Shown here in pieces: positions 1-64,000 of a DNA stretch of 64,000 nucleotides. Below the pieces are notes generated by a model. The model made no database searches. It was given only the letters and a program-made list of their open reading frames with translations, and had not been told where the DNA came from. Positions within the stretch are counted from its first letter, which is position 1. Each line of letters starts with the position of its first letter. Made by a program: the position numbers and the translations under genes. This stretch comes from Oceanicola granulosus HTCC2516 (lineage in GTDB: Bacteria > Pseudomonadota > Alphaproteobacteria > Rhodobacterales > Rhodobacteraceae): the NCBI RefSeq assembly GCF_000153305.1, contig NZ_CH724109.1, positions 79,037 through 143,036 on the forward strand. The letters are read 5' to 3'.

Positions 1-2053
1 GCCCCTCGCGCAGCCACGCCCCGATCACCAGCAACGACGCCAGCAACAGGAACGCCCAGGCCGGCAGCAGCGGCGCCACGCTCACGTCGGCGGTGAGGTA
101 GGCGCCGCGCGGGGTGATGCCGAGCCAGCCGCGCCCCGCGGCAGGGCGGCCGGGGCGCACCTCGCGCAGGTCGAAGCCGCCGTCGGCGATGGCGAGTTGC
201 CCGCCGCGGGTGCGGTCGACCAGCTCGGCGAGCGGCTCGGGCGACGAGATCGTCTGCTCGAACTCGCGCGGCGCCGCCGGGCCGAGGGCGATCACCGTCT
301 CCTCGGTGCCGTCGCTCAGGCGGTAGAGCCCGATCTCCGGCGCCTCCCACAGCGTCTCGAAGCGGCCCGGCGAGGTCTGCTCAAGCGTCAGCACGGTCTC
401 GCTGCCGTCGGGGTGCGTGACCGCCACGTCGTTCGCCGTGTCCTCGAGCGTGCGGCGAATGACGCGCATCGTCAGCCCCGTCGGCTCGACCCAGAGCGCC
501 TCCTCCTCGAGCTCGGGCTCCTTCATCATCCAGTGCGCCAGCCGCCGCAGCAGCTCGAGCTGCGGCCCGCCGCCCTCGTAGCCCCGGTTCCAGAGCCAGA
601 TGTGGTCCGACGCCATCAGCGCGACCCGGCCCTCGCCGGCGCGGTCGAGCACCAGGAGCGGCAGCCCGTCGATGCCCTCCATCACCACCTGCGCCCCGGG
701 CAGCGCATCGACCTCGATCTGGCGGAACCAGCGCCCCCAGCCGGGGCCGCCCTCGCCCGGCACCGGCTCGAGGCCCTCGGTGACGGGGTGGCGCTGGCCG
801 AGGTCGGTCAGCTCGGGCAGGAAGCCCTGCTCGTAGACCCGCGCCGTCGGCTCGGCCGGCAACACGGCGGCGAGCGGCGAGCGGTAGAGCGAGTCGGCGC
901 TGGCGAAGTCCGGCCCGGCGGCGACGAGCACCGCGCCGCCGTTCTCGACGTAGGCGCGGATGTTGTCGAGGTAGAGCGTCGGCAGGATGCCGCGCCGCTT
1001 GTAGCGGTCGAAGATGATGAGATCGAACTCGTCGATCTTCTCGAGGAACAGCTCGCGCGTCGGGAAGGCGATCAGCGACAGCTCGTCCACCGGCACGCCG
1101 TCCTGCTTGTCCGGCGGGCGCAGGATGGTGAAATGGACGAGGTCGACGGAGCTGTCCGACTTCAGCAGGTTGCGCCAGGTGCGCTCGCCCGGATGCGGCT
1201 CGCCCGACACCAGCAGCACCCGCAGCCGGTCGCGCACGCCGTTGATCTGCAGCACGGCGGCGTTGTTGCGGTCGGTCAGCTCGCCCTCGGCGGCGGGGGT
1301 GGCGAATTGCAGCACGTTCATCCCGCCGTGCGGCAGGGTGACGGGCAGCTCGAGGTCCTCGTTCAGCGGCACCTCGAAGCGCATCGGCGCGCCGCCGTCG
1401 ATGGCGATGGTCAGCGGCACCAGCGCCGCCCCGGGGGCGGCGCCCTGGTCCTCGACGCGCAGGGTCAGCGTGACCGGCTCGCCGAGGATCGCGAAGGCCG
1501 GGGCGTTCTTGACCACCAGCCGGCGGTCCCAGTCGTCCTCGTGCCCGGTGAGCAGCGTGTGGAGCGGCGCGGCGAGCGTCTCGGGAGCGCCGGGCAGGTC
1601 GTGCAGCCGCCCGTCGGTGATCAGCACCATCCCCGCGACGCGCCCCTGCGGCTCCTCCGCCAGCGCCTCGGCCAGCGCGCCCATCAGCAGCGTGCCGCCG
1701 TCGCCCTCGCTGTCGCCGAGCCGGGTGACGCGGAGCTCGGTGTTCTCCAGCGCCGCCACCTCGTCGCGCAGCCGCGCCAGCGCCGCCTCGGTCTGCTCGG
1801 GCCGGTCGGCGATGCGCTGGCTGGCGCTCTCGTCGACGACGGCGACGACGATGTCGCTCAGCGCCTCGCGCGCCTCGCTCTGCAGCGACGGGTTCGCCAC
1901 CGCCGCCAGCAGCGCCGCCGCCGCGAGGCCGCGCAGCCACCAGCCGGCCAGCCCGCGCCACAGCGCCAGCGCCACGAACAGCACCGCGACGCCGGTCGCC
2001 GCCCAGAGCAGCCACATCGGCACCAGCGGATCGAGGATGACGCTCTCCGTCAC
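1..2053 (-). CDS. Membrane protein of the MoxR cluster with VWA-like and glutamine-amidotransferase-like regions (partial)
   Basis: This is the last visible gene of the minus-strand MoxR operon and runs off the left window edge, so its C-terminus is missing. The start is a GTG at 2053 with AGGGGAG about seven bases upstream. Hydrophobic segments lie near residues 11-31 and 36-54, followed by a DxSxS (DESAS) motif at residues 74-78 like the metal site of von Willebrand A domains. Further on, a stretch including GGAVLVAAG resembles the class I glutamine amidotransferase-like fold that these proteins carry without a clear catalytic triad. The visible frame ends inside another membrane segment. 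In relatives this gene follows the BatA/DUF4159 gene, as here (67-base gap). The exact function is unknown; an envelope role with MoxR is inferred from context. Confidence 0.8.
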   Translation of the reverse strand, partial: MTESVILDPLVPMWLLWAATGVAVLFVALALWRGLAGWWLRGLAAAALLAAVANPSLQSEAREALSDIVVAVVDESASQRIADRPEQTEAALARLRDEVAALENTELRVTRLGDSEGDGGTLLMGALAEALAEEPQGRVAGMVLITDGRLHDLPGAPETLAAPLHTLLTGHEDDWDRRLVVKNAPAFAILGEPVTLTLRVEDQGAAPGAALVPLTIAIDGGAPMRFEVPLNEDLELPVTLPHGGMNVLQFATPAAEGELTDRNNAAVLQINGVRDRLRVLLVSGEPHPGERTWRNLLKSDSSVDLVHFTILRPPDKQDGVPVDELSLIAFPTRELFLEKIDEFDLIIFDRYKRRGILPTLYLDNIRAYVENGGAVLVAAGPDFASADSLYRSPLAAVLPAEPTARVYEQGFLPELTDLGQRHPVTEGLEPVPGEGGPGWGRWFRQIEVDALPGAQVVMEGIDGLPLLVLDRAGEGRVALMASDHIWLWNRGYEGGGPQLELLRRLAHWMMKEPELEEEALWVEPTGLTMRVIRRTLEDTANDVAVTHPDGSETVLTLEQTSPGRFETLWEAPEIGLYRLSDGTEETVIALGPAAPREFEQTISSPEPLAELVDRTRGGQLAIADGGFDLREVRPGRPAAGRGWLGITPRGAYLTADVSVAPLLPAWAFLLLASLLVIGAWLREG

Positions 2054-2065
2054 GCGCGGCTCCCC

Positions 2066-2085
2066 TTCATCTGGCCAAAAATATG
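2066..2085. repeat. Possible partial Rhodobacterales intergenic repeat (copy A)
   Basis: The short gap between the DUF4159 gene and the next minus-strand gene holds a TTGGCC-type, AT-rich word (minus strand reads ATATTTTTGGCCAGATGAA). AT-rich words are rare in this genome. It resembles the TTGGCC / GGATATTT words of the longer repeat copies at 11.5 kb and 45.1 kb. It lies just upstream of the GTG start at 2053 and could simply be part of that leader. Confidence 0.3.
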
Positions 2086-2120
2086 CAAGGTCACGACGTC
2101 TCCAGAAGTAGGCGGCCGGA

Positions 2121-4910
2121 TCACTGGCCGAGCCGGTCCAGCAGGGCCGGCACGTGCACCTGGTCGGATTTGTAGTTGCCGGTGAGCACGTGCATCACCA
2201 GGTTCACCCCGAAGCGATAGGCCATCTCGCGCTGCCGCTCCCCCGTCATGCCCCGCCCCACCGGGAACAGCCGGTTGCCGGCCTCGTCGGTGGCCCAGGC
2301 GGCGGCCCAGTCGTTGCCGCCGATGACCACCGGCGTCACCCCGTCGTTGAGGTCGCGGAACGGCATGCCCTCGACCTGCTCGGCCCCCGGCGGCGCGGCC
2401 TCGACCCAGATCTCGCGGCCGGCGTGGCGGCCGGGGAAGTCCTGCAGCAGGTAGAAGGTGCGGGTCAGCACGTGGTCGGCGGGCAGTGGCTCGAGCGGCG
2501 GGATGTCGAGCCCGCGCGCCAGCGCCTGCAGCTTGCGTCCCTCAGGCGAGGACGAGCCGAAGCCGGCGAGGTCGGCATCGCGGGTGTCGAACAGGATCAT
2601 CCCGCCCGAGCGCAGGTAGCGATTGAGCCTGGCGTAGGCGTCGGCGGAGGGGATCGGCTGGTCCTCCGTGACCGGCCAGTAGAGCAGCGGGAAGAAGGCG
2701 AGCTCGTCGGTCTCCAGATCGACGCCGAGCGGCGCGGCGGGCTCGATCGAGGTGCGCCGGTAGAGCACGTCCGACAGCCCCCGCAGCCCCGCCTCGGCGG
2801 TGTCGTCGACCTGGCGGTTGCCGGTGAGGACGTGCGCCAGCACCACCTCCTGCGTCGCCTCGAGCGCCAGCGCGTCGGCGGCCGGATCGGGCGGCGGCGC
2901 GTCCTGCGCGCGGGGCGCGTCGGGCGCGGCGGCGAGCGCGAGGGTCAGCGCGAGGGCGGCGGGCGCGGCGCGCGGTCCGCGCAGGCGGCCGGAGAGGGCG
3001 AGCGAGGCGAGGACGTCGGCGAGCAGCAGCGCCAGCGCGGCCGCCAGCACCCAGCCCTTCAGCACCGTCTCGCGCAGCACCTCGAGGCCCACCACCGGCA
3101 CCCGCGCCGGCCATTCCATCGGCGCGAGCGTCGCCTCGGCGTCGAGCACGTTGACCGCGATGCGCCGGTCGTCGCCGGCATAGAGGCCGGGCGGCATGTC
3201 CGGGCCCGGCCCGCCGGCGGCGAGGCGCTCGCCGGTGACGCCGGGCAGGGTGTCGGCCTCCTCGATGCGCCCGAACGCGGTCAGCACCTCTTCCGGGGCC
3301 CATGTCGTGCCGGCGAGTTCGGCCTCGGTCAGTTGGGGCGGGCGGGTCGAGACGGCGAGGCGCTCGAGCATGTCGACGAACAGCCCCGACAGCGGCAGCG
3401 ACGACCACTCGGCATTGGCGGTGACGTGGAACAGCACGACCTGCCCATCGCCGAGCGGCTTGCGCGTCACCAGCGGCGTGCCGTCGGCGAGCTGCGCGAT
3501 GACGCGCGCGGCGAGCGAAGGGTCGGGCTGGGCCATGACCTGCGCGTTGACGACCACGTCGTCGGGCAGGGGCAGGCCGAAAAACGGGCTGTCCTCGGCG
3601 AACGGCGCGAGCGTCTTCGGCTCGCCCCAGCTCATCGCGCCGCCGATGCTGCGCCCGCCCGCGCGCAGGCGGACCGGCAGCAGCGGCGATTCCTCGGTCC
3701 GGCTCACGTCCGACGCCGCGAGGCGCGGTCCGGCGAAGCGCAGCAGCATGCCTCCCGCCTCGACCCACTCGCGCACCGCGACGGCCTCGGTGTCGGCGAG
3801 GGTGGCGACGTCGGCGAAGACCAGCACGTCGGGGTTGGCGAGCAGCAGGTCGTTGAGGTCGCCCTCGAGCACGTCCGCCGTCGGCTCCAGCGCCTCGCGC
3901 AGGTAGTGCAGCGGATCGAGCAGCTCGAGCCCTTCCGGCTCGGCGCCCCCGGCGATCAGCGCCACCTCGCGGCGCTGGAGCGCGTCGTCGGCGAGGGTGA
4001 CGGCCCCGGCGGAGCGGATGCCGGAGAGCTCGAAGCGGGTGATCCGGTTGCGTAGCTCCGGCGGCAGGTCGAACGCGACCTCGGCGGCGTCCTCGCCGCT
4101 GTCCCACGCCACCGTCTCGCGCGCGAGCTGCCGTTCCGCCCCGGCCGGGTCGAGCCCGATCGCGGCGACGTCGGCCTCCGCGGCGCTGCCGGTCACGGCG
4201 CGCAGCGCGGTCAGCCGCACCTCGCCTTCCTCGAAGCGCGCCGGGCGCAGGGCGCGCACCGGGCGGGGGCTCTCGAACACCGTCACGGCGCCGCGCGCCT
4301 CGAGCGCGCCGAGCAGCGGCTCGCGCCACGGCCGGGCGAGGCCGTCGGAGAGCCAGAGCGTGTCGAACCCGCCCTCCAGCGTCTCCGCCCAGGCGGTGAC
4401 GGCGTCGGCGTCGGGCGCCCAGGCCTCGGGCTGCAGCGCGGGCAGGCGGGCCGCGGCGGCGTCGGCGGCCTGGAAGGTCGCGCCGCCGTCGGGCGGCAGG
4501 TCGGTCAAGGCGACGAGCGCGACGGGGCGGCCGAGCCGGCCGGCCTCGTCGAGCGCGGCCTCGATCCGGTCGGCGCGGCGCTCCCAGTCGCGGGCATCGG
4601 CCCAGCTGCCGTCGGTCAGCACCAGCAGCGGCCCGCTGCCGCCGGTCTCCGCCTGCGGATTGAGCACCGGACCGGCGAAGCCGAGGATCACCAGCGCCAC
4701 CGCGAGGATGCGCAGCAGCAGGAGCCACCAGGGGGTGCGGTCGGTCTGGGTTTCGCTGTCGGTCAGGCCGAGCAGCAGCGCGACGCCGGGAAAGCGGCGG
4801 CGGATCGGCGCGGGGGGCACGGCCTTCAGGATCAGCCACAGCAGCGGCAGCACCACCAGGCCGAGGAGCAGCCACGGCGCGGCAAAGCCGATGGGACCGA
4901 GCATCCACAT
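2121..4910 (-). CDS. BatA-like / DUF4159 domain membrane protein
   Basis: The protein has 929 residues. The N-terminus carries the aerotolerance-regulator (BatA) type membrane module, with hydrophobic helices near residues 8-28 and 59-82. A long periplasmic-type region follows, including a von Willebrand A-like part. Another hydrophobic pair lies near 610-660, and a DUF4159 domain fills about the last 240 residues (motifs DLETDELAFFPLLYWPV and SGGMILFDTRDAD). ATG at 4910 overlaps the stop of the DUF58 gene (TGATG), so the two are translationally coupled. Families of this type accompany MoxR ATPases and are thought to act in envelope complex assembly or stress tolerance; the precise client is unknown. 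Confidence 0.9.
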   Translation of the reverse strand: MWMLGPIGFAAPWLLLGLVVLPLLWLILKAVPPAPIRRRFPGVALLLGLTDSETQTDRTPWWLLLLRILAVALVILGFAGPVLNPQAETGGSGPLLVLTDGSWADARDWERRADRIEAALDEAGRLGRPVALVALTDLPPDGGATFQAADAAAARLPALQPEAWAPDADAVTAWAETLEGGFDTLWLSDGLARPWREPLLGALEARGAVTVFESPRPVRALRPARFEEGEVRLTALRAVTGSAAEADVAAIGLDPAGAERQLARETVAWDSGEDAAEVAFDLPPELRNRITRFELSGIRSAGAVTLADDALQRREVALIAGGAEPEGLELLDPLHYLREALEPTADVLEGDLNDLLLANPDVLVFADVATLADTEAVAVREWVEAGGMLLRFAGPRLAASDVSRTEESPLLPVRLRAGGRSIGGAMSWGEPKTLAPFAEDSPFFGLPLPDDVVVNAQVMAQPDPSLAARVIAQLADGTPLVTRKPLGDGQVVLFHVTANAEWSSLPLSGLFVDMLERLAVSTRPPQLTEAELAGTTWAPEEVLTAFGRIEEADTLPGVTGERLAAGGPGPDMPPGLYAGDDRRIAVNVLDAEATLAPMEWPARVPVVGLEVLRETVLKGWVLAAALALLLADVLASLALSGRLRGPRAAPAALALTLALAAAPDAPRAQDAPPPDPAADALALEATQEVVLAHVLTGNRQVDDTAEAGLRGLSDVLYRRTSIEPAAPLGVDLETDELAFFPLLYWPVTEDQPIPSADAYARLNRYLRSGGMILFDTRDADLAGFGSSSPEGRKLQALARGLDIPPLEPLPADHVLTRTFYLLQDFPGRHAGREIWVEAAPPGAEQVEGMPFRDLNDGVTPVVIGGNDWAAAWATDEAGNRLFPVGRGMTGERQREMAYRFGVNLVMHVLTGNYKSDQVHVPALLDRLGQ

Positions 4911-5778
4911 CAGCCGCGCCGCTCCAGCGCGCCGTAGAGCCAGAGCAGCGCCGCCGCGGCGCTGTCTCCGGTGTGGTGGGCCGAGAATTGCCAGCCCGTC
5001 GTCGCCGCCAGCGCCGCGAGCCAGTCCTTCCGCTCGGCGAGGCGCACGAGGTAGCGGTCGCGCAGCTCTCCGGCCTTCAGCGTCTCGTGGCGCAGGCTGC
5101 CGGTCATGCTCTCGAAGATGGTGCGGCCGTCGAAGGGGAACGCCTCCTCCTGCGGGTCGAGCACCTGCAGCAGCGCGCCGCGCACGCCCCGGTCGGCGGC
5201 CCTGGTCAGCGCCGCCTCGACGGGCGCGAGGTCGCCGAGGAAATCGGAGACGAACAGCGCGCGGCTGTGGGGCAGCATTCCGCCAGCGTCGGGCGCGCCG
5301 TAATCGGCCGGCTCGTCTTCCGACAGCAGCGCCGCGATCCGCGCGAGCTGGCCCTCGCCCGCGCGCGGCGGCAGGCGCAGGCCGGTCATCCCGACGCGCT
5401 CGCCGCCGCGGATCAGCAGCACCGCCGCCGCCAGCCCCAGCAGGCGCGCGCGCCGCGCCTTTGTCTCACCGCTCTTGAGCGAGGTGAAGGACATCGAGGC
5501 CGCCTGGTCGACCCACAGAATCACGCTCTGCGCGATCTGCCACTCTTTCTCGCGCACGAACGCCCCGTCGGCGCGGCCCGAGCGGCGCCAGTCGATGCTG
5601 CGGCTCTCGTCGAAGGGCAGGGCGGGGCGGAACTGCCAGAAGTCGTCGCCCTGGCCCGGCCGCCGCCGGCCGTGCTCGCCGAGCAGCACCGTCGTGGCGA
5701 GGTGCTCGGCTTCGGCGAGCAGCGGCGGAAACGGCGCCGCGAGCTCCTCGGCACCCTGCCTGAGAAGCAGCGGATCGC

Positions 5779-5782
<4 letters not shown>
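4910..5782 (-). CDS. DUF58 domain-containing protein
   Basis: The protein has 290 residues. The DUF58 signature is visible as a DFWQFRP...SRSIDWRRSGRAD block (about residues 46-75), followed by FVREKEW and a VWA-like WVDQAASMSF strand. The start is a GTG at 5782 that overlaps the moxR stop (GTGA), and the stop overlaps the next start (TGATG), so it sits in the middle of a tightly coupled operon. DUF58 proteins are encoded next to MoxR AAA+ ATPases in many bacteria and are thought to be partners or substrates of the ATPase. No transmembrane segment is obvious, so it is probably cytosolic. Confidence 0.93.
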
Positions 5783-6786
<1,004 letters not shown>

Positions 6787-6870
6787 GGCAAAAGACTCCT
6801 GCTGGGCTATAGTCGGCGACATGGAAGCAGATATGCCCGACGACCCCAATGGCAAAAGGCCCGGCGACAC

Positions 6871-7434
6871 ATGGACGTGAATGTTTCCGCCGATGATCTG
6901 GCGAAATCCGCCCGCGCGGCGGCCGGCAAGGGGCCGCCGCCGGTCGACAAGTGGGACCCGCCCTTCTGCGGCGATCTCGACATGCGCATCGCGCGCGACG
7001 GCACGTGGTTCTACCTCGGCACGCCCATCGGGCGGCCCGAGCTGGTGCGCCTGTTCGCCTCGATCATCCGCAAGGACGGCGACGCCTACTTCCTCGTCAC
7101 CCCGGTCGAGAAGGTCGGCATCACGGTCGACGACGCGCCCTTCGTCGCGGTCGATTTCGAGCAACGCGAGGCGGGGCTGGAGTTCGTCACCAACGTCGGC
7201 GACCGCGTGCTCGCCGGCCCTGACCACCCGATCCGGGTGGCGCGCGATCCCGAGACGGGCGAGCCGAGCCCCTACGTGCTGGTGCGGCGCAACCTCGAGG
7301 CGCTGATCGACCGCAAGAGCTTCTACCGGCTCGTCGAGATCGGCGAGCGGGCCGAGCACGAGGGGGCGGAGTGGTTCGGGCTGCGCTCCGGCGGGGCGTT
7401 CTTCCCGATCATCCCGGCGGACGAGCTGCCGTGA
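6871..7434 (+). CDS. DUF1285 domain-containing protein
   Basis: The protein has 187 residues. It matches the DUF1285 family by its opening block ([19 protein letters not shown]) and the core [21 protein letters not shown] 6871 is the only start in frame before the family-conserved region; the nearby ATGs at 6821, 6833 and 6849 are in other frames. Its ribosome-binding site is weak (AAAAGG). It is divergent from moxR and may share a promoter region with it. Members are soluble and of unknown function. In alphaproteobacteria the gene often lies beside the MoxR cluster, which agrees with this arrangement. Confidence 0.88.
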
Positions 7435-7456
7435 GCGCGGGAGATTGAGCGGCCAC

Positions 7457-8213
7457 ATGCGGTTCTGCGCCAACCTGACGATGCTGTTCACCGAGCTGCC
7501 GATGATGGAGCGGTTCGCCGCCGCGGCCGAGGCGGGCTTCGAGGCGGTGGAGGTGCTGTTCCCCTACGACCTCAACGCCCGCCGAGATGGCCCGCGAGCT
7601 GCGCCGGCACAAGCTGACGCTCGCGCTGATCAACTGCCCGCCGCCGAACTACACCGACCCCGACGCGCCGCGCGGCTTCGCCGCCGTGCCGGGCCACGCC
7701 GAGCGCTTCCGCTCCGACTTCCGCCGCAGCCTGCGCTACGCGCGCACGCTGGGCGCGGAGCGGGTGCACGTGATGGCGGGGGTGGCCGAGGGTCCGGAGG
7801 CGGGCGCGGTGTTCGCCGATAACCTCGCCTGGGCCTGCGCCGAGGCGCCGGAGCAGCTGCTGACGATCGAGCCGCTGAACGGCCACGACGTGCCCGGCTA
7901 CTTCCTCGACGACTACGACCTCGCGCTGTCGGTGCTCGACGACGTCGCCGCGCCCAACCTGTCGCTGCAGTTCGACACCTACCACGCCGCGCGCCTGACC
8001 GGAAACGTCGTGGCGCTCTGGGAGGCCGTGGGGCCGCGGGTCGGGCATGTGCAGGTGGGCGATCATCCCGGCCGCCACGAGCCAGGCAGCGGCGAGATCG
8101 ACTTCGGCACGTTCTTCGCGCAGCTGCGGCGCGATGGCTACGCGGGCTGGGTGAGCGGCGAGTACGTCCCCGCCGGGCGCACGGCGGCCGGGCTCGGCTG
8201 GCGGCGCGGCTGA
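7457..8213 (+). pseudogene. hyi: Hydroxypyruvate isomerase family protein with apparent +1 frameshift
   Basis: The sequence encodes a Hyi/OtnI-type TIM-barrel isomerase (hydroxypyruvate to tartronate semialdehyde in glyoxylate metabolism) in two frames. Frame 1 starts at ATG 7457 ([15 protein letters not shown]) and reads as family protein to FPYDLNAR at about 7582. From GAG at 7584 the family sequence continues in another frame ([11 protein letters not shown]...) to the stop at 8213. One extra C within GCCCGCCGAG (about 7577-7586) explains the shift. Downstream motifs are intact: TIEPLNG (likely catalytic Glu), FDTYH, HVQVGDHPGRHEPG and SGEYVP. It could be a young pseudogene or a base-calling error; the otherwise perfect second half favours an error or a very recent event. 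Confidence 0.85.
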
Positions 8214-8215
8214 GG

Positions 8216-8782
8216 TCAGGCGCCGAGCAGGCCGAGCGCGCGGGGGGCGCAGTCGGAGTTGGCGGCCAGCGGCTCGGCGGGACGGGCCAGGCGGCTGCGC
8301 AGGACGGTGTCGAACAGGCTGCCGTAGCTGTCCGCCAGACGCTTGTCCTCGAAGAGCGCGAGCAGGCCGGAGCGGACGTGGCGCGGCTCGAGCGGCGGCA
8401 CGCTGCAGGGCAGGGTGGCGCGCACCAGGTCGGCGTCGCCGAGCAGCCGGTCCAGCCGCTCCGTCTCCAGCGCCGCCGCGTTGGCGCCGGCGAGCCGGTC
8501 GAGCTCGAGGTCGTAGGCCCGGGCCAGGGCGCGGAAGCCGCGCCGCTTCCGCTCGTCCGAGGCGCCTCCCGCGAAGAGCACCGCGACCCGCACCTGCTGG
8601 CGCACCGTGCGCAGCGAGATGCCGCCGGTCAGCGTGTCGTAGAGGCGGGTCAGCAGCAGCACGAGGACGAAGATCATCGCCGTCAGCATCGCCGCCGCCT
8701 CGAGCACGCCCGGCGCGACGGGACTGACCGCGAGCGCCCAGATGCTGCAGACGACGGTGATGGCGATGGGCGTGCGGCTCAT
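8216..8782 (-). CDS. Hypothetical membrane protein
   Basis: The protein has 188 residues from ATG 8782 (GGAG six bases upstream). The frame is open to 8884, but the extra residues look like noncoding. There are two predicted N-terminal membrane segments (about residues 5-20 and 25-46), then a charged helical domain with RQQVRVAVLFAGG and DERKRRGF blocks. I recognise no family. It converges on hyi with a two-base gap and is divergent from the ECF sigma gene. No function can be assigned; the topology suggests a short hairpin anchor with a cytoplasmic C-terminal domain. Confidence 0.7.
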   Translation of the reverse strand: MSRTPIAITVVCSIWALAVSPVAPGVLEAAAMLTAMIFVLVLLLTRLYDTLTGGISLRTVRQQVRVAVLFAGGASDERKRRGFRALARAYDLELDRLAGANAAALETERLDRLLGDADLVRATLPCSVPPLEPRHVRSGLLALFEDKRLADSYGSLFDTVLRSRLARPAEPLAANSDCAPRALGLLGA

Positions 8783-8917
8783 GAGCGGCTCCGGATTAAC
8801 ATTTGACACAACGTGCTCCGACTTTCCGGCACAATCAGGGCGGGGCTGCGGCGGCGTCGTGGTTCCTGACCCGGCGGCAGCCAAGGATTGACCGCGCCGC
8901 CGCGTCCCATAGACGTG

Positions 8918-9460
8918 ATGCGCATGAGCACGAGCGACGAAAGCCTGGCCCTCGCGGCCGCCGGCGGCGACAGGGCCGCCTTCGCGCTACTGCTCGAGCG
9001 GCAGTACGACCGGCTGTTCGCCCTGTGCTTCCGCCTCACCGGCAGCCGCGCCGAGGCGGAGGACCTGACGCAGGACATCTGCCTCGCGCTCCCGGCCAAG
9101 CTGGCGAGCTACCGGCGGAGCGCGAAGCTGACGACGTGGCTCTACCGCGTCGCCGTCAACGCCGCCCACGACCGCCGCCGCCGCCGCGCGACCTACGTGA
9201 AGGCGACCGAGGGCTGGGGCGACTGGGAGACCGGGCGGCAGGCGGCGCTCGCGGGCGCGGCGGAGGCGCGCGACTGGCTGGGCACGGCGATGGCCGCGCT
9301 GCCCGACAGCCTGCGCGACACGCTGGCGCTGGTGCTCGACGACATCACCCACGCCGAGGCCGCCGAGATCCTCGGCATCTCCGAAGGCACCGTCAGCTGG
9401 CGGGTCTCGGAGGCGAAGAAGGCCCTGCGGGCGCTGAAACAGAAGGAGGAGGCCGGATGA
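8918..9460 (+). CDS. ECF-type RNA polymerase sigma factor
   Basis: The protein has about 180 residues. The sigma-70 region 2 core is visible as YDRLFALCFRLTGSRAEAEDLTQDICL plus the -10 recognition block TWLYRVAVNAAHDRRRRR. Region 4 ends with a helix-turn-helix (HAEAAEILGISEGTVSWRVSEAK). Starts at ATG 8918 or ATG 8924 both precede region 2, and an in-frame TTG at 8888 is less likely; no strong ribosome-binding site marks the start. Its stop overlaps the start of the VWA gene (ATGA), so the VWA product is its probable regulator or effector. ECF factors redirect RNA polymerase to stress promoters. No zinc anti-sigma gene is adjacent. Confidence 0.92.
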   Translation: MRMSTSDESLALAAAGGDRAAFALLLERQYDRLFALCFRLTGSRAEAEDLTQDICLALPAKLASYRRSAKLTTWLYRVAVNAAHDRRRRRATYVKATEGWGDWETGRQAALAGAAEARDWLGTAMAALPDSLRDTLALVLDDITHAEAAEILGISEGTVSWRVSEAKKALRALKQKEEAG

Positions 9461-11466
9461 CCCTCCCCGACGAGCTCGACGAGCTGAAGGCGGCGATGGA
9501 CGCCGCGACGCCGCGCCCCGACCCGGACAGGCGGGCCGAGACGCTGCGGCTGGCGAGCGAATATTACGACCGGCTCCAAGAATCGCCCGATGCGGCGCGT
9601 CCCACTCCTGCAACCGCCCGCAACGGGCTGCTGACAGGAGTACGCGCCATGCTTGCCACCCTTTCCACCCGCGGCGGCCTCGCCGCCACCACCGCCCTCG
9701 TCGCCTGCGGCCTGCTGATCCTCACCCCGCAGGGGCAGGAGCTGCTGCGCCCGGCGTTGCCGGGGAGCGTGACCGACGTGACCGAGGTCGACGGCGAGGG
9801 GCCGACCGGCGCGGTCGCCGAGATCGTCGCCGCGCCCGAGGAGGAGGAGGCCGTCGCCGCGACCGTCGCGCAGGATGCGCCCGAGGCCGAGCTGGAGCCC
9901 CGTCTCCAGCGCCGCGCCGGGCCCGCGACGGCCGAGGAGGCGCCGCCGATGGTCGAGATGGCGCCGATGGCCGACGCTGCCGACACGTTCATGGCGGAGC
10001 CGAGCGCCCTGCCGCCGCCCATGCCGTCGCTGGCCGCGCCGGGAGACGACCTGGCCCTCGCGCCACCGGCCGGGACCGAGGCCTTCCCCGACGTCGAGCC
10101 GTCTTCGCTGAAGATCGCCGCCGAGGAGCCGGTCTCGACCTTCTCCATCGACGTCGACACCGCCTCCTGGGCCGTCGTGCGCTCCTCGCTCACCCGCGGC
10201 CAGCTGCCGCCGCGCGACGCGGTGCGGATCGAGGAGATGGTGAACTACTTCCCCTACGACTACCCCGCGCCCGCGGCCGGCGAAGCGCCGTTCCGCGCCA
10301 CGCTCGGCGTGATGGACAGCCCCTGGGCGGAGGGCCGCCAGCTCGTCCATATCGGCCTGCAGGGCGCGCTGCCGCCCGTCGAGGCGCGCCCGCCGCTCAA
10401 CCTCGTGTTCCTCGTCGACACGTCGGGCTCGATGGATGCGCCGGACAAGCTGGGCCTGCTGAAACAGTCGTTCCGCCTGATGCTGTCGGAGCTGCGCCCC
10501 CAGGACGAAATCGCCATCGTCGCCTATGCCGGCTCGGCCGGCGAGGTGCTGGCACCGACGCCCGCGGGCGAGCGCGCGACGATCCTCGCGGCGCTCGAGC
10601 GGCTCGCGGCGGGCGGCTCGACCAACGGCGCGGGCGGGCTGGAGCAGGCCTACGCGACCGCCGAGGCGATGACGGAGGACGGCGAGGTCTCTCGGATCCT
10701 GCTGGCGACGGACGGCGACTTCAACGTCGGTCTGTCGGACCCGTCGGCGCTCGAGGACTTCATCGCCGACAAGCGCGACAGCGGCACCTACCTGTCGGTG
10801 CTCGGCTTCGGGCGCGGCAACCTCGACGATGCGACGATGCAGGCGCTCGCGCAGAACGGCAACGGGACGGCGGCCTACATCGACACGCTGCACGAGGCGC
10901 AGAAGGTGCTGGTCGACCAGCTCACCGGAGCGCTGTTCCCGATCGCCGACGACGTGAAGGTGCAGGTCGAGTTCAATCCCGCCGCCGTCGCCGAGTACCG
11001 GCTGATCGGCTACGAGACCCGCGCCCTGCGGCGCGAGGACTTCAACAACGACGCGGTCGACGCGGGCGAGCTGGGGGCGGGGCACCAGGTGACGGCGCTC
11101 TACGAGATCACGCCGACCGGCTCCGGCGCACGCCTGACCGACCCGCTGCGCTACGGCGAGGCGGAGGCGGCGGCCGGCCCGGCGGACGAGCTCGCCTTCC
11201 TGCGGCTGCGCTACAAGGCGCCGGGCGAGGAGACGTCGGAGCTGGTCGAACAGTCGATCCGCGCCGACGCGGCCGCCATCGACGAGGCCCGCTTTGCCGC
11301 CGCCGTCGCGGGCTTCGGCGAGCTGCTGCGCGGCTCGGACTACCTCGGCGACTGGCGCTACGGCGACGCCATCGCGCTCGCCTCCGAGCATCGCGGGAGC
11401 GATCCGTACGGCTACCGCGCCGAGGCGGTGAGGCTGATGCGGCTGGCGGAGACGCTGGCGCGGTGA
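9457..11466 (+). CDS. Membrane-anchored VWA (YfbK-like) protein, putative regulator of the ECF sigma factor
   Basis: The protein has 669 residues and starts at ATG 9457, directly after AGGAGGAGG and overlapping the sigma stop. Order of parts: a short charged cytoplasmic segment (1-70), one membrane helix (about 72-90), an acidic Ala/Pro/Glu-rich linker (about 100-210), a VWA N-terminal region (STFSIDVDTASWAVVR), the VWA domain with MIDAS DTSGS at 321-325 and TDGDFNVG, and a C-terminal DUF3520-type region. This matches YfbK/VWA proteins of Rhodobacterales that are paired with a sigma factor. The N-in topology would place the VWA domain in the periplasm and the short N-terminus next to the sigma factor, suggesting an anti-sigma role by inference. 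Confidence 0.9.
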   Translation: MTLPDELDELKAAMDAATPRPDPDRRAETLRLASEYYDRLQESPDAARPTPATARNGLLTGVRAMLATLSTRGGLAATTALVACGLLILTPQGQELLRPALPGSVTDVTEVDGEGPTGAVAEIVAAPEEEEAVAATVAQDAPEAELEPRLQRRAGPATAEEAPPMVEMAPMADAADTFMAEPSALPPPMPSLAAPGDDLALAPPAGTEAFPDVEPSSLKIAAEEPVSTFSIDVDTASWAVVRSSLTRGQLPPRDAVRIEEMVNYFPYDYPAPAAGEAPFRATLGVMDSPWAEGRQLVHIGLQGALPPVEARPPLNLVFLVDTSGSMDAPDKLGLLKQSFRLMLSELRPQDEIAIVAYAGSAGEVLAPTPAGERATILAALERLAAGGSTNGAGGLEQAYATAEAMTEDGEVSRILLATDGDFNVGLSDPSALEDFIADKRDSGTYLSVLGFGRGNLDDATMQALAQNGNGTAAYIDTLHEAQKVLVDQLTGALFPIADDVKVQVEFNPAAVAEYRLIGYETRALRREDFNNDAVDAGELGAGHQVTALYEITPTGSGARLTDPLRYGEAEAAAGPADELAFLRLRYKAPGEETSELVEQSIRADAAAIDEARFAAAVAGFGELLRGSDYLGDWRYGDAIALASEHRGSDPYGYRAEAVRLMRLAETLAR

Positions 11467-11475
11467 GGCGGCGGG

Positions 11476-11560
11476 CAGGGGGGCCGTCTGCCCCCCTCTT
11501 GGCCCCAATGGGGCCAATTCACCCCCCGAGGATACTTCGGGAACAGAGGCTCGGGGGGTG
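11476..11560. repeat. Compound hairpin repeat between convergent genes (copy B), probable bidirectional terminator
   Basis: The 97-base gap between the VWA gene and the convergent aminotransferase is almost entirely inverted repeats. First comes a G6/C6 hairpin, then a perfect TTGGCCCC-AAT-GGGGCCAA palindrome. A long arm CACCCCCCGAG...CTCGGGGGGTG follows, enclosing GGATACTTCGGGAACAGAG. The same three-part organisation (C-rich hairpin, TCTTGGCC..GGCCAATTC, CCCC..GGATACTT..ACAGAGG) recurs at 45.09-45.15 kb. Confidence 0.75.
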
Positions 11561-11563
11561 GTC

Positions 11564-12427
11564 TCAGCGAGCGCTGGCGGCCCAGTCCCAGTAGAGGTCG
11601 CGGGCGCGGCGGGTGACGGGGCCGACCTGGTAGCGGGTGTCGTCGAAGGCGGTGACGGGGGTGACCTTGGACATGTTGCCCGACAGGAAGATCTCGTCGG
11701 CCGCGCGGGCGTCGTCGAAGCCGAGGACGGTCTCGTGGACCGTCACGCCGTCGGCGCGCAGGTTGGAGATGTGGCGGGCGCGGGTGATGCCGGCGAGGAA
11801 GGTGCCGTTGGGGATCGGCGTGAAGACCTCGCCGTCCTTGACGAGGAAGACGTTGGCCGTGGCGCTCTCGGCGAGGTTGCCCATCGCGTCGGCGACGAGG
11901 GCGTTGCCGAAGCCGCGCGAGCGGGCCTCGGCGAGCATCCGGGCGTTGTTGGGGTAGAGGCAGGCGGCCTTGGCGTTGACCACGGCGTCCTCCATCACCG
12001 GGCGCCGGAAGCGGGTGGTGGTGACCTCGACGCTGAAGCCCTCGGGCGGCATCGGGATCTCCTCGAGGCAGACCGCGAAGCCGGGCTTGCCCTCGCCGGG
12101 CACGATCGCGGCCATGCCGCAATCGATCCCCCAGTACATCGGCCGGATGTAGACCGCCGCGTCGGGGCCGTAGTGGGTCAGGCCCTCGCGGACGATGGCG
12201 ACGATCTCCTCCGTGGTCATGTGGGGCTGGAGCATCAGCGCCTCGGCGGAGCGGTTGACCCGGGCGCAGTGCGGCTCGAGGTCGGGCACCAGCCCGCCGA
12301 CCGCGCGGGCGCCGTCGAACACGCCCGAGCCGAGCCAGGCGCCGTGGTCGGCGGCGCGGATCACCGCGACGTCGCCGTCGTGCCAGCGGCCCTCGTACCA
12401 TGTGCGGATGTTGGTTCCGGTCGCCAT
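11564..12427 (-). CDS. ilvE: Branched-chain amino acid aminotransferase (class IV PLP enzyme)
   Basis: The protein has 287 residues from ATG 12427, with GGGGGAG six bases upstream; ten further in-frame residues upstream are less likely. The fold-type IV features are a lysine in NAKAACLYPNN (about residue 153, the PLP Schiff base), an ESATANVFLVKDG glutamate block, and GTFLAGITRARH in place of the usual GITRD segment. The FDG-R motif (GVFDGARAV) binds the substrate carboxylate. It reversibly transaminates Leu, Ile and Val with 2-oxoglutarate. Class IV enzymes also include D-amino-acid transaminases and aminodeoxychorismate lyase, so substrate range is inferred. It converges on the VWA gene. 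Confidence 0.82.
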   Translation of the reverse strand: MATGTNIRTWYEGRWHDGDVAVIRAADHGAWLGSGVFDGARAVGGLVPDLEPHCARVNRSAEALMLQPHMTTEEIVAIVREGLTHYGPDAAVYIRPMYWGIDCGMAAIVPGEGKPGFAVCLEEIPMPPEGFSVEVTTTRFRRPVMEDAVVNAKAACLYPNNARMLAEARSRGFGNALVADAMGNLAESATANVFLVKDGEVFTPIPNGTFLAGITRARHISNLRADGVTVHETVLGFDDARAADEIFLSGNMSKVTPVTAFDDTRYQVGPVTRRARDLYWDWAASAR

Positions 12428-12511
12428 GCGCGCTCCCCCTCTGCCCGTGGCGCGCACGCTAGGCGAGGCGGCGGCGGAGGTCCAGCGAGGCGGCGTGGCG
12501 CTGCCGCCGGG

Positions 12512-12994
12512 TCAGGCTTCGGCGAGCAGGGCGTCGAGGTCGAGCCGGGCGTTGGTCATCGCCAGTGTGCCGTCGGGGGCGCGGGGCCACTCCGCCTCGG
12601 GGCGGTCGCGGTAGAGCTCGACGCCGTTGGCGTCGGGGTCGCGCAGGTAGACGGCCTCGCTCACGCCGTGGTCGGCCGCGCCGTCGAGCGGGATGCCGGC
12701 GGCGAGCACCTGCCGCAGGACCCGGGCGAGGGCGGGGCGGTCGGGGTAGAGGAAGGCGGTGTGGTAGAGGCCGGTATGGCCGGGCGGCGGCGGCGCGGCG
12801 CCGGCGCTCTCCCAGGTGTTGAGGCCGATATGGTGGTGGTATCCGCCGGCGGAGAGGAAAGCCGCCTGCGCGCCGTAGCGCTGCACCAGCTCGAAGCCGA
12901 GGACGCCGGAATAGAAGGCGATGGCGCGGTCGAGATCGGCGACCTTGAGATGGACGTGGCCGACGCGGGTCTCGGCGGGGGCGGTGAAGGTCAT
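12512..12994 (-). CDS. VOC family protein (catechol-2,3-dioxygenase-like / glyoxalase fold)
   Basis: The protein has about 160 residues from ATG 12994 (GGAG eight bases upstream; an in-frame ATG at 13021 is possible). There are two VOC beta-alpha-beta-beta-beta modules: the first opens with VGHVHLKVADLDRAIAFY, and the middle carries GGYHHHIGLNTWES, typical of CatE-type dioxygenase-like members. The C-terminal module ends with a glutamate in LRDPDANGVELY. His and Glu metal ligands are plausibly complete. The real substrate is unknown. It lies 84 bases upstream of ilvE on the same strand and may be cotranscribed with it. Confidence 0.85.
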   Translation of the reverse strand: MTFTAPAETRVGHVHLKVADLDRAIAFYSGVLGFELVQRYGAQAAFLSAGGYHHHIGLNTWESAGAAPPPPGHTGLYHTAFLYPDRPALARVLRQVLAAGIPLDGAADHGVSEAVYLRDPDANGVELYRDRPEAEWPRAPDGTLAMTNARLDLDALLAEA

Positions 12995-13095
12995 GGCGCG
13001 GCTCCGGTTGCTGCCCATCACCTAGGGCAGCTGCCATCCGGCGCGCAATTCGGCGCCAGCGGACCGCGGGGGTGCGCTGGCGCACGGGGGCGGCG

Positions 13096-14112
13096 TCAGC
13101 GCACGAGGCCGACGATCTCGTAGGTGCGCGCCAGCACCGGGTCGGCGATCTCGCGGGCGCGCTCGGCGCCGCGGGCGAGGATGCGGTCGATCTCGGCGGG
13201 GTCGTCCATCAGGCGCTTCATCTCGTCGGCGATCGGCGCGAGCTTGTCGACGGCGAGGTCGGCGAGGGCGGGCTTGAACTGGCCCCAGCCCGCGCCGGCG
13301 TGCTCGGCGAGCACCCGCTCGGCGGTGCTGTCGGACAGCGCGGCGTAGATCTCGACGAGGTTCTTCGCCTCGGGCCGGTCCTTCAGCTCGTCCGGCGTCT
13401 CCGGCAGCGGCGCGGGGTCGGTGCGGGCCTTCTTGAACTTCTTGGCGATCGTGTCGGCGTCGTCGGTCATGTTGATGCGCTCCATGTCGGACTCGCCCGA
13501 CTTGGACATCTTCTTGGTGCCGTCGCGCAGGTTCATGATCCGCATCGCCGGGCCCTCGATCACCGGCTCGGTGAGCGGGAAGAAGTCGACCTTGTAGTCG
13601 TGGTTGAACTTCGCGGCGATGTCGCGGGTCAGCTCAACGTGCTGCTTCTGATCCTCGCCCACGGGGACGTGGGTGGCGTGGTAGATCAGGATGTCGGCGG
13701 CCATCAGAGAAGGATACGCGTAGAGGCCGAGCGAGGCCTTCTCGGCGTTCTTGCCGGCCTTGTCCTTGAACTGGGTCATCCGGTTCATCCAGCCGATCCG
13801 GGCGACGCAGTTGAAGATCCAGGCGAGCTCGGCGTGGGCGGCGACCTGGCTCTGGTTGAAGAGGATCGAGCGCTCGGGGTCGATGCCCGAGGCCAGGTAG
13901 CCGGCGGCGACCTCGCGGGTCATGCCGGGCAGCTCGGCCGGGTCCTGCCAGACGGTGATGGCGTGCAGGTCGACGACGCAGAAGATGCTCTCGGTGCCCG
14001 CGTCCTGGGTCTGGACGAACCGCTTGATGGCGCCGAGGTAGTTGCCGAGGGTCAACCCGCCGGAGGGCTTGATGCCCGAAAAGACACGGGGCGCGAAGGT
14101 GGGCTCGGTCAT
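13096..14112 (-). CDS. trpS: Tryptophanyl-tRNA synthetase
   Basis: The protein has 338 residues, the normal length for bacterial TrpRS. It charges tRNA-Trp using ATP. Class I signatures are present: [12 protein letters not shown] (HIGH-equivalent TLGN, residues 21-24) and KKMSKS (KMSKS at 200-204), with VGEDQKQH in the active-site region and [10 protein letters not shown] before it. It is divergent from the rhomboid-like gene, with the two starts about 70 bases apart. Confidence 0.98.
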
Positions 14113-14184
14113 GACACGTCCGGGGCTGGTTTTCGGGGACGGCCTCGCTTACCCATGCCCGTCAACAGCGTCAAGGAGACCGCC

Positions 14185-14862
14185 TTGCAGCAGGAGACCC
14201 CGCTCAACCCGATCCCGCCCGTCGTGCTGCTCGCGGTGCTCGCGATGATCGCCGTGGAGGTGGTGCTCGGGCTGGCGGCCCAGGGCATCGTCGGGGGGCA
14301 GCAGGGGATCGGATGGCGCATCCGGGCGTGGGAGGATTACGCCTTCGCGCCGCGGGTCGTCGAGCTGGTGGCCGAGCGCGGCGTGTGGTCGGCCGACCTG
14401 CTGGCGCGGTTCGTGACCTACCCGTTCGTCCACGCCTCCGTCACCCACGCCGCCTTCGCGGTGGTCATCACGCTGGCGATGGGCAAGTTCGCGGGCGAGG
14501 TGCTGACGGGCTTCGCGCTGGGCGCGCTGATGCTGGCCTGCACGGTGCTGTCGGCGCTCTTCTACGGTCTGGTCGTGTCGGACAACGTGCCGCTGTTCGG
14601 AGCCTACCCGCTCGCCTACGGGCTGATCGGGGCCTACACCTACATCCTCTGGCTCCACCTCGGGCGACGCGGCGAGCGGCAGATCGCGGCGTTCCGGCTG
14701 ATCGGCTTCCTGTTCGTGCTGCAGATCGTCTACGCGATGCTGTTCGGCTCCAACCCGCAATGGATCGCCGAGCTCGCCGGGTTCGTGATCGGCTTCGCGC
14801 TGACGCCGCTGCTGGTACCCGGCGGCTGGACGGCGCTGCTGATGAAGCTGCGCACCCGCTAG
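14185..14862 (+). CDS. Rhomboid-like membrane protein lacking catalytic residues
   Basis: The protein has 225 residues from TTG 14185, which has AAGGAG six bases upstream; an in-frame ATG at 14155 has no ribosome-binding site and is the alternative. About six membrane helices are visible and the arrangement matches rhomboid proteases. However, the serine motif GxSG is replaced by GAYPLAYGLIGAY, and the catalytic histidine position in the last helix (usually AHLxGF) reads WIAELAGF. Both catalytic residues are therefore absent, and I call it a pseudo-rhomboid. Similar inactive members occur beside trpS/murJ in Rhodobacterales. Its stop overlaps that of murJ in CTAG. A non-proteolytic membrane-protein quality role is only a guess. 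Confidence 0.82.
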   Translation: MQQETPLNPIPPVVLLAVLAMIAVEVVLGLAAQGIVGGQQGIGWRIRAWEDYAFAPRVVELVAERGVWSADLLARFVTYPFVHASVTHAAFAVVITLAMGKFAGEVLTGFALGALMLACTVLSALFYGLVVSDNVPLFGAYPLAYGLIGAYTYILWLHLGRRGERQIAAFRLIGFLFVLQIVYAMLFGSNPQWIAELAGFVIGFALTPLLVPGGWTALLMKLRTR

Positions 14863-16409
14863 GTGGCGCTGCGCCGGCGCATGGCGCGGGTGAACTCGCT
14901 GAGGCGGAACGCGCCGAACAGGCTGCCGACGGCGAAGTAGACGGCGATGCCGAGCGCCACCAGGCCGGCGAGCGCGAGGTAGCGGATCAGCGTCATGTCG
15001 AAGACCGGGGCGGTGAGGCGGAACGCCACCATCAGCGTCAGCCCCATCACCAGCGCGGCGGCGACGGTGCGCCAGATGCGGCGGCGGAAGCGGTCGTCGA
15101 AGGCGGCGGCGGGGCCCATGCGGCGGCTCTTCCACCACAGCAGCGCCACCATCGACCAGGCCGCCAGCGTCGTGCCCATCGCGGCGGCGGCGTAGCCGAC
15201 CAGCGGCGCGAGGCCGATGGCGACGGCGGCGTTGACCAGCATCGACACGACGGCGAAGCGGAACGGGCTCTTCGTGTCCTCGCGGGCGAAGTAGAGCGGC
15301 TGCAGCGTCTTCTGGAGCACGAAGGCGGGCAGGCCGGCGCCGTAGATCGCGACGGCGAGGGCGGTGGCGTAGGTGTCGTCACTGTCGAACGCGCCGCGCT
15401 CGAAGAGCACCGAGACCAGCGGCACCGGGATCGCCATGAGCGCGACGGCGGCGGGCACGGTCATCGCCAGCGAGAACTCGCAGGCGCGGTTGAAGCTCTC
15501 GCGCCCGCCCTGCTCGTCGCCCGCCGCGAGGCGGCGCGACAGTTCCGGCAGCAGCACCACGCCCACGGCGATGCCGACGACGCCGAGGGGCAGCTGGTAG
15601 AGCCGGTCGGCGTAGTTGAGCCACGCGATGGCGCCGTCGAAGAAGCTCGCCACCTGCCGTCCGACGAGCAGGTTCACCTGCACCACGCCCCCCGCCAGCA
15701 TCGCCGGGCCGGCGATGATCGCGAGCCGCCTCAGGTCGGGTGTCAGGCGCGGGCGGCGGAAGGTGAGGCGGAAGCCGGCGCGGCTCGCGGCGATCCAGAC
15801 CAGCGCGAGCTGTGCGAGGCCGGCGAGCGGCACGGTCCAGATCAGCGTGTCGCCGACGGGCCAGCCCAGCGACTCGCCGAGGAACAGCGCCGAGATGAAC
15901 ATCACATTGAGCAGAACCGGCGCGGCGGCGGCGGCGACGAAGCGGCCGGTGGAGTTGAGCACCCCCGACAGCAGCGCCGCGAGCGAGATGAACAGGATGT
16001 AGGGGAAGGCGATGCGCCCGTAGATCACCGTCAGCGGGTAGCGCTCGTCGCCGAGGAAGCCCGACGCCATCGCCAGCACCAGCCACGGCATCGCCGCCAC
16101 GGCGATTACCGTGAATACCACCAGCACCGTCGCGAGTCCGGTGAAGGCATCGCGGGCGAACTCGCGCGCCTCGTCGGGCTCTTCGAGCTTCTTGGAGAAC
16201 AGCGGCACGAAGGCCATGTTGAACGCGCCCTCGGCGAAGAAGCGGCGGAACATGTTGGGCAGCGAGAAGGCGATCAGGAACGCCTCGGCCACCGGCCCGG
16301 CGCCGAGGCTCGCGGCGATCAGGATGTCGCGCACGAAGCCGAGCACGCGGCTCAGGAGGGTCCAGACGCCGACGGTTAGAAAGCCGGCGATCAGCTTGAT
16401 CGGTTGCAC
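14859..16409 (-). CDS. murJ: Lipid II flippase MurJ
   Basis: The protein has 516 residues, a polytopic member of the MOP superfamily with about 14 helices. It translocates lipid II across the inner membrane during peptidoglycan synthesis. Family hallmarks are the N-terminal TLLSRVLGFVRDILIA with AEAFLIAFSLPNMFRRFFAEGAF, and the interior LNYADRLYQLPLGVVGIA with LPELSRR. It lies 17 bases downstream of glnD on the same strand, a classical alphaproteobacterial pairing, and its last bases overlap the convergent rhomboid-like gene by four. Confidence 0.98.
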   Translation of the reverse strand: MQPIKLIAGFLTVGVWTLLSRVLGFVRDILIAASLGAGPVAEAFLIAFSLPNMFRRFFAEGAFNMAFVPLFSKKLEEPDEAREFARDAFTGLATVLVVFTVIAVAAMPWLVLAMASGFLGDERYPLTVIYGRIAFPYILFISLAALLSGVLNSTGRFVAAAAAPVLLNVMFISALFLGESLGWPVGDTLIWTVPLAGLAQLALVWIAASRAGFRLTFRRPRLTPDLRRLAIIAGPAMLAGGVVQVNLLVGRQVASFFDGAIAWLNYADRLYQLPLGVVGIAVGVVLLPELSRRLAAGDEQGGRESFNRACEFSLAMTVPAAVALMAIPVPLVSVLFERGAFDSDDTYATALAVAIYGAGLPAFVLQKTLQPLYFAREDTKSPFRFAVVSMLVNAAVAIGLAPLVGYAAAAMGTTLAAWSMVALLWWKSRRMGPAAAFDDRFRRRIWRTVAAALVMGLTLMVAFRLTAPVFDMTLIRYLALAGLVALGIAVYFAVGSLFGAFRLSEFTRAMRRRSAT

Positions 16410-16426
16410 GTCGCTCTCCGTTCGGG

Positions 16427-19252
16427 TCAGGGCCGGGCCCGCTGCGCGCCCTGCCGTATCGCGTCGCGCAGCTTCGCCTCAAGGGCCCGGCGCCGGCTTT
16501 CGGAGCGGAATTTCAGGCCGAACATGTCCTTGACGTAGAAGGTATCGACGACCTGCTCGCCATAGGTCGCGATGACGGCGGAGGCAATGTAGACGTTGGC
16601 CGCCGCGAGGGTGCGGGTGAGATCGTAGAGCAGGCCCGGGCGGTCGCGGGTGTCGACCTCGATGATGGTGTAGATCTCGGAGCCGTCGTTGTCGAAGGTG
16701 ATCGACGTCGGCACCTTGAAGGCGGCCTCGCGCTTCTTGAGCTTGTCGCGGTCGCGGAACGCCTCCTTGGCGACGACCTCGCCCTTCAGCGTCTTGCCGA
16801 TCATGTCGCGCAGCCTCGGCAGCCGGTCGGTCTCGTAGGGGTGGCCGTCCTGGTCCTGCACCCAGAAGGCGGCGCAGGCGTAGCCGTCCTTGCTGGTGAA
16901 GGTGCGGGCGTCCTTGATGTTGGCCTGCACCAGCGCCAGCGCGCCGCACATCCGGCTGAAGATGCCGGGGTGGTCCTCCATCACGATGCAGACCCGCGTT
17001 GCGTCGCGGTCCTCGTCGGGGGTGATCTCGAAGCGGACCTCGTCGTGGCCAATGCCGCCGCGCAGCAGGCGGGCGAAGTCGACATGGGCGGTGACGTGCA
17101 GGCCCTGCCAGTAGGGCGGGTAGTGGCGCGTGGTCTCGATGCGCAGGTCGCGCTCGTTCCAGTCGGCCAGCGCCTCGCGCAGGTTCTTGCGCGCCTGCAC
17201 CCCGCGCTCCTCGCGGTTCAGCGCCTCGAGCCCGTCCTCGAGCCCGCGCCGGGTCTGGCGGTAGAGCGCGCGCAGCAGCGAGGCCTTCCAGTTGTTCCAC
17301 ACGTTCGGCCCGACGCCGCGGATGTCGCAGACGGTGAGCACGCAGAGCAGGTCGAGCCGCTCGCGGGTCTTCACCGCCTTGGCGAAGTCGCGCACCGTGG
17401 CCGGGTCGGCGATGTCGCGCTTCTGGGCCATGTCCGACATCAGCAAATGGTAGCGGACCAGCCACTCGACCGTCTCGGCCTCCTTCTTCTTCAGCCCGAA
17501 GCGCGGCGCGATGGCCCGTGCCAGCCGCGCGCCGACGATGGAGTGATCCTCCTCGCGCCCCTTGCCGATGTCGTGCAGCAGCAGCGCCAGGTAGAGCACC
17601 TTGCGGTTGACGCCCTCCTTGAGGATCGAGCTCGCGATCGGCAGCTCCTCGGTCAGCTCGCCCCGCTCGATCTGGGCGAGCGTGGAGATGCACTGGATGG
17701 TGTGCTCGTCGACCGTGTAGCTGTGGTACATGTTGAACTGCATCAGCGCGACGATCGGCTCGAACTGGGGCAGGTAGGCGGAGAGCACGCCGAGCTCGTT
17801 CATCCGCCGCAGCGCCCGCTCGGGGTTGGCGTGCTTGAGCAGCGTGTCGAAGAAGATCTTCGCCGCCACGGGGGAGTGGCGCACCTCGTCGTCGATCTGG
17901 TGCAGGTTGGCGGCGATCAGGCGCATCGCGTCGGGGTGCAGCAGGTTGCCAGTGCGCACCGATTCCTCGAAGATCCGCAGCATGTTGAACTTGTCGGAAA
18001 GAAACGCCGCCTCGTCGCCGACGGTCAGGCGGTTCTGCTTGATCTTGTAGGGCGGCCGGGCCCGGCGGCGGCGCGACAACAGCCGGGTCAGCATCGGCTC
18101 GGACTTGGTGTGGCTGGCCTCGAGCGCGGTGAGGAAGATGCGCGTCAGCTCGCCCACCCGCGTCGCCTCGCGGAAGTAGCGCTGCATGAACCACTCGACC
18201 CCGCGCCGGCCGCCGCGGTCGCGGTAGCTCATCCGCGCGGCGACCTCGACCTGCATGTCGAAGGTGAGCTGGTCCATCGCGCGCCCGGCGATCAGGTGCA
18301 GGTGCAGCCGCACCGCCCACAGGAAATCCTCGGCCTTCATGAAGGTGGCGTATTCGTCGCGGGTGAACAGGCCGAGATCGACCAGCTCGCCGGCGTCGCG
18401 GACGCCGTAGATGTACTTGCCGATCCAGTAGAGCGACTGCAGGTCGCGCAGCCCGCCCTTGCCCTCCTTCACGTTGGGCTCGACCATGTAGCGCTGGCCG
18501 CCCTGCTTCTTGTGCCGATCCGCCCGTTCGCCGAGCTTGGCCTCGATGAAGTCCGAGGCGGTGTGGTGGAACAGGTCGTTCCACAGCCGCCGGCCGAGCT
18601 CTTCGCCGAGCGGCTTGTCGCCCGCGAGGTGGCGGTACTCGACGAGCGAGGTGCGGATAGTGAAATCCTGCTTCGCGAGGCGGATGCAGTCCTTCACGGT
18701 GCGGCTCGCGTGGCCGACCTTCAGCTTCAGGTCCCACAGCACGTAGAGCATCGACTCGATGACGCTCTCGGCCCAGGGGGTCATCTTCCAGGGCGTCAGG
18801 AACAGCAGGTCGACGTCGGAGTAGGCCGCCATCTCGCCGCGCCCGTAGCCGCCGACGGCGATCAGCGAGAGCCGCTCGCCGCTGGTCGGGTTGGGCAGCG
18901 GGTGCATGTGCCTGCGGACCATCTCGAACGTCGCGAGGACGAGCTGGTCGGTGAGCCAGGCGTAGGCGCGCTTGGTCTTGCGCGACTCAAAGGGCGCGGC
19001 CGCGAAGGCGTCCGCGATCGCCGCCATGCCCGTGAGGCGCGCCTCGTTGAGCAGGGCGATGATCTTCGGCCGCGCCGCGCGTACGTCTCCGGTCTCGGCG
19101 ATGAGCGCGTCGATGCGCGCCTCGATCGCCGGGCCGTCGAAGATCCGCTCCGCCGGCAGGATCAGCGCGTCGGGGAGCGGAGTCTTGACGTCCTCGCCGG
19201 GGCTCGAGGCCTCAGAGGCCTGCAGCGGCGAAGCTGGTCGGGGCTGGATCAA
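16427..19252 (-). CDS. glnD: Bifunctional PII uridylyltransferase / uridylyl-removing enzyme
   Basis: The protein has 941 residues. It senses glutamine and uridylylates or deuridylylates PII proteins, controlling nitrogen assimilation. Order of domains: nucleotidyltransferase (GGYGRGEMAAYSDVDLLFL, about 130-150), helical region with YMVEPNVKEGKGGLRD, HD hydrolase (LLLHDIGKGREEDHS, about 560), and two C-terminal ACT domains (VCIVMEDHPGIFSRM and IIEVDTRDRPGLLYDL). The ATG at 19252 lies inside the 3' end of the preceding lipoprotein gene (41-base overlap), and no better in-frame start exists before the family-conserved region. It is followed by murJ. Confidence 0.98.
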   Translation of the reverse strand: MIQPRPASPLQASEASSPGEDVKTPLPDALILPAERIFDGPAIEARIDALIAETGDVRAARPKIIALLNEARLTGMAAIADAFAAAPFESRKTKRAYAWLTDQLVLATFEMVRRHMHPLPNPTSGERLSLIAVGGYGRGEMAAYSDVDLLFLTPWKMTPWAESVIESMLYVLWDLKLKVGHASRTVKDCIRLAKQDFTIRTSLVEYRHLAGDKPLGEELGRRLWNDLFHHTASDFIEAKLGERADRHKKQGGQRYMVEPNVKEGKGGLRDLQSLYWIGKYIYGVRDAGELVDLGLFTRDEYATFMKAEDFLWAVRLHLHLIAGRAMDQLTFDMQVEVAARMSYRDRGGRRGVEWFMQRYFREATRVGELTRIFLTALEASHTKSEPMLTRLLSRRRRARPPYKIKQNRLTVGDEAAFLSDKFNMLRIFEESVRTGNLLHPDAMRLIAANLHQIDDEVRHSPVAAKIFFDTLLKHANPERALRRMNELGVLSAYLPQFEPIVALMQFNMYHSYTVDEHTIQCISTLAQIERGELTEELPIASSILKEGVNRKVLYLALLLHDIGKGREEDHSIVGARLARAIAPRFGLKKKEAETVEWLVRYHLLMSDMAQKRDIADPATVRDFAKAVKTRERLDLLCVLTVCDIRGVGPNVWNNWKASLLRALYRQTRRGLEDGLEALNREERGVQARKNLREALADWNERDLRIETTRHYPPYWQGLHVTAHVDFARLLRGGIGHDEVRFEITPDEDRDATRVCIVMEDHPGIFSRMCGALALVQANIKDARTFTSKDGYACAAFWVQDQDGHPYETDRLPRLRDMIGKTLKGEVVAKEAFRDRDKLKKREAAFKVPTSITFDNDGSEIYTIIEVDTRDRPGLLYDLTRTLAAANVYIASAVIATYGEQVVDTFYVKDMFGLKFRSESRRRALEAKLRDAIRQGAQRARP

Positions 19253-20393
19253 CGATCACCACCTGGTTGTTGCGGATCGTGGCGACGGAGAGGGCGCGCT
19301 CGTTGAGGCCGCTGGGCAGCAGCCGGAAGATGCCCGAGGTGCCGGTGAAGCCCGAGGGCTGGGTCAGGCTGCGGCTGGTGAGCGCGTCCGTGTCGCCCTG
19401 GGCCACCAGCGCGCCGATGGCGGCGATGCCGTCGTAGGCGAGCCCGGCGAGCGGGTGCGGCTCGTCGCCGTAGGCGGCCTGGTAGCGGGCCTCGAAGCTG
19501 GTGATCGCCGCGGTGTCGGGCCGGGCGAAGTAGCCGCCCTGCAGCCCCGGCAGCGCCAGCGCCTGGCTCGCCGCGTCCCAGCGGGTGAGGCCGAAGAAGC
19601 GGGTCTCGACGGGCGAGAGGCCGGCCTCGGGGAGCGCGGTGGCGATGATCGGCAGGTCGGCGTTGACGCCGCCGGTCAGGAACACGCCCTGCGCCCCCGT
19701 CGAGCGGGCGGCCGCCGCGATGCGCGGCGCGGCCTCGGTCACGGCCTGCTGCGAGGTCAGCGGGTAGCTTTCCATCCCGAGCAGCACGCCGCCCGAACGC
19801 TGCACCGCCCGGCTCACCGCGTCGCGGCCCGCCACGCCCTGCGCGTCGTCGCCGTAGACGACGAGGTAGCGGTTCAGGCCCTGGCCGCTGCCGAACGAGA
19901 CGAGCCGGTTGGCGATGTTGTCGAAGGTGGGGCCGAGGATGAACAGGTTGCCCCCGGCGACGGCGCTGGTGTTGGTGAAGGCGAGGACGTTGACGTCGGC
20001 GACGGCGGTGCTCGCGGCGACGGCGGCGTCGGCGCGCAGCGGGCCGAGGATCACCTTGGCGCCCTCGGCGACGGCGGTGCCGGCGGCGTTCGCGGCGCCG
20101 GCCGGGGTGGCGCCGGTGTCGTAGACCCGCAGGTCGATCTGCGCGCCGCGCAGGTCGCTCATCGCGAGACGGGCGGCGTTCTCGAGGTCGCGCGCGATCA
20201 GCTCGTCGCCGGCGATGCTCGATCCGCCCGGCACCAGCAGCGCCACCGGCACCGGCGCGTCGGGGTCGATACGCTGGCCGGTCTGCGAGCCGGGGACGAT
20301 GTTGCCGACGTTGACGGGGCCGCACGAGGCGACGAACAGCAGCGCGAGAAGTGCGAAGAGCCGCGCTCCCGGCCGGGACAGACTGGTGAACAT
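19212..20393 (-). CDS. Penicillin-binding protein activator lipoprotein (LpoA-like)
   Basis: The protein has 393 residues. The N-terminal lipoprotein signal is LFALLALLFVASC, with the lipobox cysteine at about residue 24. The rest is a type 1 periplasmic-binding fold (VPVALLVPGGSS..., ILGPLRADAAVAAS, FLTGGVNADLPI, LAGLAYDGIAAIGAL), as in the C-terminal domain of LpoA and Leu/Ile/Val-binding proteins. In Rhodobacterales the gene opposite rsmI encodes this kind of protein. It probably sits on the periplasmic face of the outer or inner membrane and assists peptidoglycan synthases. RBS AGGGAG is visible eight bases upstream. It overlaps glnD. Confidence 0.85.
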   Translation of the reverse strand: MFTSLSRPGARLFALLALLFVASCGPVNVGNIVPGSQTGQRIDPDAPVPVALLVPGGSSIAGDELIARDLENAARLAMSDLRGAQIDLRVYDTGATPAGAANAAGTAVAEGAKVILGPLRADAAVAASTAVADVNVLAFTNTSAVAGGNLFILGPTFDNIANRLVSFGSGQGLNRYLVVYGDDAQGVAGRDAVSRAVQRSGGVLLGMESYPLTSQQAVTEAAPRIAAAARSTGAQGVFLTGGVNADLPIIATALPEAGLSPVETRFFGLTRWDAASQALALPGLQGGYFARPDTAAITSFEARYQAAYGDEPHPLAGLAYDGIAAIGALVAQGDTDALTSRSLTQPSGFTGTSGIFRLLPSGLNERALSVATIRNNQVVIVDPAPTSFAAAGL

Positions 20394-20498
20394 GGGTGAA
20401 TCTCCCTCTTGAAGCGACGATCCGGGACTGCTTCCCTCGCGCGGGGGCGGCCGGTCGGGTCGGCCTGATCATAGAAGCCGAAGGCCGGGGGTCTAGGG

Positions 20499-21347
20499 AT
20501 GAATTTCGCGCCTCAGCCGCTCGCCGCCGGGCTGTACCTCGTGTCGACGCCGATCGGCAACGCGCGCGACATCACCCTGCGCGCGCTCGACGTGCTGGCG
20601 GGGGCCGACGTGATTGCGGCCGAGGACACCCGGACCGCGCGCAAGTTGATGGAAATCCACGGGCTTTCGTCCGCCGGGCGACAGATGCTGGCCTATCACG
20701 ACCACTCGAGCGACCGCGCCCGCGTCGCCCGCGCCGCGACGACGGGCTCGGTCGCCTACGTGTCCGAGGCCGGGACACCGCTGCTCGCGGACCCCGGCTT
20801 CCGCCTCGCCCGCGACGTGCGCGCCGCGGGCGGCGCGGTGACGGCGGTGCCGGGCGCCTCGGCGCTGCTCGCCGCGCTCGCGGTCGGCGGGCAGCCGACC
20901 GACCGCTTCCTGTTCGCCGGCTTCCTCCCCGCGACCGCCGCCGCGCGGCGCGGCGTCATCGCCGAGCTGGCCCGGGTGCCCGCCACGTTGGTCTTCTACG
21001 AAAGCCCCGGCCGCGTTGCCGCGCTGCTCGCCGACCTCGTCGAGACCCTCGGCGCCGAGCGGCACGGCGCGATCTGCCGCGAGCTGACGAAGAAGTTCGA
21101 GGAGGTCGCGGAGGGTCCGCTGGGCGAGCTGGTCGCGCGGCTGGGGGAGATGGTGGTGAAGGGCGAGTTCGTCGTGCTCGTCGCGCCGCCGGGCGCGGCG
21201 GCGGTGTCGGAGGACGACGTCGACGCGGCGCTCGCGCAGGCGATGGAGACGATGCGCGTCAAGGACGCGGCCAACGCCGTCGCCGGGGCGCTGGGGCTTC
21301 CGCGACGGGACGTTTACCAAAGGGCGCTGGGACTGAGCCGGAAGTAG
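20499..21347 (+). CDS. rsmI: 16S rRNA (cytidine1402-2'-O)-methyltransferase
   Basis: The protein has 282 residues. It uses SAM to methylate the ribose of C1402 in the ribosomal decoding centre. Tetrapyrrole-methylase fold motifs are LVSTPIGNARDITLRAL (13-30; the usual GNLxDIT has A-R here), AEDTRTARKL, VSEAGTPLLADPGFRL and AVPGASALLAAL. The C-terminal small domain ends MRVKDAANAVAGALGLPRRDVY. It is divergent from the lipoprotein gene and starts a colinear run with yraN and gshB. Confidence 0.97.
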   Translation: MNFAPQPLAAGLYLVSTPIGNARDITLRALDVLAGADVIAAEDTRTARKLMEIHGLSSAGRQMLAYHDHSSDRARVARAATTGSVAYVSEAGTPLLADPGFRLARDVRAAGGAVTAVPGASALLAALAVGGQPTDRFLFAGFLPATAAARRGVIAELARVPATLVFYESPGRVAALLADLVETLGAERHGAICRELTKKFEEVAEGPLGELVARLGEMVVKGEFVVLVAPPGAAAVSEDDVDAALAQAMETMRVKDAANAVAGALGLPRRDVYQRALGLSRK

Positions 21348-21402
21348 CGGAATATTAGGGAATCGCTGCGACAGTGTCCGGGACGAGACCGGGAGAGCGG
21401 CG

Positions 21403-21774
21403 ATGGAGACGGCACGACAGCAGCGTGGCAAGCGGAACTACCTGGCCGGGCTGGCCGCCGAGGGGGCGGTCGAGGGGCTCTATGCCCGGCGCGGCGGCGG
21501 CACCCTCGACAGGCGATGGCGCGGCGCGGCGGGCGAGATCGACCTGATCGTGCGCGACGGCGAGAGCTACGTCTTCGTCGAGGTCAAGCAGAGCCGCACC
21601 CACGCCGCCGCCCTCGCGCGGGTCTCGCGCCGGCAGGCGGAGCGGATCATGGCCTCGGCCTGCGAATACCTCGCCAACCGGCCCGGCGGCGAGTTCGCCG
21701 AGATGCGCTTCGACGTCGCCACGGTCGATGGGGCCGGGCGGGTCGAGATCCTCGAGAACGCCTTCGCCGCCTGA
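21403..21774 (+). CDS. yraN: YraN/UPF0102 family endonuclease-fold protein
   Basis: The protein has 123 residues. It has the UPF0102 signature of a restriction-endonuclease-like fold: [10 protein letters not shown] followed by YVFVEVKQS, which supplies the D...ExK residues. RBS GGGAGAG lies about six bases before ATG 21403. The gene is almost always found downstream of rsmI and its cellular role is uncertain (Holliday-junction or DNA-repair related in a few studies). No nuclease activity should be assumed. Confidence 0.93.
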
Positions 21775-21846
21775 TCCGCCGCCGCGCCATTGCCCCGCGC
21801 CCGGTTCCGCGCCATCTAGGGCCCGACCAGCAGCGAGGGGCCGCAC

Positions 21847-22788
21847 ATGCCGTTGAACGTCGCCATCCAGATGGACCCGATCGAGCCCATCGATATCGAG
21901 GCCGACAGCACCTTCCGCATCGCGGAGGAGGCGCAGGCGCGCGGGCACCGGCTGTTCTACTACACCCCCGACCGCATCGCCTACGACGAGGGCCGCGTCA
22001 CCGCGCGGGGCTGGCCGCTGACGGTGCAGCGGGTGGAGGGAGACCACTTCCGCCTCGGCGAGGAGCAGGAGGTCGATCTCGCGGAGTTCGACGTGGTCTG
22101 GCTGCGCCAGGACCCGCCGTTCGACATGGGCTACATCACCACCACCCACCTGCTCGACCGGCTGCGCGACACGACCCTGGTGGTCAACGAACCGTTCTGG
22201 GTGCGCAACTACCCCGAGAAGCTGCTCGTCCTCGACTTCCCCGACCTCACGCCGCCGACGATGATCGCCCGCGACCTCGCCGCCCTGCGCCGCTTCCGCG
22301 ACCGCCACGGCGACATCATCCTCAAGCCGCTCTACGGCAACGGCGGCGCGGGCGTGTTCAAGCTGCACCGCGACGACGGCAACCTCGCCTCGCTCTACGA
22401 GCTGTTCACCTCGATGAGCCGCGAGCCGCTGATCGCCCAGAAGTTCCTCCCCGACGTCACCAGGGGCGACAAGCGGGTGATCCTCGTCGACGGCGTGCCG
22501 ATCGGCGCGATCAACCGCGTTCCGGCGGCGGGCGAGACGCGCTCCAACATGCATGTCGGCGGGCGCGCCGAGAAGGTCGAGCTGACCGCGCGCGACCGCG
22601 AGATCTGCAAGCGGATCGGCCCGCTGCTGCGCGAGAAGGGCCAGATCTTCGTCGGCATCGACGTGATCGGCGACTACCTGACCGAGATCAACGTCACCTC
22701 GCCCACCGGCCTGCAGGAGCTCGAGCGGTTCGACGGCACCAACGGCGCCGCGAAGATCTGGGAGGCGATCGAGGCGCGCCGCGGCTGA
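21847..22788 (+). CDS. gshB: Glutathione synthetase
   Basis: The protein has 313 residues. It ligates glycine to gamma-glutamylcysteine with ATP, the last step of glutathione synthesis. ATP-grasp features: opening block [45 protein letters not shown] (phosphate-binding loop), [11 protein letters not shown], and the metal-binding [24 protein letters not shown]-like GCGAGGGG lies just before ATG 21847. It is colinear with yraN (72-base gap) and is followed by aroA. Confidence 0.98.
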
Positions 22789-22847
22789 ACTGGACCGCGC
22801 GGCGGCGGCGGGATAAGGAGCGGGCCGACCCAGAACGGAGAGCCGCC

Positions 22848-24203
22848 ATGTCCCGCCACGCCACCCCGGTCCCGATGACAGCGCGCAAGTCCGGGCCGCT
22901 GACCGGCGAGGCGCAGGTGCCCGGCGACAAGTCGATCTCGCACCGCTCGCTGATCCTCGGCGCGCTCGCCGTCGGCGAAACGACGATCACCGGCCTGCTC
23001 GACGGCGAGGACGTGCTCGACACCGCCGCCGCCATGCGCGCATTCGGGGCGGAAATCACCGAGGCCGGCGGCGTCTGGACGGTGCACGGCGTCGGCACCG
23101 GCGGCTTCGCCGAGCCGGCGGACGTGATCGACTGCGGCAATTCCGGCACCGGCGTGCGGCTCATTATGGGCTCGATGGCCACCACGCCGATCACCGCCAC
23201 CTTCACCGGTGACGCCTCGCTGCGCTCGCGCCCGATGGGCCGCGTGACCGACCCGCTCGCCGCCTTCGGCGCCCGCGCCCACGGTCGTCAGGGCGGGCGG
23301 CTGCCGCTCACCCTCGTCGGCGCGGCCGACCCCGTGCCGGTGCGCTACGCGGTGCCGGTGCCGTCGGCGCAGGTGAAGTCGGCGGTGCTGCTCGCGGGCC
23401 TCAACGCGCCGGGCGAGACGGTGGTGATCGAGCGCGAGGCGACGCGCGACCACACCGAGAGGATGCTCGCCGGCTTCGGTGCGCGGATCACGACAGAGAC
23501 CACCAACGAGGGCCGCGTCATCACCCTCACCGGCCAGCCCGAGCTGTCGCCGCAGACGATCACCGTCCCGCGCGACCCCTCCAGCGCCGCCTTCCCCGTC
23601 TGCGCCGCGCTCGTCACCGAGGGCTCCGACGTGCTGGTGCCCAACATCGGCCTGAACCCGACCCGCGCCGGCCTGTTCGAGACGCTGCGCGACATGGGCG
23701 CCGACCTGACCTACGAGAACCTGCGCGAGGAGGGTGGCGAGCCCGTGGCCGACCTGCGCGCCCGCTTCTCGCCCGACCTGCGGGGCATCGAGGTGCCCCC
23801 CGAGCGCGCCGCATCGATGATCGACGAGTACCCGGTGCTCTCCGTCGTGGCGGCCTTCGCCGAGGGGCGCACGGTGATGCGCGGGGTCAAGGAGCTGCGG
23901 GTAAAGGAGAGCGACCGGATCGACGCGATGGCGCAGGGCCTGCGCGCGGCCGGGGTCGAGGTCGAGGAGGGCGAGGATTGGTGGATCGTCACCGGCCGCG
24001 GCTTCGGCGACGTGCCCGGAGGCGTCACGGTGGAGAGCCGGCTCGACCACCGCATCGCGATGTCGTTCCTGATCCTCGGCCTCGCCAGCAACCGGCCCGT
24101 CACCGTCGACGATGCCGCGCCGATTGCCACGTCGTTCCCCGTCTTCGAGCCGCTGATGACCGGCCTCGGCGCCGACATCGCGCGCCAGACGGAGCCGGCA
24201 TGA
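22848..24203 (+). CDS. aroA: 3-phosphoshikimate 1-carboxyvinyltransferase (EPSP synthase, class II type)
   Basis: The protein has 451 residues from ATG 22848 (GGAGAG six bases upstream). It joins shikimate-3-phosphate and PEP in the shikimate pathway. It resembles the class II enzymes (CP4-like): GDKSISHRS near residue 25, [22 protein letters not shown] and NPTRAGL are all present. At the PEP/glyphosate pocket it reads CGNSGTGVR, with glycine where the CP4 enzyme has the alanine that confers tolerance. It overlaps cmk by ATGA, so the two are coupled. Confidence 0.97.
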
Positions 24204-24826
24204 GCGGCACCGGCCCCTTCACCGTCGCCATCGACGGCCCCGCCGCCGCCGGCAAGGGCACCATTTCGCGCGCCGTCGCCGCCGAATTCGGCTTCGCCCA
24301 TCTCGACACCGGCCTGCTCTACCGGGCCGTCGGCGCGGCGACGCTGGCCGGCGAGGAGGCCGTCGCCGCGGCGCGGGCGCTCGATCCGGCCGGGTTCGAC
24401 GAGGCGCTGCTGCGCACCGGCCCGGTGGCGCAGGCGGCCTCGCGGGTCGCCGCAATGCCCGAGGTGCGCGCGGCGCTGGTCGACTTCCAGCGCGCTTTCG
24501 CCCGCCGCCACGGCGGCGCGGTGCTCGACGGGCGCGACATCGGCACGGTGATCTGCCCCGAGGCGGAGGTGAAGCTGTTCGTCACCGCCAGCGACGAGGT
24601 CCGCGCGCGCCGCCGCTTCCTCGAACTGTCGGGCAAGGGCCACGACGTCACCGAGGCCGGCGTTCTCGAAGACCTGCGCGCCCGTGACGCCCGCGACGCC
24701 GGCCGCGACGCGGCGCCGCTGCGCCCGGCCGACGACGCCGTCACGCTCGACACGACGCGGATGGACATCGGATCGGCCGTCGCCGAGGCCGTGGCCCGCG
24801 TCGCGGCGCGCCGGCGGGCGGGCTAA
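24200..24826 (+). CDS. cmk: Cytidylate kinase
   Basis: The protein has 208 residues. It phosphorylates CMP and dCMP with ATP. The P-loop is [13 protein letters not shown] near the N-terminus. [12 protein letters not shown] (nucleoside contacts) and [21 protein letters not shown] complete the family pattern. It overlaps the aroA stop by ATGA and precedes rpsA, the classic aroA-cmk-rpsA arrangement, but a terminator separates it from rpsA here. Confidence 0.96.
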
Positions 24827-24907
24827 CGGGCTTGCTCCCGCGGCCGCGATCAACTATATGGCGCCCGTCGAAGCGGCGATAACAGCCGCGCGCGGGCGAA
24901 GGGGAGC

Positions 24908-24937
24908 AGGGCCGGAAAGACCGGCCCTCTTTGTTTT
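24908..24937 (+). terminator. Rho-independent terminator after cmk
   Basis: An 8-bp stem AGGGCCGG / CCGGCCCT with loop AAAGA is followed by CTTTGTTTT. It lies 82 bases after the cmk stop and about 90 bases before rpsA. It could end the aroA-cmk transcript or, if transcribed from an upstream rpsA promoter, act in the rpsA leader. Confidence 0.85.
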
Positions 24938-25025
24938 CCGGATGCCTGTCGGCCAATTTCCCCCAAGACCGGCGGAGACAACCGCTCGGCCAGTGACAAG
25001 CGTAGTAAAGGACACCCTGAGCCAC

Positions 25026-26711
25026 ATGGCGCAAAACAACTCCATGGAGGAATTCGAAGCCCTCCTCAACGAAAGCTTCGAGATCGACACGCCGAGCGAA
25101 GGCTCGGTGGTCAAGGGCCGGGTCATCGCCGTCGAGGCGGGCCAGGCCATCATCGACGTCGGCTACAAGATGGAAGGCCGCGTCGATCTCAAGGAATTCG
25201 CGAACCCCGGCGAGGCGCCCGAGATCGGCGTCGGCGACGAAGTCGAGGTCTATCTCCGCAACGTCGAGAACGCCCGTGGCGAAGCCGTCATCTCCCGCGA
25301 GATGGCCCGCCGCGAAGAGGCGTGGGACCGTCTCGAGAAGGCCTATGCCGACGAGGAGCGCGTCGAGGGCGCGATCTTCGGCCGCGTCAAGGGCGGCTTC
25401 ACCGTCGATCTCGGCGGCGCCGTGGCGTTCCTGCCCGGCTCCCAGGTCGACGTGCGCCCCGTGCGCGATGCCGGCCCGCTCATGGGCCTCAAGCAGCCGT
25501 TCCAGATCCTCAAGATGGACCGTCGCCGGGGCAACATCGTCGTGTCGCGCCGCGCCATCCTCGAGGAGAGCCGCGCCGAGCAGCGCGCCGAGGTCATCGG
25601 CAACCTGCATGAAGGCCAGGCGGTCGACGGCGTGGTCAAGAACATCACCGAGTACGGCGCGTTCGTCGATCTCGGCGGTGTCGACGGCCTGCTGCACGTG
25701 ACCGACATGGCGTGGCGCCGGGTCAATCACCCCTCCGAGATCCTGTCGATCGGCGAGACCGTGAAGGTCCAGGTCATCAAGATCAACAAGGAGACCCACC
25801 GCATCAGCCTCGGCATGAAGCAGCTGCAGGACGATCCGTGGGATACGGTCACCGTCAAGTACCCGCTCGATTCCGTGCACACCGGCCGCGTGACCAACAT
25901 CACCGACTACGGCGCGTTCGTCGAGCTGGAGCCCGGTGTCGAGGGCCTGGTCCACGTCTCCGAGATGAGCTGGACCAAGAAGAACGTCCATCCCGGCAAG
26001 ATCGTGTCCACCTCGCAAGAGGTCGAGGTCATGGTGCTCGAGATCGACGAAGCCAAGCGCCGCGTGTCGCTCGGCCTCAAGCAGACCATGCGCAACCCGT
26101 GGGAAGTCTTTGCCGAGACCCATCCCGAGGGCACCGAGGTCGAGGGCGAGGTCAAGAACATCACCGAGTTCGGTCTGTTCGTCGGCCTCGAGGGCGACAT
26201 CGACGGCATGGTCCACCTGTCCGACCTGACGTGGGAAGGCCGTGGCGAAGACGTCATCGGCGACTACCGCAAGGGCGACGTCGTCAAGGCGAAGGTGCTG
26301 GAAGTCGACACCGACAAGGAGCGCATCTCGCTCTCCATCAAGGCGCTCGACGGCGATCCCTTCGCCGAGGCCGTCGGCGGCGTGAAGCGCGGCTCGGTCA
26401 TCACGGTGAACGTCACCAAGATCGAGGATGGCGGCATCGAGGTCGAGTACGAGGGGATGAAGTCCTTCATCCGCCGTTCCGACCTGTCGCGTGACCGGTC
26501 CGAGCAGCGCCCCGAGCGTTTCCAGCCCGGCGACAAGGTCGACGTCCGCGTCACCAACATCGACCCCAAGACCCGCCGTCTGGGCCTGTCGATCAAGGCG
26601 CGCGAGATCGCCGAAGAGAAAGAGGCCGTCCAGCAGTACGGCTCCTCCGACTCCGGCGCCTCGCTCGGCGACATCCTCGGCGCGGCGCTCAAGGGCGGCG
26701 ACGACGAGTAA
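25026..26711 (+). CDS. rpsA: 30S ribosomal protein S1
   Basis: The protein has 561 residues from ATG 25026 ([10 protein letters not shown]). It binds mRNA and brings it to the 30S subunit. Six S1 OB-fold repeats are visible. The first two are divergent, and the later ones carry [41 protein letters not shown] and [14 protein letters not shown] type strands. As usual for rpsA there is no good Shine-Dalgarno, suggesting autogenous control. The preceding 90 bases after the terminator must hold its promoter. A strong terminator follows. Confidence 0.98.
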
Positions 26712-26742
26712 GCGATACACGCCCCATCGCAGGCGTGACATG

Positions 26743-26777
26743 CCCCGCGGCCGGAGACGGCCGCGGGGTTTTTCTTT
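26743..26777 (+). terminator. Rho-independent terminator after rpsA
   Basis: A perfect 11-bp stem CCCCGCGGCCG / CGGCCGCGGGG with loop GAGA is followed by TTTTTCTTT, 31 bases after the rpsA stop. Confidence 0.93.
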
Positions 26778-27003
26778 GCCGCGAATCGTTGCCCCGCCTG
26801 CGTCCGCTTCCGTCGCGGCCGCTTCGACATTGCCCATGCGCGCGCCGGATTGGCCGGAATCCGCCGCATCGGGCCTGCGGAGGCGGGGATATCTCGACGG
26901 AATCCGGACGCAGCTATTTCTTGGGCGGGGCGGACGGCCTATAGTAATCGCTAGGCGGTTAAAGTCCGTTACTGTGACGAGATTGCCCTGGGAGGGGGAC
27001 CGG
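26778..27003. other. Intergenic region upstream of ihfB
   Basis: There are about 226 bases between the rpsA terminator and ihfB. I see no gene. Its base composition drops toward ihfB and holds a TATAGT at 26940-26945 and AT-richer words (GGTTAAAGTCC) that could belong to the ihfB promoter, but no convincing -35 box at proper spacing. Ends in GGGAGGGGG, the ihfB ribosome-binding site. Confidence 0.5.
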
Positions 27004-27285
27004 ATGATCCGATCGGAGCTGATCCAGAAGATCGCGGACGACAATCCCCACCTGTATCAACGTGATGTCGAGAAGATCGTGAACACCGTGTTCGACCGCA
27101 TCATCGGTGCGATGGCGAACGGTGATCGTGTCGAATTGCGAGGCTTTGGCGCCTTCTCCGTCAAGCGCCGAGAGGCCCGTATGGGGCGCAACCCCCGGAC
27201 CGGAGAGGCTGTCGAGGTCGAGGAGAAGCATGTTCCCTTCTTCAAGACCGGCAAGCTCTTGCGGGACCGGCTGAACGACAAGTAA
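27004..27285 (+). CDS. ihfB: Integration host factor subunit beta
   Basis: The protein has 93 residues from ATG 27004 with a GGGAGGGGG ribosome-binding site. It is a DNA-bending nucleoid protein forming a heterodimer with IhfA. The HU/IHF signature [21 protein letters not shown] is present with the intercalating-proline region; the conserved N-terminal SELIQKIA starts the fold. The order rpsA-ihfB-lapA is conserved. It is nine bases upstream of the LapA-domain gene, likely one transcript running into trpF. Confidence 0.97.
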
Positions 27286-27294
27286 GAACGCTCC

Positions 27295-27636
27295 ATGCGC
27301 TACATCCGGTATTTCTTCTGGGGCGTCGTGGCTCTCTGCCTGATCGTCCTGAGCGTCGCCAACCGCCAGGTGGTGGAGCTGCGCGCGCTGCCGCAGGCCC
27401 TCGCCGATCTGTTCGGCGTCTCGCCGACGGTGTCGGTGCCGCTCTTCGTGGCGATCCTGATCGGGGTCGCACTCGGCCTCGTCATCGGGCTGATCTGGGA
27501 GTGGATCCGTGAGCACAAGCACCGCGCCGAAGCCGCGCGCCGGGCGCGCGAGAAGCGCGAGCTCGAGCGCGAGGTGCAGCGCCTGAAGGTCGAGAAGCAC
27601 GAGGGCAAGGACGAGATCCTGGCGCTGCTGGAGTAG
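27295..27636 (+). CDS. LapA-domain membrane protein
   Basis: The protein has 113 residues. Two membrane helices (about residues 4-22 and 47-68) are followed by a basic amphipathic coiled-coil tail ([20 protein letters not shown]). This matches the LapA domain (lipopolysaccharide assembly protein A), known in E. coli to act with LapB in controlling LPS synthesis through LpxC; that role is untested here. It lies two bases upstream of trpF. Confidence 0.88.
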
Positions 27637-27638
27637 CC

Positions 27639-28283
27639 ATGCCCGCCGGTGTGCGCGTCAAGATCTGCGGCCTCGGCACGCCCGCGCTCGTCGAGGAGGC
27701 CGCCAGCGCCGGAGCGGCCTATGTCGGCTTCGTCTTCTTCCCGAAGAGCCCCCGTCACCTGACCCTCGAGGCCGCCCGCGCCGCCGCGCTCGCCGCGCCG
27801 GTGGGGGTGGCGAAGGTGGCGCTGACGGTGAATGCCGATGACGCCGCGCTCGATGCGATCACCGCCGAGGTGCCGCTCGACATGATCCAGCTCCACGGCA
27901 GCGAGAGCCCCGAGCGCGTCGCCGAGGTGCGCGCCCGCACCGGGCTGCCGGTGATGAAGGCCGTCGGCATCGCCACCGCCGACGACCTCGCCGCGCTCGA
28001 CCGCTACGCCACCGCCGCCGACCAGCTCCTCGTCGACGCCAAGCCGGCCCCCGGCGGCCCGCTGCCCGGCGGCAACGGCATCGCCTTCGACTGGACCCTG
28101 CTCAAGGGCCGCCGCTGGCCGCTGCCCTGGATGCTGGCCGGCGGCCTCACGCCTGACAACGCCGCCGAGGCGCTGCGCCGCACCGGCGCGCGCCAGCTCG
28201 ACGTCTCGAGCGGGGTGGAAGGCGCGCCGGGCGAGAAGGACGGCGAGCTGATTCGTGCCTTCCTGCGGGCCGCGCACGCCTGA
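27639..28283 (+). CDS. trpF: Phosphoribosylanthranilate isomerase
   Basis: The protein has 214 residues. It catalyses the third step of tryptophan synthesis. TIM-barrel motifs are [15 protein letters not shown] (catalytic Cys in KICG), [34 protein letters not shown]...GGNGIAFDW and [14 protein letters not shown], with [14 protein letters not shown] at the phosphate site. It directly follows the LapA gene and precedes a small TM gene and trpB. Confidence 0.97.
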
Positions 28284-28322
28284 GCCCTTGCGACGGCCCT
28301 TGCGCCACTCTACCTCCGCTCG

Positions 28323-28643
28323 ATGAGCCACGATCATGATCCAGAGCGCGAACAGGCCCGCCTGATCCGGCAGATCCACGCCCTGAGCGGCGACTCGCCC
28401 CGGATCCGCGCGGCGGTCGATTCGCTGTTCCGCCGCCGGCGCGGCTGGGTCCGGATTCCGCTCGGGATCCTGTTCATCCTCGGCGGCATCTTCTCGATCC
28501 TGCCGCTGCTCGGGCTGTGGATGCTGCCGATCGGTCTGATGCTCCTCGCCTTCGACCTGCCGGCCCTGCGCGCGGTCGTGGTCAGCCTGGTCATCCGCGG
28601 CCGCCGCTGGGTGCAGAAGCTGCGTCACCGCTGGCGGCGCTGA
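28323..28643 (+). CDS. Small membrane protein of the trpF-trpB interval (PGPGW-like)
   Basis: The protein has 106 residues. A soluble helical N-terminus (about 1-45) is followed by two close hydrophobic segments ([17 protein letters not shown] and [18 protein letters not shown]) and a basic tail. The hydrophobic core resembles the PGPGW putative transmembrane family. Homologues sit between trpF and trpB and are often mislabelled as tryptophan synthase beta subunit. The function is unknown and no enzymatic motif is present. Confidence 0.75.
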
Positions 28644-28714
28644 GCCGCGCCAACACCATTTCCCTCGCCGCCGGAATTGCCTATTGCGGGAGCGGCTCAA
28701 CGCGGGAGGCTCAG

Positions 28715-29944
28715 ATGCCTGACGACCTGATCAATTCCTTCATGACCGGCCCCGACGAGAAGGGCCGCTTCGGCGATTTCGGCGGCAGGTTCGTCTCCGA
28801 GACGCTGATGCCGCTGATCCTGCAGCTCGAGGCGGAGTACGAGAAGGCGAAGACCGACGACAGCTTCTGGGCCGAGATGCACGACCTCTGGACCCACTAC
28901 GTCGGCCGGCCCAGCCCGCTCTACTACGCCGAGCGGCTGACCGAGCGGCTCGGCGGCGCGAAGATCTACCTCAAGCGCGACGAGCTCAACCACACCGGCG
29001 CGCACAAGATCAACAACGTGCTCGGCCAGATCATCCTCGCCCGGCGCATGGGCAAGACCCGCATCATCGCCGAGACCGGCGCGGGCCAGCATGGCGTCGC
29101 CACCGCGACGGTCTGCGCCAAGTTCGGGATGAAGTGCGTGGTCTACATGGGCGCCCACGATGTCGAGCGGCAGGCGCCCAACGTCTTCCGGATGCGCCTG
29201 CTGGGCGCCGAGGTGGTGCCGGTGACCTCCGGCCGCGGCACGCTCAAGGACGCGATGAACGACGCGCTGCGCGACTGGGTGACCAACGTGCGCGACACCT
29301 TCTACTGCATCGGCACCGTGGCCGGCCCGCACCCCTATCCGGCGATGGTGCGCGACTTCCAGGCGATCATCGGCAAGGAGGCCAAGGAGCAGATGCAGGC
29401 CGCCGAAGGCCGGCTGCCCGACACCATCATCGCCGCCATCGGCGGCGGCTCCAACGCGATGGGCCTGTTCTTCCCGTTCCTCGACGACAAGGAGGTCAAC
29501 ATCATCGGCGTCGAGGCCGGCGGCAAGGGCGTGAACGACAAGATGGAGCACTGCGCCTCGCTCACCGGCGGCCGCCCCGGCGTGCTGCACGGCAACCGCA
29601 CCTACCTGCTGCAGGACGATGACGGCCAAATCCTCGAAGGCTTCTCGATCTCCGCCGGCCTCGACTATCCCGGCATCGGCCCCGAGCACGCGTGGCTGCA
29701 CGAGATCGGCCGGGCCGAGTACGTCGCCATCACCGACGCCGAGGCGCTCGAGGCGTTCCAGCTCTGCTGCGAGACCGAGGGCATCATCCCCGCGCTCGAG
29801 CCGTCGCACGCGCTCGCGCACGTGACGAAGATCGCGCCGACGCTGCCGAAGGACCACCTGATCTGCATGAACATGTGCGGCCGCGGCGACAAGGACATCT
29901 TCACCGTCGCCCGCGCGCTCGGCTGGAACATGTCGGGCTTCTGA
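28715..29944 (+). CDS. trpB: Tryptophan synthase beta chain
   Basis: The protein has 409 residues from ATG 28715 (GGGAGG seven bases upstream). It makes tryptophan from indole and serine using PLP. The motifs [14 protein letters not shown] (PLP lysine), [22 protein letters not shown] (phosphate loop) and [15 protein letters not shown] are complete. trpA is not next to it in this window. A 123-base gap without recognisable genes separates it from the EF-hand gene. Confidence 0.98.
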
Positions 29945-30067
29945 AGCCCGCTCGGCGAGACCATGACCACTGGCGCCGGCGTGATGGAACAGTAGGGAGC
30001 GCGGATCATTGGGCGGTCGGACGGTGCCGGACACGGCGCCGCCGACACTGCTAAGGAGGAATCCTTG

Positions 30068-30397
30068 ATGAAACGTACAGCTCTTTTCACGACCGCCCTC
30101 GCAATGGCCGCCGGTGGTGCACTCGCCCAGACGGTGCAATTCACCGATCTGGATGCCGACAACGACCAGGTCCTGACGAACGCGGAGCTCGAGGCGGTTC
30201 TCGGGCCCGACGGCGCGGCTGTCGTGCTGAACGACCTCGACGCCGACGCGGACGGGATCGTCACCGTGGCCGAGGTCACCATGCAGGCGCGCCCCGCGCT
30301 TCAGCCGCGCGAGCCGATGCCGGCGGGGGAGATGTCCGAGACGATGCAGAACACCGCCGAGATCGTCGAGGACGACCTGACCGACAACGACATGTGA
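30068..30397 (+). CDS. Exported EF-hand domain protein
   Basis: The protein has 109 residues with a signal peptide (MKRTALFTTALAMAAGGALAQ, cleavage near residue 21). ATG 30068 follows AAGGAGGA by eight bases; a TTG directly before it is in frame. Two EF-hand loops are visible: DLDADNDQVLTNAE and DLDADADGIVTVAE, with regular Asp spacing for calcium. The acidic C-terminus is DDLTDNDM. It is probably a small periplasmic calcium-binding protein of unknown purpose, with its own terminator downstream. Confidence 0.85.
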   Translation: MKRTALFTTALAMAAGGALAQTVQFTDLDADNDQVLTNAELEAVLGPDGAAVVLNDLDADADGIVTVAEVTMQARPALQPREPMPAGEMSETMQNTAEIVEDDLTDNDM

Positions 30398-30421
30398 GCC
30401 AGCGGCTCGACGAGATCGGGG

Positions 30422-30450
30422 GAAGGGCCGGCGCATGGCGTCGGCCCTTC
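30422..30450. terminator. Bidirectional terminator between convergent genes
   Basis: A long stem GAAGGGCCGGCGC / GCGTCGGCCCTTC with an ATG loop (one G-T pair) lies between the ends of the EF-hand gene and the DUF2237 gene. T-rich sequence (TTCTTCC on the plus strand, TTCCCC on the minus strand) follows weakly on either side. Confidence 0.75.
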
Positions 30451-30456
30451 TTCCGT

Positions 30457-30828
30457 TCAGTCGGCGGCGTAGCTGCGCAGGATGTCGAGCGGCACCACCT
30501 CGAGCGCGCGCTGGTGGGTCGCGGCGAGCTTGACGCGCGGCGCGCAGCCCTCGTCGTGGGCCTGCAGGAAGCGGCTGGCACAGAGGCACCAGCCATCGCC
30601 CGGCACGAGGCCGGGGAAGCCGAACTCGGGGCGCGGGGTCGACAGGTCGTTGCCGACATACTTGGAGAAGGCGAGGAACTCGGCCGTCATCTCGGCGCAG
30701 ACCGTGTGGCTGCCGCGATCCTCGGCGCAGGTGTCGCAGGCGCCGTTGCGGAAGTAGCCGGTGACGGGCGCAGTCGAGCAGGGCGCGAGCGGTGCGCCGA
30801 GGACATTTATGGACGGATCGGCCTTCAT
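30457..30828 (-). CDS. DUF2237 family protein
   Basis: The protein has 123 residues and is strongly family-like: NVLGAPLAPCSTAPVTGYFR, GACDTCAEDRGSHTVCAEMT, GNDLSTPRPEFGFPGL, PGDGWCLCASRF and THQRALEVVPLDIL are all DUF2237 landmarks. Five or more cysteines are conserved. The function is unknown and there is no export signal. It is the last gene of a minus-strand run after DUF2332. Confidence 0.93.
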   Translation of the reverse strand: MKADPSINVLGAPLAPCSTAPVTGYFRNGACDTCAEDRGSHTVCAEMTAEFLAFSKYVGNDLSTPRPEFGFPGLVPGDGWCLCASRFLQAHDEGCAPRVKLAATHQRALEVVPLDILRSYAAD

Positions 30829-30837
30829 GCGCCCAGC

Positions 30838-31869
30838 CTAGGGCGCGGCGGGCCCGGCGGTCCAGCAGATCCAGCGGCCGTGGAAGTCGATCCGGCCGAG
30901 CTCGTGGGTGTGGCCGCCGGGGTAGAGCGTCGCGCTCAGGGCCGCGCCGGGCTGGCGGCCGTCGGCCTCCATGCCGAGCCAGACGAGCGGCGCGTCGTCC
31001 GTGGCCGACGCGGCGGCGGCTTCGATGGCGGCGCGGGCGCGTTGGCGGGTGGTTGCGGGGAAATACTGCCACGCGATCGTGTGGTAGACGAGCGCCAGCC
31101 GGCCCGGCGCGGGTGCGAGCCGCGCCTCGAGCCAGCCGGCTGCGTCGCCGGCGTCGACGGTGGCGGTGTGGGCGGCGATTGCGGCCTCGGTGAGCGTGCG
31201 CCGCTCGGGCTGGTCGGGCCAGAGGTAGGCGAGCAGCCGCAGCCGGTCCTGCGCCGGGTCGAGCGGGCGCAGGTCCACCCCTCGCCGCGCCGCGACGCGC
31301 GCCGCCGGGCCATGGGGGAGGGCGCCGGTCCAGTCGGGGCGCAGGGTGAGCGCCGGGGCGGCGGGGCCGAGACTGCCGAGCGGGGTCTCCACGGCGTAGC
31401 GGTCGAAGCCGAGGTTCAGCCCCGCGCTCGCGCCGAGCTCGTAAAGGTCGAACGGCAGGTTCCACCGTGCCGTCAGCCACTGCGCCGCCGCGACCAGCGC
31501 CACCGAGCGGCGGACCTCGTTGGTCTGGGGCGGGCTGTCGAGCCATCGGTTCAGCACCTCCGCCTCGTCACGCAGCGCGGCCTCGACGGCGGCCCAGAGC
31601 GCCTCGTCCGTCGCCTCCTCGGGCGGGTAGACGGCGCGCAGGCCCGCGTGGCCGCCCAGAACCAGCCCGTGCAGCGCCCCGGCGAGGCGCAGCGGCACCG
31701 AATCGCCCGACGAGCCGATGTCGCCCTCCCAGCCGAACAACCGGTCGGTGACGGGCGTGCCGGGGGCGAGGCGGTCGGCGAGGAGCAGGAGCAGCCGCTC
31801 CATGAAGGGCGACCCGAGCATCGCGCAGGAGCGTGCCTGGTGGCGCAGGGCGGCGCGCAGGTGGCTCAC
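30838..31869 (-). CDS. DUF2332 domain-containing protein
   Basis: The protein has 343 residues. It starts with GTG at 31869, whose GTGA overlaps the pth stop. DUF2332 hallmarks are the DSVPLRLAGALHGLVLGG region, DPPQTNEVRRS-like TNEVRRSVAL, ELGASAGLNLGFDRY and WLGMEADGR. Members are of unknown function; the ELGASAGLNL block is reminiscent of a SAM-binding glycine loop, but this is weak. It is translationally coupled to pth. Confidence 0.88.
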   Translation of the reverse strand: MSHLRAALRHQARSCAMLGSPFMERLLLLLADRLAPGTPVTDRLFGWEGDIGSSGDSVPLRLAGALHGLVLGGHAGLRAVYPPEEATDEALWAAVEAALRDEAEVLNRWLDSPPQTNEVRRSVALVAAAQWLTARWNLPFDLYELGASAGLNLGFDRYAVETPLGSLGPAAPALTLRPDWTGALPHGPAARVAARRGVDLRPLDPAQDRLRLLAYLWPDQPERRTLTEAAIAAHTATVDAGDAAGWLEARLAPAPGRLALVYHTIAWQYFPATTRQRARAAIEAAAASATDDAPLVWLGMEADGRQPGAALSATLYPGGHTHELGRIDFHGRWICWTAGPAAP

Positions 31870-32558
31870 TTGAAGCGGTCCGCGAGCTTCTGGAGCGGGT
31901 TGCGCCGGTCGGGCTCCGGCTCCGGTGCGGGCTCCGGCTCCGGCTCCGGCGGCGCGGCCTTCGCCGGCTTCGCTCCGCCCGACGAGCGCGGCGGCGCGAC
32001 GCGCAGCGCCACGGCGTTGGAGAAGCGCGCACCGTCGCCCTCGGCGAGCGCCACGGCGCCGTCGCCGATGCCGCGCAGCACGTCGTCGAGCCAGCCCTCG
32101 TCGGCCTTCGGGAAATCGTGCAGCACGTAGCCCGGCACCGCCTCCTTGCGCCCCGGATGGCCGACGCCGAGCCGGACGCGGTCGTAGTGCGGACCAATAT
32201 GCTGGTGGATCGAGCGCAGCCCGTTGTGGCCGGCATGGCCGCCGCCCGCCTTCAGCCGGACCTTGCCCGGCGCGAGGTCGATCTCGTCGTGGAAGACCGT
32301 GACGTCGGTCGACTCGAGCTTGTAGAAGCGCATCGCCTCGCCGACGGACTGGCCCGACAGGTTCATGAAGGTCATCGGCTTGAGCAGCACCACCCGCTCG
32401 CCGCCGAGCCGACCCTCCGACAGTTCGCCCTGGAACTTGGCGCGGAACGACGGAAAGCCGTGGTCCGAGGCGATCTGATCCACCGCCATGAAGCCGATGT
32501 TGTGCCGGGTGCGCGCGTATTTCGGCCCCGGGTTGCCCAATCCGACGAACAGTTTCAT
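31866..32558 (-). CDS. pth: Peptidyl-tRNA hydrolase
   Basis: The protein has 230 residues. It releases peptides from prematurely dropped peptidyl-tRNA. Core motifs: FVGLGNPGPKYARTRHNIGF (catalytic His 19), KPMTFMNLSG, FHDEIDLAPGK and GHAGHNGLRSI. After about residue 185 there is a lineage-specific tail with an acidic PEPEPEPAPEPEPD repeat and a basic LQKLADRFK end, making it longer than the usual ~190 residues. It lies downstream of rplY, a conserved pairing. Confidence 0.97.
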   Translation of the reverse strand: MKLFVGLGNPGPKYARTRHNIGFMAVDQIASDHGFPSFRAKFQGELSEGRLGGERVVLLKPMTFMNLSGQSVGEAMRFYKLESTDVTVFHDEIDLAPGKVRLKAGGGHAGHNGLRSIHQHIGPHYDRVRLGVGHPGRKEAVPGYVLHDFPKADEGWLDDVLRGIGDGAVALAEGDGARFSNAVALRVAPPRSSGGAKPAKAAPPEPEPEPAPEPEPDRRNPLQKLADRFK

Positions 32559-32592
32559 GCCACCCTCGTTAGCTCATCCGCTCCCGAACGGA

Positions 32593-32616
32593 AACGGGGG
32601 CCGCGAGGCCCCCGTT
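32593..32616 (-). terminator. Terminator after rplY
   Basis: A 10-bp stem AACGGGGGCC / GGCCCCCGTT with loop GCGA lies between rplY and pth. The minus-strand tail GTTTCCGTTC is only moderately T-rich, so some read-through into pth is likely. Confidence 0.65.
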
Positions 32617-32644
32617 CCAATCAACTGCCGTGAGGCCGCGAGGG

Positions 32645-33277
32645 TCACTCCTCGGCGGCCTCGGCCTCGTCGGTCTCGCCCTCGGCCGCATCGTCGGAGG
32701 CGCGCAGGCCGGACGGGGCGGAGACGTTGGCGATGACGAAGTCGCGGTCGATGGTCGGCTTCGCGCCCTCGGGCAGGTCGACGCTGGAGATCGTGACGGT
32801 GTCGCCGATCTCGAGGCCGGTCAGATCGACGGTGATCTTCTCCGGGATGTCGCCGGCGGTCACGACCAGCTCGACTTCCGGACGGACCACGGTCAGCACG
32901 CCGCCGCGCTTGATGCCGGGGGCCGCGCCGTGGTTCTCGAACTCGACGGGGATGAACAAGTTGACCTTCGAGGTGCGGCGCAGGCGCATGAAGTCGACAT
33001 GCGTCGGCAGGTCCTTGACCACGTCGCGCTGGACGCCGCGGCAGATTACGCGGACATCGTCCTCGCCCTCGACCTTCAGGTTGAACAGGGTCGACAGGAA
33101 CCGGCCCTTGCGCAGCCGCGTCAGCAGGCTGTTGTACTCGAGGTTGATCGGCAGCGGATCGACGCCGCCACCATAGACGACGCCCGGCACCTGGCCGTTG
33201 CGGCGCGCCTCGCGGGCGCCGCCCTTGCCGGTGCGCTCACGCTTGCTCGCGACGAGATCGGGAATTTCTCCAGCCAT
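32645..33277 (-). CDS. rplY: 50S ribosomal protein L25/general stress protein Ctc
   Basis: The protein has 210 residues. It binds 5S rRNA. The N-terminal L25 domain ([24 protein letters not shown]) is followed by the TL5/Ctc C-terminal beta domain ([37 protein letters not shown]), ending in an acidic tail. It is the usual partner of pth, encoded just downstream. The 125 bases upstream contain a GC-rich palindrome (GGACGCCCGCGGGCGCCC, near 33339) but no gene. Confidence 0.96.
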
Positions 33278-33402
33278 CTGGCTAATCCTTCTAGTTCGCG
33301 CATCCCGAAAATCTGCCCGGGACCCACTTTTCGACGTGGACGCCCGCGGGCGCCCGATGAAGCGCTGCCCTTAGCCGGAATCGCGGCGCAGGGGAAGGGG
33401 GG

Positions 33403-34572
33403 TCAGGCGTCCTGCCACTCGCCTTCGAAATCCTTCGGCACGTAGAGGATATCGCGGCCCACGTCGTTGATGTCGCGCCGGCCGCAGAAGGCCATCGAGA
33501 CGTCGAGCTCCTTGTGCAGCACCTCGAGCGCGCGCGTCACCCCCGCCTGGCCCATCGCGCCGAGCCCGTAGATGTAGGCGCGCCCGATGTAGGTCCCCTT
33601 CGCGCCCAGCGCGACGGCCTTGAGCGCGTCCTGGCCGGAGCGGATGCCGCCGTCCATGTGCACCTCGATCTGGTCGCCCACGGCGCGCAGGATGGGGGGC
33701 AGCATCCGGATCGAGCTCAGCGCCCCGTCGAGCTGCCGGCCGCCGTGGTTGGACACGACGATGGCGTCGGCGCCGACATCGACCGCCTTCCGCGCGTCCT
33801 CCTCGTCGAGGATGCCCTTCAGGATCAGCTTGCCGCCCCACTTCTCCTTGATGCGGCGGATCTTGGCCCAGTCGAGCTGCGGATCGAACTGCTCCGCCGT
33901 CCACGACATCAGCGACTGCACGTTGCCGACGTTCTTGGCGTGGCCGACGATGTTGCGGAAGGTGCGCCGCTTGGTGCCGAGCATCTCGAGGCCCCAGCGC
34001 CACCTGGTCGAGAGGTCGAGCAGGGTGCGCGGCGTCGGGCGGGGCGGGGCGGAGAGGCCGTTGACGAGGTCCTTGTGGCGCTGTCCGAGGATCTGCAGAT
34101 CGAGCGTCAGCACCAGCGCCGAGCAGCCCGCCGCCTTGGCGCGGCCGATGACGTTGTCGACGAAGTCCTCGTCGCGCATCACGTAGAGCTGGAACCAGAA
34201 CGGCTTGCTCGTGTGCTCGGCGACGTCCTCGATCGAGCAGATCGACATCGTCGACAGGGTGAACGGCACCCCGAACGCCTCGGCCGCCCGCGCCGCCTTG
34301 ATCTCGCCGTCGGCCGACTGCATCCCCGTCAGCCCCACGGGCGCCAGCGCGATCGGCATCGCGACCTCCTCGCCGATCATCGTGGTGCGGGTGGAGCGGT
34401 TGGACATGTCGACCGCCACCTTCTGGCGCAGGCGGATTTTCTCGAAGTCGGTGGTGTTCTCGCGGAAGGTCTGCTCGGTCCAGCTGCCGGACTCAGCGTA
34501 GTCGTAGAACATCTTCGGAGCCCGGCGGCGGTGCAGGCGCTTGAGGTCGTCGATGCAGGTGATCACGGGCAT
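33403..34572 (-). CDS. lldD: FMN-dependent alpha-hydroxy acid dehydrogenase (L-lactate dehydrogenase type)
   Basis: The protein has 389 residues from ATG 34572 (GGAG eight bases upstream). It oxidises an L-2-hydroxy acid to the 2-oxo acid with FMN. Visible motifs: ALAPVGLTGMQSADGE, FQLYVMRD, LVLTLDLQILGQR, LKGILDEEDARKAVD and the active-site SNHGGRQLDG (catalytic His 276), then DGGIRSGQDALKAVALGAKG for FMN phosphate. L-lactate is the most likely substrate, but glycolate or mandelate members look similar. It is monocistronic, bounded by the rpmB terminator upstream. Confidence 0.88.
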   Translation of the reverse strand: MPVITCIDDLKRLHRRRAPKMFYDYAESGSWTEQTFRENTTDFEKIRLRQKVAVDMSNRSTRTTMIGEEVAMPIALAPVGLTGMQSADGEIKAARAAEAFGVPFTLSTMSICSIEDVAEHTSKPFWFQLYVMRDEDFVDNVIGRAKAAGCSALVLTLDLQILGQRHKDLVNGLSAPPRPTPRTLLDLSTRWRWGLEMLGTKRRTFRNIVGHAKNVGNVQSLMSWTAEQFDPQLDWAKIRRIKEKWGGKLILKGILDEEDARKAVDVGADAIVVSNHGGRQLDGALSSIRMLPPILRAVGDQIEVHMDGGIRSGQDALKAVALGAKGTYIGRAYIYGLGAMGQAGVTRALEVLHKELDVSMAFCGRRDINDVGRDILYVPKDFEGEWQDA

Positions 34573-34650
34573 GGCGGCCGCTCCGGGCTGAATTGGTAAG
34601 GTGTTTTGACCAATACCGCGGTTTCCGCCAAATGCAACCGCACGGAGGCC

Positions 34651-34681
34651 CAAACGACAAAAGCCCGGCCGAAGCCGGGCT
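34651..34681 (-). terminator. Rho-independent terminator after rpmB
   Basis: On the minus strand an 8-bp stem AGCCCGGC / GCCGGGCT with a TTCG loop is followed by TTTGTCGTTTG. It sits 29 bases after the rpmB stop. Confidence 0.88.
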
Positions 34682-34709
34682 CGTCACTCGCGGGCGCTCG
34701 GGCGCGCCG

Positions 34710-34991
34710 TCAGGCGTTCGCGTCGGCGATCGCCTTCTTGACCTTCAGGGCAGCGGCCGACAGCTCGGCATCCTTGGCGCGGGCCATGAAAGCGTCGAGG
34801 CCACCGCGGTGGTCGACGGTGCGCAGCGCGGCCGAGGAAACGCGGAACTTGAAGGACCGGCCCAGCACGTCGGATTGCAGCGTCACGTCCTGCAGGTTGG
34901 GCAGGAAACGGCGGCGGGTCTTGTTGTGGGCGTGGCTGACGTTGTTGCCCGTCATCGGCCCTTTTCCGGTCAGTTCGCAGCGGCGCGACAT
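34710..34991 (-). CDS. rpmB: 50S ribosomal protein L28
   Basis: The protein has 93 residues from ATG 34991 (GAGAGGA upstream). It starts [20 protein letters not shown], the family signature, and continues [13 protein letters not shown] with the basic core [21 protein letters not shown]. It is transcribed alone: a hairpin lies between meaB and it, and its own terminator follows. Confidence 0.97.
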
Positions 34992-35046
34992 GGTCTCGTT
35001 CCTCTCTCGGCGGCGGGCGCGCGTACGCCCCCGGTCAAACGGCAAG

Positions 35047-35066
35047 GGCCCTGCGGAGGCAGGGCC
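35047..35066 (-). terminator. Terminator after meaB
   Basis: The 8-bp stem GGCCCTGC / GCAGGGCC with a 4-base loop lies just beyond the meaB stop. The minus-strand continuation (CCTTGCCGTTTG) is moderately T-rich. The rpmB promoter must lie in the following ~50 bases. Confidence 0.6.
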
Positions 35067-35086
35067 GGAATTCAGGTCACGGCGGG

Positions 35087-36106
35087 TTAGTCGGAATCGC
35101 CACCCCCGTCAAGGCCCGTCGCGCCCGCATCGCCGAACAGCGGTGCGACGGCCTGCGCCGCGGCCCGTGCGGCGGGCAACTCGCCCGCGGCGACGGCCGC
35201 CTCCAGCGCCGTCAGCCGGTCGGCGTGGGCATCGTCGCCCGCCAGCCGGTCCTCGATGGCCTGCCGGACCTCCTCGCGGAACCAGTGCCGCGCCTGCTCC
35301 GCGCGCCGCGATGCGAGCCACCCTTTCGCACGCCGCCACGCCACCAGCCGCCGCACCTCGTCCCAGGCCTCCGCCAGGCCGCGCGCCTCGAGGGCGGAGA
35401 CGGTCAGCGCCTTCGGAAAGCCCTCGGGATCGTCCGGCCGCTTGCGCAGCAGCCGCAGCGCGCCGGCATAGTCGGCGCAGGTCCGCTGCGCCTGCGGCGC
35501 GAGGGGGCCGTCGGCCTTGTTGACGAGCACGAGGTCGGCGATCTCCATGATCCCGCGCTTCACCCCCTGCAGCTCGTCGCCGCCCGCCGGGGCGAGCAGC
35601 AGCAGGAAGACGTCGACCATCCAGCCGACCTCCACCTCCGACTGGCCGACCCCCACCGTCTCGATCAGCACCGTCCCGTAGCCGGCCGCCGCGCACAGCG
35701 CCGCCGCCTCGCGGGTGCGCCGCGCGACGCCGCCGAGGCGGCCGACGGCGGGGGAGGGGCGGATGAACGCGCCGGGCGCGCGCGACAGCCGCTCCATGCG
35801 GGTCTTGTCGCCGAGGATGGAGCCGCCCGAGCGGGCCGACGACGGATCGACGGCGAGCACCGCGACCCGCTCGCCGGCCTCGGTGAGCATCAGGCCGAGG
35901 CTCTCCACGAAGGTCGACTTGCCCACCCCCGGCGTGCCCGACAGCCCGACCCGCAGCACGGCCTCGGGCACCGGCAGCGCCGTCAGCAAGGCCTCGGCGG
36001 CGGCACGGTGATCGGCCCGGCGGCTCTCGACGAGGGTGATCGCCCGCGCCAGCGCCCGTCGCTCGCCCGCCGCCACCCGCTCCGCCAGTTCCGCCACATC
36101 CCGCAT
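35087..36106 (-). CDS. meaB: MeaB/ArgK-family GTPase (methylmalonyl-CoA mutase chaperone)
   Basis: The protein has 339 residues from ATG 36106. It is a G3E GTPase that protects and loads adenosylcobalamin onto methylmalonyl-CoA mutase. P-loop GTPGVGKS (57-64), [31 protein letters not shown] (switch region) and LVNKADG (base specificity) are intact. A dimerisation helix region ends the protein. It is not adjacent to the mutase, but a methylmalonyl-CoA epimerase gene lies elsewhere in the window (61.2 kb). It is divergent from hrpB. Confidence 0.93.
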
Positions 36107-36185
36107 CCCCCACCTTCTGCGCGGCCCCGCCGCCCCTGTCCAGCCGGCGCTTGATCTTCCCGCGCAAGGCTGGAACGACGGCACC

Positions 36186-38597
36186 ATGTCCGCCCTGCCC
36201 ATCGACCCGATCCTGCCCGAGCTCGCCGCCGCGATGGCCGAGCGCGGCTGCGCGGTGCTGCAGGCGCCGCCGGGGGCGGGCAAGACGACGCGGGTGCCGC
36301 TGGCCTTGATGCCGCACTATGCCGGGCGCATCGTCATGCTCGAGCCGCGCCGGCTCGCCGCGCGGGCGGCGGCGGAGCGGCTGGCGGAGGCGCTCGGCGA
36401 GCGGCCGGGCGGGCAGGTGGGCTACCGGATGCGCGGCGAGAGCGTCGCCGGGAGCCGGATCGAGGTGGTGACCGAGGGCATCCTGACGCGGATGATCCAG
36501 TCCGACCCGGAGCTGAGCGGGATCGGCTGCCTGGTCTTCGACGAGTTCCACGAGCGCTCGCTCAACGCCGACCTCGGGCTGGCGCTGGCGCTGGAATGCC
36601 GCGAGGCGCTGCGGCCGGACCTCGGGCTGCTGGTGATGTCGGCCACGCTCGACGCAGCGCCCGTCGCCGCGCTGCTCGGCGACGCGCCGCTGATCACCTC
36701 GGAAGGCCGCGCCTTCCCCGTCGAGCTGCGCCACCTGCCGCGCCCGGTGCCTAAGAGCACGCGCTTCGAGGCGGCGCTCGCCGACCTGGTGACGCAGGCG
36801 CTGGCGGAGACGGAGGGCGGCGTGCTCGCCTTCCTGCCGGGCGAAGGCGAGATCCGGCGGGTGGCGGGGCTGCTCGCGCCGCGTCTGCCGGGCGATGTCC
36901 GGCTGCGGCCGCTCTACGGCGCGCTGCCGTTCGCCGAGCAGCGCGCGGCGGTGCGGCCCGAGCCGGAGGGGCGCAAGCTCGTGCTGGCGACGTCGATCGC
37001 GGAAACGTCGCTCACCATCGAGGACGTGCGCACCGTCATCGATGGCGGCCGGGCGCGGCGGGCCCGCTTCGACCCGGCCTCGGGGATGTCGCGCCTCGTG
37101 ACCGAACGGGTCACCCGCGCCGAGGCGACGCAGCGCGCCGGCCGGGCCGGGCGGGTCGCGCCGGGGGTGGCCTACCGGCTCTGGAGCAAGGGCGAGGAGG
37201 GGGCGCTGGCGGCGTTCGCGCCCGCCGAAATCGAGATCGCCGACCTCACCGGGCTGGCGCTCGAGCTGGCGCTCGAGCTGGCGCTCTGGGGCAGCGCCGA
37301 CCTGCGCTTCCTGACGCCGCCGCCCGAAGGCGCGCTGAGCGAGGCGCGGGCGCTGCTGCACGACCTCGGCGCGCTCGACGCGACCGGCATCACCGCCCAC
37401 GGTCGCCGCCTCGCCGCGCAGCCCGTCCACCCCCGCCTCGGCCACATGCTCGAGCGCGCCGGCAAGCCCGCCGCGCCGCTCGCCGCACTGCTGTCGGAGC
37501 GCGACCCGCTGCGCGGCGCGCCGGCCGACGTGGGCCTGCGGCTGCGGGCGCTGTCGGGCGAGCGGGCGGCGGAGGCGTCGCGCGCGGTACTCGAGCGCAT
37601 CCGCGCCGAGGCCAGGCGGCTCGCGGCGCGCGCGCCGGCCGGGGGCGGGCTGGCCGTCGGGCAGATGGCCGCGCTCGCCTATCCCGACCGGATCGCCCTG
37701 CGCCGCAAGGGCGGGCCGGCGCGCTACGTGCTGTCGGGCGGCAAGGGCGCGGTGCTCGACGAGGCCGACCCGCTCGCCGGGGCGCGGCTGCTGGTGGCGT
37801 TCGATCTCGACGGCGACGCGCGCGAGGCCCGCATCCGGCTCGCCGCGCCGCTGAGCGAGGCGGAGCTGCGCGACGTGGCGGGCGAGCGGATCGGCTGGGT
37901 CGAAGTCTGCGCGTGGTCGCGCCGCGAGCGGCGGGTGCTGGCGCGCCGGCAGGAGCGGCTCGGCGCGCTGGTGCTCGACGACCGGCCGCTCGCCGAGGCC
38001 GACCCGGCGGCGCTCGCGGCGGCGATGTGCGACGGGATCCGCGAGCTCGGCCTCGCCCTCACCGGCGCTGCCGCGCGCTTCCGGGCGCGGGTGGAGCTGG
38101 TGCGCCAGTCCGGCATCGACCTGCCCGAGATGACCGACGCGGCGCTGCTGGCGAGCCTCGAGGACTGGCTCGCGCCGCACCTCGACGGGGTGCGCAGCGC
38201 CGAGGAGTGGAAGCGCTTCGACGCGCTCCCCGCGCTCCGGGCGATGCTGGACTGGCCGCAGATGCAGGCGCTCGACGCTGCCGCCCCGGCGCGCTTCACC
38301 ACGCCGCTCGGCCGCGCGGTCGCCATCGACTACGACGGCGACCATCCCGGCATCTCGGTGCGGCTGCAGGAGCTGTTCGGCCTGACGACCCACCCGACGG
38401 TGGCGGGCCGGCCGCTGCGGCTGACGCTGCTCTCGCCGGGCCACAAGCCGGTGCAGGTGACGATGGACCTGCCGGGCTTCTGGGCCAGCTCCTACGCCGA
38501 CGTGCGCAAGGACATGCGCGGGCGCTATCCCAAGCACCCCTGGCCCGAAGACCCGACCGTCGCCGACCCGACGCTCCGCGCCAAGCCGCGCCGGTAG
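36186..38597 (+). CDS. hrpB: ATP-dependent RNA helicase HrpB
   Basis: The protein has 803 residues from ATG 36186. It is a DEAH/DExH superfamily 2 helicase. Motif [10 protein letters not shown] (30-35 core), DEFH box (119-122), SAT (152-154), [15 protein letters not shown], and [12 protein letters not shown] (motif VI) are present, followed by HA2-like and HrpB-specific C-terminal domains ([15 protein letters not shown] near the end). The biological role of HrpB is poorly known in alphaproteobacteria. It converges on prs with a one-base gap, and starts 79 bases from divergent meaB. Confidence 0.94.
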
Positions 38598-38598
38598 C

Positions 38599-39624
38599 TC
38601 AGCCGCCGGAGTAGAGGCCCTCGTAGATCGGCGTCAGGGTCTCGTGGTCAAACAGCGACGAGACGGAGGTGCCGTTCCAGATGTTGATGATCGCCTGCGC
38701 GAACATCGGCGCGGTCGGCACGATGCGGATGTTGGGGCAGCCCTTGGTCTCGGGCGTCGCCTCGATGCTGTCGGTGATGACGAGCGACTTCAGCACCGAC
38801 GTCGACACCCGGTCGATCGCCGGGCCGGAGAGGACGCCGTGGGTGGTGTAGGCGTGGACCTCGGTGGCGCCGTTCTCGATCAGCACCTCGGCCGCCTTGC
38901 ACAGCGTCCCGGCGGTGTCGCAGATGTCGTCGACGATGATGCAGCGCTTGCCGGTGACCTCGCCGATCACCGTCATCTCGGCCACCTCACCGGCCTTCTC
39001 GCGGCGCTTGTCGACGATGGCGAGCGGCGCGGCGATGCGCTGGGCGAGCTCGCGGGCGCGGGCCACGCCGCCGACGTCGGGCGAGACGACCATGACGTCG
39101 TCGAGATCGCCGAAATGGTGGCGGATATCGAGGGCGAAGATCGGCGAGGCGTAGAGGTTGTCGACGGGGATGTCGAAGAAGCCCTGGATCTGCGCGGCAT
39201 GCAGGTCCATCGTCAGCACCCGCTCGATGCCGGACTGGGCGATCAGGTTGGCGATCAGCTTGGCCGAGATCGGGGTGCGGGCCTTGGTGCGGCGGTCCTG
39301 GCGGGCGTAGCCGAAATAGGGGATCACCGCGGTGGTGCGGGCCGCCGACGAGCGGCGCAGCGCGTCGGCGATGATCAGCAGCTCCATCAGGTTGTCGTTC
39401 GCGGGCCGCGAGGTCGGCTGGATGATGAACATGTCCTCGCCGCGCACGTTCTCGTAGACCTCGACGAAGATCTCGGCGTCGTTGAAGCGTTCGACCCGCG
39501 CATCGACGAGCCCCACGTTCATCCCGCGATGCATCGACATGCGTCGGGCGACGGCGTTGGCGAGCGGGCGGTTGGCATTCCCGGCGATGAGCTTGGGCTC
39601 GGTGATGGTGGGCACGGACGGCAT
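38599..39624 (-). CDS. prs: Ribose-phosphate pyrophosphokinase
   Basis: The protein has 341 residues. It makes PRPP from ribose-5-phosphate and ATP for nucleotide, His and Trp synthesis. Motifs: [30 protein letters not shown] (ATP site), [12 protein letters not shown] (flexible loop), VVSPDVGG, and the PRPP loop [12 protein letters not shown]. The N-terminus is about 20 residues longer than E. coli PrsA. It converges on hrpB and is divergent from the DsbA-like gene. Confidence 0.97.
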
Positions 39625-39718
39625 CCTCTGTGGCAGCAGCGGGGTCGGAAAGTGACGTTGACACCGCCTAGCACAGACCTACGCTGGCGCAAGCATCGCC
39701 GGGCCGAGGAGTGTATCA

Positions 39719-40321
39719 ATGGCGCATATCGATTACTATTTCTCGACCCTCTCCCCCTTCACCTACCTCGCCGGGCTGGAGCTCGAGGAGATCGCCGCGC
39801 GCCACGAGGCGACGATCACCTACAAGCCGCTCGACATCATGGCGCTGTTCATGCGCACCGGCGGCACCGCGCCCAAGGACCGCCACCCGAACCGGCAGGT
39901 CTACCGCGCGCAGGATCTCGAGCGCACCGCCAAGCGGCTGGGCGTGGACTTCAAGCTCAAGCCCGCGCACTGGCCGACCAACGGCGCCCCGGCCTCCTAC
40001 GCGATCATCGCCGCGCAGCGGGCGGGGGGCGGCGACCTCGGCAAGCTGACCCACAGCATCCTGCGCGCCTGCTGGGCCGAGGATCGCAACATCGCCGACG
40101 ACGACGTGGTGCGCGGCTGCCTCGAGGCCGCGGGCTTCGACGCCTCGCTCGCCGACAGCGGCCTGCTCACCGGCGCCGAGACCTACGCCGCCAACCTCGA
40201 GGAGGCGGTGACGCACGGCGCCTTCGGCTCGCCGTTCTACATCGCCACCGACACCGACCAACGCTTCTGGGGCCGCGACCGGCTGGAGGACCTCGACCTG
40301 CACCTCGCCGGCAAGCTCTGA
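39719..40321 (+). CDS. 2-hydroxychromene-2-carboxylate isomerase / DsbA-like thioredoxin-fold protein
   Basis: The protein has 200 residues from ATG 39719 (GAGGAG upstream). It belongs to the DsbA-like family without a CxxC. The N-terminal DYYFSTLSPFTYLAG carries the serine-type active site of HCCA isomerases, and the C-terminal THGAFGSPFYI and FWGRDRL match that family and kappa-class GST. Such enzymes use glutathione; gshB is present in the window, but a specific substrate cannot be inferred. It is divergent from prs. Confidence 0.85.
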   Translation: MAHIDYYFSTLSPFTYLAGLELEEIAARHEATITYKPLDIMALFMRTGGTAPKDRHPNRQVYRAQDLERTAKRLGVDFKLKPAHWPTNGAPASYAIIAAQRAGGGDLGKLTHSILRACWAEDRNIADDDVVRGCLEAAGFDASLADSGLLTGAETYAANLEEAVTHGAFGSPFYIATDTDQRFWGRDRLEDLDLHLAGKL

Positions 40322-40410
40322 CGCGGGCGGCCGCCCGCGGCCCGATTTCCGCCGCGAATCGGTGTTAACGATCTGTTTCCGACAGACAGATTGTTGAAAG
40401 AGCCGCGCCG

Positions 40411-41625
40411 ATGAGAACCTACCCCGTCCCGTTCAACGAAGATGCCCGGGTCACCGCCGTCCATGCCGTCCCCGGCCTGACGCGGGAGAACGAACCGCTC
40501 TTCGACGCGATCTGCACCGCCGCCGCGCGCCTCTTCGACTGTCCGATCGCGCATGTCAGCGTCGTCGAGCAGAGCCGGCAATGGTACAAGTCGGTGGTCG
40601 GCATCGAGCTATCGGAGATGCCGAAGGACAATTCCTTCTGCACCCACACGATCATGAGCGGCGAGCCCATGGTCGTCCCCGACCTGAGCCGCGATCCCCG
40701 CTTCGTCGACCACCCGATGGTCGCCGAGGGCGGGCCGCAGGCGCGGTTCTACGCCGGGGTGCCGCTGGTGCTGTCGTCGGGCTTCCGCTTCGGCAGCCTC
40801 TGCGTGCTCGACTTCGTGCCGCACGCCGCGCCGGGCGAGCGCGAGATGGCGGCGCTCACCGCGCTGGGCGAGGCCGTCGTCGCGGCGCTGGAGAAGGCGC
40901 CGGCGGCCGCCGCCGAGCCGGCCGGCGGCGCGGCGCAGGACGTCTTCCTGAGCCTCGTCGGCCACGAGCTGCGCACGCCGCTCACGATCGTGCAGGGCTG
41001 CCTGCGGATGCTCGAGGCGCGCGCGGCGGGCGACGTGGAGCGCAAGCTCGCGGGCAGCTCGATGAAGGCCGCGCTGCACCTGTCGCGGCTCGTCACGTCG
41101 ATCCTGAAGTTCAGCGACGTGCGCACCGGCGAGTTGCAGCTCGACGAGGCGCCCGTCGCGCTCGGCCCGCTGCTCGAGGAGCTCTACGAGGATCACGCGC
41201 TGGCGATGGAGGAGGCGGGCAAGACCTTCCGCGCGCCGAGCTGCAGCCTCGATGCCGAGGTGCTGCTCGACGTCGAGCACATCCGCACCTGCGTCACCTC
41301 CCTGCTGCTCAACTCGGTGCTGCATGGCGGCGGCACCATCGGCACCAGCCTCGCGCTCGACGCCGACGGGCAGATCGAGCTTCGCGTGTCCGACGACGGC
41401 CGCCTCGACGAACATGTCGAGCTCGCGCGCCTCTACGAGCCCTTCACCGTCGGCGGCGACCTTTCGGAGCGCGGCACGACGGGCGGCCTCGGCCTCGGCC
41501 TGCCGCTGACGCGGCGGCTGGTGGAGCTGCATGGAGGCGAGTTCGAGGTGCTGGCCGAGGAGAGCGGCACGACCGCGATCATCCGCCTGCCGAAATGGCG
41601 GCTCGCCGCCCGCACCGCCGCCTGA
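40411..41625 (+). CDS. GAF-domain sensor histidine kinase
   Basis: The protein has 404 residues and is cytosolic, with no membrane segments. A GAF domain occupies about residues 25-160 (SVVEQSRQWYKSVVGIE, SFCTHTI, PQARFYAGVPLV). The dimerisation helix has SLVGHELRTPL with phospho-acceptor His 185, and the ATP-binding domain has an N-box (VTSLLLNSVLHGGG), the VSDDG motif and GGLGLGLPLTRRLVELHGG. No response regulator is adjacent, so it is an orphan kinase; the nearest receiver protein is at 60.3 kb. The GAF ligand is unknown. It converges on the threonine aldolase gene (3-base gap). Confidence 0.92.
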   Translation: MRTYPVPFNEDARVTAVHAVPGLTRENEPLFDAICTAAARLFDCPIAHVSVVEQSRQWYKSVVGIELSEMPKDNSFCTHTIMSGEPMVVPDLSRDPRFVDHPMVAEGGPQARFYAGVPLVLSSGFRFGSLCVLDFVPHAAPGEREMAALTALGEAVVAALEKAPAAAAEPAGGAAQDVFLSLVGHELRTPLTIVQGCLRMLEARAAGDVERKLAGSSMKAALHLSRLVTSILKFSDVRTGELQLDEAPVALGPLLEELYEDHALAMEEAGKTFRAPSCSLDAEVLLDVEHIRTCVTSLLLNSVLHGGGTIGTSLALDADGQIELRVSDDGRLDEHVELARLYEPFTVGGDLSERGTTGGLGLGLPLTRRLVELHGGEFEVLAEESGTTAIIRLPKWRLAARTAA

Positions 41626-41628
41626 GCC

Positions 41629-42675
41629 TCAGCGCGGCAGCAGCGCCAGGAACGCATCGACGCGCGCGTCGGTCATCGACCAGTCGCAGACAAGCCGCCC
41701 GGTCAGCGGCGTCGCATCGTCGCCCTCGAGTTCGCCGTCCATCAGGTAGTAGACCGCACCTGCCTCCCGCAGCGCCCGGTGCAGCCGGCGCGGCCAGCGC
41801 ACGAACAGCATGTTCGCCGGCGTCGCGCCGAGCAGCGTGTCGCCGTGGCCGGCCTCGACAATCCCCGCCTTCAGGCGCGCCGCCGCCCGGTTCGCCCGCG
41901 CCGCGAGATCGCGCCAGAGGTCGTCGGCGAGGTAGCCCTGCATCTGCGCCGCGAGCAACCGGTGCTTCGAGAACAGATGCCCCGCGCGCTTGCGCCGCAG
42001 CTCCAGCTCCCAGCTCTGCTCGGGATCGAACAGCACGCAGGCCTCGACGCCGAGACAGCCGTTCTTCGTCCCGCCGAAGCTCACCGCGTCGATCCCGGCC
42101 TTCCAGCTCATCTCGGCGGCGCTGCAGCCGAGCACCTCCATCGCGTTGGCGAAGCGCGCCCCGTCGAGATGGGTCTTCAGCCCGTAGACCCGCGCCACGT
42201 CGGTGATCGCCGCGATCTCCTCGAGCGTGTAGACCGAGCCGCGCTCCGTCACCGAGGTGATCGAGACCGGCCCACGCTGGGGCGCGTGGACGCCGCTCGC
42301 GCGCGCGCCGAGCACGTCGGCCAGGACCTCGGCGCTCATCTTGCCGTCCTCGGAGGGCACATGCGACAGCGACGCCCCGCCGGAGGCGGCCTCGACGCCG
42401 TTGCACTCGTCCTCGGCAATGTGGCTCTCGGCAGTGCAGAAGATCGCCTCCCACGGCTGCGCGAGGGTCGCCAGCAGCAGCGTGTTCGCGGCCGTTCCGG
42501 TGGCCACGAGGTGCACCGCCGCGCGCGGCGCCTCGAAGACCTCGCGCACCCGCGCCTCGACGGCACGGGTCAGATCGTCGTTGCCGTAGCCCTTGGCATA
42601 GCCCTCGTTCGCCTCGGCCAGCGCCTCGAGGATCGCGGGATGGGCCGGGCCGGCATTGTCGGAGGCGAAGTGCAT
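41629..42675 (-). CDS. Low-specificity L-threonine aldolase family protein
   Basis: The protein has 348 residues, a PLP enzyme (aspartate aminotransferase fold) that cleaves L-threonine or L-allo-threonine to glycine and acetaldehyde. Signature parts: MHFASDNAGPAHPAI, VHLVATGTAANTLLL, ESHIAEDECNGVE, HLDGARFANAM and SFGGTKNGCLG with PLP lysine 204. Four bases separate it from the YcgN gene upstream, suggesting an operon HAD-ribF-ycgN-aldolase. Confidence 0.9.
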   Translation of the reverse strand: MHFASDNAGPAHPAILEALAEANEGYAKGYGNDDLTRAVEARVREVFEAPRAAVHLVATGTAANTLLLATLAQPWEAIFCTAESHIAEDECNGVEAASGGASLSHVPSEDGKMSAEVLADVLGARASGVHAPQRGPVSITSVTERGSVYTLEEIAAITDVARVYGLKTHLDGARFANAMEVLGCSAAEMSWKAGIDAVSFGGTKNGCLGVEACVLFDPEQSWELELRRKRAGHLFSKHRLLAAQMQGYLADDLWRDLAARANRAAARLKAGIVEAGHGDTLLGATPANMLFVRWPRRLHRALREAGAVYYLMDGELEGDDATPLTGRLVCDWSMTDARVDAFLALLPR

Positions 42676-42679
42676 GGGA

Positions 42680-43159
42680 TCAGGGCTCCTCGATGATGTG
42701 GTCTTCCCACTCGTCCTCGGCGACCTCGAACTCGGGCACCGTCAGCCCGCGCACCGAGACGCCGGCCGCGTGCACCGTCTCGGGCGTGCCGGAGATGAGC
42801 GGGTGCCAGTGGAACAGGTCGCGCCCCTCGTGGACCAGCCGATAGGCGCAGGTCTGCGGCAGCCAGTAGAGGTGCTCGGGGATGGTCGCCGGGGTCAGGC
42901 GGATGCAGTCGGGGACGAAATGGTGGCGGATCTCGTACTGCGCGCAGCGGCAGGAGGCGTCGTCGAGCAGGCGGCAGGCGACGCGGGTCAGCGCGACCTC
43001 GCCGCTCTCCTCGTCCTCGAGCTTGTTGAGGCAGCACTTGCCGCAGCCGTCGCACAGCGCCTCCCACTCGCGCGCGCTCATCCTGGTGAGCGGCGTGTCG
43101 CGCCAGTAGCCCTCGCGCAGCCCGTCGCGCGGGATCGGGTCGTCGTCGGCGTCAGACAT
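42680..43159 (-). CDS. YcgN family cysteine-cluster protein
   Basis: The protein has 159 residues from ATG 43159, whose first bases overlap the end of ribF (8 bases). It has a zinc/iron-type cysteine pattern: CDGCGKCC (36, 39, 42, 43) followed by Cys at 62, 70, 72 and 85, in the YcgN/YkgJ family (UPF0260). Supporting landmarks are YWRDTPLTRMSAREWEALCDG and DCIRLTP...YWLPQTCAYRL. Its metal and role are unknown. It is translationally coupled to ribF. Confidence 0.93.
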   Translation of the reverse strand: MSDADDDPIPRDGLREGYWRDTPLTRMSAREWEALCDGCGKCCLNKLEDEESGEVALTRVACRLLDDASCRCAQYEIRHHFVPDCIRLTPATIPEHLYWLPQTCAYRLVHEGRDLFHWHPLISGTPETVHAAGVSVRGLTVPEFEVAEDEWEDHIIEEP

Positions 43160-44090
43160 GGGCGAGCAACGCGCGGGCGCGGGCGCAGTCGGCATCCATC
43201 TGCGCGACCAGCGCCTCGACGCTGTCGAACCGCTCCTCGTCGCGCAGGTACTCGATCAGCGCGACGGAGAGGTGAGTGTTGTAGAGGTCGCCGGTGAAGT
43301 CGAACAGGAAGGTCTCGCAGTTGGCGGAGTTGACGCCGAAGGTGGGCCGCACCCCGATGGAGGCGGCGCCGTCGTAGCTGCCGGCGTGCGGGCCGCCCAG
43401 CACGTCGACCTTGACCGCGTAGATGCCGAAGCGCGGCGGGTGCAGGCCCTCGATGGACATGTTCGCCGTCGGGTAGCCGAGCAGCCGGCCGCGCTGATCG
43501 CCGTGCACGACCTCGCCGTCGATCCGGTGCCAGTGGCCCAGCATCCCCGCCGCGTCCCGCGGCCGCCCCTCGCTGAGCGCGGTGCGGATGGCGGTCGACG
43601 AGATTTCCGTCTCGCCCAGCGCCAGCAGCGGCGCGACGGTGACGCCGAAGCCGAGCTCGGCCCCGAGCCGGCCCAGCGTCTCGGCGGTACCGGCCCGGCC
43701 CTTGCCGAAGTAGAAATCCTGTCCCACCACCACGTGCGCCACCCCGAGCGCGTCGGCGAGGATCTCGCGCGCGAAGGCCTCGGGGCTGAGCCCGGCCAGC
43801 GTCGGCGTGAACGGCACCTCGTAGAGCGCCTCCACCCCGAGCTTGGCGAGCCGGTTGGCGCGCGACTCCGCGTTCATCAGCCGGAACGGCGGCGAGTCGG
43901 GGGCGAAGACCTGCCGGGGATGCGGCTCGAAGGTCATCACCCCGAGCGGCACGCCCTGCTCGGCGGCGAGCGCGCGGGTGGTGTCGATCACGGCGCCGTG
44001 GCCGAGATGGACGCCGTCGAAATTGCCGATCGCCACCGCGGCGCCGCGCGCGGCAGGGTCGATGAAGGCGGTGTCGCGGAGGATGCGCAT
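43152..44090 (-). CDS. ribF: Bifunctional riboflavin kinase/FAD synthetase
   Basis: The protein has 312 residues. It converts riboflavin to FMN and then FAD. The N-terminal FAD synthetase domain has AIGNFDGVHLGH (HIGH-like GxxH) and TFEPHPRQVFAP, plus ISSTAIR. The C-terminal kinase domain carries HGDQRGRLLGYPTANM and GVYAVKV-like FGIYAVKV, then ASIGVRPTFG. It is 45 bases downstream of the HAD gene and overlaps the next gene. Confidence 0.97.
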   Translation of the reverse strand: MRILRDTAFIDPAARGAAVAIGNFDGVHLGHGAVIDTTRALAAEQGVPLGVMTFEPHPRQVFAPDSPPFRLMNAESRANRLAKLGVEALYEVPFTPTLAGLSPEAFAREILADALGVAHVVVGQDFYFGKGRAGTAETLGRLGAELGFGVTVAPLLALGETEISSTAIRTALSEGRPRDAAGMLGHWHRIDGEVVHGDQRGRLLGYPTANMSIEGLHPPRFGIYAVKVDVLGGPHAGSYDGAASIGVRPTFGVNSANCETFLFDFTGDLYNTHLSVALIEYLRDEERFDSVEALVAQMDADCARARALLAHV

Positions 44091-44135
44091 CGGGTGTCAG
44101 GTAGCGGCGGGCCGGGCCGGGCGCAAGCCGCGCCG

Positions 44136-45008
44136 CTAGCGCAGCTTGCCGATCGCGTAGGTCGGGGTGATCCGCTCGACGGCCAGGTAGGCCTCGAGCG
44201 CGTCCGCGTCGGGCTGGTGCTCGGTCCGTGTCTCCTCGGCGGCGAGGCCGCCGGTGATGAAGAGCGAGTCGAGATCTTCCTGCTGGGCGCCGAGGATGTC
44301 GGTCCGGATGCCGTCGCCGACGCAGATGATCCGCGGATCGCCGACCGCCCCCTCGAGGGCGGCGTGGCGGCGGCGGGCGAGATCGTAGATCGGCGGGTGC
44401 GGCTTGCCGAAATAGAGGCTCTCGCCGCCCATCTCGGTGTAGAGCTGCGCCAGCGCGCCGGCACACCATTCCCGCTCCTCGCCCCGGTCGACGACGATGT
44501 CGGGGTTGGCGCAGAGCAGCTTCAGGCCCTTCTGCTTGGCCATCAGGAAGGTGGCGCGGTACACGTCCGGATCGGCGTGCCGGTCCTCGGGGCCGCAGCA
44601 GACGATGCCTTCGGCCTCGTCGAGCGGCACGCGGGTGATCTCGAGCGGCTCGTCGACGATCCGGATCGGGTCGAAGAAGGACAGGTCGTTGTCCTCGCCG
44701 ATGAAGTAGACCTTGCGCCCCACCGCGCCGCGGAACATCGCCGCGCGCGCGCTGTCGCCCGAGGTGGCGATCGCATCGTAGGCATCGTCGGGAATCTTCA
44801 GCCCGCGCACCTGCTCGCCCACCGGCCCCCGCGGCCGCGGCGCGTTGGTCACGAGGATCACCTTGCCGCCGCCGGCGCGGAACGCCTGCATCGCCGCCAC
44901 CGCCTCGGGGAAGGCGTGGAGGCCGTTGTGCATGCAGCCCCAGAGATCGACGAACGCGGCGTCGTACTGGCCGGCGATGTCGGCAAAGTTGTCGATGATC
45001 CGCGTCAT
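44136..45008 (-). CDS. HAD-superfamily class IIA hydrolase (TIGR01459-like)
   Basis: The protein has 290 residues from ATG 45008 (GGAGG six bases upstream). It is a NagD/GPP-type HAD phosphatase: motif I FVDLWGCMHNG (nucleophile Asp), motif II VILVTNAPRP, the class IIA cap with LLCANPDIVVDRG and YFGKPHPPIYDLA, and motif IV ICVGDGIRTDILGA. These proteins form the TIGR01459 group found in alphaproteobacteria. The natural substrate is unknown. It is first gene of the run into ribF. Confidence 0.92.
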   Translation of the reverse strand: MTRIIDNFADIAGQYDAAFVDLWGCMHNGLHAFPEAVAAMQAFRAGGGKVILVTNAPRPRGPVGEQVRGLKIPDDAYDAIATSGDSARAAMFRGAVGRKVYFIGEDNDLSFFDPIRIVDEPLEITRVPLDEAEGIVCCGPEDRHADPDVYRATFLMAKQKGLKLLCANPDIVVDRGEEREWCAGALAQLYTEMGGESLYFGKPHPPIYDLARRRHAALEGAVGDPRIICVGDGIRTDILGAQQEDLDSLFITGGLAAEETRTEHQPDADALEAYLAVERITPTYAIGKLR

Positions 45009-45087
45009 GGGGGCCTCCGCTGCTACCGCGGCCGGTAATGGCGGATCGCCGCCCCGAGGGCCAGCGCTATCCTGCGGCGAGGAGGGA

Positions 45088-45146
45088 GGGGCGCCGCCCC
45101 TCTTGGCCTGCAGGCCAATTCCCCCGGGATACTTGCAGGACAGAGG
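45088..45146 (+). repeat. Rhodobacterales-type compound repeat (copy C)
   Basis: The hairpin GAGGGGCG...CGCCCCTC is followed by TTGGCCTGCAGGCCAA (palindrome), then CCCCCGGGATACTTGCAGGACAGAGG. It has the same order of parts as copy B at 11.5 kb, with differing loops. Confidence 0.75.
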
Positions 45147-45282
45147 ATGCCGGCACTGCCCGCCCCGAAGCAGTGCCAGCCAGCCGGAAGTCGGGGCGCG
45201 GCCACTCTGTCCACGGTCATCGGCATCCCTGCCTGTACCGTGCCGCCAAGGCTAGCGGCAGGAGGTTAAGAAAAGGTTGCCG

Positions 45283-45306
45283 CCTCTGTCCTGAAAATAT
45301 CCCCGC
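45283..45306 (-). repeat. Rhodobacterales-type repeat, 3' module only (copy D)
   Basis: On the minus strand this reads GGGATATTTTCAGGACAGAGG, matching 19 of 21 positions of the end of copy C but in inverse orientation 136 bases away. Copies C and D thus form an inverted pair. Confidence 0.7.
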
Positions 45307-45336
45307 CGGAGGCTTCGACGGGGATCGTGGGCCCGA

Positions 45337-46257
45337 TCAGACGGTCAGTGCGGGGATGATCTGCTTCTTGCGGCTCATGATGCCGGGCAGGACGACGCTG
45401 TCGCCATTCACGGTCGCGCCGAAGCTCTTTTCGGCAACCCGGCGGGTCAGGTCGTTGGGCACCAGCAGCGTCGCCTCTTCCTTCAGGATGTCGACGACGA
45501 ACAGCAGCACCTGGTCGACGCCATCCTCGGCGGCGACGTCGGACATCGCGCGCATCAGCGAGTCCTTGCGGTCGAGCACGGTGGCGGGGGAGGTGGTCTC
45601 GAGCACCGAGACCCGGAACGAGGTGCCGTCGGTGCTGTACTCCTTGCTGTCCATGCGCAGCAGCTCGGCGTCGGAGAAGGCGGAGACGTCGGACTTGGCG
45701 GCGAACATCTCGGCGGCATAGTCGGGGATCGAGACGCCGAGGTCGCCGGCGAGCTTCACCGCGAGCGCCTTGTCGGTCTCGGTGGTGGTGGGCGAGCGGA
45801 ATTCGAGCGTGTCGGACAGGATGCAGGAGAGCGCGACGCCCTTGTAGGCGTCGGGCATGGTGGCGGCGCTGTCGCCCATCATCTGCCACATCACGGTGAC
45901 GGTGCAGGCCAGCGGGCGGATGGTCACGTCGAGCGGCGTCGTGGTCTCGATGCCCCCGGTGAGCTTGTGGTGGTCGATGATGGCGCGGATGTCGGCGCCG
46001 TTGATGTTGGCGGGCAGCTCGGCGGGGTTGTTGGTGTCGACGACGACCACCGGCTGGCCGTCCTCGACGTCGTCCAGCAGGGCGGGCAGCTCGAAGCCCC
46101 AGCGCTCGGCGACGAAGGCGGCCTCGGTGTTGGGCTGGCCGAGCAGGCGCGCCTCGGCGGGCTCGCCGTGGACCTCGCTGAGGTACCAGGCCCAGATGAG
46201 CGGCGCGCCGGTGGAATCGGTGTCGGGTGCCTTGTGGCCGAAGACGAGGGTGGTCAT
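45337..46257 (-). CDS. ppaC: Manganese-dependent inorganic pyrophosphatase (family II)
   Basis: The protein has 306 residues from ATG 46257. It hydrolyses pyrophosphate and drives biosynthetic reactions. DHH-family metal-binding motifs: GHKAPDTDST (HxPDxDS), VVVDTNNPAE, IDHHKLTG (DHH) and ILSDTLEFRSPTTT, plus the DHHA2 domain ending SRKKQIIPAL (SRKKQ phosphate site). No CBS domains are inserted. Confidence 0.96.
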   Translation of the reverse strand: MTTLVFGHKAPDTDSTGAPLIWAWYLSEVHGEPAEARLLGQPNTEAAFVAERWGFELPALLDDVEDGQPVVVVDTNNPAELPANINGADIRAIIDHHKLTGGIETTTPLDVTIRPLACTVTVMWQMMGDSAATMPDAYKGVALSCILSDTLEFRSPTTTETDKALAVKLAGDLGVSIPDYAAEMFAAKSDVSAFSDAELLRMDSKEYSTDGTSFRVSVLETTSPATVLDRKDSLMRAMSDVAAEDGVDQVLLFVVDILKEEATLLVPNDLTRRVAEKSFGATVNGDSVVLPGIMSRKKQIIPALTV

Positions 46258-46373
46258 GGGTCGGTTACCTGCTGCAAGTCGGGGATGAATCGCGGGCCTT
46301 ATAGGAGCGGGGGCGGCGCTTGTCACCCGGGCCGGGCCTTGCCAAGCGGGGCCGGCGCGGCCTCTATGGGCCG

Positions 46374-47024
46374 ATGCGCGAGGCCGATCTCTACCCGCCG
46401 ATCAAGGCGCTGCTCGAGGGGCAGGGTTACGAGGTGAAGGGCGAGGTCGGCGCGGCGGACGTGGTGGCGCGGCGGGGAGAGGAGCCGGTGGTGATCGTCG
46501 AGCTGAAGCTCGGCTTCTCGCTGGCGCTGTTTCACCAGGCGGTCGAGCGGCTGGCGGTGAGCGATGCGGTCTACGTCGCCGTGCCGCGGCCGGGGCAGGT
46601 GAGCCTGCGGCGCAACCTCGCGCTGGCGCGGCGGCTGGGGCTCGGCGTGATAACGGTGCGGCCGCGCGACGGGCTGGCGGAGGTGCTGTGCGACCCGGGC
46701 GATCCGCGGCCGCCGCGGCGCTCGGCGAAGAAGGCGGCGCGGCTGCTGCGGGCCTTCGAGCGGCTGCGCGGCGACCCGAATGCCGGCGGCGCGACGCGGC
46801 ACGGGCTGGTGACGGGCTACCGCCAGGACGCGCTGGCCTGCGCGCGCTTCCTGGCGGTGCACGGCGCGTCGAAGGCGGCGCTGGTGGCGCACTGGACGGA
46901 GGTGCCCGAGGCGCGGCGCATCTTGGCCGACAACCACTACGGCTGGTTCGAGCGGGTCGAGCGCGGCGTCTACGGGCTGAGCGCGGCGGGGCGCCGGGGG
47001 CTGGCGGATTACGGCGAGGGCTAG
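46374..47024 (+). CDS. DUF2161 family PD-(D/E)XK nuclease-fold protein
   Basis: The protein has 216 residues from ATG 46374. The restriction-endonuclease-like core is AADVVA...PVVIVELKLG, giving Asp 29, Glu 43 and Lys 45 (PD-ExK). A winged-helix-like C-terminus (ARRILADNHYGWFERVERGVYGLSAAGRRGL) follows. It matches DUF2161 proteins, annotated as putative phosphodiesterases without known function. No methyltransferase or other restriction partner is nearby, so a restriction role is unsupported. Confidence 0.87.
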   Translation: MREADLYPPIKALLEGQGYEVKGEVGAADVVARRGEEPVVIVELKLGFSLALFHQAVERLAVSDAVYVAVPRPGQVSLRRNLALARRLGLGVITVRPRDGLAEVLCDPGDPRPPRRSAKKAARLLRAFERLRGDPNAGGATRHGLVTGYRQDALACARFLAVHGASKAALVAHWTEVPEARRILADNHYGWFERVERGVYGLSAAGRRGLADYGEG

Positions 47025-47077
47025 GCGCGCCGGTGCCGGGGCGCTATTGTCGCCCGGCCCCCGGAGCGAAGGCCGAC

Positions 47078-47296
47078 ATGAACACATCCGCCCCCATGGA
47101 CGAGCTTGAAGTGCTGCGCGTGGAACTCGAGGTGCTGCGCCGCGAGCACCGCGACCTCGACGAGGCGATCAAGGCGCTCGAGCACCGTGCCACGGCGGAC
47201 GTGCTGACCGTGCGCCGCCTGAAGAAGCGCAAGCTGGCGCTGAAGGACAAGATCGCCGTGCTCGAGGACCGCATCTTCCCCGATATCATAGCCTGA
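47078..47296 (+). CDS. DUF465 (YdcH-like) small coiled-coil protein
   Basis: The protein has 72 residues from ATG 47078 (GGAGCGAAGG upstream). Nearly the whole chain is a charged helical hairpin: LRVELEVLRREHRDLDEAIKAL followed by LTVRRLKKRKLALKDKIAVLED, the DUF465 pattern. It ends FPDIIA, as is common in the family. These short proteins are abundant in proteobacteria and lack a known function. It lies 71 bases upstream of purE. Confidence 0.88.
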   Translation: MNTSAPMDELEVLRVELEVLRREHRDLDEAIKALEHRATADVLTVRRLKKRKLALKDKIAVLEDRIFPDIIA

Positions 47297-47367
47297 CGGG
47301 CCGCGCCGATTGCACCCGGTCGCGGCGCGGATATAGTGCGCGCTCCGTCAAGCGAAGGAGAGGGCCG

Positions 47368-47856
47368 ATGAGCGAGCCGCGCGTGGGCGTCGTGATGGGC
47401 AGCCAGTCGGACTGGCCGACCATGAAGGAGGCGGTCGGGATCCTGACCGAACTCGGCGTGGCATGCGAGACGCGCATCGTCTCGGCCCACCGGACGCCGG
47501 ACCGGCTCTGGCGCTATGGCGGCGAGGCGGCGGGCCGCGGGCTGAAGGCGATCGTGGCCGGGGCCGGAGGCGCGGCGCACCTGCCGGGGATGCTGGCGAG
47601 CAAGACGCGGGTCCCGGTGATCGGGGTGCCGGTCCAGACGAAGGCGCTGGGCGGGGTGGATTCGCTCTACTCCATCGTGCAGATGCCGCGCGGTTTTCCC
47701 GTGGCCACGATGGCGATCGGCGCGGCGGGGGCGCTGAACGGCGGGCTGATGGCGGCGCAGATCGTGGCGCTGGAGGACGCGGAGCTGGCGGCGCGGATCG
47801 ACGCGTGGCGGGCTGCGCTGGCGGCGTCGATCCCGGAGGAGCCGAGCGATGACTGA
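47368..47856 (+). CDS. purE: N5-carboxyaminoimidazole ribonucleotide mutase
   Basis: The protein has 162 residues. It is the class I PurE that converts N5-CAIR to CAIR in purine synthesis, working with PurK. VVMGSQSDWPTM (phosphate loop), VSAHRTPDR (active-site His), AGAGGAAHLPGM and GVPVQTKALGGVDSLYSIVQMP are all present. Its end overlaps purK by eight bases (ATGACTGA), so translation is coupled. Confidence 0.98.
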   Translation: MSEPRVGVVMGSQSDWPTMKEAVGILTELGVACETRIVSAHRTPDRLWRYGGEAAGRGLKAIVAGAGGAAHLPGMLASKTRVPVIGVPVQTKALGGVDSLYSIVQMPRGFPVATMAIGAAGALNGGLMAAQIVALEDAELAARIDAWRAALAASIPEEPSDD

Positions 47857-48919
47857 CGCGCTGCCCCCCGGCTCGGTGATCGGTATTCTCGGCGGCGGCC
47901 AGCTGGGGCGGATGCTCGCGCTCGCCGCGGCGCGGCTGGGCCTGCGCTGTCACATCTACGAGCCCTCCGAGACGCCCCCGGCGGCGCAGGTGGCCGAGCG
48001 CTGCACGACGGCGGCGTGGGAGGATCGCGCGGCGCTCGAGGCGTTCGCGCGCGGCGTCGACGTGGTGACCTACGAGTTCGAGAACGTGCCGACCGAGGCG
48101 CTGGACGTGATCGAGGCGATCCGCCCGATCCGGCCGGGGCGGCGAGCGCTGGCGATCTCGCAGGACAGGCTCACGGAGAAGACGTTCCTGCAGGACCTCG
48201 GCCTCGCGACGGCACCATTCTCCGAGGTCGGCAGCGCCGACCAGTTGCGCACGGCGGCGGAGACGCTCGGGCTGCCGGGCATCCTGAAGACCCGGCGGTT
48301 CGGCTATGACGGCAAGGGGCAGGTGCGGCTGCGCGAGGGCGACGATCTGGCCGCTGCGTGGGCGGCGATGCAGGGCACGCCGGCGATCCTCGAGGGGTTC
48401 GTGGCGTTCTCGGCGGAGGTGTCGGTCATCGGTGCGCGCGGGGTCGACGGGGCGGTGGCCTGCTTCGATCCGGGCGAGAACGTGCACGAGGACGGCATCC
48501 TGCGCACGACGACCGTCCCGGCGCGGCTGGCGCCGTCGCTGGCGGCGGATGCGGTGCTGCTGACGGGGCGGCTCTTGAACGCGCTCGACTATGTCGGGGT
48601 GATCGGGGTGGAGCTGTTCGTCTGCGACGGTGGGCTCGTGGTCAACGAGTTCGCGCCGCGGGTGCACAATTCGGGGCACTGGACGCAGACCGGTTGCACC
48701 ATCTGCCAGTTCGAGCAGCATGTCCGGGCCGTCGCGGGCTGGCCGCTGGGTGACGGGACGCGGCATTCGGACGTGGTGATGGAGAACCTGATCGGCAACG
48801 ACATGGACCGGGTGCCCGAGCTCGCCGCGTCGGGGGCGGCGCTGCATCTCTATGGCAAGGCCGAGGCCCGGGCCGGGCGCAAGATGGGGCACGTGAACCG
48901 CATCGTCGGGCACGGCTGA
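47849..48919 (+). CDS. purK: N5-carboxyaminoimidazole ribonucleotide synthase
   Basis: The protein has 356 residues, an ATP-grasp enzyme that carboxylates AIR with bicarbonate. Motifs: GILGGGQLGRMLALAA, VTYEFENVPTEAL, KTRRFGYDGKGQ (ATP loop), AEVSVIGARG and VNEFAPRVHNSGHWT. It overlaps purE. The start has no separate Shine-Dalgarno, consistent with coupling. Confidence 0.98.
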   Translation: MTDALPPGSVIGILGGGQLGRMLALAAARLGLRCHIYEPSETPPAAQVAERCTTAAWEDRAALEAFARGVDVVTYEFENVPTEALDVIEAIRPIRPGRRALAISQDRLTEKTFLQDLGLATAPFSEVGSADQLRTAAETLGLPGILKTRRFGYDGKGQVRLREGDDLAAAWAAMQGTPAILEGFVAFSAEVSVIGARGVDGAVACFDPGENVHEDGILRTTTVPARLAPSLAADAVLLTGRLLNALDYVGVIGVELFVCDGGLVVNEFAPRVHNSGHWTQTGCTICQFEQHVRAVAGWPLGDGTRHSDVVMENLIGNDMDRVPELAASGAALHLYGKAEARAGRKMGHVNRIVGHG

Positions 48920-48928
48920 GGCGGGGCG

Positions 48929-49372
48929 GTGCGGCCCATCCGCCTGTCGCTGCGCGCGGTGCTGGTGCGGGAGGGGCGGCTGCTGCTGGTCAACGCGTAC
49001 CGGGGGCGCGACGACCTGTGGTGCGCGCCGGGCGGCGGTGCGGAGCCGCACCAGAGCCTGCCGGACAATCTGGCGCGCGAGGTGCACGAGGAGACGGGGC
49101 TGACGATCGCGGTCGGCGAGCTGTGCCTCGTCAACGAGTTCCATGATCCGGAGCGGGCGTTTCATCAGGTCGACCTGTACTTCCGCTGCACGATCGTCGC
49201 GGGCGCGTGCGATGGCGCGTGGCGCGATCCCGAGGGGATCGTGTCGATGCGGCGGTGGGTGACGCGGGCGGAGATCGCGGGGCTGCGGGTGAAGCCCGAC
49301 AGCCTCGCGGAGGTCGCGTGGAGCGATGCACCGCGCGTGCACTACGACCCGCTGGAGCGTCTGCTGCCCTAG
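48929..49372 (+). CDS. NUDIX hydrolase
   Basis: The protein has 147 residues from GTG 48929 (GAGGCGGGG upstream). The Nudix box reads GGGAEPHQSLPDNLAREVHEETGL. The REVHEETG core is intact, but the upstream box glutamate is Gln, a tolerated change in some members. The fold otherwise fits an ADP-ribose/nucleoside diphosphate-X hydrolase; the substrate is unknown. It is ten bases downstream of purK and may be part of that transcript. It converges on the GGDEF gene. Confidence 0.9.
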   Translation: MRPIRLSLRAVLVREGRLLLVNAYRGRDDLWCAPGGGAEPHQSLPDNLAREVHEETGLTIAVGELCLVNEFHDPERAFHQVDLYFRCTIVAGACDGAWRDPEGIVSMRRWVTRAEIAGLRVKPDSLAEVAWSDAPRVHYDPLERLLP

Positions 49373-49382
49373 CGCCATTCGG

Positions 49383-50243
49383 CTACGCCGCGCGGAGGTC
49401 GTCGCCGTCGCCGTCGTCGCGCACGAGGCGGTCGCGACCCTGTTCCTTGGCACGAACCAAAGCGCGCTCGGCGCGGGCGAGGGTGGCGTCGATGCGGCCG
49501 CCGGGGTGGGCGGCGAGGCCGACGGAGGTGGTGATCGTGAGCCCGCTGACGGTGAGGCGCGGGGCGAGGCGCTGACGCAGGCGATCGGCGATGCGCAGGG
49601 CGATATCGGCGGGCGCGCCGGGCAGGAACACGAGGAACTCGTCGCCGCCGACGCGGGCGAGCAGGTCGTCCTGGCGGATGACGGAGGCGCAGACGCGGGC
49701 GACGTCGCGAAGCATCCTGTCGCCCTCCGCGCGGCCGTGGACCGCGTTGACCGGGCCGAAGCGGTCCAGGTCGATCAGCATCAGCCAGCCGGTCGTCGCG
49801 TCGCGCAGCAGCCGCTCGGCGCCGCGCCGGTTGAGGGCCCCGGTGAGCGGGTCGGTGTCGGTCTCGCGGCGGGAATGATCGAGGGTGCGCTGGGCGCGGG
49901 CCATCATGCGGTTGACCCGGATCATCAGGATGCCGACCTCGTCGCGATATTGTTCGGGCAGGGCGGGCATCTGGCCGGTGCGCCCCCAGCTGTCGAGCGC
50001 GCCGGCGGTGAGCAGCACCGGCTCGAGCAAGGCGCGCAGGCCGAGGAAGGAGAGCACCAGCCCGGCACAGACGGCGGCGCAAATCACCGCGATCAGGCCC
50101 GGATCAGCCCCGCCCAGGCCGCTCGGCAGCAGGTAGAGCGCGAGGCCGACGAGGGGCAGCATCTGGCCCAGGAAGGCCACGAGAAACAGCTTGGCGACGA
50201 AGCTGTCGGGGATGCTGCGCGAGAGGAGCTGATAGAGACCCAT
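49383..50243 (-). CDS. Membrane-anchored diguanylate cyclase (GGDEF)
   Basis: The protein has 286 residues from ATG 50243; an in-frame ATG at 50264 adds seven residues and abuts an AAGGA, so the start is uncertain. Two N-terminal membrane helices (about 20-40 and 50-68) lead into a linker and a complete GGDEF domain (about 130-275). The active-site GGDEF is at 199-203, preceded by RxxD (Arg190...Asp193) five residues upstream, the intact inhibitory c-di-GMP site. There is no EAL domain. It therefore likely makes c-di-GMP from GTP with product inhibition. It converges on the NUDIX gene. Confidence 0.93.
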   Translation of the reverse strand: MGLYQLLSRSIPDSFVAKLFLVAFLGQMLPLVGLALYLLPSGLGGADPGLIAVICAAVCAGLVLSFLGLRALLEPVLLTAGALDSWGRTGQMPALPEQYRDEVGILMIRVNRMMARAQRTLDHSRRETDTDPLTGALNRRGAERLLRDATTGWLMLIDLDRFGPVNAVHGRAEGDRMLRDVARVCASVIRQDDLLARVGGDEFLVFLPGAPADIALRIADRLRQRLAPRLTVSGLTITTSVGLAAHPGGRIDATLARAERALVRAKEQGRDRLVRDDGDGDDLRAA

Positions 50244-50295
50244 GCCGGCGACCCTACGCCCCATTCCTTAAGCCCAAGTATACGCCCCCAAAGAA

Positions 50296-50321
50296 AAAGG
50301 GCGCCCCGAAGGACGCCCTTT
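50296..50321 (-). terminator. Rho-independent terminator after groL
   Basis: On the minus strand the stem AAAGGGCG...CGCCCTTT (one internal mismatch) with a TTCG loop is followed by TTCTTT, 31 bases beyond the groL stop. It ends the groSL operon. Confidence 0.9.
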
Positions 50322-50351
50322 CCCGATCCACCTAGTGGTGGGTCGGCAAGA

Positions 50352-52010
<1,659 letters not shown>

Positions 52011-52072
52011 CTAAGCTTGAAATTCCTGTGTCGGGACGGGGCCGGGCCCCATCACCTGCAAGCGCTGGCCGA

Positions 52073-52384
52073 TCAGGCGGCCTGAGCGGCGGCGGCGTCT
52101 TCGATCACGCCGAGGATGTCGCTCTCTTTCATGATCAGCAGCTCTTCGCCGTCGACGGTCACCTCGGTGCCGGACCACTTGCCGAAGAGGATGCGGTCGC
52201 CTTCCTTGACGTCCATGGCGATGCGGTCGCCATCCTCGTCCTTCGCGCCGGCGCCGACAGCGATCACGAGGCCCTCGGCGGGCTTTTCCTTGGCGTTGTC
52301 GGGGATGATCAGACCGCCCTTGGTCTTCTCATCGGATTCGACGCGGCGGACCAGGACGCGGTCGTGAAGCGGTTTGAAAGCCAT
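52073..52384 (-). CDS. groS: 10 kDa co-chaperonin GroES
   Basis: The protein has 103 residues. [24 protein letters not shown] starts the domain; the mobile loop [15 protein letters not shown] and the dome region are present. It caps GroEL. The start is ATG 52384 with GGAGC upstream. The CIRCE element and a TTGACA promoter lie immediately 5'. Confidence 0.98.
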
Positions 52385-52411
52385 CTGTCGTAGCTCCTCA
52401 GTTTGACATGG

Positions 52412-52438
52412 TTAGCACTCGCTCGGTGTGAGTGCTAA
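52412..52438. promoter_or_regulatory. CIRCE operator (HrcA binding site)
   Basis: A perfect inverted repeat TTAGCACTC-N9-GAGTGCTAA lies between the groSL promoter and groS. It is the canonical CIRCE element bound by repressor HrcA, as is usual for alphaproteobacterial groESL. Confidence 0.97.
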
Positions 52439-52445
52439 TGGCGAC

Positions 52446-52474
52446 GAGTTAGGAAAAGCCGGGTCGTCTGTCAA
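52446..52474 (-). promoter_or_regulatory. groSL promoter
   Basis: On the minus strand TTGACA (52474-52469) is followed by a 17-base spacer and TAACTC, a weak -10. The predicted start would fall within or right before the CIRCE element, as expected for HrcA repression. The -10 assignment is approximate. Confidence 0.6.
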
Positions 52475-52748
52475 CAGGTCCGTGAGCGGAAAAATGTCCT
52501 CCCGAACCCCTTGTAAGACAGGCTCGCGATCCCCTTGCGTGGCACTTCGGCCACGGCCGGCCGCCGCGGCGTCACCTTTTGGCTTGCCCGACTCGCGGTG
52601 CCGGGCGTATTAGGCCCGCACCTGTTATGCAAACAGGGAGGTACGCTTATGCTCAGGACAAATTCCACGGCGGCTTAGACCCGCCCCAGCTCAAGCGGCC
52701 GCCGGTTCCGGCGGCGTCTCCCTGTATCCAAGACATCTCAGGTGCCCC
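52475..52748. other. Gene-free region between the groSL promoter and the next plus-strand gene
   Basis: I find no protein family in this 274-base stretch, but the last 130 bases look like a transcribed leader on the plus strand: a small hairpin CCTGTT/AACAGG at 52621-52637, a good Shine-Dalgarno GGGAGG, a 9-codon ORF (52649-52678), and a perfect stem GCCGCCGG-TT-CCGGCGGC at 52698-52715. The first half shows no structure I can interpret. Confidence 0.5.
52649..52678 (+). promoter_or_regulatory. Possible 9-codon leader ORF
   Basis: ATG CTC AGG ACA AAT TCC then three Ala/Thr-type codons to TAG (MLRTNSTAA). GGGAGG lies seven bases upstream, a stronger ribosome-binding site than many real genes here. 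Its position between two hairpins, 70 bases upstream of the next gene, is like that of leader peptides. The sequence gives no amino acid run pointing to a specific attenuation signal. Confidence 0.35.
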
Positions 52749-53045
52749 ATGCATCCGCCATTCTTCATCGCCCCGCCGCGGGCGATTCCTCACGATCCCC
52801 GACCGCGTCCGGCCCGGATGGTGCCGCTGCGCGCCTCCGCGGTGCCGCTCGCGTTCGAGCCGGTCCGATTGCCGCCGCTGCTCGAGCGGGCGGAGCTGCA
52901 ATTCCGGCCGGTGACGCTCGCCGACATCGCCGCGCGGCCGCTCGACGCGCCGCGGCCCCGCGCCCGGCACGGGCTGCGGTACCGGATCGGCCGCGTGCTG
53001 ATCCGGGCCGGCGAGCTGCTCGCCGAGCCGCCCCGCCCGGCGTGA
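52749..53045 (+). CDS. Hypothetical small basic protein
   Basis: The protein has 98 residues. The codons have strongly GC-rich third positions typical of true genes in this genome, so it is probably coding although no family is recognised. The protein is rich in Arg, Pro and Leu, with a C-terminal LRYRIGRVLIRAGELL helix. There is no membrane segment or export signal. The start at ATG 52749 lacks a clear ribosome-binding site; an internal ATG (RMVPLRAS) is possible. Upstream leader features suggest translation-linked regulation. The TraB/GumN gene follows 89 bases later. Confidence 0.55.
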   Translation: MHPPFFIAPPRAIPHDPRPRPARMVPLRASAVPLAFEPVRLPPLLERAELQFRPVTLADIAARPLDAPRPRARHGLRYRIGRVLIRAGELLAEPPRPA

Positions 53046-53134
53046 CGGGGCGGGGCGGCGGCCGGGAGCCATTGAGCCGGCCCCGGCCGGCGGCTAGGCT
53101 GCCGGCGTCGTCCGTTCGCCGCTTCGGAGCCCTC

Positions 53135-54127
53135 ATGATCCGCGCGCTCGCCCTCACCGTCGGCCTGCTGCTGCCCGGCCTCGCCGTGGCGGCGTGCGGC
53201 GGGCCGAGCTTGCTCGACGACCTCACCGCCGCCGAGTCCGCCACGCTCGCGGAGGCGGTCGCCGAGACGCCCTACGGCACCGGCCTGCTCTGGCGCGCGA
53301 CACGCGACGGGCGCGAGGTGACGCTGCTCGGCACCATGCATATCCACGACCCGCGCCACGCGGCGCTGCTCGAGCAGGTCCGCCCGCTGATCGCGGCGGC
53401 CGACGAGGTGCTGCTCGAGGTCACGCCGCGCGAGGAGGCGGCGATGCAGGCCGCGATCCGCGACGAGCCCGAGCGGATCATCATCACCGAGGGCCCGACG
53501 CTGCCCGAGCTGGTCGACGCCGCGACGTGGGAGGTGCTCTCGGAGGCCGCCGCCGCCCGGCAGGTGCCGCCGTTCATGGCCGCGAAGTTCCAGCCCTGGT
53601 ACCTGAGCCTCACCCTCGGCGTGCCGCCCTGCGCCATGCCCGACCTCGCCGCCGGGCTGCGCGGGCTCGACCACCTGGTGATGCGCGAAGCCGAGGCGCA
53701 AGGCGTGCCGCTGCGCGCGCTCGAGCCGTGGGATACGCTGTTCACCCTGTTCGACGCGGGCACGATGGACGAGCAGATCGCGCTGCTCATCTACGCCGCC
53801 GGCCCGCCCGAGCTGCAGACCAGCACGTTCGTCGGGATGCTGGACGGCTATTTCGACGGCCGCATCGCCGAGGTGTGGGAGCTGTCGCGCATCGCCACCT
53901 ATCGCACCCCCGGCCTCGACCGGGCGACCGCTGACGCGCTGATCGCCCTGACCGAGGAGCGGCTGCTCGAGCAGCGCAACCGGGCGTGGCTGCCGGTGAT
54001 CGAGGCCGCCGGACCGGGGCCGGTGCTCGTCGCCGTCGGCGCGGCCCACCTGCCCGGCGAGAGCGGCCTGCTGACGCTGCTCGCGGAGGCGGGCTGGCGC
54101 ATCGAGCGGCTGCCGCTGACGCGCTGA
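53135..54127 (+). CDS. TraB/GumN family protein
   Basis: The protein has 330 residues from ATG 53135 (GGAG seven bases upstream). The N-terminal export signal is IRALALTVGLLLPGLAVAAC and includes a plausible lipobox ending at Cys 21. The TraB/GumN (PF01963-type) landmarks are LLGTMHIHD near residue 66, LLEVTPREE, and the C-terminal NRAWLPVIE and VAVGAAHLPGESGLLTLL. This fold resembles metal-dependent hydrolases of the EreA/Tiki type, and the paired GTMH and GAAH histidines are retained. It probably works in the periplasm on an unknown substrate. Confidence 0.88.
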   Translation: MIRALALTVGLLLPGLAVAACGGPSLLDDLTAAESATLAEAVAETPYGTGLLWRATRDGREVTLLGTMHIHDPRHAALLEQVRPLIAAADEVLLEVTPREEAAMQAAIRDEPERIIITEGPTLPELVDAATWEVLSEAAAARQVPPFMAAKFQPWYLSLTLGVPPCAMPDLAAGLRGLDHLVMREAEAQGVPLRALEPWDTLFTLFDAGTMDEQIALLIYAAGPPELQTSTFVGMLDGYFDGRIAEVWELSRIATYRTPGLDRATADALIALTEERLLEQRNRAWLPVIEAAGPGPVLVAVGAAHLPGESGLLTLLAEAGWRIERLPLTR

Positions 54128-54144
54128 GGCGCTCGCGCCATCCT

Positions 54145-54173
54145 CTTGCAGAGCCCGCGAACGCGCCCCATAT
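54145..54173 (+). promoter_or_regulatory. RpoH (sigma-32)-type promoter for hsp20
   Basis: CTTG (54145-54148), an 18-base spacer and CCCATAT (54167-54173) fit the alphaproteobacterial heat-shock consensus CTTG-N17-18-CYTATNT. It starts 17 bases after the TraB stop and lies about 70 bases before the Hsp20 ATG. Confidence 0.72.
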
Positions 54174-54241
54174 TTCGGTCAGAGGCGGTCGCCGCATTCG
54201 GGGCCGCCAAGGACAGTCGCTTTGACGAAGGACATGTCGCG

Positions 54242-54655
54242 ATGACGAAACTCACGCTCGGATCCCATCCGTTCCTGCTCGGCTTCGAACAGCTCGAAAG
54301 ACTGGTCGAACGCACCGCGAAGTCAGGCAACGAAGGCTACCCTCCCTACAATATCGAACAGACCTCCGAGACCTCCTACCGGATCACGCTTGCCGTGGCC
54401 GGGTTCTCCGAGGCCGACCTCTCGATCACCGTGGAGGACAGCCAACTCGTGGTCCGGGGCCGGCAGACGGACGACGGCGAAGGCCGCCTGTTCCTGCACC
54501 GGGGGATCGCCGCCCGCCAGTTCCAGCGCAGCTTCGTGCTGGCCGAGGGCGTCGACGTGGGTGAGGCGATGCTGGAGAACGGGCTTCTCCACGTCGATCT
54601 GAACCGCCACGTCCCGGAAAGTGTTGTCCAGACAATCGAAATCCGGAGGAAGTGA
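54242..54655 (+). CDS. Hsp20 family small heat-shock protein
   Basis: The protein has 137 residues from ATG 54242. The alpha-crystallin domain spans about residues 35-125: PPYNIEQTSETSYRITLAVAGF, SITVEDSQLVVRG and FQRSFVLAEGVDV, with the conserved A-x-x-x-NGLL turn (EAMLENGLLHVDL). It is IbpA-like and binds unfolded proteins. An RpoH-type promoter precedes it, and a DUF1150 gene follows by three bases, a linkage common in alphaproteobacteria. Confidence 0.95.
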   Translation: MTKLTLGSHPFLLGFEQLERLVERTAKSGNEGYPPYNIEQTSETSYRITLAVAGFSEADLSITVEDSQLVVRGRQTDDGEGRLFLHRGIAARQFQRSFVLAEGVDVGEAMLENGLLHVDLNRHVPESVVQTIEIRRK

Positions 54656-54658
54656 GCG

Positions 54659-54883
54659 ATGAACACCAAGATCGATTTCAGCCACCTCGGAGACAGGGTG
54701 GTCTACGTCAAGCCGGTCGCGGTCGCCGACCTGCCGCAGGAAGTGCAGGCGCAGGCCGAGGGCCTCGATGAACTGTTCGCCGTGCACAACGCCGACGGTG
54801 TGCAGCTCGCGCTGGTGGCCGACCGGCGGATGGCGTTCCTGCTGGCGCGCCAGCACGACATGTCGCCGATGACCGTGCACTGA
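54659..54883 (+). CDS. DUF1150 family protein
   Basis: The protein has 74 residues from ATG 54659 (GGAGGA upstream). The DUF1150 core YVKPVAVADLPQEVQ...LFAVHNADGVQLALVADRRMAFLLARQHDMSP is complete. It is nearly always encoded downstream of hsp20 in alphaproteobacteria, as here. The function is unknown; co-induction with the heat shock protein is inferred from the shared promoter. Confidence 0.93.
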   Translation: MNTKIDFSHLGDRVVYVKPVAVADLPQEVQAQAEGLDELFAVHNADGVQLALVADRRMAFLLARQHDMSPMTVH

Positions 54884-54919
54884 CCCACGTCGCCCGGGGC
54901 GCGCACCCGGGCGATCCGC

Positions 54920-55990
54920 GTGACCCGCCCGAGGACCGACTTGGCCGCCAGCAAACGCCCCCCGTTCCGCATCGGCGGTGCCTCGGTCGACCCGGGACGC
55001 CGGCAGATCGTCGACCTGCCGGTCGCCGTGATGTCGGACCACACGCCGGTGAACCTTTCGCTCGAGGTGATCCACGGCAGGCAGGACGGCCCCGTCGCCT
55101 TCATCAGCGCCGCCGTCCACGGCGACGAGGTGATCGGTGTCGAGATCGCGCGGCGGGTGCTGCGCTCGCCGCTGCTGTCGAGCCTGCGGGGCACGCTGCT
55201 GGTGGTGCCGATCGTCAACTCCTTCGGTTTCCTCAGCCGCTCGCGCTACCTTCCCGACCGCCGCGACCTCAACCGCTCCTTCCCCGGACACGCGGCGGGC
55301 TCGCTCGCGTCGCGGCTCGCGCACCTGTTCCTCAGCGAGATCGTGCTGCGCTGCGAGCTCGGGATCGACCTGCACTCCGCCGCGATCCACCGCACCAACC
55401 TCCCCCAGATCCGCATCACCCCCGGCGACGAGTACCTCAAGGACCTCGCCCGTGCCTTCGGCGCGCCGGTGGTGCTGAGCTCCCCCGTGCGCGCCGGCAG
55501 CCTGCGCGGCGAGGCGCAGGCGCGTGGCGTCGAGATGCTGCTCTACGAGGCGGGCGAGGGGCTGCGCTTCGACGAGGTGGCGGTCCGCAGCGGCGTGGCG
55601 GGGATCCTGCGGGTGCTGCACCACAAGGGGATGCTGCCCGCCCGCGGCATCACCCGCCCCAAGGCGGCGACGCTGATGTCGACCGAGACGATGTGGCTGC
55701 GCGCCCCGCGCGGCGGCCTGCTGCGCACCTTCCGCGGCGACGGCGAGATCGTCGCCGAGGGCGACGTCATGGCCGTGGTGAGCGATCCGTTCGGCGAGAC
55801 CGAGGAGGAGATCGTCGCGCCCTTCGCCGGGCTGATCGTCGGGCGCGCGGTGATGCCCGTGGTCAACGAGGGTGACGCGATCTTCCACCTCGCGCAGGTC
55901 GCCCGGCCCGAAATCGCGGGCGCGGCGCTCGAGGACATGGCGGGCCACCTGTCGCGCGACCCGCTGTTCGACGAAGACGAGATCATCTGA
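54920..55990 (+). CDS. Succinylglutamate desuccinylase/aspartoacylase family protein
   Basis: The protein has about 356 residues from GTG 54920; an in-frame TTG at 54941 has GAGGA closer upstream and is an alternative. It is an M14-like zinc deacylase: HGDE (His 67, Glu 70), GIDLHSA (His 152), and RRDLNRSFPG substrate block. A C-terminal lipoyl/biotinyl-like domain (IVAEGDVMAVVSDPFGETEEEI) is typical of the 'deacylase' subgroup near tripeptide or ectoine-type enzymes. The substrate is unknown. It stands alone, 36 bases past DUF1150. Confidence 0.85.
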   Translation: MTRPRTDLAASKRPPFRIGGASVDPGRRQIVDLPVAVMSDHTPVNLSLEVIHGRQDGPVAFISAAVHGDEVIGVEIARRVLRSPLLSSLRGTLLVVPIVNSFGFLSRSRYLPDRRDLNRSFPGHAAGSLASRLAHLFLSEIVLRCELGIDLHSAAIHRTNLPQIRITPGDEYLKDLARAFGAPVVLSSPVRAGSLRGEAQARGVEMLLYEAGEGLRFDEVAVRSGVAGILRVLHHKGMLPARGITRPKAATLMSTETMWLRAPRGGLLRTFRGDGEIVAEGDVMAVVSDPFGETEEEIVAPFAGLIVGRAVMPVVNEGDAIFHLAQVARPEIAGAALEDMAGHLSRDPLFDEDEII

Positions 55991-56079
55991 CGGGCACGAT
56001 CCCGCCGCTCCGCGAGATTTGACCTCCGCGGGCGTCGCGGCCCCTGTAGGGTCCGGCGCGAACGAGAAAGGAATCAGAC

Positions 56080-57459
56080 GTGGCCTTCGATCCGATCCTC
56101 GCCGAGATCCGTTTCGGCGCCGGCCTGTCGCCGCACCACGCACCGCCTGCCTCGGTCGACGCGATGATGGCGCAGCTGACCGGCCCCGACACCGCCGCCC
56201 GCCGCTTCCCCATTCCCTCGATCGAGACGCTCGACCCCAGCCCGTTCGAAGTCCGCCGCTCCAACATGGCGCCCAAGGACCTGCCCGAGGGCCCCGAGCG
56301 CGATGCGGCCGAGGAACTGAAGCGGGAGAACCGTCGCCGCGTCCGCGAACTGGTACAGGAGCATTTCGCCGCCACCGTGCAGCGCGCCCTCGGCAGCGAG
56401 GACGGCTTCCGGGAGCGGCTGACGCTGTTCTGGGCCGACCATTTCACCGTGCGCGGCGAGACGGCAGTGATGCGCCACGCGGTCTCGCCCTTCGTCGAGG
56501 ACGTGGTGCGGGCCAACCTCGCGGGCACCTTCGCCGACATGCTCTACGCCGCCGCGACGCACCCGGTCATGCTGCGCTACCTCGACCAGCACTCCTCCGT
56601 CGGGCCGAATTCGCGCGACGGCCAGCGCCGGGGCGGCGGGATCAACGAGAACCTGGCGCGTGAAATTCTCGAATTGCACACGCTCGGCGTCGGCGGCCCC
56701 TACGACCAGACCGACGTGCGCCAGCTCGCCGAGCTGCTCACCGGCCTGACCGCGCCCTACCGCAACGGCTTCACCTTCCGCGAACGCGCCGCCGAGCCGG
56801 GCTCGGAGACGGTGCTCGGCGTGTCCTACGGCGGCGCGGACGCTTCGCTCTCCGACATCCGCGCCGCGCTCTCCGATCTCGCGGTGCACCCCGCCACCGC
56901 CCGCCACATGGCGACCAAGCTCGCCACCCACTTCGTCGCCGACACGCCCGACCCGGACCTCGTCGCGGCGATGGAGCAGACGTGGCTGGAATCGGGAGGC
57001 CGGCTGCCGGTGGTGTACGAGGCGATGCTGCGCCACCCGGCGGCGTGGGCGCCCGAGCGGCGCAAGGTGCGCCAGCCGATCGGCTACGTCATCGCGTCGC
57101 TGCGTGCCCTCGGCGTGACGCCCGAGCAATTCGCCGCCGCCGGTATCGTCCGCATCCGCCAGCGGCTGATCAACCCGCTCGCCGACATGGGACAGCCCTG
57201 GCAGACGCCCACCGGCCCCGACGGCTGGCCCGAGGCCGCCGACGCGTGGGTGACGCCGCAATTCATGGCCGCCCGGATCAACTTCGCCATGACGATGCCG
57301 CGCCATTTCGTCGATCCGCTGCCCGACCCGCGGGCCTTCGTGTTCGACGCGCTCGGCCCCGAACCGCCGCCCGACGTCGTCTTCGCCGCCAACGCGGCGG
57401 AAACCGTGTTCGAAGGCGTGGGGCTGGTCCTGGCCTCCGCGGCCTTCCAGAGGAGATGA
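56080..57459 (+). CDS. DUF1800 domain-containing protein
   Basis: The protein has 459 residues from GTG 56080 (AAAGGAA upstream). DUF1800 landmarks: IRFGAGLSP, RERLTLFWADHFTV, PVMLRYLDQHSSVGPNSRDG, GGINENLAREILELHTLGVGG and TARHMATKLATHFVADTP. DUF1800 and DUF1501 proteins form an exported pair of unknown function. Here no own signal peptide is evident on DUF1800, while its partner has a Tat signal. The genes overlap (ATGA), so they are coupled. Confidence 0.93.
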   Translation: MAFDPILAEIRFGAGLSPHHAPPASVDAMMAQLTGPDTAARRFPIPSIETLDPSPFEVRRSNMAPKDLPEGPERDAAEELKRENRRRVRELVQEHFAATVQRALGSEDGFRERLTLFWADHFTVRGETAVMRHAVSPFVEDVVRANLAGTFADMLYAAATHPVMLRYLDQHSSVGPNSRDGQRRGGGINENLAREILELHTLGVGGPYDQTDVRQLAELLTGLTAPYRNGFTFRERAAEPGSETVLGVSYGGADASLSDIRAALSDLAVHPATARHMATKLATHFVADTPDPDLVAAMEQTWLESGGRLPVVYEAMLRHPAAWAPERRKVRQPIGYVIASLRALGVTPEQFAAAGIVRIRQRLINPLADMGQPWQTPTGPDGWPEAADAWVTPQFMAARINFAMTMPRHFVDPLPDPRAFVFDALGPEPPPDVVFAANAAETVFEGVGLVLASAAFQRR

Positions 57460-57461
57460 GC

Positions 57462-58625
57462 ATGGACCGCAGGAAATTCCTCATCGGCGGCGGCCTGCTC
57501 GGCTGCTCCGCGGCGGCGAGCCCGCTGATCACCCCGGTCGCCTTCGCCAGCGCGCCCTGGGATGCGCGCCTCGTCGTGATCGTGCTGCGCGGCGCGATGG
57601 ACGGGCTCGACGTGGTGCGCCCGGTGGGCGACCGCCACTTCGCCGAGCTGCGCCCCTCGCTCGCCGACGAGCGCGGTATCCCGCTCGACAGCTTCTACGC
57701 CATGCATCCCCGGCTCGAGCCGCTCGCGCCGATGTGGGACGCCGGGGAGCTGGCCTTTGTCCACGCCGTCTCGACCCCCTACCGCGACAAGCGCAGCCAC
57801 TTCGACGGGCAGGACCTGCTCGAGGCCGGGATGCCAGACCTCGAGAGCGGCGTGCGCGACGGCTGGCTCAACCGGCTGATGCAGGTGGTGCCGGGGGTCG
57901 AGGCCGAGACGGCCTACTCGATCGGGCGCGAGCGGATGCTGATCCTGCGCGGCGCGGCCCGCACCTCGAGCTGGGCGCCCGACACGCGGCTCGAGCTGTC
58001 GCCGGCGACGGAGCAGCTGCTCGAGCACCTCTACCACGACGACGTGCTGTTCCGTGACGCGAGCGCCGATGCCATCGCCATCGCCGCCGACGTGGCCGAG
58101 AGCGACGAGATGGGCGACGGCGTAGGCAACGGGCGCAACGTCGACCTCGCGCGCTTCGCGGCGCAGCGGCTGGCCGGCGAGACGCGCATCGCGTCCTTCT
58201 CGCTCGGCGGCTGGGACACCCATAACCGCCAGCAGCGCAGCATCCGGCGCGCGCTGCGCGACCTCTCGGACTGCCTGCTGACGCTGAAGCAGGATCTCGG
58301 CGACGTCTGGGGCAAGACGGCCGTGGTCTGCATGACCGAGTTCGGCCGCACCGCGCGCGAGAACGGCTCGCGCGGGACCGACCACGGCACCGGCGGCGCG
58401 ATGATCATGGCCGGCGGCGCGATCCGCGGCGGGCGGGTTTACGGCGACTGGCCGGGCCTGGCCGACCGCGACCTCTACGCCGGGCGCGACCTGATGCCGA
58501 CGCGCGACGTGCGCGCCTATGCCGGCTGGCTGATGCGCGACCTGTTCGGCGTGGCGGGCTCGGCGGTCGAGCAGGCGATCTTCCCCGGCGTCGAGCTGGG
58601 TGGCGATCCGAGGTTGTTGCTCTGA
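57462..58625 (+). CDS. DUF1501 domain-containing protein with Tat signal
   Basis: The protein has 387 residues from ATG 57462, six bases after AGGAG; an ATG six bases earlier also overlaps the DUF1800 stop. A twin-arginine signal is visible (DRRKFLIGGGLLGCSAAAS), predicting folded export. DUF1501 (sulfatase/alkaline phosphatase-like fold) landmarks: VIVLRGAMDGLDVVRP, YRDKRSHFDGQDLLE, FSLGGWDTHNRQ, VVCMTEFGRTARENGSRGTDHGTG. The metal-binding His and Asp residues look conserved. Substrate and partner are unknown beyond DUF1800. Confidence 0.93.
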   Translation: MDRRKFLIGGGLLGCSAAASPLITPVAFASAPWDARLVVIVLRGAMDGLDVVRPVGDRHFAELRPSLADERGIPLDSFYAMHPRLEPLAPMWDAGELAFVHAVSTPYRDKRSHFDGQDLLEAGMPDLESGVRDGWLNRLMQVVPGVEAETAYSIGRERMLILRGAARTSSWAPDTRLELSPATEQLLEHLYHDDVLFRDASADAIAIAADVAESDEMGDGVGNGRNVDLARFAAQRLAGETRIASFSLGGWDTHNRQQRSIRRALRDLSDCLLTLKQDLGDVWGKTAVVCMTEFGRTARENGSRGTDHGTGGAMIMAGGAIRGGRVYGDWPGLADRDLYAGRDLMPTRDVRAYAGWLMRDLFGVAGSAVEQAIFPGVELGGDPRLLL

Positions 58626-59434
58626 GCGCCCGCTGGCTTCTGCTCGGAGCGACCGGCCGCGTCGGCGGGATGCTCGCGCGCCACTGGGCGCAGGCCCCGC
58701 CCGAGGGCGCGACGGTGGTGCCGCAATCGCGCCGGCCGCTCGGCGGCCATCTGGTCTGGGACCCGCTGGGGGACGCGCCGCCGCCTGCCGCCGACGTGGT
58801 CATCGCCTTCGCGGGCACGACACCGGGGCGGGGCGATCCGGGGCTCAACATCGACCTCGGCACGGCGGCGGTGCGCGCGGCACGCGAGGCCGGCGCGCGC
58901 CGGCTGCTGCTGGCCTCGTCGTCGGCGGTCTACGGGGCGGGGCGGGGCTTCACCGAGGAATCGGTCTGCCGCCCGGTCAACGAATACGGCGCGGCGAAGC
59001 TGGCGATGGAGCTGGCCGTCGCCGGGGCGGAGGTCGAGACCTGCTGCCTGCGCATCGGCAACGTCGCCTGGGCCGACGCGCTGCTCGGACGGATCGGGGG
59101 CGACGAGACGTTCCTCGACCGCTTCGCCGACGGCGGAGGGCCGGTGCGCTCCTACATCGGGCCGCGCACGCTGGCGCGGGTGCTCGAGACGCTGGCCCGC
59201 CCCGCGACGCCGCTGCCTGCCGTGCTCAACGTCGCCGCGCCCGAGCCCGTGGCGATGGCCGACCTGCTCGACGCCGCCGGCGCACGCTGGCGCTGGCGCG
59301 ACGCGCCCGAGGCGGCGACGCAGGAGGTGACGCTCGATTGCGCGCGGCTGTCGGTGCTGCACCGCTTCGCCTCCGACGCGGCCGCGCCGCAGGTCTTGAT
59401 CGCGGAAGGGGATGGCGTCAAAGGGAGCGCATGA
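58622..59434 (+). CDS. NAD(P)-dependent epimerase/dehydratase-like protein (probable CTG start)
   Basis: The protein has about 270 residues. The Rossmann nucleotide loop GATGRVGG lies at the very N-terminus and is in frame only if translation starts at CTG 58622 (M-S-A-R-W-L-L-L-GATG), which overlaps the DUF1501 stop in CTGA; ATG 58670 would remove the loop. GAGG lies eight bases upstream. Later motifs are LLLASSSAVYGAG (SDR serine) and EYGAAKLAMELAV (YxxxK), then LRIGNVAWAD. It is an extended-SDR, substrate probably a sugar nucleotide given the next gene, but that is inference. The downstream overlap is ATGA. Confidence 0.8.
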   Translation: MSARWLLLGATGRVGGMLARHWAQAPPEGATVVPQSRRPLGGHLVWDPLGDAPPPAADVVIAFAGTTPGRGDPGLNIDLGTAAVRAAREAGARRLLLASSSAVYGAGRGFTEESVCRPVNEYGAAKLAMELAVAGAEVETCCLRIGNVAWADALLGRIGGDETFLDRFADGGGPVRSYIGPRTLARVLETLARPATPLPAVLNVAAPEPVAMADLLDAAGARWRWRDAPEAATQEVTLDCARLSVLHRFASDAAAPQVLIAEGDGVKGSA

Positions 59435-60036
59435 CGCTGTCCAAACGCCTGTTCGACGTGGTGCTCGCCCTGCTGCTCGGCCTCCTGCTGCTGCCGGTGA
59501 TCGCCCTCATCGCGCTGATCGTCCTGCTGCGCGACGGCGCGCCCGTCTTCTACATCTCCGAGCGGATGCGCGCGTTCGACGAGGGGTTCGGACTGGTGAA
59601 GTTCCGCACCATGACCGTCGCCGAGGCCGACAGCGGCGTCTCGGGCGGCGACAAGGCGGCGCGGATCACGCCGACGGGGCGGGTGCTGCGCCGGACCCGG
59701 CTCGACGAGCTGCCGCAGCTGTGGAACGTGCTGGTGGGCGACATCTCGTTCGTCGGTCCGCGCCCGCCGCTGCGGCAATACGTGGAGCGGTTTCCCGAGG
59801 TCTATCGCGAGGTGCTGAAGGCGCGGCCAGGGATCACCGGGCTGGCGACGATCGTCTATCACGGCCACGAGGAGCGGCTGCTCGCGCGGTGCCGGACACT
59901 GGAGGAGACGGACGCCGTCTACACCCGTGCCTGCGTGCCGCGGAAGGCGCGGCTGGACCTGATCTACCGCGACAACCGCTCGCTCTGCATGGACCTCGCG
60001 CTGATGTGGCGGACGGCGGCCCGGCGGCGGGGCTGA
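59431..60036 (+). CDS. Bacterial sugar transferase (undecaprenyl-phosphate type)
   Basis: The protein has 201 residues from ATG 59431 (ATGA overlap with the epimerase stop). The N-terminal helix LFDVVLALLLGLLLLPVIALIALI anchors it. PF02397 motifs follow: KFRTMTV, LRRTRLDELPQLWNVLVGDISFVGPRPPL and ARPGITGLATI. It transfers a sugar-phosphate to undecaprenyl phosphate, starting exopolysaccharide or glycan assembly. No other glycosyltransferase or polymerase genes are nearby, so what glycan it primes is unknown. It is the last gene of the DUF1800 operon. Confidence 0.93.
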   Translation: MTLSKRLFDVVLALLLGLLLLPVIALIALIVLLRDGAPVFYISERMRAFDEGFGLVKFRTMTVAEADSGVSGGDKAARITPTGRVLRRTRLDELPQLWNVLVGDISFVGPRPPLRQYVERFPEVYREVLKARPGITGLATIVYHGHEERLLARCRTLEETDAVYTRACVPRKARLDLIYRDNRSLCMDLALMWRTAARRRG

Positions 60037-60037
60037 G

Positions 60038-60214
60038 TCAGGCGCCGGCCTCGGTCATGATCGCCGCGTCGTTGTCGGCGAAGGTGCGCGAGGCGGGCAG
60101 GGTGGCGCCGAGGATCGCGGTGGCGAGCATCACGACTCCGGCCGCGAGCACGATCCAGTCGACCAGCGGGTCACCGTTTTCGTCGTCCCAGAACCGTTCG
60201 ATCAGCTTGGCCAT
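60038..60214 (-). CDS. Small pilin-like (Flp/Fap-type) single-pass membrane protein
   Basis: The protein has 58 residues from ATG 60214 with GAGAGGA eight bases upstream. A short charged N-terminus (MAKLIERFWDDENGDPLVDW) leads into one hydrophobic segment (IVLAAGVVMLATAILG) and a polar tail. The DDENGDPLVDWIVLAA junction resembles Rhodobacterales Flp-like pilins (usual pattern E/D-G-AVTVDWVVL). Codon third positions are GC-rich, supporting real coding. It converges on the sugar transferase gene (1-base gap). No pilus assembly genes are nearby. Confidence 0.72.
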   Translation of the reverse strand: MAKLIERFWDDENGDPLVDWIVLAAGVVMLATAILGATLPASRTFADNDAAIMTEAGA

Positions 60215-60319
60215 GTCCGTCGTCCTCTCCGCGTGTCCGCGCTCATGTGTCGGCTCCAGGAATGGCGGCGGAATGCGGCCGGATTGGGCCGATCGGGCGG
60301 AGCTTTTCGGTCAATCCCG

Positions 60320-61033
60320 TCACGGGGCCGGTGCGTCGGCGAGGCGGTCGTGCACCAGCGTTGCGAGGCGGCTGCGCGCGAGGCCGCGCCCCGCGCCGCC
60401 GGCTTCGGCGCGCACCAGGTCGGCGGCGGCGTCCTGCAGGGGCAGGTCGCCCGAGCTCTGCGCCAGCCCGGCCACGAAGCGCGCCGCGTAGGCGACCTCG
60501 TCGGCGTCGCCAGCATCGAGCACCGGCGAGATCGCGAGCAGGTCGTCGCGCAGGGCCAGCGGATCGGGATCGACGATCTCGCCGCTGAGCGGGCGCGGGC
60601 CGGGCGGCTGGCGGCCGGGGGGCATCTTCGACAGGATCGCCGCCTGGAACGCGGCCAGCGCCGCGACCGGCTTGTGCAGGAAGCCGTCGGCCCCCGCCGC
60701 CATCGCCGCCGCCTCGAGCGTCGGATCGCCGCTGGTGGCGAGCAGCACGTCGATTGCCGGGGCGGCGCGGGCCATCTCGTCGATCAGCTCAAGGCCCGAG
60801 CCGTCGGGCAGGCCGAGGTCGACGATCAGCACCGTCGGGCGGTAGACCCGCAAGTGGCGGCGGGCATTGGCGAGGCTGTCGGCGCGGCGGATGCGGGCGC
60901 CGGAGCGCAGGCTGAGCAGTCGCAGCGCCTCGCAGGCGTAGCGGCTGTCCTCGACCACGAGGATCGTCGCGCCGAGCAGCGGGCGGGCGCGCGTGGGCGG
61001 GCGGGTCATCAGGAAGTCTTCGAGCGTGTCCAT
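60320..61033 (-). CDS. Response regulator with uncharacterised C-terminal domain
   Basis: The protein has 237 residues from ATG 61033 (GGAG seven bases upstream; an ATG one codon earlier is possible). The receiver domain has acidic VVEDS (28-29), phosphoacceptor Asp 72 in LIVDLGLPDGSG, and HKP lysine. The last ~100 residues are Ala-rich helical with no recognised DNA-binding motif, so the output is unknown and it is not a typical transcription factor. It is an orphan regulator; the only other kinase in the window is at 40.4 kb. Confidence 0.9.
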   Translation of the reverse strand: MDTLEDFLMTRPPTRARPLLGATILVVEDSRYACEALRLLSLRSGARIRRADSLANARRHLRVYRPTVLIVDLGLPDGSGLELIDEMARAAPAIDVLLATSGDPTLEAAAMAAGADGFLHKPVAALAAFQAAILSKMPPGRQPPGPRPLSGEIVDPDPLALRDDLLAISPVLDAGDADEVAYAARFVAGLAQSSGDLPLQDAAADLVRAEAGGAGRGLARSRLATLVHDRLADAPAP

Positions 61034-61190
61034 CATCGGTCTCCAAAGACAGGGCATCTGCCCGAGAGTGTCGCCGACGCCGGTGAACACGCCGTTAACG
61101 CCCCGCGACTCCTGCGCGCGCCCCGTCCGCGCGCCATTGCCGGGGCGGCGCGGCGGGACCATAAGAGCGCGCACCAAGCCGGAGAGCCCG

Positions 61191-61589
61191 ATGATCGGCC
61201 GCCTCAACCATGTCGCCCTCGCCGTCCCCGACCTCGACGCCGCCGCCGCGCAGTACCGCGACGCGCTGGGCGCCGATGTCGGCGCGCCGCAGGAGCTGCC
61301 CGAGCACGGCGTGCGCGTCGTGTTCATTACCCTGCCCAACACCAAGATCGAGCTGCTGCATCCGCTCGGGGACGACTCGCCCATCAGTGGCTTCCTCGCC
61401 AAGAACCCGGCGGGCGGTATGCACCATGTCTGCTACGAGGTGGACGACATCGCCGCCGCCCGCGACCGTCTCGTCGCCGCCGGCGCGCGGGCGCTGGGCG
61501 ACGTGAAGATCGGCGCGCACGGCAAGCCCGTGCTGTTTCTGCACCCGAAGGATTTCGCCGGGTGCCTGATCGAACTCGAGGAGGCCTGA
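61191..61589 (+). CDS. mce: Methylmalonyl-CoA epimerase
   Basis: The protein has 132 residues from ATG 61191 (GGAGAG upstream). It interconverts (R)- and (S)-methylmalonyl-CoA in propionyl-CoA assimilation. VOC-fold metal ligands appear in LNHVALAVPDLDA, TKIELLHPLGDDSPI, MHHVCYEVDDI and CLIELEEA. meaB, a chaperone of the downstream mutase, is encoded 25 kb away. It is followed by DUF1467 with a one-base gap, a pair typical of Rhodobacterales. Confidence 0.93.
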   Translation: MIGRLNHVALAVPDLDAAAAQYRDALGADVGAPQELPEHGVRVVFITLPNTKIELLHPLGDDSPISGFLAKNPAGGMHHVCYEVDDIAAARDRLVAAGARALGDVKIGAHGKPVLFLHPKDFAGCLIELEEA

Positions 61590-61590
61590 G

Positions 61591-61878
61591 ATGGGTATCG
61601 TGTCCGGGATCGTGCTGTTCATCGTCGTGTGGGTGCTGGTCTTCTTCGTCGTGCTGCCCCTGCGGCTCGAGACGCAGGGCGACAGCGGCGACGTCGTGCC
61701 CGGCACGCACAGGTCCGCCCCGGCGGACTTCCGGCTCGGTCGCAAGGCGCTGCTGGCGACCTACTTCGCGGTGCCGATCTTCGCGGTGCTCGCGACGATC
61801 ATCGTCACCGGCGCCATCGGCGTGCGCGACTTCGACTGGTTCGGCAACATGACGTCGGCGCCGCTCAGCGCCGACTGA
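61591..61878 (+). CDS. DUF1467 family membrane protein
   Basis: The protein has 95 residues with two membrane helices (about residues 3-24 and 55-75) and an intervening FRLGRKALLATYFAVP block. The family start MGIVSGIVLFIVVWVLVFFVVLPLR with LRLETQGD is a clear DUF1467 hallmark. The function is unknown. Its 3' end overlaps the convergent EI24 gene by 14 bases. It is probably cotranscribed with mce. Confidence 0.93.
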   Translation: MGIVSGIVLFIVVWVLVFFVVLPLRLETQGDSGDVVPGTHRSAPADFRLGRKALLATYFAVPIFAVLATIIVTGAIGVRDFDWFGNMTSAPLSAD

Positions 61879-62554
61879 CCCGGTGGTAGAGGTGCGTAAA
61901 CGTCGCCGCGCCGAGGATCGGCACGAGCAGGTTCACCAGCGGGACCGTCAGCGGTAGCGCCATCAGCAGCCCCGCCAGCCAGACCTGCCCGACGTTCTTG
62001 CGATAGAGCGCCCGCGCCCCCTTGCGGCCCTCGCGCCGCATGGCGGCGATCTGGAAGTACTCGCGCCCGAGCAGGTAGCCGTTGAGCCCGTAGAAGATCA
62101 GCGGCGCGGCGAACGGGAACAGGATGTAGGCGAAGATCGCGAGGAAGTTGGCGCCGACGATCACCCCGAGGAAGTTGACCGTGTCACGCGCGGCGTCGCC
62201 GAAGCCGGTGCGCGGGACCGGGGGCAGGTGGGGATAATGGCGGTCCTCCACGGCCTGCGCCACGTCGTCGAGGAAGAGCGACGTGATCGCCGAAGCCACC
62301 GGCACCATCAGCACCACCGACAAGAGCAGCATCAGCAGGATCGAGCCGAAGTGGAAGAAGTCGCCCACCCAGGTGACATAGCCCACCAGCGGCAGCTCGA
62401 GCCCGTCGGGGGAGACCGAGTCGAGGAACCACAAAAGCAGTCCGTAGACCAGCACCAGCAGCGCCAGCGTCAGCCCGATGCCGAGCAGCAGGACCCGCCG
62501 GAAGCGCCTGTCGGACATCTGTCCGAGGGCGCGGGCGAAGTCGGCGAAGATCAT
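61865..62554 (-). CDS. EI24-domain (CysZ-like) membrane protein
   Basis: The protein has 229 residues from ATG 62554, which overlaps the nitroreductase stop (ATGA). About four to five membrane helices are visible. EI24 features: FRRVLLLGIGLTLALLVLVYGL, LLLSVVLMVPVASAITSLFLDDVAQAVE, and NGYLLGREYFQIAAMRRE near the end. E. coli CysZ imports sulfate, but EI24 proteins in alphaproteobacteria need not; no sulfate genes lie nearby. Confidence 0.88.
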   Translation of the reverse strand: MIFADFARALGQMSDRRFRRVLLLGIGLTLALLVLVYGLLLWFLDSVSPDGLELPLVGYVTWVGDFFHFGSILLMLLLSVVLMVPVASAITSLFLDDVAQAVEDRHYPHLPPVPRTGFGDAARDTVNFLGVIVGANFLAIFAYILFPFAAPLIFYGLNGYLLGREYFQIAAMRREGRKGARALYRKNVGQVWLAGLLMALPLTVPLVNLLVPILGAATFTHLYHRVSRR

Positions 62555-63129
62555 GCGTCGAGCCAGGTGGTGATCGCGGCGAGGTCGGGGCGCGGGCGGT
62601 CGGGCGGCGCGGCTTTCTCGGTGCCGATGTGGATGAACCCGGCAACCCGCTCGTGCGGCGCGAGGCCAAGGGACTGCTCGACGAAGGCGCGGTCGTGCGA
62701 GGGCCAGCCCGAGAGCCAGTTCGCCCCCCAGCCCGCCGCGAGCGCCGCGTTGAGCAGCGCCAGGCAGACGGCCCCGGCGGAGAGCAGCTGCTCGATCTCG
62801 GGGACCTTCTCCGACGCCACCGGTGCGGACACGACGGCGATGGCGAGGTCGGCGTCGGCGAACTGGGCCTGCGCCTTGGCGATCTTTTCGTCGTCCTGCC
62901 CGAGCGCCGCGCCGCGCGCGGGCACGGCCTCGGCGAGGCGCTGCAGCGCGGGGCGGGTCAGCACGATGAAGCGCCACGGCTCGAGCTTGCCGTGGTCGGG
63001 GCTGCGCGCGGCGGCGGTGAGGAGCCGCTCGATCTCCTCCCGCTCCGGCACCGGGCCGGTGAGGGTCTTGGCCGGGCGCGAGCGGCGGGTGAGCAGGAAG
63101 TCGAGGGCGGCGTCGTTGGGCTTGGGCAT
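62551..63129 (-). CDS. Nitroreductase family protein
   Basis: The protein has 192 residues, in the YdjA/NfsB-like subgroup of FMN-dependent oxidoreductases. Signs: LLTRRSRPAKTLTGPVPE, AARSPDHGKLEPWRFIVLT (FMN phosphate contact region) and LNAALAAGWGANWLSGW, then LGLAPHERVAGFIHIG at the C-terminus. The physiological substrate is unknown. It is coupled to the EI24 gene by an ATGA overlap. Confidence 0.9.
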   Translation of the reverse strand: MPKPNDAALDFLLTRRSRPAKTLTGPVPEREEIERLLTAAARSPDHGKLEPWRFIVLTRPALQRLAEAVPARGAALGQDDEKIAKAQAQFADADLAIAVVSAPVASEKVPEIEQLLSAGAVCLALLNAALAAGWGANWLSGWPSHDRAFVEQSLGLAPHERVAGFIHIGTEKAAPPDRPRPDLAAITTWLDA

Positions 63130-63188
63130 CGCGGGCTCCGTCGTCTCAGAGGGTCGCCGAGCGGCTTAGCCGCCGCCCGGCGCGAAGG

Positions 63189-64000
63189 CTAGGGGGCCAG
63201 CGCGGCGGCCATCTCGTCGATCAGCCCGGCGGCGAAGGCGTCGAAGCGGGCCGAGGGCTGGCGCGCGGCGTAGGCGTCGGCGAAGGGATCGGGCGCGCGC
63301 ACCGCGCTGTCCGACAGCTCCTCGAGCACCGCGTGGCCGCAGAACGGGACGTAGACCTCCGAGTAGCCGCCCTCGTGGACCATCAGCAGCCGCCCGTCGC
63401 AGACTTCCCCGGCCAACGTGCGGGTGGCGCGGGTCATCCGGCGGTAGGTGTCGGCGGTGCACATCATCCGGCTCAGCGGATCGATCAGCGCGGCATCGTA
63501 GCCGCAGGCGACGACGATGACCTCGGGGCGGAAGGCGCGGATCGCCGGCAGGGCCAGCCGCTCGAGCGCCGCGAGCCAGGTGACGTGGCCGGCGCCGGGG
63601 GGCAGGGGGATGTTGAGGTTGGCGCCGGCGCCGGCCCCGGTGCCGCGATCCTCGAAGCCGCCGGTGTCGAGCGGGTAGTTGCGCTCCTGGTGCAGCGAGA
63701 CGGTGAGCGTGTCGGGATCGTCGTAGTAGATCGCCTCGGTCCCGTTGCCGTGGTGGACGTCCCAGTCGAGCACCGCCGCCCGCGTCAGCCGCCCCTCGGC
63801 GCGCGCCGTCTCGAGCGCGACGGCGATGTTGTTGACGAGGCAGAAGCCGTTGGGAAAGTCGCGGGTGCAATGGTGCCCCGGCGGGCGCGACAGGGCGTAG
63901 GCGTTGGCGTGCTCGCCGGTCAGCACCGCCCGCAGCGCGCCGGTGGCGAGGCCGGCGGACAAGGCGGCGATCTCGAAGCCGTCGACGCCGAACGGGGCAC
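63189..64000 (-). CDS. Histone deacetylase family protein (partial, 5' end beyond window)
   Basis: Over 270 residues are visible; the frame continues to the window edge (APFGVDGFEIAALSAGLATG), so the N-terminus is missing. Arginase/deacetylase fold features: RPPGHHCTRDFPNGFCLVNN (active-site His pair), LDWDVHHGNGTEAIYYDD (zinc Asp and His), and ACGYDAALIDPLSRM. Bacterial members include acetylpolyamine and acetoin-utilisation AcuC-type amidohydrolases; the class II-like sequence suggests acetylpolyamine or acylated protein substrates. It lies 59 bases from the nitroreductase gene on the same strand. Confidence 0.93.
   Translation of the reverse strand, partial: APFGVDGFEIAALSAGLATGALRAVLTGEHANAYALSRPPGHHCTRDFPNGFCLVNNIAVALETARAEGRLTRAAVLDWDVHHGNGTEAIYYDDPDTLTVSLHQERNYPLDTGGFEDRGTGAGAGANLNIPLPPGAGHVTWLAALERLALPAIRAFRPEVIVVACGYDAALIDPLSRMMCTADTYRRMTRATRTLAGEVCDGRLLMVHEGGYSEVYVPFCGHAVLEELSDSAVRAPDPFADAYAARQPSARFDAFAAGLIDEMAAALAP

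Follow-up and report, generated by a model that had tools for sequence, protein, structure and literature searches.

Rhomboid pseudoproteases in the literature that we found are eukaryotic (iRhoms and Derlins) and the bacterial case, YqgP, is a catalytically active protease that plays an additional role, as far as the accessible parts of these sources go. Both iRhoms and Derlins do work related to client handling (PMC12615303 and PMC3149277, in excerpt). According to the available portion of PMC7231995, the dead YqgP variant S288A still hands its client MgtE to FtsH, and this adaptor role requires an unobstructed active site. When a Pro was put beside the Ser position of active rhomboids, including AarA, activity was abolished or strongly reduced (PMC3149277, accessible part). 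Surveys of Streptomyces and mycobacterial rhomboids, in the sections available to us, describe the catalytic residues as present. Our literature search, which covered few subscription journals, returned neither a report of a conserved non-catalytic rhomboid in the Rhodobacterales nor a bacterial subfamily of single origin with a GxYP/ADxxGF motif. The kind of protein presented here, a rhomboid pseudoprotease, is already known; what appears to be new, judging from sequence, is a bacterial, lineage-wide and single-origin subfamily with this motif.

A rhomboid gene between trpS and murJ

The window, i.e., the whole stretch of 64,000 nucleotides of Oceanicola granulosus DNA that was analysed, carries at 14185-14862 (+) a gene that we assign to the non-catalytic rhomboids (rhomboid pseudoproteases) on the basis of Pfam PF01694, the GlpG fold and its orthologues. 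The reading frame covers 14185-14859, with the stop codon running to 14862, and encodes a polytopic product of 225 residues. Its TTG start is consistent with where the orthologues align and, by direct reading, is preceded at a distance of 6 bases by AAGGAG, a likely ribosome-binding site (14173-14178 (+)). The sequence-only reading had placed the gene beside trpS, murJ and glnD. The divergent trpS (13096-14112 (-)) and the convergent murJ (14859-16409 (-)), whose end overlaps that of the rhomboid gene by 4 bases, are its direct neighbours, whereas glnD (16427-19252 (-)) comes next after murJ in the gene order of the window and hence lies one gene further. Beyond trpS, branched-chain aminotransferase-like and glyoxalase-like genes, named by eye, were seen at 11564-13021 (-), an order beside trpS that also occurs in several relatives.

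PF01694 (Rhomboid) matched the window protein with 53.5 bits against a cut-off of 22.6 and was the sole Pfam family above its cut-off; in alignment A2, all 40 members matched it at E 0.001. At E-values of 1 or below, Pfam listed Rhomboid and a sub-threshold YibE_F; the Derlin family (which we take to be the one named DER1) was absent from this list, which passes through a filter that can drop weak matches. The equivalogs TIGR04239 (GlpG) and TIGR03902 (rhombosortase) scored below their cut-offs (19.4 versus 250 and 17.4 versus 84, respectively).

A search of viral contigs for extra sequences for folding found none, and the AlphaFold2 model was built on a 6-sequence alignment, the best model reaching a pLDDT of 74 (44-59 for the other four) and a pTM of 0.73. 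Its best match was the six-helix rhomboid fold of GlpG (Z 18.3, 175 residues, 2.8 Å), followed after the GlpG entries by iRhom1 (Z 16.3), iRhom2 (14.7) and a designed rhomboid-like fold (13.1). Lower matches to a human ERAD complex chain (7y4w, Z 10.5) and Derlin-1 (7czb, Z 9.9) fall in a range that is uninformative for helical bundles, and Foldseek TM-scores were moderate, about 0.5. A PDB search with the single sequence gave five weak matches, with no rhomboid relative among them, and the profile search recovered GlpG and the iRhoms. The Pfam score and the GlpG match, the latter on a model of pLDDT 74, bear out the earlier statement that the rhomboid fold is retained.

Replacement of the active site

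The profile of 40 orthologues, once aligned to GlpG, placed Y141 on S201, Y145 on Y205, E196 on H254 and R75 on R137, in what we take to be the GlpG residue numbers. TM4 of the window protein reads G139-A-Y141-P142-L-A-Y145-G, with Gly-Ala-Tyr141-Pro142 (14599-14610 (+)) in place of GxSG, and TM6 reads W193-I-A-E196-L-A-G-F, with Glu196 (14770-14772 (+)) at the position of the catalytic His. Both the missing GxSG and the missing TM6 His had been noticed by the sequence-only reading, and the alignment agrees with it on each.

These replacements were found throughout the 176 orthologues that we collected, none of which has a Ser+His pair. Specifically, the Ser position holds Tyr or Phe in 164, Ser in 1 and another residue in 11; the residue that follows it is Pro in 168, and the His position is Asp or Glu in 172 and His in none. 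The position of GlpG Asn154 in the oxyanion site, occupied by Ala92 in the window protein (14458-14460 (+)), is Asn in 14/14 Ser-His relatives of the family and in 25/25 from other families (39/39 altogether) and in 0/176 orthologues, which lost it without a fixed replacement. The dead clade thus defined carries a conserved non-catalytic motif, G-[AG]-[YF]-P-x-x-Y-G-L-I-G and W-[VI]-A-[DE]-x-x-G-F, of the kind that the sequence-only reading had asked for as support, and the replacement residues at the old active-site positions are 93-98% conserved.

For the column comparison, the Ser-His set comprised 14 rhomboids from within the family and 25 from other families; since the family rows were picked for Ser and His, their 100% values there arise by construction. 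L030, which has an internal TGA and a gap in the His column, was counted among the 176 and omitted from this comparison, as was L148, which has Asn for Ser and was labelled active in the tree. L010 and L002 were dropped as duplicates of L004 and L009, respectively, and L137 and L141 as fragments. The columns that are conserved and yet differ from the Ser-His relatives are 141, 142, 180 (Gln for Asn) and 196, together with an inserted Gly38. Glu25 in TM1 (14257-14259 (+)) and Arg45 are invariant in the dead clade (Glu25 in 176/176) and, being common to the Ser-His relatives of the family (13/14 and 12/14, respectively), are inherited rather than new. Arg75 (14407-14409 (+)) is kept in 98% of the dead clade, with Met, Ser or Thr in the Ser-His family relatives, and Tyr145 (14617-14619 (+)) in 95%. 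A C-terminal tail specific to the dead clade, Pro-Gly-Gly followed by basic residues (14818-14859 (+)), is also conserved (P212 94%, G213 97-98%, R223 93%), and its P212 and G213 show no conservation in the Ser-His relatives.

A Ser and a His might have formed a dyad at shifted positions, a check that the earlier reading had proposed. Among the 176 orthologues, the only Ser/Thr columns above 55% were T152 (89%), S207 (73%), T87 (68%), S119 (62%) and T78 (56%), the window protein having Cys at 119 and Thr at 207. The only His columns were H83 (87%) and H88 (62%), equivalent to GlpG His145 and His150 (14431-14448 (+); kept in 153 and 110 of the 176, respectively), and no Cys column was conserved. 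T78 and T87 lie near these TM2 histidines, so that a Thr-His pair would be conceivable there, although not one general across the orthologues. An alternative shifted dyad was rejected, as no pair was generally conserved. From these residues we infer that the window rhomboid has no protease activity.

Distribution, selection and origin of the dead clade

We surveyed 198 genomes of the family of the window (Rhodobacteraceae), reading every match. The window protein had a match in 187 of them and a non-catalytic orthologue in 176, so the gene has not been lost from most relatives, a loss that the earlier reading had named as evidence against it. The other 22 genomes comprised 10 with only Ser-His rhomboids among their matches, one with a broken copy (G157) and 11 without a match at E 0.001, among which G167 holds a rhomboid fragment beside trpS. 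G172, one of the ten Ser-His-only genomes, has a second, decaying rhomboid copy. This copy, L148 (G172:C19:9429-9971), reads GANC, with Asn for Ser, keeps the His and contains one in-frame TGA, and it appears to be a separate gene in decay. By this survey, the predicted pseudoprotease is a gene of most of the family and not one decayed copy. All 121 genomes of an order-level sample belonged to the same family; 120 of them scored at least 201 bits and, apart from sequences read in the other surveys, were classed on this score alone, and the remaining one (G666, 115.7 bits) has the live version. In a class-level sample of 385 genomes, 75 matched profile A2 at an E-value of 1e-10 or below, 5 from the family of the window (293-329 bits) and 70 from other families (up to 77.9 bits). 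Each of these 70 carried GxS[GA] and the His motif, the last 45 being read by pattern. Paracoccus denitrificans has GGYP and WIAEIAGF, which makes a species used in the laboratory available for experiments. The Paracoccus ferrooxidans member, located between trpS and murJ, bears the annotation rhomboid serine protease. This poses a naming problem, as at least one dead rhomboid is publicly called a serine protease. Separately, an intact Ser-His rhomboid (L326) was seen on Haematobacter massiliensis plasmid pOT1-6 (2085-3600), preceded directly by a gene annotated as encoding a VPLPA-CTERM sorting domain protein and followed by galE and genes for polysaccharide export. A Tn3 transposase lies nearby, and the arrangement is a possible mobile rhomboid/sorting-signal pair.

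Selection was estimated by NG86, a rough measure on GC-rich genes, in 20 non-overlapping pairs with a rhomboid identity of 0.60 or more. The two sequences of one pair did not differ and were uninformative, and dN/dS was below 1 in all of the other 19 pairs. The rhomboid median was 0.251 (0.097-0.453), near that of murJ (0.239), with trpS at 0.173, and the dN/dS check that the earlier reading had proposed thus returned purifying selection. These values support that the dead rhomboid is kept for something besides proteolysis. That the gene is maintained without protease chemistry, as first suggested, accords with the 0/176 count and the dN/dS values, insofar as inactivity can be read from residues. 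One dead orthologue, L030 (G032:C51:40599-41282), has an in-frame TGA that is either a sequencing error or the mark of a fresh pseudogene.

The maximum-likelihood tree was built from 44 dead-form rhomboids and 40 others, 84 in total. All 44 dead forms fell on one side of a branch supported at 100/99 and recovered in 100% of 200 bootstrap trees, and with the motif columns removed this branch still had an SH-aLRT of 99. By this phylogeny, the dead clade is of single origin; its grouping with the Ser-His clade of the family received a support of only 85/82. The deepest dead members, L127 and L128, read GATP and GSSP in TM4 and already have Asp for His. These two sequences suggest that the His change and the Gly-to-Pro change came before the aromatic residue, and they may be intermediates in the loss of catalysis.

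The locus itself is well conserved: trpS lies upstream on the opposite strand in 172/176 orthologous loci, and murJ follows, also on the opposite strand, in 143/176 (among the other loci, murJ had no match in 30 with 450 or more bases downstream, and 3 offered a shorter stretch). A GASG/AHLGG rhomboid sits beside trpS in five genomes that lack the dead form, namely G162, G122, G101 and G083 from the set of 198 and G666 from the order-level sample; murJ is on the other side in four of these. Because this live rhomboid occupies the same slot, the dead form probably arose there, between trpS and murJ, from an active protease. In a trpS tree, these five genomes were placed outside a 39-genome group (99/95) to which 32 of the 34 dead-form genomes in the tree belong, a placement that rests partly on weak forks and in which one of the five, L292, has only 38% of columns. 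The two dead-form genomes outside the group were G059 and G074, and the latter pairs with the live-slot G162 at 100/98 while its rhomboid is nested in the dead clade. The G162/G074 pairing may therefore reflect transfer, replacement, or paralogy followed by differential loss, which may complicate a single conversion. Ser-His copies also lie at other places in the dead-form genomes G120, G179 and G037. The family genome G172 fell with the outgroup. Finally, in 8 genomes the gap between trpS and murJ is 74-388 bases and holds no rhomboid, indicating that the gene is dispensable in some lineages. Broken dead-rhomboid remnants were also seen beside trpS (L296, G157:C31:3187-3804; L295, G167:C23, locus 2740-2943), and these are recent losses caught in progress.

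Possible functions and relation to known rhomboids

We infer, with a probability of about one half, that the protein is a rhomboid pseudoprotease that binds membrane proteins as clients and does not cleave them. The dyad of an active rhomboid located between trpS and murJ would have been lost once, in an ancestor of most of the family, with Ser giving way to Tyr/Phe, the next Gly to Pro and the His to Asp/Glu, the oxyanion Asn being lost and the six-helix fold and framework residues retained. The transmembrane segments of clients would then be bound via the rhomboid gate and held, folded or escorted, and clients might be delivered to FtsH or another processive protease, as with dead YqgP and the Derlins in ERAD. 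The conserved basic C-terminal tail could have a docking role. Against a handling like that of YqgP, the aromatic residue and the Pro likely fill the old active site, and the dead rhomboid has no extra soluble domain of the kind used by YqgP and iRhoms. The fuller proposal, that a stand-alone bacterial pseudoprotease was converted in place across the lineage into a dedicated client adaptor, a counterpart of Derlins and iRhoms reached independently, is tentative and falls a little short of even odds.

The preserved fold and framework residues would also suit a Dfm1-like membrane-shaping or lipid role without specific clients, in which local bilayer thinning aids insertion, extraction or lipid movement; Derlins are credited with membrane thinning and chaperone functions in a review (PMC12615303, accessible part). 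A bulk lipid role, however, needs no specific conservation of the former active-site positions, which reaches 93-98%, and we consider it unlikely. Slightly less probable still is that the protein acts on an active rhomboid paralogue as a decoy or regulator, by substrate competition or in mixed oligomers. At least two PF01694 matches were present in 171/198 family genomes; the source genome itself holds L001, a rhomboid with GASG and AHAGG. A sole role as paralogue regulator is nevertheless disfavoured by eight genomes, 98-100% complete, in which the dead gene is the only rhomboid above the Pfam cut-off (G030, G042, G045, G074, G093, G117, G150 and G169; the G030 assembly has about 340 contigs, where a rhomboid gene could have been missed).

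A partnership with MurJ or the cell-envelope machinery, which we hold to be just as doubtful as the decoy, would account for the old trpS-rhomboid-murJ order, given the convergent murJ in 143/176 dead-form and 4/5 live-slot loci. In addition, the S. aureus YqgP homologue ActH is reportedly needed to activate the amidase LytH (PMC7231995, available portion). The rhomboid strand, however, is opposite to those of murJ and trpS, so that it is not co-transcribed with them; the same order also occurs with the live version, and murJ still lies beside trpS in the 8 loci without a rhomboid. A cryptic enzyme with other chemistry, based on an acidic pair of E25 (TM1) and D/E196 (TM6), on a TM2 Thr-His pair or on Thr152, could draw on the conservation of these residues (E25 176/176, D/E196 172/176, T152 89%, H83 87%). 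It is improbable, as E25 is equally conserved in Ser-His relatives (13/14), Asp and Glu interchange at 196, and the old site is filled by Tyr/Phe (164/176) and Pro (168/176). A decaying pseudogene without function, to which the in-frame TGA of the G032 copy, the broken G157 copy and the G167 fragment might point, is ruled out at the level of the family by the fixed new motif and by dN/dS below 1 in 19/19 pairs, and has a negligible chance of being correct.

Since most members of this large and tractable family carry a dead rhomboid and some have a live version at the same locus, the question of why dead rhomboids persist becomes testable by live/dead swaps at one locus. Compared with known systems, the dead clade shares with the GlpG-type proteases (PF01694) the six-helix fold, the Arg137, Tyr205, Gly199 and TM6 glycine positions and, for the most part, the TM2 histidines, whereas the Ser201, Gly202, His254 and Asn154 positions are all replaced. 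The Ser-His rhomboids of the live slot (G162, G666, G122, G101 and G083) have the same locus, orientation and Glu25; in contrast, they carry their own GASG, AHLGG and Asn and have no conserved PGG tail. The iRhoms (RHBDF1/2) similarly lack the dyad, have a Pro adjoining the Ser position and resemble the model in fold. Their Pro, however, comes before the Ser position (GPx) and that of the dead clade after it (GAYP), and the 225-residue window protein has neither the long cytosolic N-terminus nor the iRhom homology domain (PMC3149277, accessible part). Derlins and Dfm1 are likewise short pseudorhomboids, with the uninformative Z-scores given above for 7czb and 7y4w, but Derlins are eukaryotic proteins of the ER, and no Derlin family was among the Pfam matches listed for the window protein. 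The function proposed here would resemble that of B. subtilis YqgP, a bacterial rhomboid with non-proteolytic client presentation (PMC7231995, available portion), although YqgP itself is proteolytically active and carries a soluble N-terminal domain.
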